DNA from: a virus
Virus record (IMG/VR): IMGVR_UViG_3300007735_000676
Location: 1-36,130 of that record
DNA: 36,130 nucleotides
Reading direction: 5' to 3' (one strand)
Shown in pieces: positions 1 through 36,130 of the stretch. The notes beneath the pieces are model-generated. The model was not told the DNA's origin. It did not search any database and worked only from the letters and a program-made list of their open reading frames with translations. Position 1 is the stretch's first letter, and every line of letters begins with the position of its first letter. The position numbers and the translations under genes were made by a program.

Positions 1-187
1 AGAGATGCCCCGATTCCCCCAGCCAACAAGTCACCGTATATATTACTGTTCGTCACTGAATTTTACCCAAAAACCATTTTAGGAAGTAGCACCAAGACAC
101 TTAAATAAAAGGAAAAGCAAACCAACAAAAGCAACTATGCAATTCCTCTAAAATAAGTCGCACAGGAAAGAATAGATGGAGGACTAA
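1..187. other. non-coding leader before the terminase genes
   Basis: No credible gene is visible here; the only short reading frame, starting at the ATG at 5, is about 25 codons with no ribosome site. The stretch contains a GACA-type promoter-like box (91-106) and ends in a good ribosome-binding site, GGAGG, at 179-183 just before the ATG at 188. It would be the leader of the packaging and virion operon. Whether it joins the right end of the window, as in a circular or permuted genome, cannot be told. Confidence 0.6.
91..106 (+). promoter_or_regulatory. GACA-type promoter-like motif before terminase
   Basis: The sequence ACCAAGACACTTAAAT resembles the ACAAGACACATAAT box found before other operons in this window, with TTAAAT in the -10 position. 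It lies about 80 bases before the terminase start. It is the weakest copy of the motif, so the call rests mainly on the family of sites. Confidence 0.3.
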
Positions 188-724
188 ATGCCAAGAGAAA
201 AAGGTCAAATCAACAATCAATACAAAGCTCTAATGAATGAATATGTTGAATGGTATCTACTAGACAAACACACCAAGATAGTAAATGACCTACCTGTCAA
301 TACAGCCAAGTGGGCAAAAGCCAAAGGCATCACAGATAGGACAGTTAGAAATTGGATGGCAAATGAAGAGTTCCTAGCTAAGATAGAGAACCGAAGAAAA
401 GAGTTAGCACTAGCTTTACCAGGTGCAACAGCTGGAGCAATTACTCCAATTGCAGTATTGAAGGCTGGTAAGGATGATGAGAAGTCAGACTACGAAAAGA
501 TAAAAGCCAAGTTAGTAGAGAGAGCATTAGCAGGTGATAGAGTAAGTTCTGAAATTTACTTTAAGACCTATGGTAAGACTTATGTTGACGAAGAACAAGC
601 TGCACGTAAAGCAGACTTCAGAGAGCAAGACATCTCACAACTCTACGCAAGAGTATTAGCAATGATACCAACTGAAGTAATGAAAGAAGAGTTACAGAAA
701 CGAGAAGTTGTAGTTAATGAGTAG
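188..724 (+). CDS. probable terminase small subunit (HTH DNA-binding)
   Basis: 178 aa. Inferred to recognise viral DNA and start packaging with the large subunit. Residues about 30-70 (AKWAKAKGITDRTVRNWM) form a clear helix-turn-helix, followed by a charged helical region up to the C terminus, as in small terminases of the phBC6A51/terS type. The ATG at 188 follows GGAGG at 179-183. Its last eight bases overlap the start of the large terminase gene, a usual translationally coupled pair. The assignment comes from the HTH and the position; sequence similarity among small terminases is poor, so another HTH protein is possible but less likely. Confidence 0.72.
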   Translation: MPREKGQINNQYKALMNEYVEWYLLDKHTKIVNDLPVNTAKWAKAKGITDRTVRNWMANEEFLAKIENRRKELALALPGATAGAITPIAVLKAGKDDEKSDYEKIKAKLVERALAGDRVSSEIYFKTYGKTYVDEEQAARKADFREQDISQLYARVLAMIPTEVMKEELQKREVVVNE

Positions 725-2435
725 TCCTGCAATAGTTTCAGAGTTAGAAAGACTTTGGATTGAGTTAGAGTGGCGTAAGTGTGCAGAAGACCCATTTTAC
801 TTTATTAGCACTTATATCTGGATTGAGTCAGAGAGAGATGCTAGAGGTCGTGAGCCATTTGAACTATTTGATTATCAGTTAGATAGTTTAGAAGCTTATA
901 TGAAGAAACGATTTGTTGTTATTCTAAAAGCACGTCAGTTAGGTTTTACTACTCTTGCTATGGCTTATGCTCTATGGCAGTGTCTATTCAAGCCAAGAGC
1001 AAATATCCTATTGATCTCAAAATCCCAAGATAGTGCCGATAAGAACTTAGGTATGGCAAGGTTTATGTATTCGTTTCTTCCAGATTGGTTAAAGACAAGA
1101 GGACCAGAGTTAGATGGAGATGCAGCTAAGCAAATGGTCTTCAAATACTACGATGGCACAATAAACCGATTGAAGTCATTTGCAGGTACAAAAACTGCAG
1201 GTGCTGGTGAAACTGCCTCATTGGTTATATTAGATGAGTTTGCTCTTATGGAAGACCCTGCATCTACCTATCGAACAATTAAACCAACTACTGATGCTGG
1301 TGGTCGTTTGATAATTATCTCAACTGCTCGTGGTGGTAATAATATGTTTGCTAAGATTTATAGAGATGCTAAACGTGGTAACAATGAGTTTCATGCTATA
1401 TTCCAACCATGGACTAGTAGTCGTCTTATTACACCAGAACAATATGAGATTAAGAAAAGAGAGTTTATTGCAGAACCATGGTTATTCTTTGCTGAGTATC
1501 CAAGTACAGATGAAGAAGCATTTAGAGAATCTGGTAGACCACGTTTTACTTGGTTACCTGATGAAGCTAGTCTTGATGAGTATTATGTTCATGGTACTAT
1601 TGTAGATACACCAACTGGTTATGAATTTGTAGCTGAGGATTATGGGCAGTTACATCTAGCTTATCCACCTGAAGCAATTGAGTGGCAGAGGCAATTTGTT
1701 ATTGCTTGTGACCCTTCACTTGGAACTGGTAATGACTATTCAGCAGTTCATATCTTGCAATTACATGAAGATGGCACACCAGAGATTATAGGTTACTATG
1801 CAAATAATACAATTGAACCAGCTGAACTAGCTACTGAATTAGATCTAATGGGTAGATACTTTGTTGGAGCAAATCAAATATCTGCATTACTTGTAATTGA
1901 AAATGCTGGTGGTGTTGGTATCTCATTGATAGATAAGTTAAGAAACCAATTGCACTATCCAAACTTATATAGATATATCCCACCTGCTGTTGCTAAGAGA
2001 AAGAGAGCACCAGTATTTGGTTTCCCTACAACAAAAGCAACTAAACCATTAATCATAAATAGACTAGCTGAATACATAGTACCAATGTCAGATAATAGTT
2101 GCAGATTACTAAATGTATATCCAAAGTTACGTGAAGAGTTATCAACTTATGTTAGACGAGAGAATGGAACAACAGCTGCTGATATTGGATGTCATGACGA
2201 CTTGGTAATATCTTTGGCAATTGGTCTATATGTTCTATTAGAGGAAGTGCAACCTGTCGGTAATAATGTGATAAGTGAGAGAGTTAAAGAGGGTGAATTC
2301 CGACTTGACCTTACAGAATTATATCGGGAGGCTAATGTGATTCAGAAAATAGAGAATAAGTCTAATAGACGTTTCTGGGCTAACCATCGCAGAGCTGTAA
2401 GAAAGACACAGAGGAGAAATAATCGTGGCTTCTAA
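717..2435 (+). CDS. terL: terminase large subunit
   Basis: 572 aa packaging motor with an N-terminal ATPase and a C-terminal RNase H-fold nuclease. The Walker A-like loop is KARQLGFTT (residues 71-79), the gp17-like variant form, and Walker B is VILDE (170-174). The nuclease acidic residues are visible as D332 in ACDPSLG, E395 in LVIEN and the HDD at 493-495. The protein docks on the portal and cuts concatemers into capsid-sized or unit-length DNA. It overlaps the small terminase by eight bases and the portal gene by eleven. All key residues and the full length are present, so it should be active. Confidence 0.95.
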   Translation: MSSPAIVSELERLWIELEWRKCAEDPFYFISTYIWIESERDARGREPFELFDYQLDSLEAYMKKRFVVILKARQLGFTTLAMAYALWQCLFKPRANILLISKSQDSADKNLGMARFMYSFLPDWLKTRGPELDGDAAKQMVFKYYDGTINRLKSFAGTKTAGAGETASLVILDEFALMEDPASTYRTIKPTTDAGGRLIIISTARGGNNMFAKIYRDAKRGNNEFHAIFQPWTSSRLITPEQYEIKKREFIAEPWLFFAEYPSTDEEAFRESGRPRFTWLPDEASLDEYYVHGTIVDTPTGYEFVAEDYGQLHLAYPPEAIEWQRQFVIACDPSLGTGNDYSAVHILQLHEDGTPEIIGYYANNTIEPAELATELDLMGRYFVGANQISALLVIENAGGVGISLIDKLRNQLHYPNLYRYIPPAVAKRKRAPVFGFPTTKATKPLIINRLAEYIVPMSDNSCRLLNVYPKLREELSTYVRRENGTTAADIGCHDDLVISLAIGLYVLLEEVQPVGNNVISERVKEGEFRLDLTELYREANVIQKIENKSNRRFWANHRRAVRKTQRRNNRGF

Positions 2436-4329
2436 AATAAGACCCTATTCTTTAAGTGAGATACAAGATTTAATAAATGATGCAAAGGAGCGTTACAAGT
2501 GGAGACACTCTTGGTTTCGTTCGCTTGAAACACTTTATCGTACTGGCAAGTCGATGCCTCTTTCAGAATCTACGGTAACTGGAACTGTCTTTGAACGTAT
2601 GCACCCTGCTGATTTTGAAACCATCAATATGGTTTTACCACATCTAAATATAATCTTAGCATCTGTGGTAGCTAGAGATCCTAAACCAATTGCTGTTCCT
2701 TATTCTGGTGGAGAAGATAGTGAGACTACTGCAAAGGTAGCTGAGGCAGTAGCAAGTTATTATTGGTTAAGAACAAATGCAACTTCTGTATTAAGAGATA
2801 TGGCACAAGATATGGTTGTCTTGGGTAATGGGTTTTGTAAGATAGGTTGGAAGCATAGTGTAGTTGAAACACCAAGAACACAAGAGGATATTACCAAAGA
2901 TCTCACAGGTGTTCTAAAATCTGAAGTTGTCCTAGCTGCTGAAGAAGGTAGAGATACTAATATACAAAATGTTGCAGACTTTGTATCTATCACAGATAAG
3001 AGAGTTGAAGCTGATGAACCTTATGTAGAGTATGTAAGTCCATACGATATTTTCTTTCCAGCTAATGCAAGAAGAATTGAAGAAACTCGTTGGGTAGCAC
3101 AACGTATTGTTCTACCTATTGATGAAATAAAAGCTAATCCAGTTTTGAAAAATACCAAAGACCTAATCAAAGATGGTGTAATGGATATTAGAGAAAGAGA
3201 TACTGGTCGTGGTGACCCATCAACAATTGAACCAATGATATATGAAACTGCAACTATCTATGAGTTCTATGATATGAGAACAAGAACATTAACAGTTACT
3301 CAATTAGGTTCAGAGAAACCATTATATCAAGGTGATATACCTTACTCACATAGACACGTTCCTTATGTTCACATGAGAAACTTCTCTGATGGTGGTCAAG
3401 AGATTTGGTCATTTGGTGATCTTGAAAACATTGCTTCATTACAAGAAAAACTAAATGAGACATTTACTGAACAAGTAGATAATATGAGAAGAGCTGGTAA
3501 TAAGTATGTTACTATTCGTGGTTTATTTGATAGTGAATCAAGAGATAGACTTGAAAGTGATGAACCAGATGTAGTTGTTGAAATGGAATCTGTATCAGGT
3601 ATAAATCCAAAAGATGCAATTACCGTATTACCAAGAGCTCCACTACCTGCAGATATTTACAATGCACAAAATAAATTTGAAGATGCAATGAGACAAGTTC
3701 TTGGTATAAATGATTTCCAAGCAGGTGGTCTTGGTGCTGATAGAATGTCTGCTTATGCCGCTGCTGTTGTTGATGGTGTAGCCACACTAAGAGCAAAAGA
3801 TAAACAACAGAGTGTTGAGAAAGCAGCAGCAAATATATTTAATCAGATAATTAGATTATGTCAAGAGTTTATGTTAGAGAATAGAGCAGTAAGATTAGTT
3901 GGTGTTAATGGTGGTATATGGGCTGATATTGATACTAGCGTTTTATCTGGTGAGTTTGATATGAGAGTTGAGGGTGGTTCTTTATCTGCTATAAATCCTG
4001 CAACAAGACAAGCAAGAGCTATTGAAATGCTTGGCACAATTGTTCCTGTGTTAAATACTTTTGGTTATAATACTGAACCAGCACTAAGACATATAGTTAG
4101 AGATTTAGGTTATGACCCTGATGTCTTCTTAGTAAAAGCAGCACCAGCACCAGAGACTATGTTACCACCTGAAGCAGGTGCAGTAACTCCATCACCTGAA
4201 GAAATTATTACATTATTAGGACAACAGACAGGTCAATTACCATTAACACCTGAAGAGCAATTACTTGCTGGTCCTGCTGAGTTATCACCAGAAATTGCAC
4301 CTGATGCAGGTCAAGCTGGACTAGTGTAA
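2425..4329 (+). CDS. portal protein (P22-like)
   Basis: 634 aa. It would form the dodecameric ring at one capsid vertex through which DNA enters and leaves. The order of predicted segments fits the long P22-type portal family: an N-terminal helical part, the MRNFSDGG...IWSFGDLENIASLQ central region, then FEDAMRQVLGINDFQAG and a helical stem (about residues 420-480). The C-terminal 70 residues are Pro/Glu-rich and probably flexible. The start is GTG at 2425 behind GAGGAG (2411-2416), inside the end of the large terminase gene. Position right after terL supports the call. Confidence 0.9.
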   Translation: MASKIRPYSLSEIQDLINDAKERYKWRHSWFRSLETLYRTGKSMPLSESTVTGTVFERMHPADFETINMVLPHLNIILASVVARDPKPIAVPYSGGEDSETTAKVAEAVASYYWLRTNATSVLRDMAQDMVVLGNGFCKIGWKHSVVETPRTQEDITKDLTGVLKSEVVLAAEEGRDTNIQNVADFVSITDKRVEADEPYVEYVSPYDIFFPANARRIEETRWVAQRIVLPIDEIKANPVLKNTKDLIKDGVMDIRERDTGRGDPSTIEPMIYETATIYEFYDMRTRTLTVTQLGSEKPLYQGDIPYSHRHVPYVHMRNFSDGGQEIWSFGDLENIASLQEKLNETFTEQVDNMRRAGNKYVTIRGLFDSESRDRLESDEPDVVVEMESVSGINPKDAITVLPRAPLPADIYNAQNKFEDAMRQVLGINDFQAGGLGADRMSAYAAAVVDGVATLRAKDKQQSVEKAAANIFNQIIRLCQEFMLENRAVRLVGVNGGIWADIDTSVLSGEFDMRVEGGSLSAINPATRQARAIEMLGTIVPVLNTFGYNTEPALRHIVRDLGYDPDVFLVKAAPAPETMLPPEAGAVTPSPEEIITLLGQQTGQLPLTPEEQLLAGPAELSPEIAPDAGQAGLV

Positions 4330-4334
4330 TAAAT

Positions 4335-4356
4335 CTGTCGGAACAAGACACATAAT
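4335..4356 (+). promoter_or_regulatory. composite promoter-like motif before the scaffold gene
   Basis: This copy contains both versions of the motif seen in the window: CTGTCGG at 4335-4341, and ACAAGACACATAAT at 4343-4356 whose CATAAT (4351-4356) would be the -10 element. CTGTCGG is separated from CATAAT by exactly nine bases. It starts six bases after the portal stop codon, so it could give the scaffold and capsid genes their own promoter. Confidence 0.5.
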
Positions 4357-4466
4357 TAGGAGAGTAGGTATCTTTATCCTACTTTCATAGCCGAACAAGC
4401 AAACTCTAATCGTAAATTCGAAAAACGACCCTAGAGGCTATGACACTCGGACAGGAGAAAAAGAAA
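4357..4466 (+). promoter_or_regulatory. structured 110-base leader of the scaffold/capsid unit
   Basis: No gene lies here. A hairpin with arms AGTAGG and CCTACT occupies about 4364-4383, and the 8-base arms TCATAGCC (4385-4392) and GGCTATGA (4436-4443) can pair across a 43-base loop. No T-run follows, so these do not look like simple terminators. They may control translation or RNA stability of the scaffold and capsid genes. This is inference from pairing only. Confidence 0.35.
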
Positions 4467-5498
4467 ATGACAGAGCAAGACAATTTCGAAAACCTATTTG
4501 AAGCAGCGTTATTAGAGCTGAATAAAACAACAGCTGAACAGCCAACTAATGAACCTGAGCAAGTAGAACAAACTGAACCTACTAATGTTGCTGAAGTAGC
4601 AACTGAAGTCACTGGAGAGACGGAAGTAGGTGAAGAAGAAGTTGAGACCTCTGTTGACAGCGAAGTAACAACTGACACTAAACCTATCGCTGTAACTGAA
4701 AATGATACTATCGTTCTTCCTGATGGCACTACGGTGTCTGTCAAGGAGGCAACGCTACGTCAAGCAGATTATACTCGCAAGACACAAGCGTTGGCTGAGG
4801 AGAAACGACAAATTGAAGCAGATCGGACTGCAGCCCAGTCTGCTGTAGATTATGTTGAGAACCTCACAAAAGCGTGGCAATCTAATCAGGCGGAAGTAGT
4901 AAGTGGATTTATCAGCTCCACAGATGATCCAACCTTAATCCTTTCGCAGGTTATCGTAGAATTAGCTAAGGCTGAAAAATTAGACCCTAAGTTTTTGGAA
5001 ACCTTTGGTATAACATCAGAGACCCAAGAGAAGTGGGCAACCGAAGCTAAAAGCCAAAATGAATTACAAAGTGTAAAAGCAAGACTTGAACGCTTTGAAA
5101 ATGAAAAAGCTCGTGAATTGCAATCTCAAAAAGAGAAAGAGCAAGAAGAGCAATTGGTTAAAGAATATGATAATCAATGGAAGAATATTGTAATTTCAAA
5201 CAATATAAAACTTGATCCTCAAAAGGAACTTGATTTGAAAATTGAAGTATTACAATATGCTCTCAATTATGGAATCCCAAATCTTGATGCCGCATGGAAA
5301 GCATTACAGTTTGAGAAATCCAAAACAGCAACACCAGCAGTCAATAAAAATAAAGCTGCTGTTGATGCAAAGAAGTTAGCTACAAATGCTATCACATCTA
5401 AATCAGCAGGTAAATCGGTAGTAACTAATAAGCCAATATCGAATATCGAAGATGCAGTGTGGCAGACATTTAATGAACTAACTAACAAGTCGAATTAA
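4467..5498 (+). CDS. capsid scaffolding protein
   Basis: 343 aa. It would guide assembly of the procapsid and then leave. The sequence is strongly charged, rich in Glu, Gln, Lys and Thr, with an acidic N-terminal half and long helical coiled-coil stretches (for example NELQSVKARLERFENEKARELQ), typical of scaffolds. It sits between portal and capsid genes. The frame is open from 4440, but the ATG at 4467 is the better start because AGGAG at 4453-4457 lies nine bases before it. No protease domain is seen. The call is by composition and place, as scaffolds conserve little sequence. Confidence 0.8.
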   Translation: MTEQDNFENLFEAALLELNKTTAEQPTNEPEQVEQTEPTNVAEVATEVTGETEVGEEEVETSVDSEVTTDTKPIAVTENDTIVLPDGTTVSVKEATLRQADYTRKTQALAEEKRQIEADRTAAQSAVDYVENLTKAWQSNQAEVVSGFISSTDDPTLILSQVIVELAKAEKLDPKFLETFGITSETQEKWATEAKSQNELQSVKARLERFENEKARELQSQKEKEQEEQLVKEYDNQWKNIVISNNIKLDPQKELDLKIEVLQYALNYGIPNLDAAWKALQFEKSKTATPAVNKNKAAVDAKKLATNAITSKSAGKSVVTNKPISNIEDAVWQTFNELTNKSN

Positions 5499-5526
5499 AA
5501 ACCTGTCCAAGAAAAGGAGATAAAAC

Positions 5527-6729
5527 ATGGCTCTAGGTCAAAATGACTTCAATGAGTTGTTATCCGCAACAATCCAAAAGATTGAGAAGCAACTCGTAGA
5601 TAACGTGCTAACCGCACACCCAACACTAGACTTCCTAAAAGCAAACGTAAAGTCTGCAACAGGACCGTCTGTTATATTCCCAATCATTGCAGCTGATGAT
5701 ACTTCAACAGTATTCACAGACGCATCGGGAACATTCTCAACTGCTAAATCAAGCGACATTTTAGGTGTTGCTAAATATGATTGGGCTGAACCACTAGTAT
5801 CAAAGGTTCGTGTTGAGTTCAAGCAATTAGAAATGAACAGCGGTCCAGAGGCTGTTGTATCATTAGCAAAGGCACACCTTGATGCTGCTGTTAAAGGACA
5901 TGGCAAGAAGATTGCTACTGTTCTACACACCGCAGGATCAGCTGGTGCTGGAGCTTTCAATACGCTAGACGAAATTATTTCAAATAGCGATAAGCTAACT
6001 ACAACCACTGCAAGAACTGTTGGTGGTATACGTGGTGGAGTTGCAACAAAATCAGTAACTAATTATGAGAGAGCTGGAACTACAGCAACTCTTACAATTG
6101 GAGCTAACGATTATATCGTTGGTGACTCTGTTGTTGTTACTGGTGTTATTCCAGCAGTCGCAGGTACGTTTACTCTTACCGCTGTTACTGCAACAACCAT
6201 AAGCTATACAACCGCAACTTCAGCAACTGTAGGAACTACTGCAACCACTGGTTCAGTAACTGCTGATGCTATCAAGACCTACTGGATAGCAACTGAGAAA
6301 TCACTTGCTAAGTCTGGTGGTTCTGCTGTTGATATCAGAGTAGCGTTTAGAACAATCTCTGATGACATCTATGTAGCTTCTGGTGAAAGACCAAATGCTA
6401 TCATAGCTGGTCGTGATGTATTCTCTGAGTATGAGAATTCATTTGATAGCAAGATACAGTATAACAATGTATCAGGAACTGGTGAGACTCGTTTCCGTCA
6501 GATTGATTTTGATGGTATTCCTGTTCGCCTTGATCCAGATGCTCCAGTTGATACTGCATATTTTATTAACACAGATTACCTTGTAGCTCGCTACTTGGCA
6601 TCTAACTTCATGAAGGCTATGCCAGCTCAACAGATTGTCGGTACTCTTGATACCGTAACTCCGTTGGCTACTGTTCTAACTTTTGGAACAAATAACCGCA
6701 GAGCTCATGGTAAGCTAGTACGTATCTGA
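5527..6729 (+). CDS. major capsid protein with inserted Ig-like domain
   Basis: 400 aa. It would build the icosahedral head. Residues 1-165 and 250-400 read as a phage capsid protein of HK97-type fold (FLKANVKSATGPSVIFP near the N terminus; RPNAIIAGRDVFSEYE and VRLDPDAPVDTAYFIN later). Between them, about residues 175-246 form a Thr/Val-rich beta domain (ATLTIGANDYIVGDSVVVTG followed by GTFTLTAVTATTISYTTA) that resembles Ig-like domains inserted in many phage surface proteins. The start follows an AAGGAG site. The gene is followed by a strong terminator, fitting a highly expressed product. Confidence 0.88.
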   Translation: MALGQNDFNELLSATIQKIEKQLVDNVLTAHPTLDFLKANVKSATGPSVIFPIIAADDTSTVFTDASGTFSTAKSSDILGVAKYDWAEPLVSKVRVEFKQLEMNSGPEAVVSLAKAHLDAAVKGHGKKIATVLHTAGSAGAGAFNTLDEIISNSDKLTTTTARTVGGIRGGVATKSVTNYERAGTTATLTIGANDYIVGDSVVVTGVIPAVAGTFTLTAVTATTISYTTATSATVGTTATTGSVTADAIKTYWIATEKSLAKSGGSAVDIRVAFRTISDDIYVASGERPNAIIAGRDVFSEYENSFDSKIQYNNVSGTGETRFRQIDFDGIPVRLDPDAPVDTAYFINTDYLVARYLASNFMKAMPAQQIVGTLDTVTPLATVLTFGTNNRRAHGKLVRI

Positions 6730-6741
6730 TAAATAAAGGAT

Positions 6742-6777
6742 ATAGCCCTGATAGAGATATCGGGGCTATTTCTTTTT
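6742..6777 (+). terminator. rho-independent terminator after the capsid gene
   Basis: An 11-base-pair stem (6742-6752 with 6759-6769, one G-T pair) closes a 6-base loop and is followed by TTTCTTTTT. This is the clearest intrinsic terminator in the window. It separates the capsid gene from the tail genes and immediately precedes another promoter-like motif. Confidence 0.9.
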
Positions 6778-6797
6778 GTCGGTATATAAGCAATAAG
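6777..6797 (+). promoter_or_regulatory. TGTCGG-N9-AATAAG promoter-like motif before adaptor gene
   Basis: TGTCGG (6777-6782) and AATAAG (6792-6797) are nine bases apart, the same spacing as in three other intergenic copies. It lies directly after the capsid terminator and 17 bases before the adaptor start codon, a natural place to restart transcription for the tail genes. Confidence 0.45.
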
Positions 6798-6814
6798 TGT
6801 AGGAGGTTTACAAA

Positions 6815-7483
6815 TTGAATTTATCACAAATAAGAAGTTATGTAAGATCTTTAACAGGTATTCCTTCTGCTGATATTATATCAAATGCTGATATTAACCA
6901 ATTTATAAATGAATCGTATTTTGAGATATTAAGAGAAGCTGATTGGAACTTTCTAAGAGCATCAACTACACTAACTTTATCAAGTGGTGTTGCTAGTTAT
7001 GCACTACCAGCAAATGTCAATGAAGGTCAAATAGCAAGTGTAACTGTATTATCTGATGATACCAATAGAAGACAATTAAGACCAAGAAATAGATATACAA
7101 CCGATGATTCACCTGGACCATTAAATGTAGGTAAACCAATGGAGTATTCTGTTTATAATGGCAATATACAATTTTTTCCAACACCTGATAGTAATGAAGT
7201 TGTGACATTTAGATATTTTACTATACAACCTGAACTAAGTATTGATGCAGATGTTCCACAATTTGATTCTAAGTATCATTATATAATAGCTTATGGTGCA
7301 GCTATTAAAGTTTTATTCCGTGAAGGTGATGATACTGAGAGACGTAAGTTTTATACTGAACAATTTTATCGTGGTTTAGATCAAATGAAAATACAACTAC
7401 TATCTGAAAGAGATAGATCTATATTTAGAATTGGTGGCAGAAGAAGAATATACGGCAGACGTGATCCGTTCTATGGGGTATAA
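6815..7483 (+). CDS. head-to-tail adaptor protein
   Basis: 222 aa. It would sit under the portal ring and connect it to the short tail. The N-terminal helices (LSQIRSYVRSLTG, ADINQFINESYFEILREADW) followed by a beta part with YALP and VTFRYF, then a C-terminal helix, fit the adaptor family represented by P22 gp4 and T7 gp11-like proteins. The start is TTG at 6815, chosen because AGGAGG at 6801-6806 is eight bases upstream and the N-terminal motif begins there. It is followed two bases later by the nozzle-like gene. Exact family membership was not tested. Confidence 0.72.
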   Translation: MNLSQIRSYVRSLTGIPSADIISNADINQFINESYFEILREADWNFLRASTTLTLSSGVASYALPANVNEGQIASVTVLSDDTNRRQLRPRNRYTTDDSPGPLNVGKPMEYSVYNGNIQFFPTPDSNEVVTFRYFTIQPELSIDADVPQFDSKYHYIIAYGAAIKVLFREGDDTERRKFYTEQFYRGLDQMKIQLLSERDRSIFRIGGRRRIYGRRDPFYGV

Positions 7484-7485
7484 TT

Positions 7486-9570
7486 ATGAAGAAAATTGAT
7501 ATCAATGATTTTAGTGGTGGAATAAATATAAGATTTGCTCCTGAAGATTTCAAAGCTAATGAGAACTTTGAGATAACAGGACTAATGCTTACTAATGAAC
7601 AAACATTAAGAACACAACCACCTTTACAAGCAATAGGTCATATAATTTCAGGTTCTTCTGTACCTACTCCAAATTTTAGGTGGATAAGATCTTTAATAAG
7701 TAGTGATGGAACTTCTTATATTATAGGCAGAGCAGATGGTGGAGAAATATATTATATGGTAGCACCTGGAACTGATGAAGTATATACAAATACAAAAACT
7801 GCTACTTGGACAAGAATACAAGCTACTAATGGATCACCTACATTACAAGTAGTGTTAGGACAACATTCTATAACTAACTTTGCATTTACTACTCCATTTG
7901 CTCCTATTCAGACTGTTCCTGCATTGCTAATAAATAGTGCTTGGAATGTTGGTGTATCAGTAGATGAACCAGTTATAATTTATGTATTACCTGGAGATAT
8001 ACCAAGAGCTTGGCGTGTTAGAGATGGTGCTGGTTTACCAGCAGTCTATCCTGGATACTTACCTACTAATCCTCAAAACGTTACTTCAACATTTGCTGCT
8101 GGTAATGTTACTGTAACTTGGACTGCTCCAGATAATCCTGGTAGTTCTGCAGTTAATAATTATTATGTATATGATAAAAATGGAACTCTAAAAGCTACTA
8201 TTGCCGCACCTACACTAACAGCTACTTATGCTGGTGTATCTGGCGATGAAGTTGGGGTACGAGTAAGGGCAGGTAACTCTTATGGTATAACACCATTTGA
8301 TGTTGGTGGTAATGTAAGAACTCCTGCTATTGGTTATATACCAAGAGCAAATGTTGGTGTCTTCTGGAATGGTTATCTTGTTTTAGCTGATATTGAATAC
8401 TATCGTGATACTGGTGATATTGCTAAGAATATACCATTATCAAGTTCTAATTCTACAAGACTTCGTAATGGTATATGGTTCTCTACTCCTGATAATCCTA
8501 CACAATTTAATCCACTAGCACAATTTATTATAGGACAACCAGATTCACAGATTATTCAAATGATTGTAATACCAGCAGGACTACTAATTTTTACTTCTAC
8601 GGTTGGTGCAGAAACTGGTATATTTTTATTACGAGGAACATCACCTGGTGTAGTTACAGAAGATGAGTTAATACTTAACTTTTCATTAGAATTAGTTAGA
8701 GGCGGTTTAGGAGTACCTCAAAATCGCACTCCTAATTACATTATAAATAAAGCCACTTCTTGGGGAGCAACTGGAACTGTAGTATTTTTAGATGAGAATA
8801 ATCTTATATACCAAACAGATGGTCAAAATGTAAAACTAATATCAGATAATATACTAAATGTACAAACGCAAAAATCTGAACTACGAGATAATTTAGTTGC
8901 TTGGGATAAGTATATTCTTGCTGGTCTTAATAATCGATTATATATTGGTAGAGATTATGGTGAGACTATATCGTGGACTAGTTTTGTATTACCAACATCT
9001 ACTGTTGATCCAAGATTTAATTTTAATGGTCCAGGTTCTATGATTGAATTAAATAATTGTATTTATTTTACATTTAATGGTGGAATTGGAAATAAGGTTT
9101 GGCGATTTAATATGTCTGCACCACTACAAACTAACTCATTTTTTGAGTATGGTAAGATTGATGGAGTACTAGCTGATTTGATATTAACAACAAGACCAGT
9201 AAGAGATACTGATATGCATGAAAAAACATTTTGGCATAGTGTTGGTTTAAGATTTAGACCTCAGTTATTTTCTCCATTTGGACCTACTCCACCAAGTTCC
9301 AATACAAATAATTTTAAGATAAAAGAATATAAATGTGGTATAAGTCCTATAACTACATTTGGTTTTACACCATTAGATACTTATGTAGAGCAAGTATTTT
9401 CACCACCATTAGAATATCCATTCTCTGATTCATCTACTTCAAGAGGTGAAAAAAAGTTCAAAGCTCATGGACCAAGTCTTGAAGCACAAGCAAGATTTGT
9501 ATTTCAAGGACATGCAGATATTGAGGGTATTACTTTCTATGGTCATGGTAGAAAGCCAGTTAATCAATGA
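7486..9570 (+). CDS. tail nozzle-like structural protein with FN3 domain
   Basis: 694 aa virion protein. It begins with IDINDFSGGINIRFAP, a start pattern common in podovirus nozzle or stabilisation proteins (P22 gp10, T7 gp12-like), and continues as a long beta-rich chain that could form a propeller. Residues about 192-272 look like a fibronectin type III domain (VTVTWTAPDNPG, VSGDEVGVRVRAGNSYG), an insertion that often decorates phage surface proteins. The gene starts two bases after the adaptor gene and its stop overlaps the next ATG by four bases (ATGA), so the three are translated together. The nozzle role is inferred from context. Confidence 0.62.
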   Translation: MKKIDINDFSGGINIRFAPEDFKANENFEITGLMLTNEQTLRTQPPLQAIGHIISGSSVPTPNFRWIRSLISSDGTSYIIGRADGGEIYYMVAPGTDEVYTNTKTATWTRIQATNGSPTLQVVLGQHSITNFAFTTPFAPIQTVPALLINSAWNVGVSVDEPVIIYVLPGDIPRAWRVRDGAGLPAVYPGYLPTNPQNVTSTFAAGNVTVTWTAPDNPGSSAVNNYYVYDKNGTLKATIAAPTLTATYAGVSGDEVGVRVRAGNSYGITPFDVGGNVRTPAIGYIPRANVGVFWNGYLVLADIEYYRDTGDIAKNIPLSSSNSTRLRNGIWFSTPDNPTQFNPLAQFIIGQPDSQIIQMIVIPAGLLIFTSTVGAETGIFLLRGTSPGVVTEDELILNFSLELVRGGLGVPQNRTPNYIINKATSWGATGTVVFLDENNLIYQTDGQNVKLISDNILNVQTQKSELRDNLVAWDKYILAGLNNRLYIGRDYGETISWTSFVLPTSTVDPRFNFNGPGSMIELNNCIYFTFNGGIGNKVWRFNMSAPLQTNSFFEYGKIDGVLADLILTTRPVRDTDMHEKTFWHSVGLRFRPQLFSPFGPTPPSSNTNNFKIKEYKCGISPITTFGFTPLDTYVEQVFSPPLEYPFSDSSTSRGEKKFKAHGPSLEAQARFVFQGHADIEGITFYGHGRKPVNQ

Positions 9571-11201
9571 GTATGTTAAATACATCAGCTGATAGTACAA
9601 GATTATCTTATGATACTGTTGATAAAAAAATAGTTCTAAATAACCAAACTATCTCAGATCTCATAGGTTGTAAGACAGGTATTATAGATGAATACTCAGC
9701 ATCCAAATTATCAGGCACTGCAACTATATCAAATAAACAATATAACTTTATATCACTAACTAATCAAACTATATCAAAAGGTGACTTAGGTATATTTCTC
9801 AAATTAGTTAATGGAACTAAACAATATGTTTTATTAGGTTTATCTGTTGGTGATACAAATGCTATGTCTTATGATGGAACAGTTGTATCTTATGTTCCCT
9901 CTACTGGTTTAGGAACTGCAAATGTTACTGCTATATCTCCAACTGCAATTAACTTTATAAATGGCACAGGAACATTTTTACAAGTTGGTGATGACATTGT
10001 TGTATTAACTTTAAGAACTACTACCGCAGTTCCTGATAGTTATGTTGCTATTGGTATTACTCAAAGAGCAGGAGCTATTACACCAGTTGCTCAACCAATT
10101 GGAACTCTTGATCCATCAACTCCTTTATCTACAAGCACATTACCAAATTCTTTTTATGCACACCAAAATACTGATTTTTCTAGAGTATCAATAGATTATA
10201 ATAATTATTTAGGTCAAGGTATTGATACTATATTAGGTATTAGCACTACTTCTAATACTGGTCCAATAAGAGGTTTTTCAAGAAACTTAGCTATATCATT
10301 TGATCTTGGTGTTCCGCCTGGTGGTCATACTTCTAACTATGTTGTATTTAGTGATGGTAGATTAGTTACATCTAATGCTAGTGGATTATATGTTAGAAAT
10401 CCAGCTCTTGGAACTTGGACTACTTATAACTTTGGTGGTGCAGGAATAAATCAAATATGTACTGATTTTTCTAATAATTGGATATGGATATATACAGCAG
10501 GTGCTAGTGCTTCTGCTGGTGGTCCATTCTGGTCTTTTAGTGTAGCAGATGCTGCTCCTGTTGCAAGAGGTCAGTTAGGAACTGCTTTAGTAAATGGAAC
10601 GCTAGATACTACGGTAAGAATTGCAGCTGATAATGGTAAGCTTGTAATGCAATATAATGATCCAGCATCATATACATTTTATCATAAAAATAGTAGTAAC
10701 AATGGAAACTTTGTAGCTAGTGTTAGCACTGGCTCACCTATATTTACTAGAGATGGAGCAAGTAATATAAAAGGATTACATGTCCCAGCAGCAAATGATT
10801 TTTATTATCTAAGTCAATATACTACATCAACTCCAGATGAAGTTGCCATCAATAAGTTTAATTATACATCAGGTGTAACTACTACATATCTAACTGGTAT
10901 TGAATGGTCTGGAACTTTATTAAGACCATTTGGTTATGATATAAGCACAGCTGGTCTTCACGTAATAACCTGTGTTAGAAACGATGCTGGAACAAATAGA
11001 TTATCATTAGCTACTAATAATCTTGTTACAACTAATTATGTATATACTTATACAGGCGTAGTTCCAATAGCAGAGGATAGCTTTACAGCTCCTACTGAGG
11101 TTCAACCTAATGTTTATTACTTTGCTGCTGGTGATGATGCTACTACAACAGGTGGCTTCGGTGCTACAACATCGTTAGTTTTTAGTGTAACATTAACCTA
11201 A
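9567..11201 (+). CDS. tail protein of unknown role, beta-propeller-like
   Basis: 544 aa, no family recognised. The chain is rich in Ser, Thr, Gly and Asn and consists of many short beta strands with repeats such as YVVFSDGRLVTSN, NQICTDFSNNWIWIYTA and GKLVMQYNDP that look like propeller blades. It starts inside the stop of the nozzle-like gene (ATGA overlap) and is followed by a promoter-like motif, which makes it the last gene of the connector block. It could be a tail hub, needle or fibre protein, possibly host-binding. Confidence 0.5.
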   Translation: MSMLNTSADSTRLSYDTVDKKIVLNNQTISDLIGCKTGIIDEYSASKLSGTATISNKQYNFISLTNQTISKGDLGIFLKLVNGTKQYVLLGLSVGDTNAMSYDGTVVSYVPSTGLGTANVTAISPTAINFINGTGTFLQVGDDIVVLTLRTTTAVPDSYVAIGITQRAGAITPVAQPIGTLDPSTPLSTSTLPNSFYAHQNTDFSRVSIDYNNYLGQGIDTILGISTTSNTGPIRGFSRNLAISFDLGVPPGGHTSNYVVFSDGRLVTSNASGLYVRNPALGTWTTYNFGGAGINQICTDFSNNWIWIYTAGASASAGGPFWSFSVADAAPVARGQLGTALVNGTLDTTVRIAADNGKLVMQYNDPASYTFYHKNSSNNGNFVASVSTGSPIFTRDGASNIKGLHVPAANDFYYLSQYTTSTPDEVAINKFNYTSGVTTTYLTGIEWSGTLLRPFGYDISTAGLHVITCVRNDAGTNRLSLATNNLVTTNYVYTYTGVVPIAEDSFTAPTEVQPNVYYFAAGDDATTTGGFGATTSLVFSVTLT

Positions 11202-11204
11202 TAT

Positions 11205-11226
11205 GTGTCGGCAAATTTATTATAAG
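11205..11226 (+). promoter_or_regulatory. GTGTCGG-N9-TATAAG promoter-like motif
   Basis: GTGTCGG (11205-11211) is nine bases before TATAAG (11221-11226). It starts four bases after the stop of the upstream tail gene and lies before the LysM virion gene (ATG 11242), with a GAGG ribosome site between. It shares layout and spacing with the copies at 4335, 6777 and 28626. Confidence 0.5.
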
Positions 11227-11241
11227 TGAGGTGGGTAAATA

Positions 11242-12405
11242 ATGGCATATACAACATATACAGTAGAGAGTGGAGACTCTCTATCTAAAATTGCTAAGGC
11301 TAATAAAACAACTGTATCTGCATTATTAGAAGCTAATCCAAAATTAACTACTGATCCTAAATATAAAAATGGAAGTGTTATATTTAGTGGAACTAAAATA
11401 AGAATACCAATACCTGAAACTAAAACAACAACACCTACACCAACACCCACACCAACACCAACTCAATCATACTCACCTGCAGATTTTCGTAGAGCTGAAG
11501 AGGCATCAATGCAAACTGTTACCTCAACTCCTACCACACCTACTCAATCATTCTCACCTGCTGATTTTCGTATGGCAGATGAGGCATCAATGCAAACCAT
11601 TACCTCAACTCCTATTACACCAACACCAGTTCCATCTTATACACCACCACCTATTGTTGATGAAAGAACTCAATTAGCTGCAAAAGGTATTATACCTCCT
11701 TATTATGAATTTAGTAATGGATATTTATTTTATTCTGGAACGCCTTTTACAGGAACATATCTAGGTGTTGAATATATAAATGGTCTAGCTAAACAAGTTT
11801 CTTTTACACCACCACCAGTTGAACCACAACCTCCATCTATACCAAATATACCAGTTCCAAGTTTTAATGAGATACCAGAAAGAGCTAAAATAACGACAGA
11901 AACTGAAAAGGCACAACCTCAATTACCAGCACTACCTGCACCTGCTGCAATGGCTGAAGCTAAACCAACACCTCCTGCACCACCACCAATTGATACATCA
12001 TATCTAATAGCTTATGGTGATGCACTAGCAAGAGCAAATGCTTTACGTAGTAAAGCTGGATTAACAAGAAACTTAGCATTAGAGAAAGCTCGTGCTAATA
12101 AAGAATTAGGTGTTACTGAAGCAGAGAATGCACTTTATAATGCAAGACTAAAAGCATTAGCATCATTATCACAAAGAGGATTATATGGTGCTACTGGACT
12201 TAAATTAGCTGCTCAAGATGTTGCTGGTCTTGAACCAATTAGAGCAAGAACAGAAGCACTAAGACAGTTTTCAGAACAAACTAATTTAGCATCAAGAATG
12301 TTTGAAGAAGAACAAGCTGAGGCAACTGAAATTGAAAAACAAGCATCTTTAGCAAAACTAAAAGCTGAAGAGTTAGCAACTAAACTAACTAAGGCAGGAG
12401 TATAA
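11242..12405 (+). CDS. virion protein with N-terminal LysM domain
   Basis: 387 aa. Residues about 4-51 (YTVESGDSLSKIAKANKTTVSALLEAN... KIRIP) are a complete LysM peptidoglycan-binding domain. It is followed by a Pro/Thr linker with PT repeats, two 27-residue tandem repeats (SPADFR...EEASMQT and SPADFR...DEASMQT), more Pro-rich sequence, and a helical C-terminal third (about residues 250-387). It overlaps no gene and is two bases from the next one. The place before two other helical virion proteins suggests an ejected internal protein that binds the cell wall, perhaps comparable in position to T7 gp14. It has no visible lytic domain. Confidence 0.68.
   Translation: MAYTTYTVESGDSLSKIAKANKTTVSALLEANPKLTTDPKYKNGSVIFSGTKIRIPIPETKTTTPTPTPTPTPTQSYSPADFRRAEEASMQTVTSTPTTPTQSFSPADFRMADEASMQTITSTPITPTPVPSYTPPPIVDERTQLAAKGIIPPYYEFSNGYLFYSGTPFTGTYLGVEYINGLAKQVSFTPPPVEPQPPSIPNIPVPSFNEIPERAKITTETEKAQPQLPALPAPAAMAEAKPTPPAPPPIDTSYLIAYGDALARANALRSKAGLTRNLALEKARANKELGVTEAENALYNARLKALASLSQRGLYGATGLKLAAQDVAGLEPIRARTEALRQFSEQTNLASRMFEEEQAEATEIEKQASLAKLKAEELATKLTKAGV
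11461..11622 (+). repeat. tandem repeat, two units of 81 bases
   Basis: Two in-frame 81-base units (11461-11541 and 11542-11622) encode near-identical 27-residue segments containing SPADFR and EASMQT. They follow a Pro-Thr microsatellite-like run at about 11430-11460. The repeat forms part of the linker of the LysM protein and could change the reach of the domain by gain or loss of units. Confidence 0.85.
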
Positions 12406-12406
12406 A

Positions 12407-14020
12407 ATGGCTGATAAAATAAATTACGGTCCAAGTCAAGCAACATTAGCACAACGTGGAGTTGAAGCATATACTAATGCTGCCCAAAATAATTTAGCAA
12501 ATGTTAAAGCAGAGATAGATAAAGTTGCTGCTGAATTAGCCGCTGGTATTCAAGTAGGTATGACACCTGAAGAAACCGCAGCTATGAATGCTAGATTAAA
12601 TAATCTAAAAAATCAAGCACAGACTATTACAGGACAGATACAAGCATCTTATGATTTTGCTACTAAACAAAGTGAAACATCACAGCAAGAATACAATGCA
12701 CAAGTACTTGCTATGCAAGCTGCTCAAAGAGAAGCAACCGCACAAGCATTAGGACAGTTACAGGCTGTTCCAACTCCTACAGGTTACTCACCAACATTAG
12801 CAGCAGGGGAACGTAATATAAGATCTCAAGCATTAGCAGAACAAGCATATATGACTGGTCCTGAATCTATACCTCAAGAAATGAGACCACGCATACCTGG
12901 TCTATTACCTACTACACCAGCAACAGCAGGTGGAATTGTTGGAGTTACAGGTGGAACAACTAAACTATACCAATCATTATTATCACAAGCACAGCAATCT
13001 GCTCTTGCTAACTTAGCTACATCACAATTAAGATTACAACAAGAATTAGAAACTGAAGCAAGAACAGCTGCTAGTGCAAGAGAAGCAAAGCAACGTGAGA
13101 AGTATGAGAACTTTAAGATAGCTGGTGTTAATAGTATTATAAATCTTACAAGTGATATAGGAACTAAGACTGCTGAATTAGAAGCCGCTGCTGCATCTGC
13201 TGATACTAGAACCGGTAGACAAATTGCTGAGGCAGAGTTAGATGCTTATAAGAGAAAGGCAGCAATTGATTTAGCAAATGATCTTGCCCGTATTAGAGCT
13301 CAGGCTAAGTCTACTGGATTGTCTAAAGCAGAGGTAGCAGAAATTGATATGGCTAATAAAACTGCATTAGGTTCAGCAACTAATTTAAGTGCTTTTGTTC
13401 AAAGTAGAATAAAAACATTAACTACTACACCAAGAATAACCGCTGAGGGTAAAATTGCTAAACCCGGTGAGGCAGGTTTTATTTTAGATAAAAACGGTAA
13501 GGAACTTACCTATACTGGTAAAGATAGATTCTTTTTAGATACAGCAGGATTTTTATATTATCAAGAAAATAAGAATATAGATAAAATAACAGGTGAAGCT
13601 TCAAAATTCAAAGATATTGATTTGAATGAACTTAATAGAAGAATAGCTTATGGTCTTGGTAGTGCAGCATTATATAAGAATGTAAAAGAAAGAAATGAAG
13701 TAATAACTAGTTGGTATAATGATAAAAATAATGGATTAAGAGATAATGATTTAAGAAAAGCAGCTGGTGTGATACTTGGTAAAGAAGCTGCAATTAGTCC
13801 TTCATTTTGGCAAAAGTCTTTTACTGAACAATTAACTTATGGTGGTTCTAAAAATGTTTTACCACCAGTAAAACCAACACCAACTAAAACAACTGTTGTT
13901 TCACCAAAAGCATTTGAACCAATTCAACCAAAAGGTAAAAAAGCAGCATTTACACCAGCAGAAAAGAAACGAATGGCTGCTCTATTAAAACCTGGTGTCT
14001 CAATATCAGCAAGAAAATAA
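12407..14020 (+). CDS. helical internal virion protein (putative ejection protein)
   Basis: 537 aa, not assigned to a family. The chain is Ala/Gln/Glu-rich and mostly helical, with long stretches such as NLANVKAEIDKVAAELAAG and TKTAELEAAAASADTRTGRQ, a Pro/Gly-rich segment around residues 125-180, and a Lys/Pro-rich end. It lies between the LysM protein and the giant virion protein, only one base after the former. This order resembles the gp14/gp15/gp16 ejection-protein block of short-tailed phages, so an ejected internal protein is likely. The function is inferred from order and composition. Confidence 0.55.
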   Translation: MADKINYGPSQATLAQRGVEAYTNAAQNNLANVKAEIDKVAAELAAGIQVGMTPEETAAMNARLNNLKNQAQTITGQIQASYDFATKQSETSQQEYNAQVLAMQAAQREATAQALGQLQAVPTPTGYSPTLAAGERNIRSQALAEQAYMTGPESIPQEMRPRIPGLLPTTPATAGGIVGVTGGTTKLYQSLLSQAQQSALANLATSQLRLQQELETEARTAASAREAKQREKYENFKIAGVNSIINLTSDIGTKTAELEAAAASADTRTGRQIAEAELDAYKRKAAIDLANDLARIRAQAKSTGLSKAEVAEIDMANKTALGSATNLSAFVQSRIKTLTTTPRITAEGKIAKPGEAGFILDKNGKELTYTGKDRFFLDTAGFLYYQENKNIDKITGEASKFKDIDLNELNRRIAYGLGSAALYKNVKERNEVITSWYNDKNNGLRDNDLRKAAGVILGKEAAISPSFWQKSFTEQLTYGGSKNVLPPVKPTPTKTTVVSPKAFEPIQPKGKKAAFTPAEKKRMAALLKPGVSISARK

Positions 14021-14039
14021 AACCTTAGGAGGTGTATCA

Positions 14040-17000
14040 ATGGCAAAGAAACCAGCATGGTTAGATTATTTAGAAGCATCTAGAGCTTCAGCACCTAAAC
14101 AAACAAAACCTAGAACATTTGATTTTGGTATTACTACACCATTAACACCATTTGAAGAAAGACTTCAAGTTAATCCTGATTTAGAACAAGCAAAAAAACA
14201 ATATGATACAGCATATCTTCAAGCACAAGCATTAGGAGTAGCTGAACCTGCTGCACCTAAAAAAGGTTTATTATCCAAAGCACTAGATGTAATAACATTC
14301 TTACCAGCTGTTGCTACTGCAGGTGTAAAAGAGTTTGTTGTTGATCCATTATATCAAGTTGCTTATGCTTTACAAGATCCATATCTTACTCCTGAAGAAC
14401 GTGCGAAAGCACAAGATAGAGAAAAAGTTTCTCTTGATGAATTTAGAAAAAATGTTAAAGAACGTAATTTTGCTCAGGAGATGTATAGCTTTTTAGAATA
14501 CGATAAAGATGCACCAATATGGGAGAAAGCATTAAAAGAGATTGGTGGTTTAGGTATAGATATAGCTTCAACAGGTGGCTTTGGTACTGGTGTTAAAGTA
14601 GCTTCTGCTCTTGGGCGTAAGGTTGCTGCATCACAATTAGATAATGCTGCAACAGATATATTCAAAAAGAATGGAGTAAGATTAGCAAATGAGACTGATG
14701 ATCAATTCAATAGACGAGCAACAGACTTTGGTGCAAAAGCTGCAACAGCACAACTAACTAGTAGATCTCGTGGTATTAGAAATACATTTAAGGATGAATT
14801 CGGTGATGAAATTGGTGATCAATTATTTAAGCAACTACCAAAAGAATTACAAGGTGGTGTTCAATTATATTATAGAGGTAAGAACTTTGCTTCATTAAAT
14901 GCTGGTGGTAGAGTTACTGATTATTTAACTAAAAGATTAGGTTTAGAAAATCTAACTAATACAACAGAAAAAGCAGTAAAAGCTTATCAGAATACTAAGA
15001 ATGTATTAAGAGCTGATTTATTAAAAACTCCAGTAGTCAGCAGTATAGTAGGTAGAATAAATAAAACATTAAACAATGTTGGTGGTGAGCGTTCTAAGGC
15101 TTGGTATAGTTATGTAAATGCTGTAGCACAGAATGCAAAAGATGAGGATTTAGTAACTGCATTCAAAGGTTTTAGAGCAGTTGATGATATTACTAATTTC
15201 AGAAATCTTAGAACTGGAATGGTTAAACAGACTAATCAATTATTTGATGACCTTATGAAACTTAAAAAACAAGATGAAGTAGAATTTGATAGAGCAATAG
15301 ATTATATGAAGAATCCTCAAAAGGTTTTAATAGCTAATGCTAATGATATTCAAGAAGATACTGCTCTATATTTTGCTAATAGATATCGTGATGAGTTTGA
15401 TAGATATCGTAATGATTTAGTTGAGTCAGGTTTAGATGTAGGATATCTTGATGAATATCTACCTATATTTTTTACTAAACTTGAAGACCAACAAAAGATG
15501 ATTGCATATTTAACACAAGGTCCAAAGGGAATAGTAGGACAAGGATATAGACCAGATATAGAAAGAACTAAATTCTTAAAAGATAAGATAGATCCAATAA
15601 CTAAGAAAGTTGTATATCAAGCAGATAATGTAACACCTGTAAAAGTTCCAATGACTCCAACAGAGATAAAGGATTATTTTTTATCAGTTGGTCGTAAAGA
15701 TTTAGCTGACTTAGTTGAAGATGACCCATTAAACTTATTAGCACGATATGCTACACAAGTATCTAAAATATCTGCTACAAAGAAACTAATAAACTCTCTT
15801 AGAAATAGAGGAGTTATTTTTAGATCAACTGCTATGCAACTATATCCAGATACAGAGTTATTCTTACAAGCTACAAAGAATATGCCACCAAATGAATTAA
15901 CTAAAATAGTTGATGACTTTTTAGGTGAGCCTGGTAAATTAAGTGAGTGGTTAGAAAAAGTAAATGATAGCTTAGCAAAAGCATACTCAACTAATAATCC
16001 AGATGAGATACAGAAAGTAAAAGATGAAGTTGGTATTTTTATAAATTCAATTAAAGATGTTCGAGAAGGATTTAATTCTTATATAAAAGGACTTCGTAAA
16101 AACAAAACTAAGTTAGAGAAAGAAATAAATAAATTACAAACACAAGCACCTAACCTATATCCAGACCAACAATTATTATATGAGGCTGCTGATAAGAAAA
16201 CTCAATTAGCGAAAATAGAAGAAGAGATACTAACACGTTCTGCAACTAGAGATGCAATTAAGAAAGAACAGAAGCGTATTACAGATCAACTAAAAGGCAA
16301 GTTACCTGGTGGTGGAGATAGTAAATCAAAAGTATATGGTCAAGTATTAAATGAGCGTGAGGGAATAGAATTTATTCCAATAGGTGCAAGTGAGTATGCA
16401 CAGGATGTTCCATTTTATTTAAGTAAAGAACTAGCTGAACTTTCAGCTGAAAAAGAATTAGTTGGTATATTAGATAGATTTATTACAGTACAAAAACCAA
16501 GAGCTGGTAATAAACAAGTTGAAGACTTATTACAATCTGCTGATCAATATCTACAGTTCTTTAGAGCTGGTGCTACCTTCGGTCGTCTATCTGGATTCGT
16601 ACTTAGAAATGGTTATGGTGCTATACAAAATAACTTTGTAATAGCAGGTTCAACCGCTGCTGATCATACTGTTGCACGAGAGATAGCACAGACAAGATTA
16701 TATACAGATTTAGCAATGCAACCATTTGCTACATTAACAAAAGAAGATAAGATAACAAAACGAATTGATAAACTAATTAACAAGGGTAAATTAACTGAAG
16801 CACAAGCTAAGTTATTAAGAGATGATGTAGATAGATATGGCTTTGTTCAAGCTGAAACAATTGCTAATATAAGAGATGAAGTTATTGAAACTAAGTTAAG
16901 AAATAAGTTTGTTGATGAAAATATATCATACTATGATGTATATAAGACAGCAAAAGATGGTGGTATATATGATAGATATGTTATATTACCAGCCTCTCAA

Positions 17001-18290
17001 GGATTAAATGCTGATGATGAAGCTGTATCTTTACTTGATGTTGATCCAAGTAGATTAGTTGTTAGAACAGATAAAGCTGGTAAAGAAAGAACTGGAACAC
17101 AGAAAGGAATGGAATACTTACTTAACTTTGGTGTTACTGTTTCTGCAGATGTTGCTGGTCGTAAAATAAATCTTAGACCAGTTCAATTAACAAGAGATGC
17201 TAATCAGCTTATGGAAGAGTTTGTTCGTATTGCTCCAATTGTAACTGGACTTAGAAGATATGGAACTACTGAGGGTGGTGCATCATCTGCTATTATGTTA
17301 ATGAAAGCAGCTCAATTTGATTACTCTGATTTATCAGATGTAGAAAGAAGAGTTTATCGTAGAGTTTTACCATTCTATACTTATATGAAAAATAACGTAT
17401 CAGCACAGATGAGAGTATTACTAAATAATCCTGAAAGAATAAGACGTAACCTTGCTTTCTGGGAAGCTGTTGGTGATGTTATGTCTGATGAGAATGGTGA
17501 GAACTTTGTTATACCAGATTATATTGGTGAGATGTATGGTTTCTTAATTGATGAAGATGTTAGAAAATCTATGTTAGCTAAAAGCCCATGGTGGTTGAAA
17601 GAACTTTTACAGAATCCATTAGCATTTAGACCAGAGTCACCTGTACTTGACTTAGAGAGATATTCAAAAGGTGGTTTCCAAAATATAACTGAAGAACTTA
17701 TATCAGCATCTAATCCATTATCTAAAGCAATTGTTCAGGTTACAATGAATGAGAACTTATTCTCTGGTAGAGAATATACTAATGAAGACCCTGCACCTAA
17801 CTGGTATGTAGCACTAGATAAAATTATACCAGGTAATATATTAGGTGTTGAAACAAATGAAAAGGGTGAGAAGGTAGCACCAGGTAGAACTATTGATATA
17901 TTCAAAACTTTAATACCACAGATTGGAACTATTGAAAGATCTGGTCTACCAATAATAGATGCTGCTATAGAATTGGCAACAGGTGAACCATCTGACTTAG
18001 GTAGCACAATGAGTGAACGTGCTATATCTAACTTACTATCACAACTTGGTGGTATCAACGTAGTTACAATTACACCAGATGTAGAGAAGTCTGTATATTA
18101 TAATATGCGTAATAATATAAATGAAACAGTTAATAGTATAGCTCTTGATAAAGGTATTGATAGAACTAAACTACGTGAGACTGTAAATAAACTAAGAGAT
18201 CAGGGATATACATCAGAAGATATTATAGCTCAAATTGAATTACTAAGACAACAAGGATTACTAAAACCTGATATAGCTGTAGCACCATAA
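14040..18290 (+). CDS. giant internal virion / DNA-ejection protein
   Basis: 1416 aa. The frame is open from 13995, but AGGAGG at 14027-14032 places the start at the ATG at 14040. The protein is largely helical with several coiled-coil segments (near KLEKEINKLQTQAP and AKIEEEILTR). Near the C terminus, YRRVLPFYTYMKNNVSAQMR is a pattern seen in large ejection proteins of podoviruses and related phages. No lytic transglycosylase, peptidase or polymerase motif was found. It ends about 20 bases before the lysis genes. It is probably ejected with the genome to build a channel through the cell envelope, as proposed for T7 gp16. Confidence 0.65.
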   Translation: MAKKPAWLDYLEASRASAPKQTKPRTFDFGITTPLTPFEERLQVNPDLEQAKKQYDTAYLQAQALGVAEPAAPKKGLLSKALDVITFLPAVATAGVKEFVVDPLYQVAYALQDPYLTPEERAKAQDREKVSLDEFRKNVKERNFAQEMYSFLEYDKDAPIWEKALKEIGGLGIDIASTGGFGTGVKVASALGRKVAASQLDNAATDIFKKNGVRLANETDDQFNRRATDFGAKAATAQLTSRSRGIRNTFKDEFGDEIGDQLFKQLPKELQGGVQLYYRGKNFASLNAGGRVTDYLTKRLGLENLTNTTEKAVKAYQNTKNVLRADLLKTPVVSSIVGRINKTLNNVGGERSKAWYSYVNAVAQNAKDEDLVTAFKGFRAVDDITNFRNLRTGMVKQTNQLFDDLMKLKKQDEVEFDRAIDYMKNPQKVLIANANDIQEDTALYFANRYRDEFDRYRNDLVESGLDVGYLDEYLPIFFTKLEDQQKMIAYLTQGPKGIVGQGYRPDIERTKFLKDKIDPITKKVVYQADNVTPVKVPMTPTEIKDYFLSVGRKDLADLVEDDPLNLLARYATQVSKISATKKLINSLRNRGVIFRSTAMQLYPDTELFLQATKNMPPNELTKIVDDFLGEPGKLSEWLEKVNDSLAKAYSTNNPDEIQKVKDEVGIFINSIKDVREGFNSYIKGLRKNKTKLEKEINKLQTQAPNLYPDQQLLYEAADKKTQLAKIEEEILTRSATRDAIKKEQKRITDQLKGKLPGGGDSKSKVYGQVLNEREGIEFIPIGASEYAQDVPFYLSKELAELSAEKELVGILDRFITVQKPRAGNKQVEDLLQSADQYLQFFRAGATFGRLSGFVLRNGYGAIQNNFVIAGSTAADHTVAREIAQTRLYTDLAMQPFATLTKEDKITKRIDKLINKGKLTEAQAKLLRDDVDRYGFVQAETIANIRDEVIETKLRNKFVDENISYYDVYKTAKDGGIYDRYVILPASQGLNADDEAVSLLDVDPSRLVVRTDKAGKERTGTQKGMEYLLNFGVTVSADVAGRKINLRPVQLTRDANQLMEEFVRIAPIVTGLRRYGTTEGGASSAIMLMKAAQFDYSDLSDVERRVYRRVLPFYTYMKNNVSAQMRVLLNNPERIRRNLAFWEAVGDVMSDENGENFVIPDYIGEMYGFLIDEDVRKSMLAKSPWWLKELLQNPLAFRPESPVLDLERYSKGGFQNITEELISASNPLSKAIVQVTMNENLFSGREYTNEDPAPNWYVALDKIIPGNILGVETNEKGEKVAPGRTIDIFKTLIPQIGTIERSGLPIIDAAIELATGEPSDLGSTMSERAISNLLSQLGGINVVTITPDVEKSVYYNMRNNINETVNSIALDKGIDRTKLRETVNKLRDQGYTSEDIIAQIELLRQQGLLKPDIAVAP

Positions 18291-18311
18291 GCTATAGTTG
18301 GAGGATTATTT

Positions 18312-18734
18312 ATGGATATCTTTAATGCTATCGTAGGTATTTTATTAGCAGCACCAGCTGCTCTATGGGCTTATCTAAAAACTAAAAAAGGTAGAGCAAA
18401 GACAATAACTTGGATAAAAAGATTATTCAATGTAGATATTACTGCTGATGATTTACGAGCAAGTATCGACAATATGTCAATAGCATTAGATGCACAAGGT
18501 AACTCAATAAACTATCTAACCGAACAACATCAATTTCTAATTGAACAATTAAATCTAGCTAAGGCAGAATTAGAAGAAGCTCGTAAGCAACTAAAGGAAC
18601 TTGATGAGTTACATAAAGAGAATAGATCATTGCGTAAGAAGATTGCCTCACTTGAAGAACAAGTAGAGAAGCTTGAAGCAGAGTTGGCAAGACGAAAGAA
18701 ATATACACCGAAAGGAAAAAGAACAGATGTATAA
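18312..18734 (+). CDS. membrane-anchored coiled-coil protein, possible lysis accessory
   Basis: 140 aa. An N-terminal hydrophobic helix (FNAIVGILLAAPAALWAYL, about residues 4-22) is followed by a basic stretch and, from about residue 70, a long charged coiled coil (EQLNLAKAELEEARKQLKEL). It starts after GGAGG and overlaps the endolysin gene by eight bases, so the two are probably made together. A holin, spanin-like protein or endolysin partner are possible; the topology (one membrane segment plus coiled coil) fits an envelope-spanning lysis accessory better than a pore-forming holin. No family is recognised. Confidence 0.55.
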   Translation: MDIFNAIVGILLAAPAALWAYLKTKKGRAKTITWIKRLFNVDITADDLRASIDNMSIALDAQGNSINYLTEQHQFLIEQLNLAKAELEEARKQLKELDELHKENRSLRKKIASLEEQVEKLEAELARRKKYTPKGKRTDV

Positions 18735-19269
18735 AAGTCAAAATGGTTGGGAAGTAATAAAAGATATATCAGATAAGAAACTAATTGTAGTAAGATTAGC
18801 AGGTAGCAATATACCTCTAAGATTACATAAAGATGCAGCTAAACTACTTGCTTATGTTGCTGTAAGATTTGATAAAGAAGTTTCTAAATTAAAGCAAGGT
18901 AATAAACCGGGTTTTCAAGATGATGGTGGATACAATTTTAGAAAGATAGCAGGTTCAACTAAATACTCTAACCATGCTAGTGGCACTGCAATAGATCTTA
19001 ACTGGCAGAAGTTTCCAATGTTTAAGCGTAATATGAATAAGAAACAAGTAGAAGCATGTCGTGCTATTGTTGCTGACTGTGAGGGATTGATAAGTTGGGG
19101 TGGCGATTATAAGACCAATGTAGATCAAATGCACTTTGAGATAGCAAGTAAAGTTAGTAAAGAAGATATAGCTAAGTTTATTAAGCGTAAGAAGATTAAG
19201 GCTGACGGGTCAGTATATATAGGTAGTAGTAGACATTCACATATAGACGAACTACTGGGAGGTAAGTAA
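18727..19269 (+). CDS. endolysin, M15-type D-Ala-D-Ala carboxypeptidase/L-Ala-D-Glu endopeptidase
   Basis: 180 aa. The zinc-binding pattern of the M15 peptidases is visible: SNHASGTAIDLNW gives H83 and D90, and QMHFEIA gives H136, with WGGDY between. Such enzymes cut peptide bonds in peptidoglycan and serve as endolysins. The frame is open from 18673, but the ATG at 18727 is preferred because AAAGG lies just before it and the mature-like sequence begins there. There is no signal peptide or separate wall-binding domain, so release through a holin is expected. It is followed by tail-tip genes. Confidence 0.88.
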   Translation: MYKSQNGWEVIKDISDKKLIVVRLAGSNIPLRLHKDAAKLLAYVAVRFDKEVSKLKQGNKPGFQDDGGYNFRKIAGSTKYSNHASGTAIDLNWQKFPMFKRNMNKKQVEACRAIVADCEGLISWGGDYKTNVDQMHFEIASKVSKEDIAKFIKRKKIKADGSVYIGSSRHSHIDELLGGK

Positions 19270-19937
19270 TGCCATTTGTATATAGCACAACACTCACCAA
19301 TAACTATGGTGTTGATAGCACATCGCCTATTCCAATTCCACCTGTTGGTGCTTGGACTAGACCTCTTGGTGTTGATAATGGTCAGTCAGGTGGTGGCATA
19401 ACTTTATCTCGTCACTTCGTTACAAAGCATATTGAATATGTTCCTTTCAAGCCTCAGTATAATATGACATTTAGTGATATTGCAATTAGATACTTTGCTG
19501 CTAACTCTTGTGTTGATACTTGGACTTATCGTCTTGGTATATATAATTCAAATGATAATTATCCTAGCACTTTAATAACAGACTTTGGTGCATTGACAGT
19601 TGATCCAGCAGTAACTTCACCTGGTTTATTATCACATACTGGTTTATCTACAGCATTAACAGGTGGTCAGTTATATTGGTTAGCTTGTGGTATTAACTAT
19701 TCTGGTACAACTGATTTATCAAATAACAGAACTCCTATTATGGGATTGATGATTGGTGATTATGTCAATATGCGTAGAAGAGGAATGACTGCTGCTAACG
19801 TAGGATTAGATGGTATATCATTTATTGAACAAGCTGGTGTTTATGCTGGTGGATCATTACCTGCATCAACAAATCCAAATAATATAAATGTAGGATTCGC
19901 TATTGCTGTAAGACCATTCTTAAAGCGAAGCGTATAG
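19269..19937 (+). CDS. putative tail fibre or spike protein
   Basis: 222 aa, beta-rich, with many Gly, Thr and Asn residues (for example SGGGITLSRHFVT, YNSNDNYPSTLITDFGAL, TALTGGQLYWLACGINYSG). The pattern of short strands and the phrase TGGQLYWLACG resemble carbohydrate-binding or jelly-roll modules in phage tail tips, but no named family is recognised. The start overlaps the endolysin stop by one base (TAATG). Together with the following two small beta proteins it forms a likely receptor-binding set placed after the lysis enzyme. Confidence 0.5.
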   Translation: MPFVYSTTLTNNYGVDSTSPIPIPPVGAWTRPLGVDNGQSGGGITLSRHFVTKHIEYVPFKPQYNMTFSDIAIRYFAANSCVDTWTYRLGIYNSNDNYPSTLITDFGALTVDPAVTSPGLLSHTGLSTALTGGQLYWLACGINYSGTTDLSNNRTPIMGLMIGDYVNMRRRGMTAANVGLDGISFIEQAGVYAGGSLPASTNPNNINVGFAIAVRPFLKRSV

Positions 19938-19952
19938 AAAAAGGAGATATAA

Positions 19953-20204
19953 ATGCCAATAATAACCGTAGCACAAGGAGCATATAACACAGGTTATACT
20001 GCAACTCAAATGCCTGTCATACAGAATTTAGGACCAGGTATTCTATATGTTTATTCTGCATCTACTAATATCACAACCGAAGGTTTGCAATTACCAGTAG
20101 GAGCTGTCTATGAATTTCCACAAGTTGTTCAAGATGGTGCTGGTGCTGTATGGATACAGGCAACTGGTGGTAACTGTGATGTTCGCTTAATGAATGTAGG
20201 CTAA
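19953..20204 (+). CDS. small beta-rich tail-associated protein
   Basis: 83 aa, no family recognised. It is made of short strands (IITVAQGAYNTGY, GILYVYSAST, AVYEFPQVVQDGAGAVWIQ) and may be a small beta-sandwich or trimer-forming module. An AAGGAG site precedes the ATG by the normal distance. It lies between the putative fibre protein and the C1q/TNF-like tip protein, so it is probably part of the tail tip, for example a connector between fibre parts. Confidence 0.5.
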   Translation: MPIITVAQGAYNTGYTATQMPVIQNLGPGILYVYSASTNITTEGLQLPVGAVYEFPQVVQDGAGAVWIQATGGNCDVRLMNVG

Positions 20205-20207
20205 CTA

Positions 20208-20699
20208 ATGCCTATAGTTTATAGACCAGAGATAGGTAGTTTAGCTGAAGTACCAAATGGTTCTTGGCAATCTCTATCTGATCAATTTGCAACTGTAGCA
20301 GGTAATGAGTATATTGTTTCTTTTAACTCAACTGATTTTGAAAGAGGTTGTAGATTAGTATCTACTAATAGAATATATGTAGATAACTCTGGATTATATA
20401 ATGTTCAATATGCTTTACAGTTTTTTAATTCAGGCGGTGGTGGTGGTAGCTCTCATACTCATATATGGTTTAAGAAAAATGGAACTGCAATACCTGAAAC
20501 TGGTGTTAGACAATCAGTAACATCTAACTCTGAATATCAAGTATCTTCTCGTGATTATTTTTTAACTCTTGCTGTAGGTGATTATATCCAATTAGCTTGG
20601 GAAGTAAATAATACTAATATAAGTTTATATCATGAAAATGCATCTGGTATTATTCCTGTTGTAGCATCTGCTATTCTAACTATAGGTCAGGTAGGATAA
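20208..20699 (+). CDS. C1q/TNF-like jelly-roll tail tip protein
   Basis: 163 aa. The ordered motifs RIYVDNSGLYNVQYALQF, HTHIWFKKNGT, SRDYFLTLAVGDYIQLAWEV and ISLYHENASG match the jelly-roll module common at the tips of phage fibres and baseplates, which resembles the C1q/TNF fold and usually forms trimers. It would contact the host surface or cap a fibre. The gene starts three bases after its neighbour and ends in a TAATG overlap with the next gene. Confidence 0.72.
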   Translation: MPIVYRPEIGSLAEVPNGSWQSLSDQFATVAGNEYIVSFNSTDFERGCRLVSTNRIYVDNSGLYNVQYALQFFNSGGGGGSSHTHIWFKKNGTAIPETGVRQSVTSNSEYQVSSRDYFLTLAVGDYIQLAWEVNNTNISLYHENASGIIPVVASAILTIGQVG

Positions 20700-21142
20700 T
20701 GGCTAATACAGATCCAGTATCAGGTTTATATGCTTCTCTATCTAGAATAAGAAACCGCAGACCAGAAGGTATGGCATTAGAAGCAACTACTGCTGAACAA
20801 GCATCTACTGTTCAAGCTCAACCTAAAGCAATTAAACCAAGTAGATTTATGGAAGTGTTACCTGCACCACAACAACCAGTAGCACAGCCTGTAGCTCAAC
20901 CCATAGCACAACCACAGACACCCTCTCAAACGCCCTCTATGCCTGTTTATAGCCCCGAACAGATAGACATAGGACCTGAGGCTGAGGTAGCAGTAAGGCG
21001 TATCACAGGTAGTCTTTTAGATGGGGATATGGATTTAGATATAGCTGATGCTTATCTCTTATCATTGGGTTATTTATATGGTATTAAGACACCTCCACCA
21101 CCACCCAATATGAATATGGAAACTTCACCACCCTTAGCATAG
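20699..21142 (+). CDS. Pro/Gln-rich protein of unknown function
   Basis: 147 aa, not recognised. The central part (about residues 50-80) is low-complexity with repeats of the type QPVAQPVAQPIAQP, and a short helical region follows (EAEVAVRRITGSLLDGDMDLDIADAYLLSLG). The C terminus is Pro-rich. It starts in the stop codon of the tip protein (TAATG), so it belongs to the same late operon. A virion-associated or assembly role is likely from position only. Confidence 0.55.
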   Translation: MANTDPVSGLYASLSRIRNRRPEGMALEATTAEQASTVQAQPKAIKPSRFMEVLPAPQQPVAQPVAQPIAQPQTPSQTPSMPVYSPEQIDIGPEAEVAVRRITGSLLDGDMDLDIADAYLLSLGYLYGIKTPPPPPNMNMETSPPLA

Positions 21143-21151
21143 TTTTTTATA

Positions 21152-21472
21152 ATGGTGCATAAAGATAGATTAGAAGCATTACAAGGTATCGCTGGTAGTA
21201 AGAAACCTAAGTGTGTATGTTGTGGTGAAAAGGAGTTAGTATTTCTAACCTTTGATCATATTAAAGGTGGTGGAGTGCAACATAGAAAACAATATAAAAA
21301 TGCACCTACATATAAAATTGTCAGAAGCATTAAACACCATACAGGTAAATGGGCTACTGATGAATTTAGGATATTGTGTAATAATTGTAATTTAGCTACA
21401 CATATTCTTAAAGGAACATGTATACATGAAAGGAAGAGAAATGACAGACACAAGCAGCAAGATGCTATTTAG
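21152..21472 (+). CDS. HNH-type endonuclease-like protein
   Basis: 106 aa. C21-x2-C24 and C76-x2-C79 form a zinc-binding frame around FDHIKGGGVQHR (D35, H36) and FRILCNNCN, the small beta-beta-alpha metal arrangement of HNH nucleases. It may be a homing-type nuclease, or help DNA packaging as HNH proteins do in some phages; its place among late genes but away from terminase favours a mobile gene. There is no good ribosome site before the ATG at 21152. The 3' end overlaps the holin-like gene by about 30 bases. Confidence 0.65.
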   Translation: MVHKDRLEALQGIAGSKKPKCVCCGEKELVFLTFDHIKGGGVQHRKQYKNAPTYKIVRSIKHHTGKWATDEFRILCNNCNLATHILKGTCIHERKRNDRHKQQDAI

Positions 21473-21689
21473 TTACATTCGTGTTCTATTAGCAATTTTC
21501 ACAGCTTCTATATTGGGTAAGATACTTGATGCAGGAGATATCTTTACAATTAGTTTAGATGATTGGAAGACTTATGTAGCAGCTGGTATAGCAGCAACTA
21601 TACCTGTTATACTACGTTGGTTAAATCCATACGATTCAGCTTATGGTATAGTTGTAGTAGATGAAGATGGTAATCTAATAGAACGATAA
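21441..21689 (+). CDS. holin-like small membrane protein
   Basis: 82 aa. Two hydrophobic segments are visible: ILLAIFTASILG-type sequence near the N terminus and VAAGIAATIPVILRWL in the middle, followed by a short charged tail ending VVVDEDGNLIER. This is the topology and size of phage holins that release the endolysin. The frame is open from 21426, but the AGGAAG site fits the ATG at 21441. The gene overlaps the HNH gene and is followed by a hairpin terminator, which ends the late operon. Confidence 0.72.
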   Translation: MTDTSSKMLFSYIRVLLAIFTASILGKILDAGDIFTISLDDWKTYVAAGIAATIPVILRWLNPYDSAYGIVVVDEDGNLIER

Positions 21690-21704
21690 GTTAATTAGTA
21701 ATGT

Positions 21705-21740
21705 TAGCCCTCAGATTATTTCTGGGGGCTACTTGCTTTT
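21705..21740 (+). terminator. terminator after the late operon
   Basis: An 11-base-pair stem (21705-21715 with 21721-21731, one G-T pair) closes a 5-base loop. The following tract, CTTGCTTTT, is only moderately T-rich. It lies 16 bases after the holin-like gene and before the integration module, so it probably separates late genes from integrase expression. Confidence 0.7.
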
Positions 21741-21761
21741 ATGGGTATATGCGAGTATAGT
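21733..21761 (+). promoter_or_regulatory. possible integrase promoter
   Basis: TTGCTT (21733-21738) and TATAGT (21756-21761) are separated by 17 bases, the usual spacing of a vegetative sigma-70 promoter. The -35 matches the consensus only partly. It would transcribe through the attP-like dyad and the 50-codon ORF into the integrase gene. Confidence 0.35.
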
Positions 21762-21828
21762 ATGTAGTATAACATGACTGTTATTAGACATATACCTACT
21801 ACCCGATAGGCAAAATGAGCGTGAAAAA

Positions 21829-21880
21829 CGACTATGAATTAAAGGAGACGAAGTGTTTCGTCTTGTCTTATAAATAGTCG
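21829..21880. other. attP: putative phage attachment site (attP), 52-bp dyad
   Basis: The site is exactly symmetric in layout: 7-base outer arms CGACTAT (21829-21835) and ATAGTCG (21874-21880), 10-base spacers, 7-base inner arms AGACGAA (21846-21852) and TTCGTCT (21857-21863), and a 4-base centre GTGT. The middle dinucleotide is TG (21854-21855), which is not self-complementary, as needed for directional crossover. Known attP sites of large serine integrases are about 50 bp imperfect inverted repeats with inner and outer binding motifs and a 2-bp core, usually beside the integrase gene. Here the integrase starts 190 bases downstream. An RNA hairpin is the alternative. Confidence 0.6.
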
Positions 21881-21915
21881 TATGCAAATAAAAATTAGTT
21901 AGCCACTATATAGCT

Positions 21916-22068
21916 ATGAATAGAGAACAAAAGAAAAAAGCTTTTATAAAATTATTTATAAAGCGGCTTGATGAAAAACAAATACGGGATATTCATCGTG
22001 CATTAAATAGAGCAATAGAAAATAACAGTCAGGTTATTGACAAACCAACTAAGAAAAAGGAGAATTAA
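21916..22068 (+). CDS. small basic protein upstream of integrase
   Basis: 50 aa, not recognised: a Lys/Arg-rich, helical sequence (MNREQKKKAFIKLF, LDEKQIRDIHRALNRAIENN). The stop codon is followed directly by the integrase ATG, and the integrase ribosome site lies inside its last codons, so coupling is possible. There is no clear ribosome site before its own ATG. It could be a small DNA-binding regulator of integrase, or a leader frame without function. Confidence 0.45.
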   Translation: MNREQKKKAFIKLFIKRLDEKQIRDIHRALNRAIENNSQVIDKPTKKKEN

Positions 22069-22069
22069 A

Positions 22070-23779
22070 ATGTCAGTAACAACAATCACAGCAGAAGATA
22101 TGAATATGCCAAAAAAGCGTCTTACTAAAATTGAAAGAGAGCAATTAGCCAGAACTTCATTTACCTATGAGATGAAGAAAAAGAAGGTTAATAAAAAAGT
22201 AAATACTGGTAAGAATAGAGTTTGTGTTTATAAACGTGTATCTATGTTAGCAGACCAATCAGTAACATTTGAAAGACAGTATAATGAGGTAAATACATTT
22301 CTTAAAAGTAATGGTATTGATTCTACCAATAGTGAAATAGTAGTATATGAAGAAGCTGAGTCAGGATACCAAAATAAACATAGACCTGTTCTACAAGAAA
22401 TGGTTGAACAAATCATTGATGGTAAATTTGACCATGTTGCATTTTATGATATAGATCGTTTAGCTAGAAATACAAAAGTATCAGCAGTATTAGATTCTAT
22501 TTTCAAAGAAGCTCAAGTTAAAGTATGGGTTAAAACATTAGGCAAGTCTATTGATACTACTACAATAGAGGGTGGTATCATTTGGAATATAATGAGCATG
22601 ATGGCAGAACATTATTCTCGTCAGACTTCTGATAGAACAACTGGTGGTCATAAAGTTAGAGCTACTGCTGGTGTAAAAAGAAATAGCGTAACACCTTTTG
22701 GATTAAAAGATAAAGAGATTGTTTCTGATTTAATTGGTGGTGTTAGAAAAATATATGATCTTGATACAGATATACAGAGTGAGTATCCAGTAGAGTATAA
22801 TAACAAAGCAGCTGTTGTAAAAGAAGTATATCGTAGATATAATGATGGACAATCATTGAAGTCTATTGCTCGTTGGTTAAATGATAATATACCTACAATC
22901 AAAGCTACCTCTTGGGATGATAGCACAGTTAAATATATGTTAAAGAACCCAGCTTATTTTGGTGGGTCACATTATAAGAAAGAAATAGTTAAAGATGTTA
23001 ATGGTGAGTATTTGATAACTAATGAACCATTGGTATCATTGGAGTATTGGATGAATACTCAGGCTTTAATTGAATCAAATACTCGTGCTTACAAGTCTAA
23101 GAAAATAAGACATACAAGATCTATGAGTCCATTACATTATATAGCTAAGTGTGAGTGTGGTGGTCAATTAAAGAGAAGCACATCAGCTACTCGTGGTACA
23201 CCATTCTTTGCACTAAAATGTATAGTTCCAACTATTGATAAGTCACGTTGCTCTGGTGTATCTATCTCACAGGTTCAATTAGAGAAAGAGATATTTGATT
23301 ATACTAAAGATATATTAGCTCAACCTGAACTATTAAAGTTATTTATAAAGAATACAGAACCTGTTAGTAAGATAACAATATCAAAAGATGAACAGAAAAT
23401 AATTGATGATATAGCTGAACTTAATAACCGTATTCAAATAGAGACATTAGATATGGTAAAGCAAATACTTATTACCGAAGTAGCTAATAAGAATGCTGAA
23501 CTAAATAAACTAAAAATGTCTACTAACATAATTGTTAATAAAGTAAAGAATAATAAGATAACAATAGAATCATTTGAAGCTGCTTGGAATAGTGAGGATA
23601 AAGCAGATATCAATGCGATACTATCCACACTATACAAATCAATTATCATAAGCAAGAGTACTATCTCTACTAGTGAACTCAATAAACTAAAGAGAGAAGG
23701 TTGGTCTGTTGATCCAAAGCGTGTTACTATTGAGCTACATAATGGTGATAAGATTAAATTAGATGCTCAATTAGTATAG
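22070..23779 (+). CDS. int: large serine recombinase (phage integrase)
   Basis: 569 aa. The N-terminal resolvase domain carries the catalytic serine S58 in VYKRVSMLADQS, then AFYDIDRLARN and the MMAEHYSRQTSDRTTGG segment. The Recombinase domain follows (KEVYRRYNDGQSLKSIARWL... AYFGG), then a zinc-ribbon part (KCECGGQL and later cysteines) and a C-terminal coiled coil. About 48 residues precede the catalytic domain, longer than usual. It would join attP to the host attB and, with a directionality factor, excise. The frame is open from 22037, but AAGGAG (22057-22062) supports the ATG at 22070. Confidence 0.93.
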   Translation: MSVTTITAEDMNMPKKRLTKIEREQLARTSFTYEMKKKKVNKKVNTGKNRVCVYKRVSMLADQSVTFERQYNEVNTFLKSNGIDSTNSEIVVYEEAESGYQNKHRPVLQEMVEQIIDGKFDHVAFYDIDRLARNTKVSAVLDSIFKEAQVKVWVKTLGKSIDTTTIEGGIIWNIMSMMAEHYSRQTSDRTTGGHKVRATAGVKRNSVTPFGLKDKEIVSDLIGGVRKIYDLDTDIQSEYPVEYNNKAAVVKEVYRRYNDGQSLKSIARWLNDNIPTIKATSWDDSTVKYMLKNPAYFGGSHYKKEIVKDVNGEYLITNEPLVSLEYWMNTQALIESNTRAYKSKKIRHTRSMSPLHYIAKCECGGQLKRSTSATRGTPFFALKCIVPTIDKSRCSGVSISQVQLEKEIFDYTKDILAQPELLKLFIKNTEPVSKITISKDEQKIIDDIAELNNRIQIETLDMVKQILITEVANKNAELNKLKMSTNIIVNKVKNNKITIESFEAAWNSEDKADINAILSTLYKSIIISKSTISTSELNKLKREGWSVDPKRVTIELHNGDKIKLDAQLV

Positions 23780-23800
23780 TTATAATACACTTATAATTAT

Positions 23801-24193
23801 ATGAAGGGTGCTTTCTTAATACCAGGTGAGCAAGAAAGTGCCATAGCATTTTGTGATTTAGGTTGTTATAATGTCTATACTTTTTATGTAGATATAAAGC
23901 CTATGATGGGTAAGAAGTTAAAGCCCAATCCTAATGTATGTTATTATTGTATAGCTTGTGGTCGTAGGATATATAAGACTATTGACTGTATGATACATGA
24001 AGATAAATGTCCAGATTGGTTATGGTATAGTAGTTATACTATTATGTCAGACTTCTTAGATATAATAGAAGAAGAGACTGGTAGTAGAGATTGTAGTAGT
24101 CAGATCTATAATATAGCTGATCGTATTGCTAAAGTAAATAATAATATTAGTGGTCTTGATTTAGCAATGATGACACTTGATGCATTGTCTTAG
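23801..24193 (+). CDS. Cys-rich protein of unknown function
   Basis: 130 aa, not recognised. It contains FCDLGC near the N terminus, a CYYCIACGRR cluster and a further DCMIHEDKC, which could bind zinc. The C-terminal half is helical. No ribosome site precedes the ATG; a TATAAT at 23781-23786 lies only 14 bases before it, so a very short leader or leaderless mRNA is possible. The stop codon abuts, without a gap, the stop codon of the converging sigma-factor gene. Its place behind the integrase suggests a regulatory or lysogeny role, which is only a guess. Confidence 0.6.
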   Translation: MKGAFLIPGEQESAIAFCDLGCYNVYTFYVDIKPMMGKKLKPNPNVCYYCIACGRRIYKTIDCMIHEDKCPDWLWYSSYTIMSDFLDIIEEETGSRDCSSQIYNIADRIAKVNNNISGLDLAMMTLDALS

Positions 24194-24685
24194 TTACTCA
24201 TAGATAGATATATCATCAGTGCAAGTAACAGTTGGTATCTTCATTAGTTCTGATAACTCTTCTAATGTGATATTTAGTTTATCGGTTATTTGTTTATCTG
24301 TGTAATTTTGTTTTTTATAATAGATAAATAGATTATACTTTGGTGCAATTGCTTGTGGTATTTTAATAAGTGATTGACCATCTAATTCTTTTAGTAAAGA
24401 GTTCTTACAATATAATCTTATCCAAGCTGAGAGTTCACCTTTACTTGGATTCCAAGACCGTAAAGCTAAAGCCATACCTAGATAAGCAGCAGATTGTGCA
24501 TCCTCTAAGGATAACTTACCAATATACTTTTTAGCAAGGTTCTTAGCTAATGGCATATATAACTCCATTAACTCGGCTCTAGCTTTATCGGCTTCTTCTT
24601 TTAGCATTAGATTATTAGGGTCTTCAACACTACGCATAATTTTCTCTGCGAGATAAGAATGATTATTTGTAATGTTGAATTTCAC
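24194..24685 (-). CDS. phage-encoded sigma-70-family factor
   Basis: 163 aa. Residues about 35-110 fit sigma region 2: LYMPLAKNLAKKYIG, LEDAQSAAYLGMALALRSWN and GELSAWIRLYCKNSLLKEL correspond to the core-binding and -10-recognition helices. A second helical part (YTDKQITDKLNITLEELSELM) looks like a region 3/4-type helix-turn-helix but is short. It would bind host RNA polymerase and redirect it, possibly to the motif found before most operons here. The GTG start at 24685 overlaps the helicase stop (TAGTG) behind AAAGGTG. It is the last gene of the replication operon, so it would be made just before late genes. Confidence 0.72.
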   Translation of the reverse strand: MKFNITNNHSYLAEKIMRSVEDPNNLMLKEEADKARAELMELYMPLAKNLAKKYIGKLSLEDAQSAAYLGMALALRSWNPSKGELSAWIRLYCKNSLLKELDGQSLIKIPQAIAPKYNLFIYYKKQNYTDKQITDKLNITLEELSELMKIPTVTCTDDISIYE

Positions 24686-26313
24686 TAAAACACCTTTGAT
24701 GGAGCATCATCAGCATGGGTATCCCCATAGTCTGATAGATATGTTACTAGCGATGTAAGCATTTCTGTCTTACCATCATTGGCTTTTTCTAACTTTACAT
24801 AACCATTATCAACTAAGAACTTAAAGGCATCAGTAATAGTCTGACTTCTAAAGCCTGAACTGTTACGAGCTTCTGCTCTCTCCTTTAATATCTCTTTGAC
24901 ATTGGACTTACTTATTGGACCTGACTCATGAACTATCTCACTTACTTTCTCTGCAGCAATTAAATCAAATCGCTTCTCTGCTTGTATAGCAGCGTGTTCT
25001 TCAGCAGGTAATAGTTCTAGTCCAAGACCTTCTCTACTGTCATTTATAGGTTTAGATATTAGTATAGCAGCTACACGCTTACCAGATTTCTTACTAACTC
25101 TAATTCTACCTGGTCTATCTTTTGTGACAGTAATCTCAATACGACCCTCACTATAAACAGAGGCTGGTTCTTTTACTTCAAATGATAATGAAGTTCCAGA
25201 TACCGCAGCAAGTTTAGAACCTGCACCTCTTGGAGCTCGTGTTGAGAAACTTGATGTTGATATATTATTTTTTGTTACGTGGTCAATGACAATAACAGCA
25301 GCTCCTTGAGATGTGATAGGATAACTAACAGCATTGAGCCATTTGTTTACATCACCATTATCATTCTCATTTAGATCAGCTAGAGATATTGCAGTAGCAG
25401 CACCATCTAATACTACCATCTGTACATTATTATTCTTAATAGTCTTACTAATCATTCTAGTAAGTTTGATATCAAAGGCACGACCAGTAGATATGTAATA
25501 GAATAAAGCTTTACTCTTATCACGATTACCATCTTCACCAACTGGACCTGATACCCAGTCTAATATCTTTTCTTCTGGGTTCTCTATCTCTTGACCTACT
25601 GCTACTTTATATAGTCGCTCACATATTGTAATAGCATCATCTTCATAATCTACATAGACAACACCTTTACCATCAGAGAGTAATTGAACAGATGCAAGTA
25701 ATGCAGTAAATGATTTCAATGCTTCAGGTGGAGCAGATAACCAATTAAGTTTACCTGCATATAATAAACACTCACCATCTTTTCTACGTAAGATTGTTGG
25801 TACAACCTTAGCATAGTTACCATTTATCACAGATACCATTACAGATTCTAAATCAAAGAAACCATCATTGACATCTTTACTAGATACCTCTAATAGTTTC
25901 TCAAAAGCAAATGTATCATCTGAACCATTTAGAACAGATACAGCAATTTGTTCAGCTGCTTTTATCTTCTCACGTTTGCGTGATAGTTCTAATAGGATAT
26001 TGACATTATCTTTTAATGTCTTAGTATCAGATGCTTCTGCTGTTAGATTTTTTAGGTATACTTCACTTACATTGTTTAGCATATTGCTACTACGAAGTTG
26101 TTCTACAATAGAAGCTAAACCAGTTTTATTCTCAATAGATGCAGTACATATTGCATAATATATACTACCATTTCTATTACTACTAAAATCATTTGGGTTG
26201 ATTAGAGTAGCTACTAAATCAAGAGCAGTTGGATCAGTAAGTAGCGTACCAAGTATGGCAGCTTCAGCTGATAGGTTCTTTAATCCAACATCCTCATTTG
26301 TTGTCGTTGTCAT
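24685..26313 (-). CDS. replicative helicase, DnaB-N domain with RepA/KaiC-like ATPase
   Basis: 542 aa. Residues 12-75 (LSAEAAILGTLLTDP...FSSNRNGSIYYAI) match the N-terminal domain of DnaB. A RecA-fold ATPase follows: the P-loop region is SAPPEALKSFTALLA with K200-S201 kept but both glycines replaced, Walker B ends in VVLDG (D303), and IDHVTK (H345) fits the sensor motif. The C terminus (about 450-525) looks like a winged helix. It would unwind DNA at the phage origin, using host primase and polymerase. The gene overlaps the RusA gene by 20 bases. Confidence 0.8.
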   Translation of the reverse strand: MTTTTNEDVGLKNLSAEAAILGTLLTDPTALDLVATLINPNDFSSNRNGSIYYAICTASIENKTGLASIVEQLRSSNMLNNVSEVYLKNLTAEASDTKTLKDNVNILLELSRKREKIKAAEQIAVSVLNGSDDTFAFEKLLEVSSKDVNDGFFDLESVMVSVINGNYAKVVPTILRRKDGECLLYAGKLNWLSAPPEALKSFTALLASVQLLSDGKGVVYVDYEDDAITICERLYKVAVGQEIENPEEKILDWVSGPVGEDGNRDKSKALFYYISTGRAFDIKLTRMISKTIKNNNVQMVVLDGAATAISLADLNENDNGDVNKWLNAVSYPITSQGAAVIVIDHVTKNNISTSSFSTRAPRGAGSKLAAVSGTSLSFEVKEPASVYSEGRIEITVTKDRPGRIRVSKKSGKRVAAILISKPINDSREGLGLELLPAEEHAAIQAEKRFDLIAAEKVSEIVHESGPISKSNVKEILKERAEARNSSGFRSQTITDAFKFLVDNGYVKLEKANDGKTEMLTSLVTYLSDYGDTHADDAPSKVF

Positions 26314-26692
26314 TTCTTTCTCGCATTTCTATTTTTATGTAGCAGAGATTATCATTATCAATACGCAAGACTGGTTCTGCTACGCTAATCCATTCTGCTG
26401 TATCGTCAGGCACTAAGCCCTCTTCAACTAATACATCAATAAGTTTCTTTACTGTCGCTATGTAGTTATGTGGATCTCTTCTTGCTTTCTTATTAAATGT
26501 AAAAGTAAATTGTAAGTTCATTGGAGCAACATCAATATCTTCAACTGCAATAAGTTTTGAATATGCAATTTTTAGATTGATTGCCCAATCTTGAAAGTAA
26601 CGTCTTCTCTTAGACCAGTGCATACTATATGCTTGGTTAAGTGAGAGAGGTTTAGATGGTTGTTCAAATACAATTAAGTATTCTTTATTCAC
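26294..26692 (-). CDS. rusA: RusA-like Holliday junction resolvase
   Basis: 132 aa. The family pattern is clear: the basic SKRRRYFQDW near residues 27-36, RRDPHNYIATVKKLIDVLV (D73, N76, K82/K83, D86) and GLVPDD (D96, D97), the acidic residues that bind metal. The dimer cuts four-way junctions formed during replication and recombination before packaging. The GTG start overlaps the stop of the gp3-like gene (GTGA) behind AAAGG, and the 3' end overlaps the helicase gene, so the operon is tightly packed. Confidence 0.9.
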   Translation of the reverse strand: MNKEYLIVFEQPSKPLSLNQAYSMHWSKRRRYFQDWAINLKIAYSKLIAVEDIDVAPMNLQFTFTFNKKARRDPHNYIATVKKLIDVLVEEGLVPDDTAEWISVAEPVLRIDNDNLCYIKIEMRERNDNDNK

Positions 26693-27768
26693 TCTAAACC
26701 TTTCTTCTTTTTAGCATCAGTTAGTTTCTTAATAATTTCTTTTGCTTGATTACTAGATAAGTTCTTTGATGTAGTGACACCATATTGTTTTAGTCCAAGA
26801 CGATACTGCTCGTCTGTTATGCCGAGCTCTTTTTTAAGTATCTGTATTCTTTGGATTTCTGATTTAGTTATAGTATCATCTTCAAATGGGTTATCAAAAT
26901 CAACATCACCTACTGGCTTTATTGGTTCTTCTATTCTAGTTATCTCAGCTTCTACAAAATTCTCTTCTGTAATTATTGCTGGTGGTAACTCATCAAGTTT
27001 CTTTACAGGTTCAGTATAATATGCAGTCTCTTTCTTTTCTTCAAACTCTGGTTCTGGTATAGATACTGCTAATGGAGTAGCAATTTGTTTTGGTTGAACT
27101 GGAGTATTTGATATAGCTGCAATAGCTTCTTGTATTGTTGCACCAACTTCTAATACAGGTACAGCAAAGCGTGATGTTCTACCACCACGTTTAGCTGAAC
27201 GTTGTTCTAATCTTAGAGTAGCTGGTAAGTATTTATCTGAGGCAGATACTTGTTGTAGTAGCTCAGCAATTCCTGCTAACTCAACGGCTGCGTGATAACC
27301 ATGACTCTCTAACCGCCATATCCCAACTGTCTTTACATTTGGTAGTATCACTGACAATCTGGTTGTAGGTCTACAAGCCTGTCCTTTACTTGATAATTCA
27401 GACCTCTGTGATTGATCAGCAGGACAACGGCATGGAGTATTATTTATTGTCTCTGTCTGACCATCACATCTACGTTGACAACCAGCACCACTCCACATTT
27501 CATACCATTGAGTTAGCGAGTTACCGGGTGGAATGGTTACATCTAAAACATTTGTATTGGTTACTAATTCAAAAGCATCACCATCAGGTGAACTCCAAGT
27601 AACTACATTACCGCCATATATTTCAGAGGCAGCTTGTAATGCTTCTTTTGATTTTGATGTTAATCTAAATCTATCTAGTTTAGTTGGAGCTCCTTTTTCT
27701 GATCTTGCTCCTAATCTAATTCTACCAACCTCTGTTAGTTTTCTTTGTAGGTTAATTATTGGACTCAT
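26689..27768 (-). CDS. gp3-like protein, candidate recombination directionality factor, with fused C-terminal domain
   Basis: 359 aa from the ATG at 27768, which fits the GGAGG site better than the ATG one codon earlier. Residues about 15-215 carry the features of the phiC31/phiBT1 gp3 family as I know it: GRIRLG, KLDRFRLTS, IYGGNVVTW, IPPGNSLTQWYEMWSGAGC, RRCDG, a set of cysteines, TTRLSVILP and GIWRLESHGYHAAVELA. In phiC31, gp3 binds the serine integrase and switches it to excision. An acidic Pro/Glu linker and a helical domain of about 55 residues (ILKKELGITDEQYRLGLKQYG) follow, so the protein may have a second role in replication. Confidence 0.72.
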   Translation of the reverse strand: MSPIINLQRKLTEVGRIRLGARSEKGAPTKLDRFRLTSKSKEALQAASEIYGGNVVTWSSPDGDAFELVTNTNVLDVTIPPGNSLTQWYEMWSGAGCQRRCDGQTETINNTPCRCPADQSQRSELSSKGQACRPTTRLSVILPNVKTVGIWRLESHGYHAAVELAGIAELLQQVSASDKYLPATLRLEQRSAKRGGRTSRFAVPVLEVGATIQEAIAAISNTPVQPKQIATPLAVSIPEPEFEEKKETAYYTEPVKKLDELPPAIITEENFVEAEITRIEEPIKPVGDVDFDNPFEDDTITKSEIQRIQILKKELGITDEQYRLGLKQYGVTTSKNLSSNQAKEIIKKLTDAKKKKGLE

Positions 27769-28564
27769 CATTACCTCCTATTACAGGTCGTATTGGAGCT
27801 GATAGAACTTCTTTACTTTTTTCATGTTGCCATTTGAAAGCCATTTGTAAATGTCTAAAGTATTTGAATGTATCTTTACCAACTTCACAAGGCACAACCT
27901 CATAAGATCTTGGTCTTAGTTTTACAACAATAGCTCCATCACATTCAGGTAATTCTGTCTCTACACCATTTGGTAGTAAGACTTTATCTGCATGTTTGTA
28001 AGCAGATAATTGTAGAGCAGCTTCTGGATATGGACCAGATGCAGATGTTTTCCAGTCAATAAGATATCGACCAACTAAACCTAACTTTGGATTATTAAAG
28101 TTAGCAACAGCATCTATCGTACCTGCATATCCATACTTGTATGATATCACAGTTGCTTCAGACATTTCCCATTGTGGTTTGAATATCTCTTCAAAGTTTA
28201 GATATGATTTGATAAATGGTTTTACTTGATCTGTTAGTGAGTTGATATCTAAGTTCTCACCAAGTATTCTTTTTTCTACAGCTTCATGAACTGCACTACC
28301 AAGATTAGCAGATGATTCTGTTGTTCGCCATGGGCTACCTTTAATTAAATCAAGAGCTCCCTTTGGATCTTTCTCTGCAATTGGTAACCATGTTGCTCTT
28401 TCTTCTACTGCATAAGTAGCTACTTGCTTACCTACCCAGTAACGTAAAGCTGGTTTATCTAGAGTTGATAATACACTTGTCACAGATACAAATTTTTCAT
28501 TTGTACTTGGTGAAGTATAGTAACGAACTCCGTCAATAGTTTGACTATGTATAGGTTGTGTCAT
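27752..28564 (-). CDS. PD-(D/E)XK nuclease, RecB/Cas4-like
   Basis: 270 aa. The nuclease motifs appear in order: GSAVHEAVE (H93), a glutamate around position 136, GTIDAV (D151), LIDWKT (D170, K172) and the helix with ALQLSAYK (Q185). These belong to the RecB/lambda-exonuclease-like fold. It is probably a 5'-3' exonuclease for recombination-linked replication or end processing. It is the first gene of the replication operon, starts behind AAGGAG, and its end overlaps the gp3-like gene. No CRISPR genes accompany it, so Cas4 function is not implied. Confidence 0.85.
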   Translation of the reverse strand: MTQPIHSQTIDGVRYYTSPSTNEKFVSVTSVLSTLDKPALRYWVGKQVATYAVEERATWLPIAEKDPKGALDLIKGSPWRTTESSANLGSAVHEAVEKRILGENLDINSLTDQVKPFIKSYLNFEEIFKPQWEMSEATVISYKYGYAGTIDAVANFNNPKLGLVGRYLIDWKTSASGPYPEAALQLSAYKHADKVLLPNGVETELPECDGAIVVKLRPRSYEVVPCEVGKDTFKYFRHLQMAFKWQHEKSKEVLSAPIRPVIGGNDESNN

Positions 28565-28596
28565 TAGTTTCTCCTTGTATATTTAATATCATTGTG

Positions 28597-28610
28597 CTTA
28601 TGTGTCGTGA
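28597..28610 (-). promoter_or_regulatory. GACA-type promoter-like motif for the replication operon
   Basis: Read on the minus strand the site is TCACGACACATAAG, with CATAAG (28602-28597) in the -10 position. It faces the nuclease gene start at 28564. It is paired back to back with the plus-strand motif at 28626-28647. Confidence 0.5.
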
Positions 28611-28625
28611 GATTACATACATAAT

Positions 28626-28647
28626 CTGTCGGCTAATACAATATAAT
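28626..28647 (+). promoter_or_regulatory. CTGTCGG-N9-TATAAT promoter-like motif
   Basis: CTGTCGG (28626-28632) lies nine bases before a perfect TATAAT (28642-28647), giving a promoter for the plus-strand gene that starts at 28672. It is the best example of the TGTCGG form. The divergent region of about 107 bases holds only these two sites. Confidence 0.55.
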
Positions 28648-28671
28648 TGAAAGCCTCACGAAGGAGGATAC

Positions 28672-28947
28672 ATGCCAATGGATAATGGTAAGGAGAAGGC
28701 ACTAATAGTCTTTGCTACCCCATCAAAGATGAAGCCACCTAAATCAAAACCTGGTGTTCCTCTTATGAATGAGGAAAAAGAATATGAAGAGAAACCAAAT
28801 CAGTGTGAATACTGTGAGGGTGATGGTTGCGAACATTGCGACTATAAAGGTTATCATGAAGAAGATAACTATGAAGAGGGTAAAGAAGACTCACATAAAA
28901 AACACATGGTAATAATTGAGAAGTTATTAGAGAAACTGAAAGACTAA
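28672..28947 (+). CDS. small protein with zinc-knuckle motif
   Basis: 91 aa, not assigned. CEYCEGDGCEHCDYKGYH (about residues 43-60) is a CxxC...CxxC cluster like the repeats of DnaJ zinc fingers. The rest is very acidic and Lys-rich, with a C-terminal helix (MVIIEKLLEKLKD). The AAGGAGG site lies just before the ATG, and the promoter-like motif is 25 bases further upstream. It may be a small regulator or adaptor; the function is unknown. Confidence 0.65.
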   Translation: MPMDNGKEKALIVFATPSKMKPPKSKPGVPLMNEEKEYEEKPNQCEYCEGDGCEHCDYKGYHEEDNYEEGKEDSHKKHMVIIEKLLEKLKD

Positions 28948-28953
28948 TATGAT

Positions 28954-29742
28954 ATGGCAGAGAAAGCTAAGTCCATATTATCATATTCAAAACAAGCACC
29001 TAAGTTAGGTTATCGTTTAGTCACTCCATTACAACAACCAATAGCTACAAGAACTAAGACTCCAATACTACCTGTTATGGGTGGAGTTAATATAAATGTT
29101 CCTAATCCAATAATGCCAAGTCAGCAACGCACACCAATCAATTTACCAATGGCTGATAGACTTATAAATAGACCTGCTCCTATTGCACCAGTGAAAGATA
29201 AATCAGAAAACAAAAAACCTTTAGAGTGGGGATTCAAAGGTAGAAAGAAAACTGATATTGACTATGAACCATTTTATAGTCTATTAGAAGAAACTTTTAG
29301 AGGTCCAAGTTCTGCTTTAGATGAAGAAGAAAGAAATTCTCAACGTAAAGCACAGAAAATTATAGATAGAAATATTAAGAAACTTGAAATAGCTGCAAAG
29401 AAAAATAAATATATTGCTGACCAAATTGATAGATACGGTGAAGAATCATTAAGTATTATAAATCAAAATTTAATTGCTATGGAAAGAATTGGTGTACCAA
29501 GAGAGTTAACTGGTAAAATGCTAAATAATAATCTAGGTTTAGGTTATCTTGCTAGATTGGATCAGAAAGGTACACCTGCAGGATCTTGGACTATTAAAAA
29601 ACAAATGACAGAGGATTGGAAAACAGGATGGCTACGATATTATAATGAGTTAACTAAATCTCAGAAAGAAACCTTTAATAGTTTATCTAATGAGTGGTAT
29701 GGTTCTCCTAATGAATTAGTAGATACAGTAAAGTCTTTATAA
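28954..29742 (+). CDS. hypothetical protein, possibly virion-associated
   Basis: 262 aa, no family recognised. The first 90 residues are Pro-rich and probably flexible; from about residue 110 the chain is helical and charged (SQRKAQKIIDRNIKKLEIAAKK), then contains NNNLGLGYLARLDQKGTPAGSW and a Trp-rich end. The ATG at 28954 has no good ribosome site and follows the previous gene by six bases, so coupled translation is likely. The Pro-rich start resembles the internal virion proteins in this phage, but a DNA-related role cannot be excluded. Confidence 0.5.
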   Translation: MAEKAKSILSYSKQAPKLGYRLVTPLQQPIATRTKTPILPVMGGVNINVPNPIMPSQQRTPINLPMADRLINRPAPIAPVKDKSENKKPLEWGFKGRKKTDIDYEPFYSLLEETFRGPSSALDEEERNSQRKAQKIIDRNIKKLEIAAKKNKYIADQIDRYGEESLSIINQNLIAMERIGVPRELTGKMLNNNLGLGYLARLDQKGTPAGSWTIKKQMTEDWKTGWLRYYNELTKSQKETFNSLSNEWYGSPNELVDTVKSL

Positions 29743-29756
29743 ACAAGACACATAAT
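29743..29756 (+). promoter_or_regulatory. GACA-type promoter-like motif before the small-protein block
   Basis: ACAAGACACATAAT is identical over 14 bases to the copy at 4343-4356. CATAAT (29751-29756) would be the -10 element. It starts one base after the stop of the preceding gene and lies before the DUF6496-like gene at 29787. Confidence 0.55.
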
Positions 29757-29786
29757 AATTTGAGTAACCTATGAGGAGGTTATATT

Positions 29787-29939
29787 ATGAAAAATAATAA
29801 AGTAAATAAAGTCATGAAAGAATACAAAGCTGGAACATTACACTCAGGTAAGAAAGGTCCAGTAGTTAAGTCAAAGAAACAAGCAGTTGCAATAGCTTTA
29901 TCTGAAGCAGGTAAATCTCGTGGCACAAAAAAGAAGTAA
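29787..29939 (+). CDS. DUF6496-like small basic protein
   Basis: 50 aa. The sequence KVMKEYKAGTLHSGKKGPVV followed by KSKKQAVAIALSEAGKSRG is the recognisable core of the short Lys-rich proteins grouped as DUF6496, found in many bacteria and phages; function is unknown. A very good GAGGAGG site precedes the ATG. The end overlaps the next gene by 20 bases. The basic character suggests nucleic-acid binding. Confidence 0.75.
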   Translation: MKNNKVNKVMKEYKAGTLHSGKKGPVVKSKKQAVAIALSEAGKSRGTKKK

Positions 29940-30192
29940 AGATCCTAGACTAACAAGAGCTGGTGTTACTGGTTATAATAAACCTAAGAGAACACCAAGT
30001 CACCCAACTAAATCACATATTGTTGTTGCTAAAGATGGCGACCAAATAAAGACAATTAGATTTGGTCAGCAAGGTGTAACAGGTGATAGACAACCTACTG
30101 CACGTCAGGCTTCATTCAAAGCAAGACATGCTAAGAACATTGCTAAGGGTAAAATGTCTGCAGCTTACTGGAGTAATCTTACTAAATGGTGA
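29920..30192 (+). CDS. basic protein of an environmental-phage family (DUF6321/DUF5872-like)
   Basis: 90 aa. RTPSHPTKSHIVVAK, IRFGQQGVTGDRQ and ASFKARHAKNIAKGKMSAA-type sequence form a pattern I know from many marine and freshwater virus proteins of unknown function; the exact family number needs a search. It starts at GTG 29920 inside the DUF6496-like gene, without a strong ribosome site, so coupled translation is likely. Its strongly basic nature suggests nucleic-acid binding or capsid association. Confidence 0.65.
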   Translation: MAQKRSKDPRLTRAGVTGYNKPKRTPSHPTKSHIVVAKDGDQIKTIRFGQQGVTGDRQPTARQASFKARHAKNIAKGKMSAAYWSNLTKW

Positions 30193-30228
30193 CAGTACAA
30201 CAAAGAGCAGATAAGGTCAAGTGGTAAT

Positions 30229-30612
30229 ATGGCATATACTAAACCAGAGTTACGAAATAAAATAAAGAGTAGAGTAACTGCATCTACTAAGGGTGGTAAG
30301 GCAGGTCAATGGTCTGCAAGAAAAGCTCAGATAGTAGCACAAGAATATGAGAAGGCTGGTGGTGGATATACCGGTAGTAAAACTAAATCTCAATCATCTT
30401 TATCTAAATGGACTAAAGAAGAATGGGGAACTAAATCTGGTAAGAGATCACAAGATACAGGTGAAAGATACTTACCTAAGAAAGCAAGAGAGTCTTTGAG
30501 TTCAGCTGAATATGCTAGAACAACTGCAAAGAAAAGAAAAGATACTCGTGCTGGTAAACAGTTTAGTAAGCAACCTAAATCTATTGCCACTAAAACTTCT
30601 AAGTATCGTTAA
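30229..30612 (+). CDS. DUF5872-like basic protein
   Basis: 127 aa. YTKPELRNKIKSRV, GGKAGQWSARKAQIVAQEYEK, SLSKWTKEEWGTKSGK and RYLPKKARESLSSAEYA follow the pattern of the DUF5872 type, widespread in aquatic viruses and bacteria, with unknown function. It is Lys/Arg-rich and probably binds nucleic acid. It is the last of three neighbouring basic proteins and is followed at once by a bidirectional terminator. Confidence 0.7.
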   Translation: MAYTKPELRNKIKSRVTASTKGGKAGQWSARKAQIVAQEYEKAGGGYTGSKTKSQSSLSKWTKEEWGTKSGKRSQDTGERYLPKKARESLSSAEYARTTAKKRKDTRAGKQFSKQPKSIATKTSKYR

Positions 30613-30619
30613 AAAGAAA

Positions 30620-30657
30620 TAAGACCCCAGCTAAATAAAGTGAGTGCTGGGGTCTTA
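30620..30657. terminator. bidirectional terminator between converging operons
   Basis: A 12-base-pair perfect stem (TAAGACCCCAGC at 30620-30631 with its complement at 30646-30657) closes a 14-base loop. AT-rich tracts lie on both sides: ATATTATTT on the plus strand, ATTTCTTTTT on the minus strand. It lies between the stop at 30612 (+) and the stop at 30661 (-), so it can end both transcripts. Confidence 0.88.
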
Positions 30658-30660
30658 ATA

Positions 30661-30930
30661 TTATTTACAGATAAGTTGTTTCTTATTATATTGACATACT
30701 AAACGAAAGTTAGGATTTCTACTATCCATTACAATCCATTTATTATTTTTCATTTTCTTGAAAGAAAAAGTATCGCTACAATTTATGTTAGCTACTTTAT
30801 TATCCATTACTACTAAACAAGTATATCTATTATTCAAGTTAGATAGAGTAGTTGCTTTGGCATAATGATCTGGTACAATTAGTGCTACTACTGTAGCAAC
30901 TAAAAGAGTTAATAGTATTTTCTTTATCAC
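30661..30930 (-). CDS. small secreted protein with signal peptide
   Basis: 89 aa. The start MIKKILLTLLVATVVALIVP followed by DHYAKA is a typical secretion signal, with a cleavage site likely after AKA. The mature part is about 60 residues and has four cysteines (YTCLVV, NINCSD, RLVCQY, LICK), which could form two disulfide bonds. The GTG start overlaps the stop of the 44-residue membrane protein. Such small secreted phage proteins may act in the envelope, for example in superinfection exclusion, but this is inference. Confidence 0.68.
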   Translation of the reverse strand: MIKKILLTLLVATVVALIVPDHYAKATTLSNLNNRYTCLVVMDNKVANINCSDTFSFKKMKNNKWIVMDSRNPNFRLVCQYNKKQLICK

Positions 30931-31061
30931 TTGAATACACCTTCATATAGCATAGCTCTACGATCTGCATCACGTCTTTCTTGAATTCTTTTTTCTTCTT
31001 CTGGATTAGCTAAGGAGAAGCTAACTATTCCTAAGAGAACTGCGAGTGCAATTAGTTCCAT
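30927..31061 (-). CDS. small membrane protein
   Basis: 44 aa. A hydrophobic segment (LIALAVLLGIVSFSLA) is followed by a charged helix (PEEEKRIQERRDADRRAM). AAGGA lies six bases before the ATG, and the stop overlaps the GTG of the secreted protein by three bases. It is probably a single-pass inner-membrane protein of the same operon; the function is unknown. Confidence 0.65.
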   Translation of the reverse strand: MELIALAVLLGIVSFSLANPEEEKRIQERRDADRRAMLYEGVFK

Positions 31062-31072
31062 TGTGAGTTCCT

Positions 31073-31225
31073 TTACTCTGTATCTTCTTTTACAATAGTT
31101 GCTACTTTCATTTTAACAATTCTCTTTTTCTTATCGTAGCAATCATAGCAAGTTAGTCTACTGGTATTATGTGATGTCATAAAGTATCTTAATCTACGGC
31201 AAGACTTACATTTATATGTTGGCAT
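31073..31225 (-). CDS. small zinc-ribbon protein
   Basis: 50 aa. CKSC near the N terminus and CYDC (residues about 26-29) form a two-knuckle zinc ribbon, followed by a Lys-rich helix. It overlaps the end of the WhiB gene by 14 bases and is 11 bases before the small membrane gene, so it fits the same operon. The ribosome site is poor. It could be a small nucleic-acid-binding regulator. Confidence 0.55.
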   Translation of the reverse strand: MPTYKCKSCRRLRYFMTSHNTSRLTCYDCYDKKKRIVKMKVATIVKEDTE

Positions 31226-31799
31226 TTTTTTTGTTTACCAATCTATAAATAACATGGTCATTTTTTATACATAGATATGAGTTATATTTTTTATAATTTA
31301 CCATGATTGTATTCATTGGTGCAACAACTAAATCATGTTCTTTACAGATAACATATTTACTAGTACGTTTTAATTTGTTTAGTTTAATTATTTTGTTTCT
31401 ATACATAGTTAGTTTATCGTCTATATTTTGTATAGATTTTTTTATTAGTTCTGTTGAGACATTGTATCTTTGATCTTTGTCTTCATATTTTTTTAGCTCT
31501 ACTCTTTGCACTGGTGTAGTTCCAGCAAAAAAACCATAACCTAAAAACCTTTCATTGTTATCTTCAAACATCATTATAGTATCAAGACATTGACGTCTTA
31601 CAGGACATTCAATACAACTTTTTTGTAACTTATGTTTAACTAATGTTTGATTAAACTTATTGCTATTAAATAATATATCACTATCATAGTCTTTACAATT
31701 AGCTTCAGTGACCCAATCTGGATCTATTGAAGTAGTTGCTTTTTCAAATTGTTCTAGAAATATATCTCTCTCATCTAAACCTTCTTGTTCTGTATTCAT
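31212..31799 (-). CDS. whiB-like: WhiB-family [4Fe-4S] transcription factor with extended C terminus
   Basis: 195 aa. The four cluster ligands are C35, C62, C65 and C71 (NCKDYDSD ... SCIECPVRRQC), followed by GYGFFAGTTPVQR in place of the usual G-[IV]-W-G-G turn. WhiB proteins bind the sigma region 4 of the main sigma factor and change promoter choice; phage copies, such as WhiB of phage TM4, can block host gene expression. After residue 105 a second part of about 90 residues contains CKEH and CIKNDH, possibly another metal site; most WhiB proteins end much earlier. It heads a four-gene operon. No ribosome site is visible; a 15-bp dyad lies just before the ATG. Confidence 0.85.
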   Translation of the reverse strand: MNTEQEGLDERDIFLEQFEKATTSIDPDWVTEANCKDYDSDILFNSNKFNQTLVKHKLQKSCIECPVRRQCLDTIMMFEDNNERFLGYGFFAGTTPVQRVELKKYEDKDQRYNVSTELIKKSIQNIDDKLTMYRNKIIKLNKLKRTSKYVICKEHDLVVAPMNTIMVNYKKYNSYLCIKNDHVIYRLVNKKNANI

Positions 31800-31802
31800 A
31801 CT

Positions 31803-31817
31803 GCTAATGTTATTAGC
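31803..31817. promoter_or_regulatory. 15-bp dyad before whiB, possible operator or start-site hairpin
   Basis: GCTAAT (31803-31808) and ATTAGC (31812-31817) are perfect inverted repeats around GTT. The dyad ends three bases before the whiB ATG (31799). It could be a binding site for a regulator of whiB, or an RNA hairpin when included in the transcript. Confidence 0.45.
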
Positions 31818-31863
31818 TTAGATATATTTGCATAAACTTATACCCATAATTAAACCAATAATA

Positions 31864-31892
31864 TACCAACAGAATAATGGGCGTTGTTGGTA
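31864..31892 (-). terminator. possible terminator after the C5 methyltransferase
   Basis: TACCAACA (31864-31871) and TGTTGGTA (31885-31892) are perfect 8-base inverted repeats. Read on the minus strand the hairpin begins 14 bases after the methyltransferase stop at 31906 and is followed by an AT-rich but not T-rich tract, so it is a weak terminator at best. Confidence 0.4.
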
Positions 31893-31905
31893 GAACTTGT
31901 ATAGC

Positions 31906-32295
31906 TTATTCATTGAAACCTTTTACTAACCAATCAACAACTGGTACAGCTACTGCATTACCCATTTGCTTGTATCGGTTACTGTCAGCCATTGTGCTTG
32001 TCCAGTCATCTGGAAATCCTTGTAGTCTTTCACACTCTTTGGGTGTTAGTCTTCTTACTTGTTTCTTTGCAACCATTGGAACATTATTACCACCAGTTCC
32101 CATCTGTGCAGTTAGTGTGTTAATAACATCAGTTTGTATTCTTGCACCATCTTGTTGATGTGGTTTGAATACTATTGTTGTTGCTCTTGTATCTCCTTTG
32201 TCAAATGAATTTAGTGTTGGCACAACACCACCCTCTTTCCATGTTTCATTATCTTCATTAGTTTGAGCTCTTTTACTTTTGTTGAACCACGTCAT
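31906..32295 (-). CDS. C5 cytosine methyltransferase, C-terminal part (target recognition and motifs IX-X)
   Basis: 129 aa. VRRLTPKECERLQGFPDDWT and RYKQMGNAVAVPVV are motifs IX and X of DNA cytosine-5 methyltransferases; the first half (WFNKSKRAQTNEDNETW, VVPTLNSFDKGDTRATT) belongs to the variable target-recognition part. The ATG at 32295 lies 23 bases inside the end of the N-terminal gene, in another frame. Either this is a natural two-subunit enzyme, as in M.AquI where two overlapping genes encode the halves, or one gene broken by a frameshift. A modest AGAG site lies before the ATG, which mildly supports separate translation. Confidence 0.8.
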   Translation of the reverse strand: MTWFNKSKRAQTNEDNETWKEGGVVPTLNSFDKGDTRATTIVFKPHQQDGARIQTDVINTLTAQMGTGGNNVPMVAKKQVRRLTPKECERLQGFPDDWTSTMADSNRYKQMGNAVAVPVVDWLVKGFNE

Positions 32296-33046
32296 TATTA
32301 TTCTCTATCACTAGCATACCAGTATTAACATCTTGATTTGTAATAGAACTCTTATGATATAACTCAGCTGGGATACAATTACATATATCTTTATTGTTAG
32401 CTAGTTCTTTGCTTGACTCTCCAAAGCTTTCTGCAACTTCTCTGGTAGTGTCTTGCCCCTGCGGTTTGCTCTGCGTAGTATTCCCTGACACGCTACCTCG
32501 CTCAAATAATACTTTGAAGATACGCTCTGTTCCAGAACGGCTGCCAACGATGAAGACACGCCGCCTTCGTTGGGGAACTCCGAAGTATTGTGCATCAAAC
32601 ACACGCCATCCGACACTATACCCGAGCTCAGCCAACGACCCGAGTACGATTCCAAAGTCTTTTCCTCCGTTACTTGAAAGAAGACCGGGTACATTTTCGA
32701 GGATGAAGTTTTCGCTTTTCGTTTCTTCCAAAAGTCTATGAGCTTCCCAGAATAACCCGCTTCTCGAGCCAGATAGACCAGCCCTTTTTCCAGCCACGCT
32801 AAGGTCTTGGCAGGGAAATCCTCCTGTGATAATTCCATTTGTAGGGTTGAATCCATCATTGATTAAGTCCTTTCCTTTGACTTCTTTTATATCTGTGTAT
32901 CGCTTGGTATTTGGAAAATGTAGAGCTAATACTTCATTACATTTTTTATCTATCTCTACACTTGCTACTACATCATAACCATTATTACGTAATGCTAAAT
33001 CAAATCCACCGACACCTGCAAATAAAGATACTGCTGTTAGTTTCAC
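32273..33046 (-). CDS. C5 cytosine methyltransferase, N-terminal catalytic part
   Basis: 257 aa. Motif I is FAGVGGFD (9-16), motif IV GGFPCQD with catalytic C79, motif VI ENV (117-119) and motif VIII QRRRRVF (159-165). It transfers a methyl group from AdoMet to cytosine C5, probably to protect phage DNA from host nucleases or to regulate it. Motifs IX and X are missing here and lie in the overlapping gene at 31906-32295. The start is GTG at 33046 without a ribosome site, exactly seven bases after a GACACATA box, so the mRNA may be leaderless. A second frame is open across most of this gene. Confidence 0.88.
   Translation of the reverse strand: MKLTAVSLFAGVGGFDLALRNNGYDVVASVEIDKKCNEVLALHFPNTKRYTDIKEVKGKDLINDGFNPTNGIITGGFPCQDLSVAGKRAGLSGSRSGLFWEAHRLLEETKSENFILENVPGLLSSNGGKDFGIVLGSLAELGYSVGWRVFDAQYFGVPQRRRRVFIVGSRSGTERIFKVLFERGSVSGNTTQSKPQGQDTTREVAESFGESSKELANNKDICNCIPAELYHKSSITNQDVNTGMLVIENNNDVVQQK
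32401..32859 (-). CDS. overprinted ORF inside the C5 methyltransferase gene
   Basis: 152 aa, fully inside the methyltransferase catalytic gene in another frame, the same frame as its C-terminal half. It has its own good ribosome site, AAAGGA eight bases before the ATG at 32859. LSEVACQGILRRANRRGKTLPEKL near the C terminus (split here: LSEVACQGILRR, ANRRGKTLPEKL) is a pattern I recall from other phage and bacterial proteins, many of which also overlap C5 methyltransferases. G+C in the overlap is about 43-58% per 60-base line, against 32% just upstream, as expected if two frames limit drift. Function is unknown; a methyltransferase partner is possible. Confidence 0.6.
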   Translation of the reverse strand: MMDSTLQMELSQEDFPAKTLAWLEKGLVYLAREAGYSGKLIDFWKKRKAKTSSSKMYPVFFQVTEEKTLESYSGRWLSSGIVSDGVCLMHNTSEFPNEGGVSSSLAAVLEQSVSSKYYLSEVACQGILRRANRRGKTLPEKLQKALESQAKN

Positions 33047-33049
33047 ATC

Positions 33050-33065
33050 ATTATATGTGTCTTAC
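33050..33065 (-). promoter_or_regulatory. GACA-type promoter-like motif at the C5 methyltransferase start
   Basis: Read on the minus strand: GTAAGACACATATAAT. The box GACACATA ends seven bases before the GTG start at 33046, which fits a leaderless transcript. It lies between the two methyltransferase genes. Confidence 0.55.
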
Positions 33066-34570
33066 AATTCTAGTTGCTCTTGCTTAGCTTTTTCTTTTAC
33101 TTCTTTTCTTGCCCATGCTACTCTACCTTTTATGATAGGTAGATAATCCTCTGTCATCTCGCAACCTTTCCATTCAAAGCCATCAAGTATTGCAGCTACT
33201 GCTGTTGTACCTGAACCTAAGAAAGGATCTAATACAGTTCCTTTGGGTGGTGTGATCAGCTTGATTAGATACCTCATTAGTTCAATTGGTTTAACTGTTG
33301 GGTGGAAGTTGGCAGTTGGTTTATTTCTATCGTTACCTTTTGCTACATCTTCTGTATAACCTTTTGCATTACTACCACCGGGTTTCTTTTCTAAGTTATC
33401 TAATCCTGCATTGCGTTCTTTCTTACCTGCTTTGGCTTGATAGATAAATGGGGTAATGTCATCTGCTGGTGTCCATTGGGAGTTGTGGAAGAAGCGTGAT
33501 GCTCCGCCTGTATCGCTGTAAAATGTAGCACCATCATCACCTCTTTGCTCATAGTCACCATAGATACCTCTACTCTTACCACTGTGTCCTGATTTAACAG
33601 GAGCAAACGCACCAGCATTACCACTCTGTTGGTTTAGTGTGGCTACTGGGCAGTTGGGTGTGCAGGTATATGTGGTTGTTGTGATTGGTGTTGCTTCTGT
33701 ATTAGCTCTATTAGTTCCCCAACCTTCTGATTGTTTTGTATTTTCAAATGATATATTTTGTGCAACATCTTCATTATTTGTGCCAGTTGCTTGGCAGTCG
33801 TGGTTGTGTGTGAGTAGTGTGTTAGCTGGGAAGCGACCTTTAAGGTAATCATCTGTGACACTGCCCCTTATTTTACTAGCATTCATACCTGCGTTTGGAG
33901 ATATATCGTTATACTCAGTTGGTTTTCTATATAACTCTTTTGTATTACTAGTACCAATCCTTGTAGCATCAATGTTAATACCACCTGTCTTATATTGCAA
34001 TACATTCTCTGCGACAGTTCCTATGAGTGGCTTCCTAGCTAGGACAATTGGTTCATGTGATGGTTTTAGGGCAGTTCCCCAGCCTTGCCATTGCTTGGCT
34101 TCTTTGGTTGATGGTGCTGTGATTGATACATCTGCTGTCTTGCTACCTGCTGTGAAGTTACCGCCTTGCATACCTACATTGGTGCGTTGTGTTCCAACTA
34201 CCTTACGCTCTGCCTTAGCTGCTTTATCAATAGCCTTACTTATATCTAAACTCTTTGGAAAGCCACTACCATAGGTCCAATGAATACTATCTCTGATCTC
34301 AAACCCAGCATCCTCAATTGCTACTGACATACGATGATAGGTTCTTGTACCACCAAATGCAAGTAGATGACCACCTGGTTTTAATACTCTTAAACATTCT
34401 TGCCATAGAGATACTTGATATGCTACACCTGAGTTGTCCCACTCCTTGCCCATAAAACCTAACTCATAAGGTGGATCAGTAACTATACTATCTATGCTGT
34501 CATCTGGTAATGTCTTTAATGTATCTAGGCAATTGCCTACTAATAATCTTTGTTCAATGTAATCACTCAC
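33062..34570 (-). CDS. DNA N6-adenine or N4-cytosine methyltransferase (beta class)
   Basis: 502 aa. The catalytic motif IV DPPY (32-35) comes first, then a long target-recognition part, then the AdoMet-binding motif DPFLGSGTT (448-456), the order of the beta class (N6_N4_Mtase family). HPTVKPIELMRYLI just before motif I is also typical. It would methylate adenine N6 or cytosine N4 at a specific site; no restriction enzyme is nearby, so it is an orphan, probably protective. About 250 residues between the motifs are longer than usual. The GTG start at 34570 has no ribosome site and follows a GACACATA box by seven bases, which suggests a leaderless mRNA. Confidence 0.9.
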   Translation of the reverse strand: MSDYIEQRLLVGNCLDTLKTLPDDSIDSIVTDPPYELGFMGKEWDNSGVAYQVSLWQECLRVLKPGGHLLAFGGTRTYHRMSVAIEDAGFEIRDSIHWTYGSGFPKSLDISKAIDKAAKAERKVVGTQRTNVGMQGGNFTAGSKTADVSITAPSTKEAKQWQGWGTALKPSHEPIVLARKPLIGTVAENVLQYKTGGINIDATRIGTSNTKELYRKPTEYNDISPNAGMNASKIRGSVTDDYLKGRFPANTLLTHNHDCQATGTNNEDVAQNISFENTKQSEGWGTNRANTEATPITTTTYTCTPNCPVATLNQQSGNAGAFAPVKSGHSGKSRGIYGDYEQRGDDGATFYSDTGGASRFFHNSQWTPADDITPFIYQAKAGKKERNAGLDNLEKKPGGSNAKGYTEDVAKGNDRNKPTANFHPTVKPIELMRYLIKLITPPKGTVLDPFLGSGTTAVAAILDGFEWKGCEMTEDYLPIIKGRVAWARKEVKEKAKQEQLEL

Positions 34571-34575
34571 ACATT

Positions 34576-34588
34576 ATTATGTGTCGTG
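34576..34588 (-). promoter_or_regulatory. GACA-type promoter-like motif at the beta methyltransferase start
   Basis: Read on the minus strand: CACGACACATAAT. As in the copy at 33050, GACACATA is seven bases from the GTG start codon (34570) and no ribosome site intervenes. Confidence 0.55.
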
Positions 34589-34594
34589 TATTTA

Positions 34595-34699
34595 TTAACT
34601 CCTAAACCAATCTCTACACTCTTGACAATATCTACTCTCATTACTTCGTGGAGTTTTCTTATTGCATATTTCACATAAGATTACTTTATTATTTTTCAT
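34595..34699 (-). CDS. tiny zinc-ribbon protein
   Basis: 34 aa. CEIC and CQEC in a Lys/Arg-rich sequence (VILCEICNKKTPRSNESRYC) form a two-knuckle zinc motif. The ATG overlaps the end of the upstream 63-residue gene by 11 bases. Similar tiny zinc proteins occur often in phage early regions; the role is unknown. Confidence 0.55.
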   Translation of the reverse strand: MKNNKVILCEICNKKTPRSNESRYCQECRDWFRS

Positions 34700-34880
34700 T
34701 ATCTTTATCCTCTAGAGTAATTGAAATGTTATGTCCATTTGCAGTAGCTTTGTGTAATTGGATAAGTACTTCTGTTGTTACTATTAGATCATCCTTTTGT
34801 TCTGGAGTTAATACATCTTCGTGTTCCATTAGGATATCGTATTTCATTTGGTAGTATTCTAGTGCGTTTACTTGGATCAT
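34689..34880 (-). CDS. small hypothetical early protein
   Basis: 63 aa, not recognised. It is helical and acidic (NALEYYQMKYDILMEHEDVLTPE-type start, then DDLIVTTEVLIQLHKA). The ATG follows AAGGAG at a normal distance, so it is well supported as a gene. It lies 30 bases after the membrane-protein gene and overlaps the tiny zinc-ribbon gene. No function can be given. Confidence 0.65.
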   Translation of the reverse strand: MIQVNALEYYQMKYDILMEHEDVLTPEQKDDLIVTTEVLIQLHKATANGHNISITLEDKDNEK

Positions 34881-34910
34881 TTGGTTCTCCTTCTTTTGTT
34901 GGTATTGTGA

Positions 34911-35339
34911 TTAGTTATTTTGTTTCTGCATAGACTCATACTTGCCCTCTGTCCATAAGCAATGATGCTTCTCAATGTAATTATCCAAGCTATTACAGAA
35001 CTCACTTTTGATTCTATCATATTCAGTTAAAACTGGTTGTTCTAGTTTACCTAAACCTACTGGTTGAACTGGTTGTTCTAATTGAACTGGTTGCTCTGGT
35101 TGTTGTATAGCATCCTGTACTGGCACTGCAAATTGATTTAGTATGTCATCTATATTAGTAAGATCAACTGATTGTGTTGGTATCAATTGGTTAGCTACTT
35201 GTTCGGTTATTTGGTTAGTTACTTTGTTGGTTTTGTTGTTTGCTCCTGATGCTAATAGTCCGACTAGTATAAATACAGATACTAATCCAATTGCCCAAGC
35301 TAGTAAGATACCTGCTGCTATTTTTAGTACGCTTGTCAT
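34911..35339 (-). CDS. membrane-anchored protein with Gln-Pro-Val repeats
   Basis: 142 aa. One strong membrane segment (ILLAWAIGLVSVFILVGLLA, about residues 10-29) is followed by a polar helical part, a low-complexity region with QPV repeats (QPEQPVQLEQPVQPVG) and a C-terminal domain with two cysteines. GAGG precedes the ATG. It follows another membrane protein by 11 bases. It may act at the host membrane, for example in exclusion or as a binding platform, but no family is recognised. Confidence 0.65.
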   Translation of the reverse strand: MTSVLKIAAGILLAWAIGLVSVFILVGLLASGANNKTNKVTNQITEQVANQLIPTQSVDLTNIDDILNQFAVPVQDAIQQPEQPVQLEQPVQPVGLGKLEQPVLTEYDRIKSEFCNSLDNYIEKHHCLWTEGKYESMQKQNN

Positions 35340-35350
35340 AATGCTCTACC

Positions 35351-35521
35351 TCAACAACTTCTTATACTACATACGCTTGGTACATATTCGTTTCTTAATA
35401 TGTAAGCACTTAATAAAAATAAAATAAATAAACCTAATACTATATTATCATCACTAAGTTTACTATTGATTATAATACCAGCAATAGTTATAAATATAAT
35501 AAACTCTATCCAATCTCTCAT
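35351..35521 (-). CDS. small two-segment membrane protein
   Basis: 56 aa. Two hydrophobic segments (WIEFIIFITIAGIII and IVLGLFILFLLSAYIL) are separated by a short polar loop. The ATG is one base after the stop of the upstream gene (TAAGATG), so it is translationally coupled. The size resembles holins, but its position in the early operon away from the lysin makes that unlikely. Confidence 0.6.
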   Translation of the reverse strand: MRDWIEFIIFITIAGIIINSKLSDDNIVLGLFILFLLSAYILRNEYVPSVCSIRSC

Positions 35522-35522
35522 C

Positions 35523-35738
35523 TTACTCAACTTCTTTCTTTAGGTGCTTTGGTCTCTTGCCTTTCATAAATCTTATAGTACGAGTAGGTGGAACTCCTAT
35601 CTCTTTTAGTATCTTAACAATCTCTATCCAAGCTAGTAGTATTGGATCATTGCGGTCAACTTTTAGATCATCTTCATATACTAGTTCTACATCATCGTCT
35701 TCATGTATTGGTTCTACGTCTTTCTTTTTCTTGCTCAT
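35523..35738 (-). CDS. small acidic/basic protein, first gene of the early operon
   Basis: 71 aa, not recognised. The first 30 residues are Lys then Asp/Glu-rich (EPIHEDDDVELVYEDD), followed by a helix (DPILLAWIEIVKILKEIG) and a basic end (RFMKGKRPKHLKK). AAAGGA lies before the ATG. It is nearest to the origin-like region, so it may be the first early gene; the short HTH-like second half is compatible with DNA binding, but not clear. Confidence 0.6.
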   Translation of the reverse strand: MSKKKKDVEPIHEDDDVELVYEDDLKVDRNDPILLAWIEIVKILKEIGVPPTRTIRFMKGKRPKHLKKEVE

Positions 35739-35801
35739 GTTTGTATCCTTTCGTTGTTAGTTACTGTGACTGGGTTGTTGGTTAGATGCAAGTATTAGGG
35801 T

Positions 35802-35853
35802 TGTGGATAACTTCTTTTGTTGGTGTGTTGGGTTGTGGATAACCTGTGGATAA
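35802..35853 (+). other. three DnaA boxes
   Basis: TGTGGATAA occurs at 35802-35810, 35834-35842 and 35845-35853, all in the same orientation. This is the exact complement of the classical DnaA box TTATCCACA. The last two are only two bases apart, allowing cooperative binding. Confidence 0.8.
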
Positions 35854-35898
35854 CTTGTTTTTTGTGTCCGATTTATACCTATTCTCATTTTCCTGAGG

Positions 35899-35924
35899 CG
35901 GGGATATGAGAGCTCAAATCCCCG
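35899..35924. repeat. 26-bp dyad, possible terminator or origin hairpin
   Basis: The arms CGGGGAT and ATCCCCG plus inner TGAG and CTCA are perfectly symmetric around AG, with one A-A mismatch on the way. TCAATTTTT follows on the plus strand, so it could act as an intrinsic terminator; it could also be an origin hairpin or operator. Confidence 0.6.
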
Positions 35925-35938
35925 TCAATTTTTAGGTC

Positions 35939-35954
35939 AAATTGTCGACAATTT
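35939..35954. repeat. 16-bp perfect palindrome
   Basis: AAATTGTCGACAATTT is fully self-complementary with no loop. This form is typical of an operator bound by a dimeric regulator, or of an origin element. No candidate binding protein can be named. Confidence 0.6.
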
Positions 35955-36010
35955 TTTATAGAAATAAGGCTCTGACCTGCGGTTTTGTTGAAAAATTGGT
36001 CTATGTAATC

Positions 36011-36080
36011 GTGTCAAATTCTCATTTTCCGAGAGTTTGCATATCTATATATGCAACTCGGGGAAAATGTGAATTGACCC
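36011..36080. repeat. 70-base imperfect inverted repeat
   Basis: The left arm begins GTGTCAAATTCTCATTTTCC (36011-36030), and the complement of the right end (36062-36080) reads GGGTCAATTCACATTTTCC. The inner parts GAG(AG)TTTGCATAT and ATATGCAACTC pair with small gaps. It could form a long hairpin or cruciform of some 30 pairs. Confidence 0.65.
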
Positions 36081-36130
36081 TTACTAGACCCGACCTTATA
36101 AAAACAATCTTGAGATAAAAAAACTAGACC

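What the first reader, a model, noticed from the sequence alone, without database searches (positions are those of the whole stretch)
26689..27768. gp3-like protein as candidate excision factor, with an extra C-terminal domain
The N-terminal 215 residues fit the gp3 family, whose phiC31 and phiBT1 members are directionality factors for large serine integrases. The window also has such an integrase and an attP-like site, so a matched set is likely. As in phiC31, the gene sits with replication genes, not beside int. The acidic linker and helical domain after residue 300 are beyond the phiC31 form and may link excision to replication or recombination.
Basis: partly seen in the sequence, partly recalled or inferred. 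Interest (0 to 1): 0.7.

Follow-up and report, generated by a model that had tools for sequence, protein, structure and literature searches.

The report
Exonuclease-partner protein behind phage excision factors
The gene belongs to the family of the phiC31 excision factor, but its neighbours, its relatives and a tail domain shared with the recombination proteins Red-beta and RecT suggest that it mainly works with a DNA-chewing enzyme in phage recombination, and that acting as an excision switch is a later or extra role.

Summary
In detail: window 26689-27771 (-) encodes a 360-aa Gp3-like protein (PF18897, E 5e-42; core fold = phiC31 RDF structure 9teh, Z 19.4) with an acidic linker and a C-terminal helical domain. 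The reading as "matched excision factor" is only partly supported. Relatives abut a PD-(D/E)XK exonuclease gene in 110 of 162 loci and lie within about 1.5 kb of it in 151. Among 50 whole records, 23-24 carry tyrosine integrases, 9 serine integrases, none both. Near-identical cores (92-95%) occur with either integrase class. None of the 50 has RecT or ERF. The C-terminal domain (aa 297-358) matches the lambda Red-beta domain that docks on exonuclease and SSB (Z 9.3-9.4, rmsd 1.5-1.8 A). In Jinkies and five viral contigs, the homologous exonuclease is followed instead by RecT, whose C-terminus matches the gp3-tail profile. The next-ranked core folds are OB-fold ssDNA-binding proteins, at weak scores. 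Best reading: an ssDNA-binding or annealing partner of the adjacent exonuclease, in the slot RecT/Red-beta usually fills. The phiC31-type RDFs form a tail-less, acidic branch of the same family. Whether this copy also switches the window's integrase is open. ssDNA binding, annealing and docking are inferred, not shown.

The parts
26689..27771 (-). Gp3-like protein, 360 aa (start at 27771 or 27768)
   Evidence: PF18897 E 5.4e-42; AF2 model mean pLDDT 84, core and C-term above 90; fold = 9teh_I Z 19.4
27124..27738 (-). core domain, about aa 12-216: gp3 fold, beta-rich, OB-like, with conserved Cys98/102/114/116/133 (putative zinc site)
26884..27123 (-). acidic disordered linker, about aa 217-296, net charge -10, low pLDDT
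26692..26883 (-). C-terminal three-helix domain, aa 297-360, Red-beta/RecT C-terminal-domain type
   Evidence: VIA Z 9.3-9.4 to 6m9k/8tg7; family-level sequence matches
27752..28564 (-). PD-(D/E)XK exonuclease (phrog_298), overlaps the gp3-like start by 17-20 bp
   Evidence: phrog_298 E 4.6e-42; conserved E, YAG..D, Q motifs
26294..26692 (-). RusA-like Holliday junction resolvase
   Evidence: phrog_34 E 5e-7
24685..26313 (-). DnaB-N plus AAA_25 helicase-like protein
24194..24685 (-). sigma-70 region 2 protein, end of the operon
   Evidence: PF04542 E 4e-7
22037..23779 (+). large serine integrase (upstream starts possible; in-frame ATG at 22070)
   Evidence: PF00239 and PF07508; phrog_95 E 1.8e-80
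21828..21881 (+). attP-like imperfect dyad, 54 bp, upstream of int
   Evidence: 25-nt arms, 76% complementary; 0 of 300 shuffles
23801..24193 (+). 130-aa Cys-rich protein 22 bp downstream of int, kept in relative L010; alternative RDF candidate

Best explanation
The protein is the DNA-binding partner of the exonuclease encoded directly upstream, in a two-component recombinase like lambda Red or RecET. The exonuclease resects double-strand ends. The gp3-like core coats, and probably anneals, the resulting single strand. The flexible acidic linker carries a Red-beta-type C-terminal domain that docks on the exonuclease and/or the host SSB so the core is loaded as the strand is exposed. RusA and the helicase of the same operon process the resulting joints and forks. 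The phiC31/phiBT1/TG1 RDFs are a tail-less, acidic branch of the family that serves serine integrases. Shown here: family membership, fold, exonuclease linkage, tail homology, slot exchange with RecT, lack of linkage to integrase class. Inferred: ssDNA binding, annealing, docking, and which role came first.
For: 1) Exonuclease on the same strand in 153 of 162 loci, abutting in 110 and within about 1.5 kb in 151; only 19 of 3,200 other same-strand ORFs of at least 150 aa abut it. 2) C-terminal domain matches the Red-beta CTD bound to lambda exonuclease (6m9k, Z 9.3, rmsd 1.5 A over 61 residues) and to SSB peptide (8tg7, Z 9.4); the best unrelated row for this region has Z 3.5. 3) Independently by sequence: the profile of family tails ranks Red-beta CTD first and second in the whole PDB (E 0.04 and 0.058, next 2.4); 7 of 12 tails hit phrog_4171 RecT (best 6e-7), at profile positions 302-361 of 392 in the two members checked; hhalign tail vs RecT C-term E 5e-8. 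4) Slot exchange: the homologous exonuclease in Jinkies and 5 viral contigs is followed by RecT, no gp3-like, and all six RecTs match the tail HMM. 5) RecT 0/50, ERF 0/50, SSB 4/50 in gp3-like records. 6) After 9teh the core's structural rows are dominated by OB-fold ssDNA-binding proteins in two separate models. 7) Long-branch cores are net positive (median +3, 82% above 0) with acidic tails; all 15 phiC31-type cores examined are negative. 8) Function of the Red-beta CTD: PMC8303780.
Against: OB-fold scores are weak (Z up to 4.4) and need not mean ssDNA binding; phiC31 gp3 did not shift att-site DNA without integrase (PMC3132441; ssDNA was not the question there). Only 28 of 162 loci carry the Red-beta-type tail recognisably by sequence; the modelled Streptomyces-type member has a different C-terminus with no Red-beta match. 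The window's own tail hits phrog_286 and weakly GemA by sequence, not RecT. In the phiC31-type branch there is no such tail, and the exonuclease is often 1-5 genes away.
Confidence: 0.62

Rival explanations
1. It is the recombination directionality factor for the serine integrase at 22037-23779: it clamps the integrase coiled-coil hinge and turns attL x attR recombination on, as phiC31 gp3 does. Compatible with the best explanation as a second role.
For: Same family and fold as phiC31 gp3; a serine integrase and attP-like dyad are present; G27, C117 and G119, needed in phiC31 gp3 for integrase binding (PMC5814800), are kept as G16, C102, G104.
Against: Those residues are invariant in all 41 long-branch members from tyrosine-integrase phages, so they report the fold. 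Integrase classes are interleaved on the tree with 14 changes, and cores 92-95% identical go with either class. The window lies in the long branch, none of whose members I know to have been shown to be an RDF.
Confidence: 0.35
2. It is a general replicative single-strand-binding protein (gp32 or T7 gp2.5-like) of the fork, with the C-terminal domain docking the helicase or other replisome parts rather than the exonuclease.
For: OB-like core including RB69 and T4 gp32 core rows; operon includes a DnaB-like helicase; SSB PF00436 found in only 4 of 50 relatives' records.
Against: The tightest gene link is to the exonuclease, and the tail homologue (Red-beta CTD) is known to bind exonuclease and SSB. 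Related exonucleases pair with RecT in the same slot. In most single-strand-binding proteins of this type the tail is short and acidic, not a folded three-helix domain (own knowledge).
Confidence: 0.2
3. The RDF of this phage is another gene, for example the 130-aa Cys-rich protein at 23801-24193 next to int; the gp3-like protein has nothing to do with excision.
For: 22 bp downstream of int, same strand, kept at 41% identity beside the very different integrase of L010. Small RDFs are known from phages such as TP901-1, SPbeta and A118 (PMC5814800).
Against: No homologue of known function; no phage database match; kept next to two integrases only 23.5% identical to each other.
Confidence: 0.2

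Closest known systems
phiC31 gp3 / phiBT1 gp3 / TG1 gp25 (recombination directionality factors, PF18897, PDB 9teh)
   Same: Core fold (Z 19.4, 199 residues, 19% identity), family profile, invariant glycines and the CDG motif; exonuclease gene upstream in phiC31, and its homologues upstream in phiBT1 and TG1
   Different: phiC31-type proteins are about 240 aa, acidic and tail-less; 11 of 15 examined came with a serine integrase, 4 with no integrase and none with a tyrosine integrase. The window protein has a linker and C-terminal domain and belongs to the branch where integrase class varies freely
Lambda Red-beta and RecT-type single-strand annealing proteins (e.g. Jinkies gp41, phrog_4171)
   Same: C-terminal three-helix domain; gene directly or nearly next to an exonuclease gene; linker between core and tail
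   Different: The N-terminal core is the gp3 fold, not the RecT/Rad52-like annealing fold
T4/RB69 gp32 and bacterial SSBs
   Same: OB-like beta core; in gp32 also a zinc site (own knowledge)
   Different: Weak structural scores (Z 3-4); no sequence match; folded C-terminal domain instead of a short acidic tip
Mu GemA (PF06252) / phrog_286
   Same: Sequence match of the window tail (E 0.005 to GemA, below its cut-off, and 1e-7 to phrog_286)
   Different: GemA is a stand-alone protein without a gp3 core (own knowledge)

Membership tests
Gp3-like (PF18897) | profile match above the curated cut-off | tested here: met
   144 bits vs 23.6, aa 15-209
Gp3-like (PF18897) | fold of the solved phiC31 RDF | tested here: met
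   9teh_I Z 19.4, 199 aligned; second member Z 18.7
Serine-integrase RDF (phiC31 gp3 type) | binds the integrase and switches it to attL x attR | not testable with these tools
   needs biochemistry
Serine-integrase RDF (phiC31 gp3 type) | occurs with serine integrases across its own branch | tested here: not met
   50 whole records: 9 serine, 23-24 tyrosine, none both; interleaved on the tree
Serine-integrase RDF (phiC31 gp3 type) | integrase-binding residues G27, C117, G119 kept | tested here: inconclusive
   kept, but equally kept in all 41 long-branch members from tyrosine-integrase phages
Red-beta/RecT single-strand annealing protein | RecT/Red-beta or ERF N-terminal annealing domain | tested here: not met
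   core matches Gp3-like only
Red-beta/RecT single-strand annealing protein | Red-beta-type exonuclease/SSB-docking C-terminal domain | tested here: met
   Z 9.3-9.4; sequence support at family level
Red-beta/RecT single-strand annealing protein | gene coupled to an exonuclease gene | tested here: met
   overlap in the window; 151 of 162 loci within about 1.5 kb
Red-beta/RecT single-strand annealing protein | binds and anneals ssDNA | not testable with these tools
   needs biochemistry
OB-fold single-strand DNA-binding protein | OB fold | tested here: inconclusive
   OB-fold ssDNA-binding proteins dominate the rows after 9teh, but Z is about 3-4.4

The most novel reading that the evidence does not exclude
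The whole family now annotated as recombination directionality factors is a distinct class of exonuclease-coupled ssDNA-binding/annealing proteins: a gp3/OB-like core with an exchangeable tail. The phiC31-type RDFs would then be one branch in which serine integrases took over a lytic-phase recombination protein as the signal to excise.
Probability: 0.5. Interest if true: 0.82.

Novelty: new variant of a known kind. Interest (0 to 1): 0.68.

Why it matters
phiC31 gp3 is a standard tool for reversible DNA switches, yet I found no account of its original job in phage biology. That some RDFs have other functions has been suggested in general (PMC3132441). Here the family gets a concrete, testable one: partner of a phage exonuclease, in the slot of RecT/Red-beta and with their docking domain. 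If true it could explain why the RDF surface is more conserved than the integrase surface (PMC11530663), warns that many of the "RDF" labels in phage genomes (229 phage records match the phiC31-type gene) need not mean excision factor, since some carriers have no integrase, and offers a possible new source of recombineering proteins for actinobacteria.

Tried and rejected
Counting the co-occurrence of a serine integrase in the window as support for an RDF role: rejected once tyrosine integrases proved commoner among relatives. Using integrase/gp3-like divergence between the window and L010 as evidence against an RDF role: rejected, because TG1 and phiC31 show the same pattern and still cross-react. 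A plain phmmer of the window tail against PDB found nothing (the typed query had errors in its first residues). The second structure job tested whether all tails are Red-beta-like: the Streptomyces-type tail gave no Red-beta row, so the claim is limited to the tail type of the window and its kin. A full-text search for the family name or accession found no paper that treats its wider function (open-access library only). Inspecting the genes downstream of more distant exonucleases (Itty13, Pan2, CN1A) gave unclear partners.

Full report
Observation. The ORF at 26689-27771 (-) is 360 aa. It overlaps the upstream exonuclease gene by 17-20 bp and the downstream RusA-like gene by 4 bp; a DnaB-like helicase and a sigma-70 region 2 protein follow. 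Pfam Gp3-like covers aa 15-209 at E 5e-42. The AlphaFold model from 96 relatives has mean pLDDT 84 with core and tail above 90 and a disordered linker. The serine integrase and a 54-bp attP-like dyad upstream of it are real.

What the relatives say. The nearest annotated phage relatives are MinS1, mu1/6, VWB and SF3. All four carry tyrosine integrases; mu1/6 even has its own annotated excisionase. In mu1/6, VWB and SF3 the gene before the gp3-like gene is the exonuclease; in MinS1 one short gene lies between the exonuclease homologue and it. Scans gave 80 viral-contig and 73 genome loci. In 162 gp3-bearing loci (a few of them duplicates of the window) an exonuclease lies on the same strand in 153, abuts in 110 and lies within about 1.5 kb in 151. 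As a control, 19 of 3,200 other same-strand ORFs of at least 150 aa abut it.

Integrase linkage. Over 50 whole records, PF07508 rings in 9 and PF00589 in 24 (23 over the cut-off), none in both. Records may be fragments, so the remainder cannot be called lytic. On a quick maximum-likelihood tree of 132 cores the phiC31-type proteins form one side of a 99% branch (11 serine integrase, 4 no integrase hit, 0 tyrosine), while in the long branch 41 tyrosine and 18 serine labels interleave; over the whole tree the labels need 14 changes, still more clustered than shuffled labels (mean 22.5), as near-copies would make them. Pairs such as L040 (serine) with L039 and L046 (tyrosine), and L042 (serine) with L036 (tyrosine), have cores 92-95% identical. 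The complete genome of Microbacterium phage Celaena carries an annotated RDF and no integrase hit. Residues whose mutation abolishes integrase binding in phiC31 gp3 (PMC5814800) are invariant (G27, C117, G119) in all 41 long-branch members labelled tyrosine, so they reflect the fold.

The C-terminal domain. By structure, aa 297-358 match the Red-beta C-terminal domain (8tg7 Z 9.4; 6m9k Z 9.3, rmsd 1.5 A over 61 residues); the next helical row for that region has Z 3.5. By sequence, a profile of gp3-like tails finds the Red-beta CTD at residues 200-248 and the Jinkies RecT C-terminus, ranks Red-beta CTD first and second in the whole PDB (E 0.04 and 0.058), and individual tails hit phrog_4171 RecT (7 of 12, best 6e-7; at its C-terminal positions 302-361 in the two checked). 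Among about 21,000 ORFs of all loci the tail profile hits gp3-like proteins only (28). The Red-beta CTD binds lambda exonuclease and SSB (PMC8303780).

Slot exchange. In Arthrobacter phage Jinkies and five viral contigs the homologous exonuclease (HMM E 1e-28 to 1e-37) is followed by RecT, with no gp3-like gene, and all six RecTs match the gp3-tail profile. Conversely RecT and ERF are absent from all 50 gp3-like records tested, and SSB is present in 4.

Core. After 9teh (Z 19.4), the structural rows for the core are mostly OB-fold proteins that bind ssDNA (gp32 cores, SSBs, RPA, BRCA2), at Z 3-4.4, in two separate models. Five cysteines are conserved (98, 102, 114, 116, 133). Long-branch cores are net positive (median +3), their tails acidic; the 15 phiC31-type cores examined are net negative. 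This fits ssDNA binding in the long branch but does not prove it.

Conclusion. [quoted passage not shown] It is a member of the Gp3-like family, whose name reflects the few members tested. An RDF role in this phage is possible (about 0.35) and needs an in vitro test. The order of events (recombination role first, RDF later) is inferred from exonuclease linkage in both branches; the tree is unrooted.

Limits. Loci include near-copies; integrase labels outside the 50 records and the phage sample come from small seed HMMs and 10-kb flanks; the tree is a quick search; the tail homology holds for the window's kin and 28 of 162 loci, not for the Streptomyces-type tail modelled.

Noticed in passing
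window 31906-33046 (-): A C5 cytosine methyltransferase appears as two overlapping ORFs: 32273-33046 has the N-terminal motifs, 31906-32295 looks like the C-terminal ones. Relative L011 also has a second short ORF there (6129-6470). Split enzyme or frameshift.
   Followed up: partly
window 33062-34570 (-): N4/N6 DNA methyltransferase of 502 aa with a long insert between its motif blocks; 50% identical in L011.
   Followed up: no
window 31212-31799 (-): WhiB-like regulator (phrog_472 E 1e-11), pointing to an actinobacterial host despite about 35% G+C.
   Followed up: partly
window 24194-24685 (-): Sigma-70 region 2 protein as last gene of the recombination operon; kept in L010 and L011.
   Followed up: partly
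window 23801-24193 (+): 130-aa Cys-rich protein right after int, kept beside the different integrase of L010; no phage database match.
   Followed up: partly
L166 24805-25554; L167, L168, L177: Microbacterium and Curtobacterium phages carry phiC31-type gp3 genes, mostly annotated as RDFs, without any serine or tyrosine integrase hit.
   Followed up: partly
L001 vs window 29207-32064: A second contig 98% identical to the window differs in the region between the exonuclease operon and the methyltransferases.
   Followed up: no

Follow-up and report, generated by a model that had tools for sequence, protein, structure and literature searches.

A conserved gene nested in the +1 frame of phage C5 methyltransferases, probably encoding a small second subunit

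Overprinted genes and C5 methyltransferases made of two chains are both kinds already known. Long same-strand nested genes that are conserved across phyla are, to our knowledge, rare. In M.EcoHK31I, a small ORF overlaps the large ORF in another frame. For M.AquI, we know of no nested third chain. Both M.AquI and M.EcoHK31I work as two chains, and in M.EcoHK31I the large chain comprises motifs I–VIII and X and the small chain motif IX (PMC3404938). Split M.SssI complemented best with the break point placed after motif VIII and before the recognition domain (PMC3404938).

The window analysed here is the whole 36,130-nt stretch of viral DNA (IMG/VR record IMGVR_UViG_3300007735_000676), and positions without a locus name refer to it. 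It encodes a C5 cytosine methyltransferase on the minus strand, with motifs I, IV, VI, VIII, IX and X all present across two ORFs (Pfam DNA_methylase, 4.2e-55 and 1.6e-17). The enzyme is split after motif VIII and the two ORFs overlap by 23 nt, a point absent from the first-pass annotation. That annotation had proposed a 152-codon frame with its own AAAGGA site inside the catalytic part of the methyltransferase. We located this frame at 32401–32859 on the minus strand, overlapping the stronger DNA_methylase match (4.2e-55); it is the +1 frame of the methyltransferase N-part and runs over motifs IV–VIII. The features are:

31906..32295, minus strand: C-part of the C5 methyltransferase, 129 aa, with motifs IX and X, in another frame
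32273..33046, minus strand: N-part of the C5 methyltransferase, 257 aa, GTG start, with motifs I, IV (PCQ), VI (ENV) and VIII (QRRRR)
32401..32859, minus strand: nested +1-frame gene P0001, 152 aa (ORF with ATG start, conserved in >170 loci, synonymous constraint)
32868..32873, minus strand: AAAGGA, a putative ribosome-binding site separated by 8 nt from the nested ATG (sequence, Shine-Dalgarno energy of nested starts)
32458..32586, minus strand: nested residues 92–134, match to the canonical post-motif-VIII module (FxFPkeepLekrLkDvLedevdeKYyls; 30.5 bits, gapless over 43 aa)
32407..32532, minus strand: nested residues 110–151, predicted C-terminal helical domain (AlphaFold2, pLDDT 90–98)

As in M.AquI, the main enzyme of the window is split after motif VIII into a I–VIII and a IX–X ORF. 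Relatives need not share this split: L006 has an unsplit methyltransferase, a single chain of 357 aa, and retains the nested ORF (161 aa, 77% identical). Splits like that of the window occurred in L001 (phage Dove) and L007, and none in the close relative L006. The likeness to M.EcoHK31I (YGGCCR) is that one C5 methyltransferase would be formed from two chains, with the second chain in an overlapping frame. By the described motif layout, however, the nested chain of the window differs in carrying the post-VIII module and no motif IX, and motifs IX and X are in an ORF of their own (31906–32295, same strand). Since the nested chain lacks motif IX, it was not classed as a member of the M.EcoHK31I type. 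Around the methyltransferase, a WhiB-like transcription factor (31212–31799, minus strand; Pfam Whib, 1e-8) pointed to an actinobacterial host, and the neighbouring N4/N6 methyltransferase (33062–34570, minus strand) resembled its counterpart in L006 (904–2298) at both ends and differed from it in the middle.

PHROG 16143, with orf14 of Streptococcus phage MM1, represents the same nested frame and the same family as the window's ORF; P0001 matched phrog_16143 with E = 2.5e-8 over residues 50–123, and 10 of 12 relatives matched it as well, the MM1 protein at 5e-82. In the MM1 record, orf14 is entered as 'C5 methyltransferase beta subunit'. Such annotation is occasional only, and most records, that of the phage P1 dmt gene included, show none. 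Comparison of the nested protein with Pfam, NCBIfam and PDB sequences gave no match above chance.

In 177 of 179 loci found by means of the nested frame, the nested match lay within a methyltransferase ORF and in its +1 frame. Two loci deviated: in L010 an ordinary methyltransferase was matched in its own frame, and in L142 two indels fuse the nested and main frames. The latter (MAG contig, 2685–4482) was left out of account, since it may be an assembly error or a case of decay; its methyltransferase frame, joined by the nested frame, had no in-frame motif VIII. Because these loci had been chosen by the nested frame, a second set of 80 was chosen by the methyltransferase frame only, and thus gathered to remove ASCERTAINMENT. 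A nested homologue was present in 79 of the 80, a figure that describes this clade and not all C5 methyltransferases, as these loci are the query's closest relatives. The remaining locus, L251, had a 296-codon +1 ORF of a second class, described below.

With the nested protein as the query, tblastn matched 226 phage records, including Streptococcus, Vibrio and Mycobacterium phages, Escherichia phage P1 (dmt), and Roseobacter and Caulobacter phages. A relative from Virus Rctr41k matched 573 plasmid records, mostly in Escherichia. Profile-led scans confirmed at least 592 stretches in viral contigs (592 of the 600 listed) and 413 in bacterial genomes. In phage P1 dmt (L017, 1516–2004) the nested ORF was present with 163 codons from stop to stop, and is unannotated in AF234172. 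Selection has maintained the nested protein in hundreds of phages and prophages, the bacterial hosts of which differ widely.

An open frame of this length was not expected by chance. When the methyltransferase codons were resampled under an unchanged protein sequence, 7.9 stops were expected in the nested frame and none of 1000 resamplings left it open; when the region's own synonymous codons were permuted, the probability of an open frame was 0.003. The conservation of the +1 frame might still be only apparent, a by-product of the conserved methyltransferase protein and of codon bias. Synonymous nulls do reach about 20–33 bits against the nested profile, and other frames look conserved too. 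When sequence clusters were left out of the profile, however, real nested frames scored a mean of 114 bits, against 21 bits for resampled and 33 bits for permuted synonymous nulls, and 25 of 25 real frames scored above all their nulls. Other frames also exceeded their synonymous nulls, since the nucleotides are constrained, with smaller gains than the nested frame. The third frame was open in none of the 177 loci.

Synonymous sites were compared in 13,171 pairs of <55% identity, counting the sites with the same amino acid and relating observed to expected codon identity (O/E). The O/E was 1.73 inside the overlap and 1.03 outside it. The rise began at the nested start and stopped at the nested stop. 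In the set selected by the main frame, O/E was 1.01–1.09 up to window position 32896, 1.15–2.8 inside the overlap, and returned towards 1.0–1.3 past the nested stop. Control C5 methyltransferases (80 loci, 53 of them without a nested ORF) stayed near 1.0 throughout. In pairs of 60–90% identity, the third position of main codons, which is nested position 2, diverged by 0.616 outside the overlap and 0.339 inside it. Divergence fell from 0.249 to 0.166 at main position 2 (nested 1), and only from 0.315 to 0.273 at main position 1 (nested 3). The drop was thus greatest at the base that is the second codon position of the nested frame, a bias that points to the +1 frame in particular. The close pair of the window and L006 showed 0.12 differences at 4-fold sites in the overlap and 0.20 outside it, based on few sites. 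Constraint was weak over the N-terminal half of the nested protein (O/E about 1.1–1.35).

The by-product reading is already contradicted by the synonymous constraint in both locus sets together with the codon-position bias: in pairs of <55% identity the constraint is sharply bounded by the two ends of the ORF, and the controls lack it. We give this reading next to no credence. Raised conservation in all frames would also fit if the synonymous constraint came from an element in the RNA or DNA and not from a protein. Such an element would have to span about 450 nt with its edges at a start and a stop codon, follow the nested codon in its position bias, and leave the frame open everywhere, and we regard it as extremely improbable. 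The two checks proposed in the first-pass annotation, whether the +1 frame stays open in homologues and whether synonymous change is reduced across the overlap, thus both came out in favour of its conserved pair of genes in one stretch of DNA: the frame was open and homologous in both locus sets, and synonymous change was reduced across the overlap, at background at its ends and unreduced in the controls. On these comparisons, we consider a real, ancient dual-coding gene to be nearly certain.

Base composition was a less general indicator. The G+C counts made by hand in the first-pass annotation (28, 28, 35, 32, 26 and 19 of 60) were exact, and the local rise had been ascribed to dual coding. 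This held in AT-rich and mid-GC relatives, in which G+C over the overlap rose by 9% (rest <40% GC) and 5% (rest 40–50% GC), and failed in GC-rich relatives, in which the rise was absent. As the rise is not general at high GC, it is a consequence of dual coding but no proof of it.

The C-terminal half of the nested protein resembled a segment that ordinary enzymes carry in their main frame. A profile of this module was built only from ordinary C5 methyltransferases without a nested ORF, from the segment after motif VIII (consensus FQFPKEEPLEKRLKDVLEDEVDEKYYLSEKK), which corresponds to about 180–215 of M.HhaI, between motif VIII and the recognition domain. Against the nested proteins, the module profile scored above all their own synonymous nulls in 177 of 177 cases. 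Conversely, the nested profile gave 37 matches of >8 bits in ordinary enzymes, all at one site after motif VIII, and none of >8 bits in 800 shuffled proteins. Of 60 enzymes without a nested ORF, 56 had the module in the main frame and 0 had it in the +1 frame. Of 265 nested-bearing enzymes, 226 had it in the +1 frame, a count that holds partly by construction since enzymes were labelled nested-bearing by means of the nested profile; 38 of the 265 nested proteins scored below the module cut-off. Only one of the 265 had the module in the main frame, and this near-absence is not by construction. No enzyme out of 351 had it in both frames. Placement exclusive to one frame suggests that the nested chain is a second subunit and provides in trans a part that ordinary enzymes hold in cis. 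The module match in the nested frame partly overlaps the DNA of the main-frame motif VIII, so that shared descent from both is impossible and at least the FP part of the match must be convergent.

The first-pass annotation had noted a likeness of the C-terminus to other phage proteins. The likeness is real: in a very large family, conservation is highest in LSxxACxGILRRAxRRGKxLPxxL. A long C-terminal tail, ILRRAxRRGKxLPxxLxxAL, extends past the canonical module. The N-terminal half was modelled poorly by AlphaFold2 (pLDDT about 50–65), and a Foldseek search with the model of the nested protein found no related solved fold (best E 4.2). That the most conserved part (LSxxACxGILRRAxRRGKxLP) reaches past the module and is basic and helical would suit a genuine overprinted gene whose function is separate from that of the methyltransferase, such as control of the enzyme's activity or timing, or counter-defence. 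Against such independence, all 177 validated nested copies lay inside a methyltransferase with no free-standing copy seen, and the module was in the main or the +1 frame, never in both. We therefore regard an independent function as conceivable and rather unlikely.

The position of the module also bears on how the nested frame is translated. In the DNA, the displaced module follows directly behind motif VIII (offset 25 nt), as it does in frame in ordinary enzymes. Ribosomal frameshifting into the +1 frame after motif VIII could thus give an alternative ending, I–VIII plus module, and no separate protein. The product would lack motifs IX–X, however, and both the constraint and the open +1 frame extend upstream by roughly another 90 codons, as far as a start codon that has a Shine-Dalgarno site. 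In the window, the minus strand 5' of the nested start reads AAAGGAAAGGACTTAATCA-ATG; AAAGGAAAGGAC precedes the ATG, and the AAAGGA named in the first-pass annotation indeed ends 8 nt before it. Shine-Dalgarno pairing was better at nested starts (−7.2 kcal/mol) than at control positions (−5.7 kcal/mol), which supports production of a second protein. Frameshifting appears improbable on these grounds.

A second class of phage methyltransferases (L266, L359, L361, L251 and L363) had a +1 ORF of 200–300 codons whose end, NPxWxEWLMGYPxGWT, resembled motif IX; motif X stayed in the main frame. This is the layout reported for M.EcoHK31I (PMC3404938). In phage GreedyLawyer (L262, ORFs 1526–2185 and 1189–1716), the main ORF ended after motif VIII and the overlapping +1 ORF had both IX and X. 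PHROG 1008, of mycobacteriophage-type C5 methyltransferases, likewise represents a +1 ORF within such an enzyme (L262, 3.6e-78), but with another C-terminus, the motif-IX-like sequence, joined in L262 by motif X. P0001 matched phrog_1008 weakly, at 20 bits; as synonymous nulls that conserve only the methyltransferase also reach 20 bits against the nested profile, the match was not taken as homology. The second class and the enzyme of the window fell in one clade of the enzyme tree (100/99), so different lineages seem to have displaced different segments.

The comparisons show a real, ancient and separately initiated +1 gene on motifs IV–VIII in the window. We think it probable that its protein would be a small second (beta-like) subunit; we infer this role from the post-VIII segment that the nested chain may supply in trans. 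The large chain would bind AdoMet and provide the catalytic Cys. The C-terminal half of the nested chain would contribute the helix-loop segment that elsewhere lies in cis between motif VIII and the target-recognition domain, and would complete or stabilise the hinge beside the recognition domain, while its N-terminal half would be new sequence made by the alternative frame. Two chains from one stretch of DNA would thus form one enzyme, as in M.EcoHK31I. As to origin, we can only speculate that an indel behind motif VIII shifted the segment out of the main frame and that an upstream start in the new frame kept it alive; convergence is a possible alternative. The enzyme tree, the root of which is arbitrary, required at least two to three changes. 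More tentatively, a very large class of phage C5 methyltransferases may be two-subunit enzymes with the second subunit in the +1 frame of the first, in which a conserved segment (the post-VIII module in some lineages, motif IX with or without X in others) was displaced and then supplied in trans.

A literature search returned no description of a nested gene in phage methyltransferases, of its spread, of its function, of selection on it or of its exclusive module, which is weak evidence of absence. The gene is largely missing from annotation, phage P1 included, and offers a well-controlled case of two proteins sharing the same DNA. A further prediction is that a subunit has been missed: some phage C5 methyltransferases could look inactive if the annotated chain is expressed alone.
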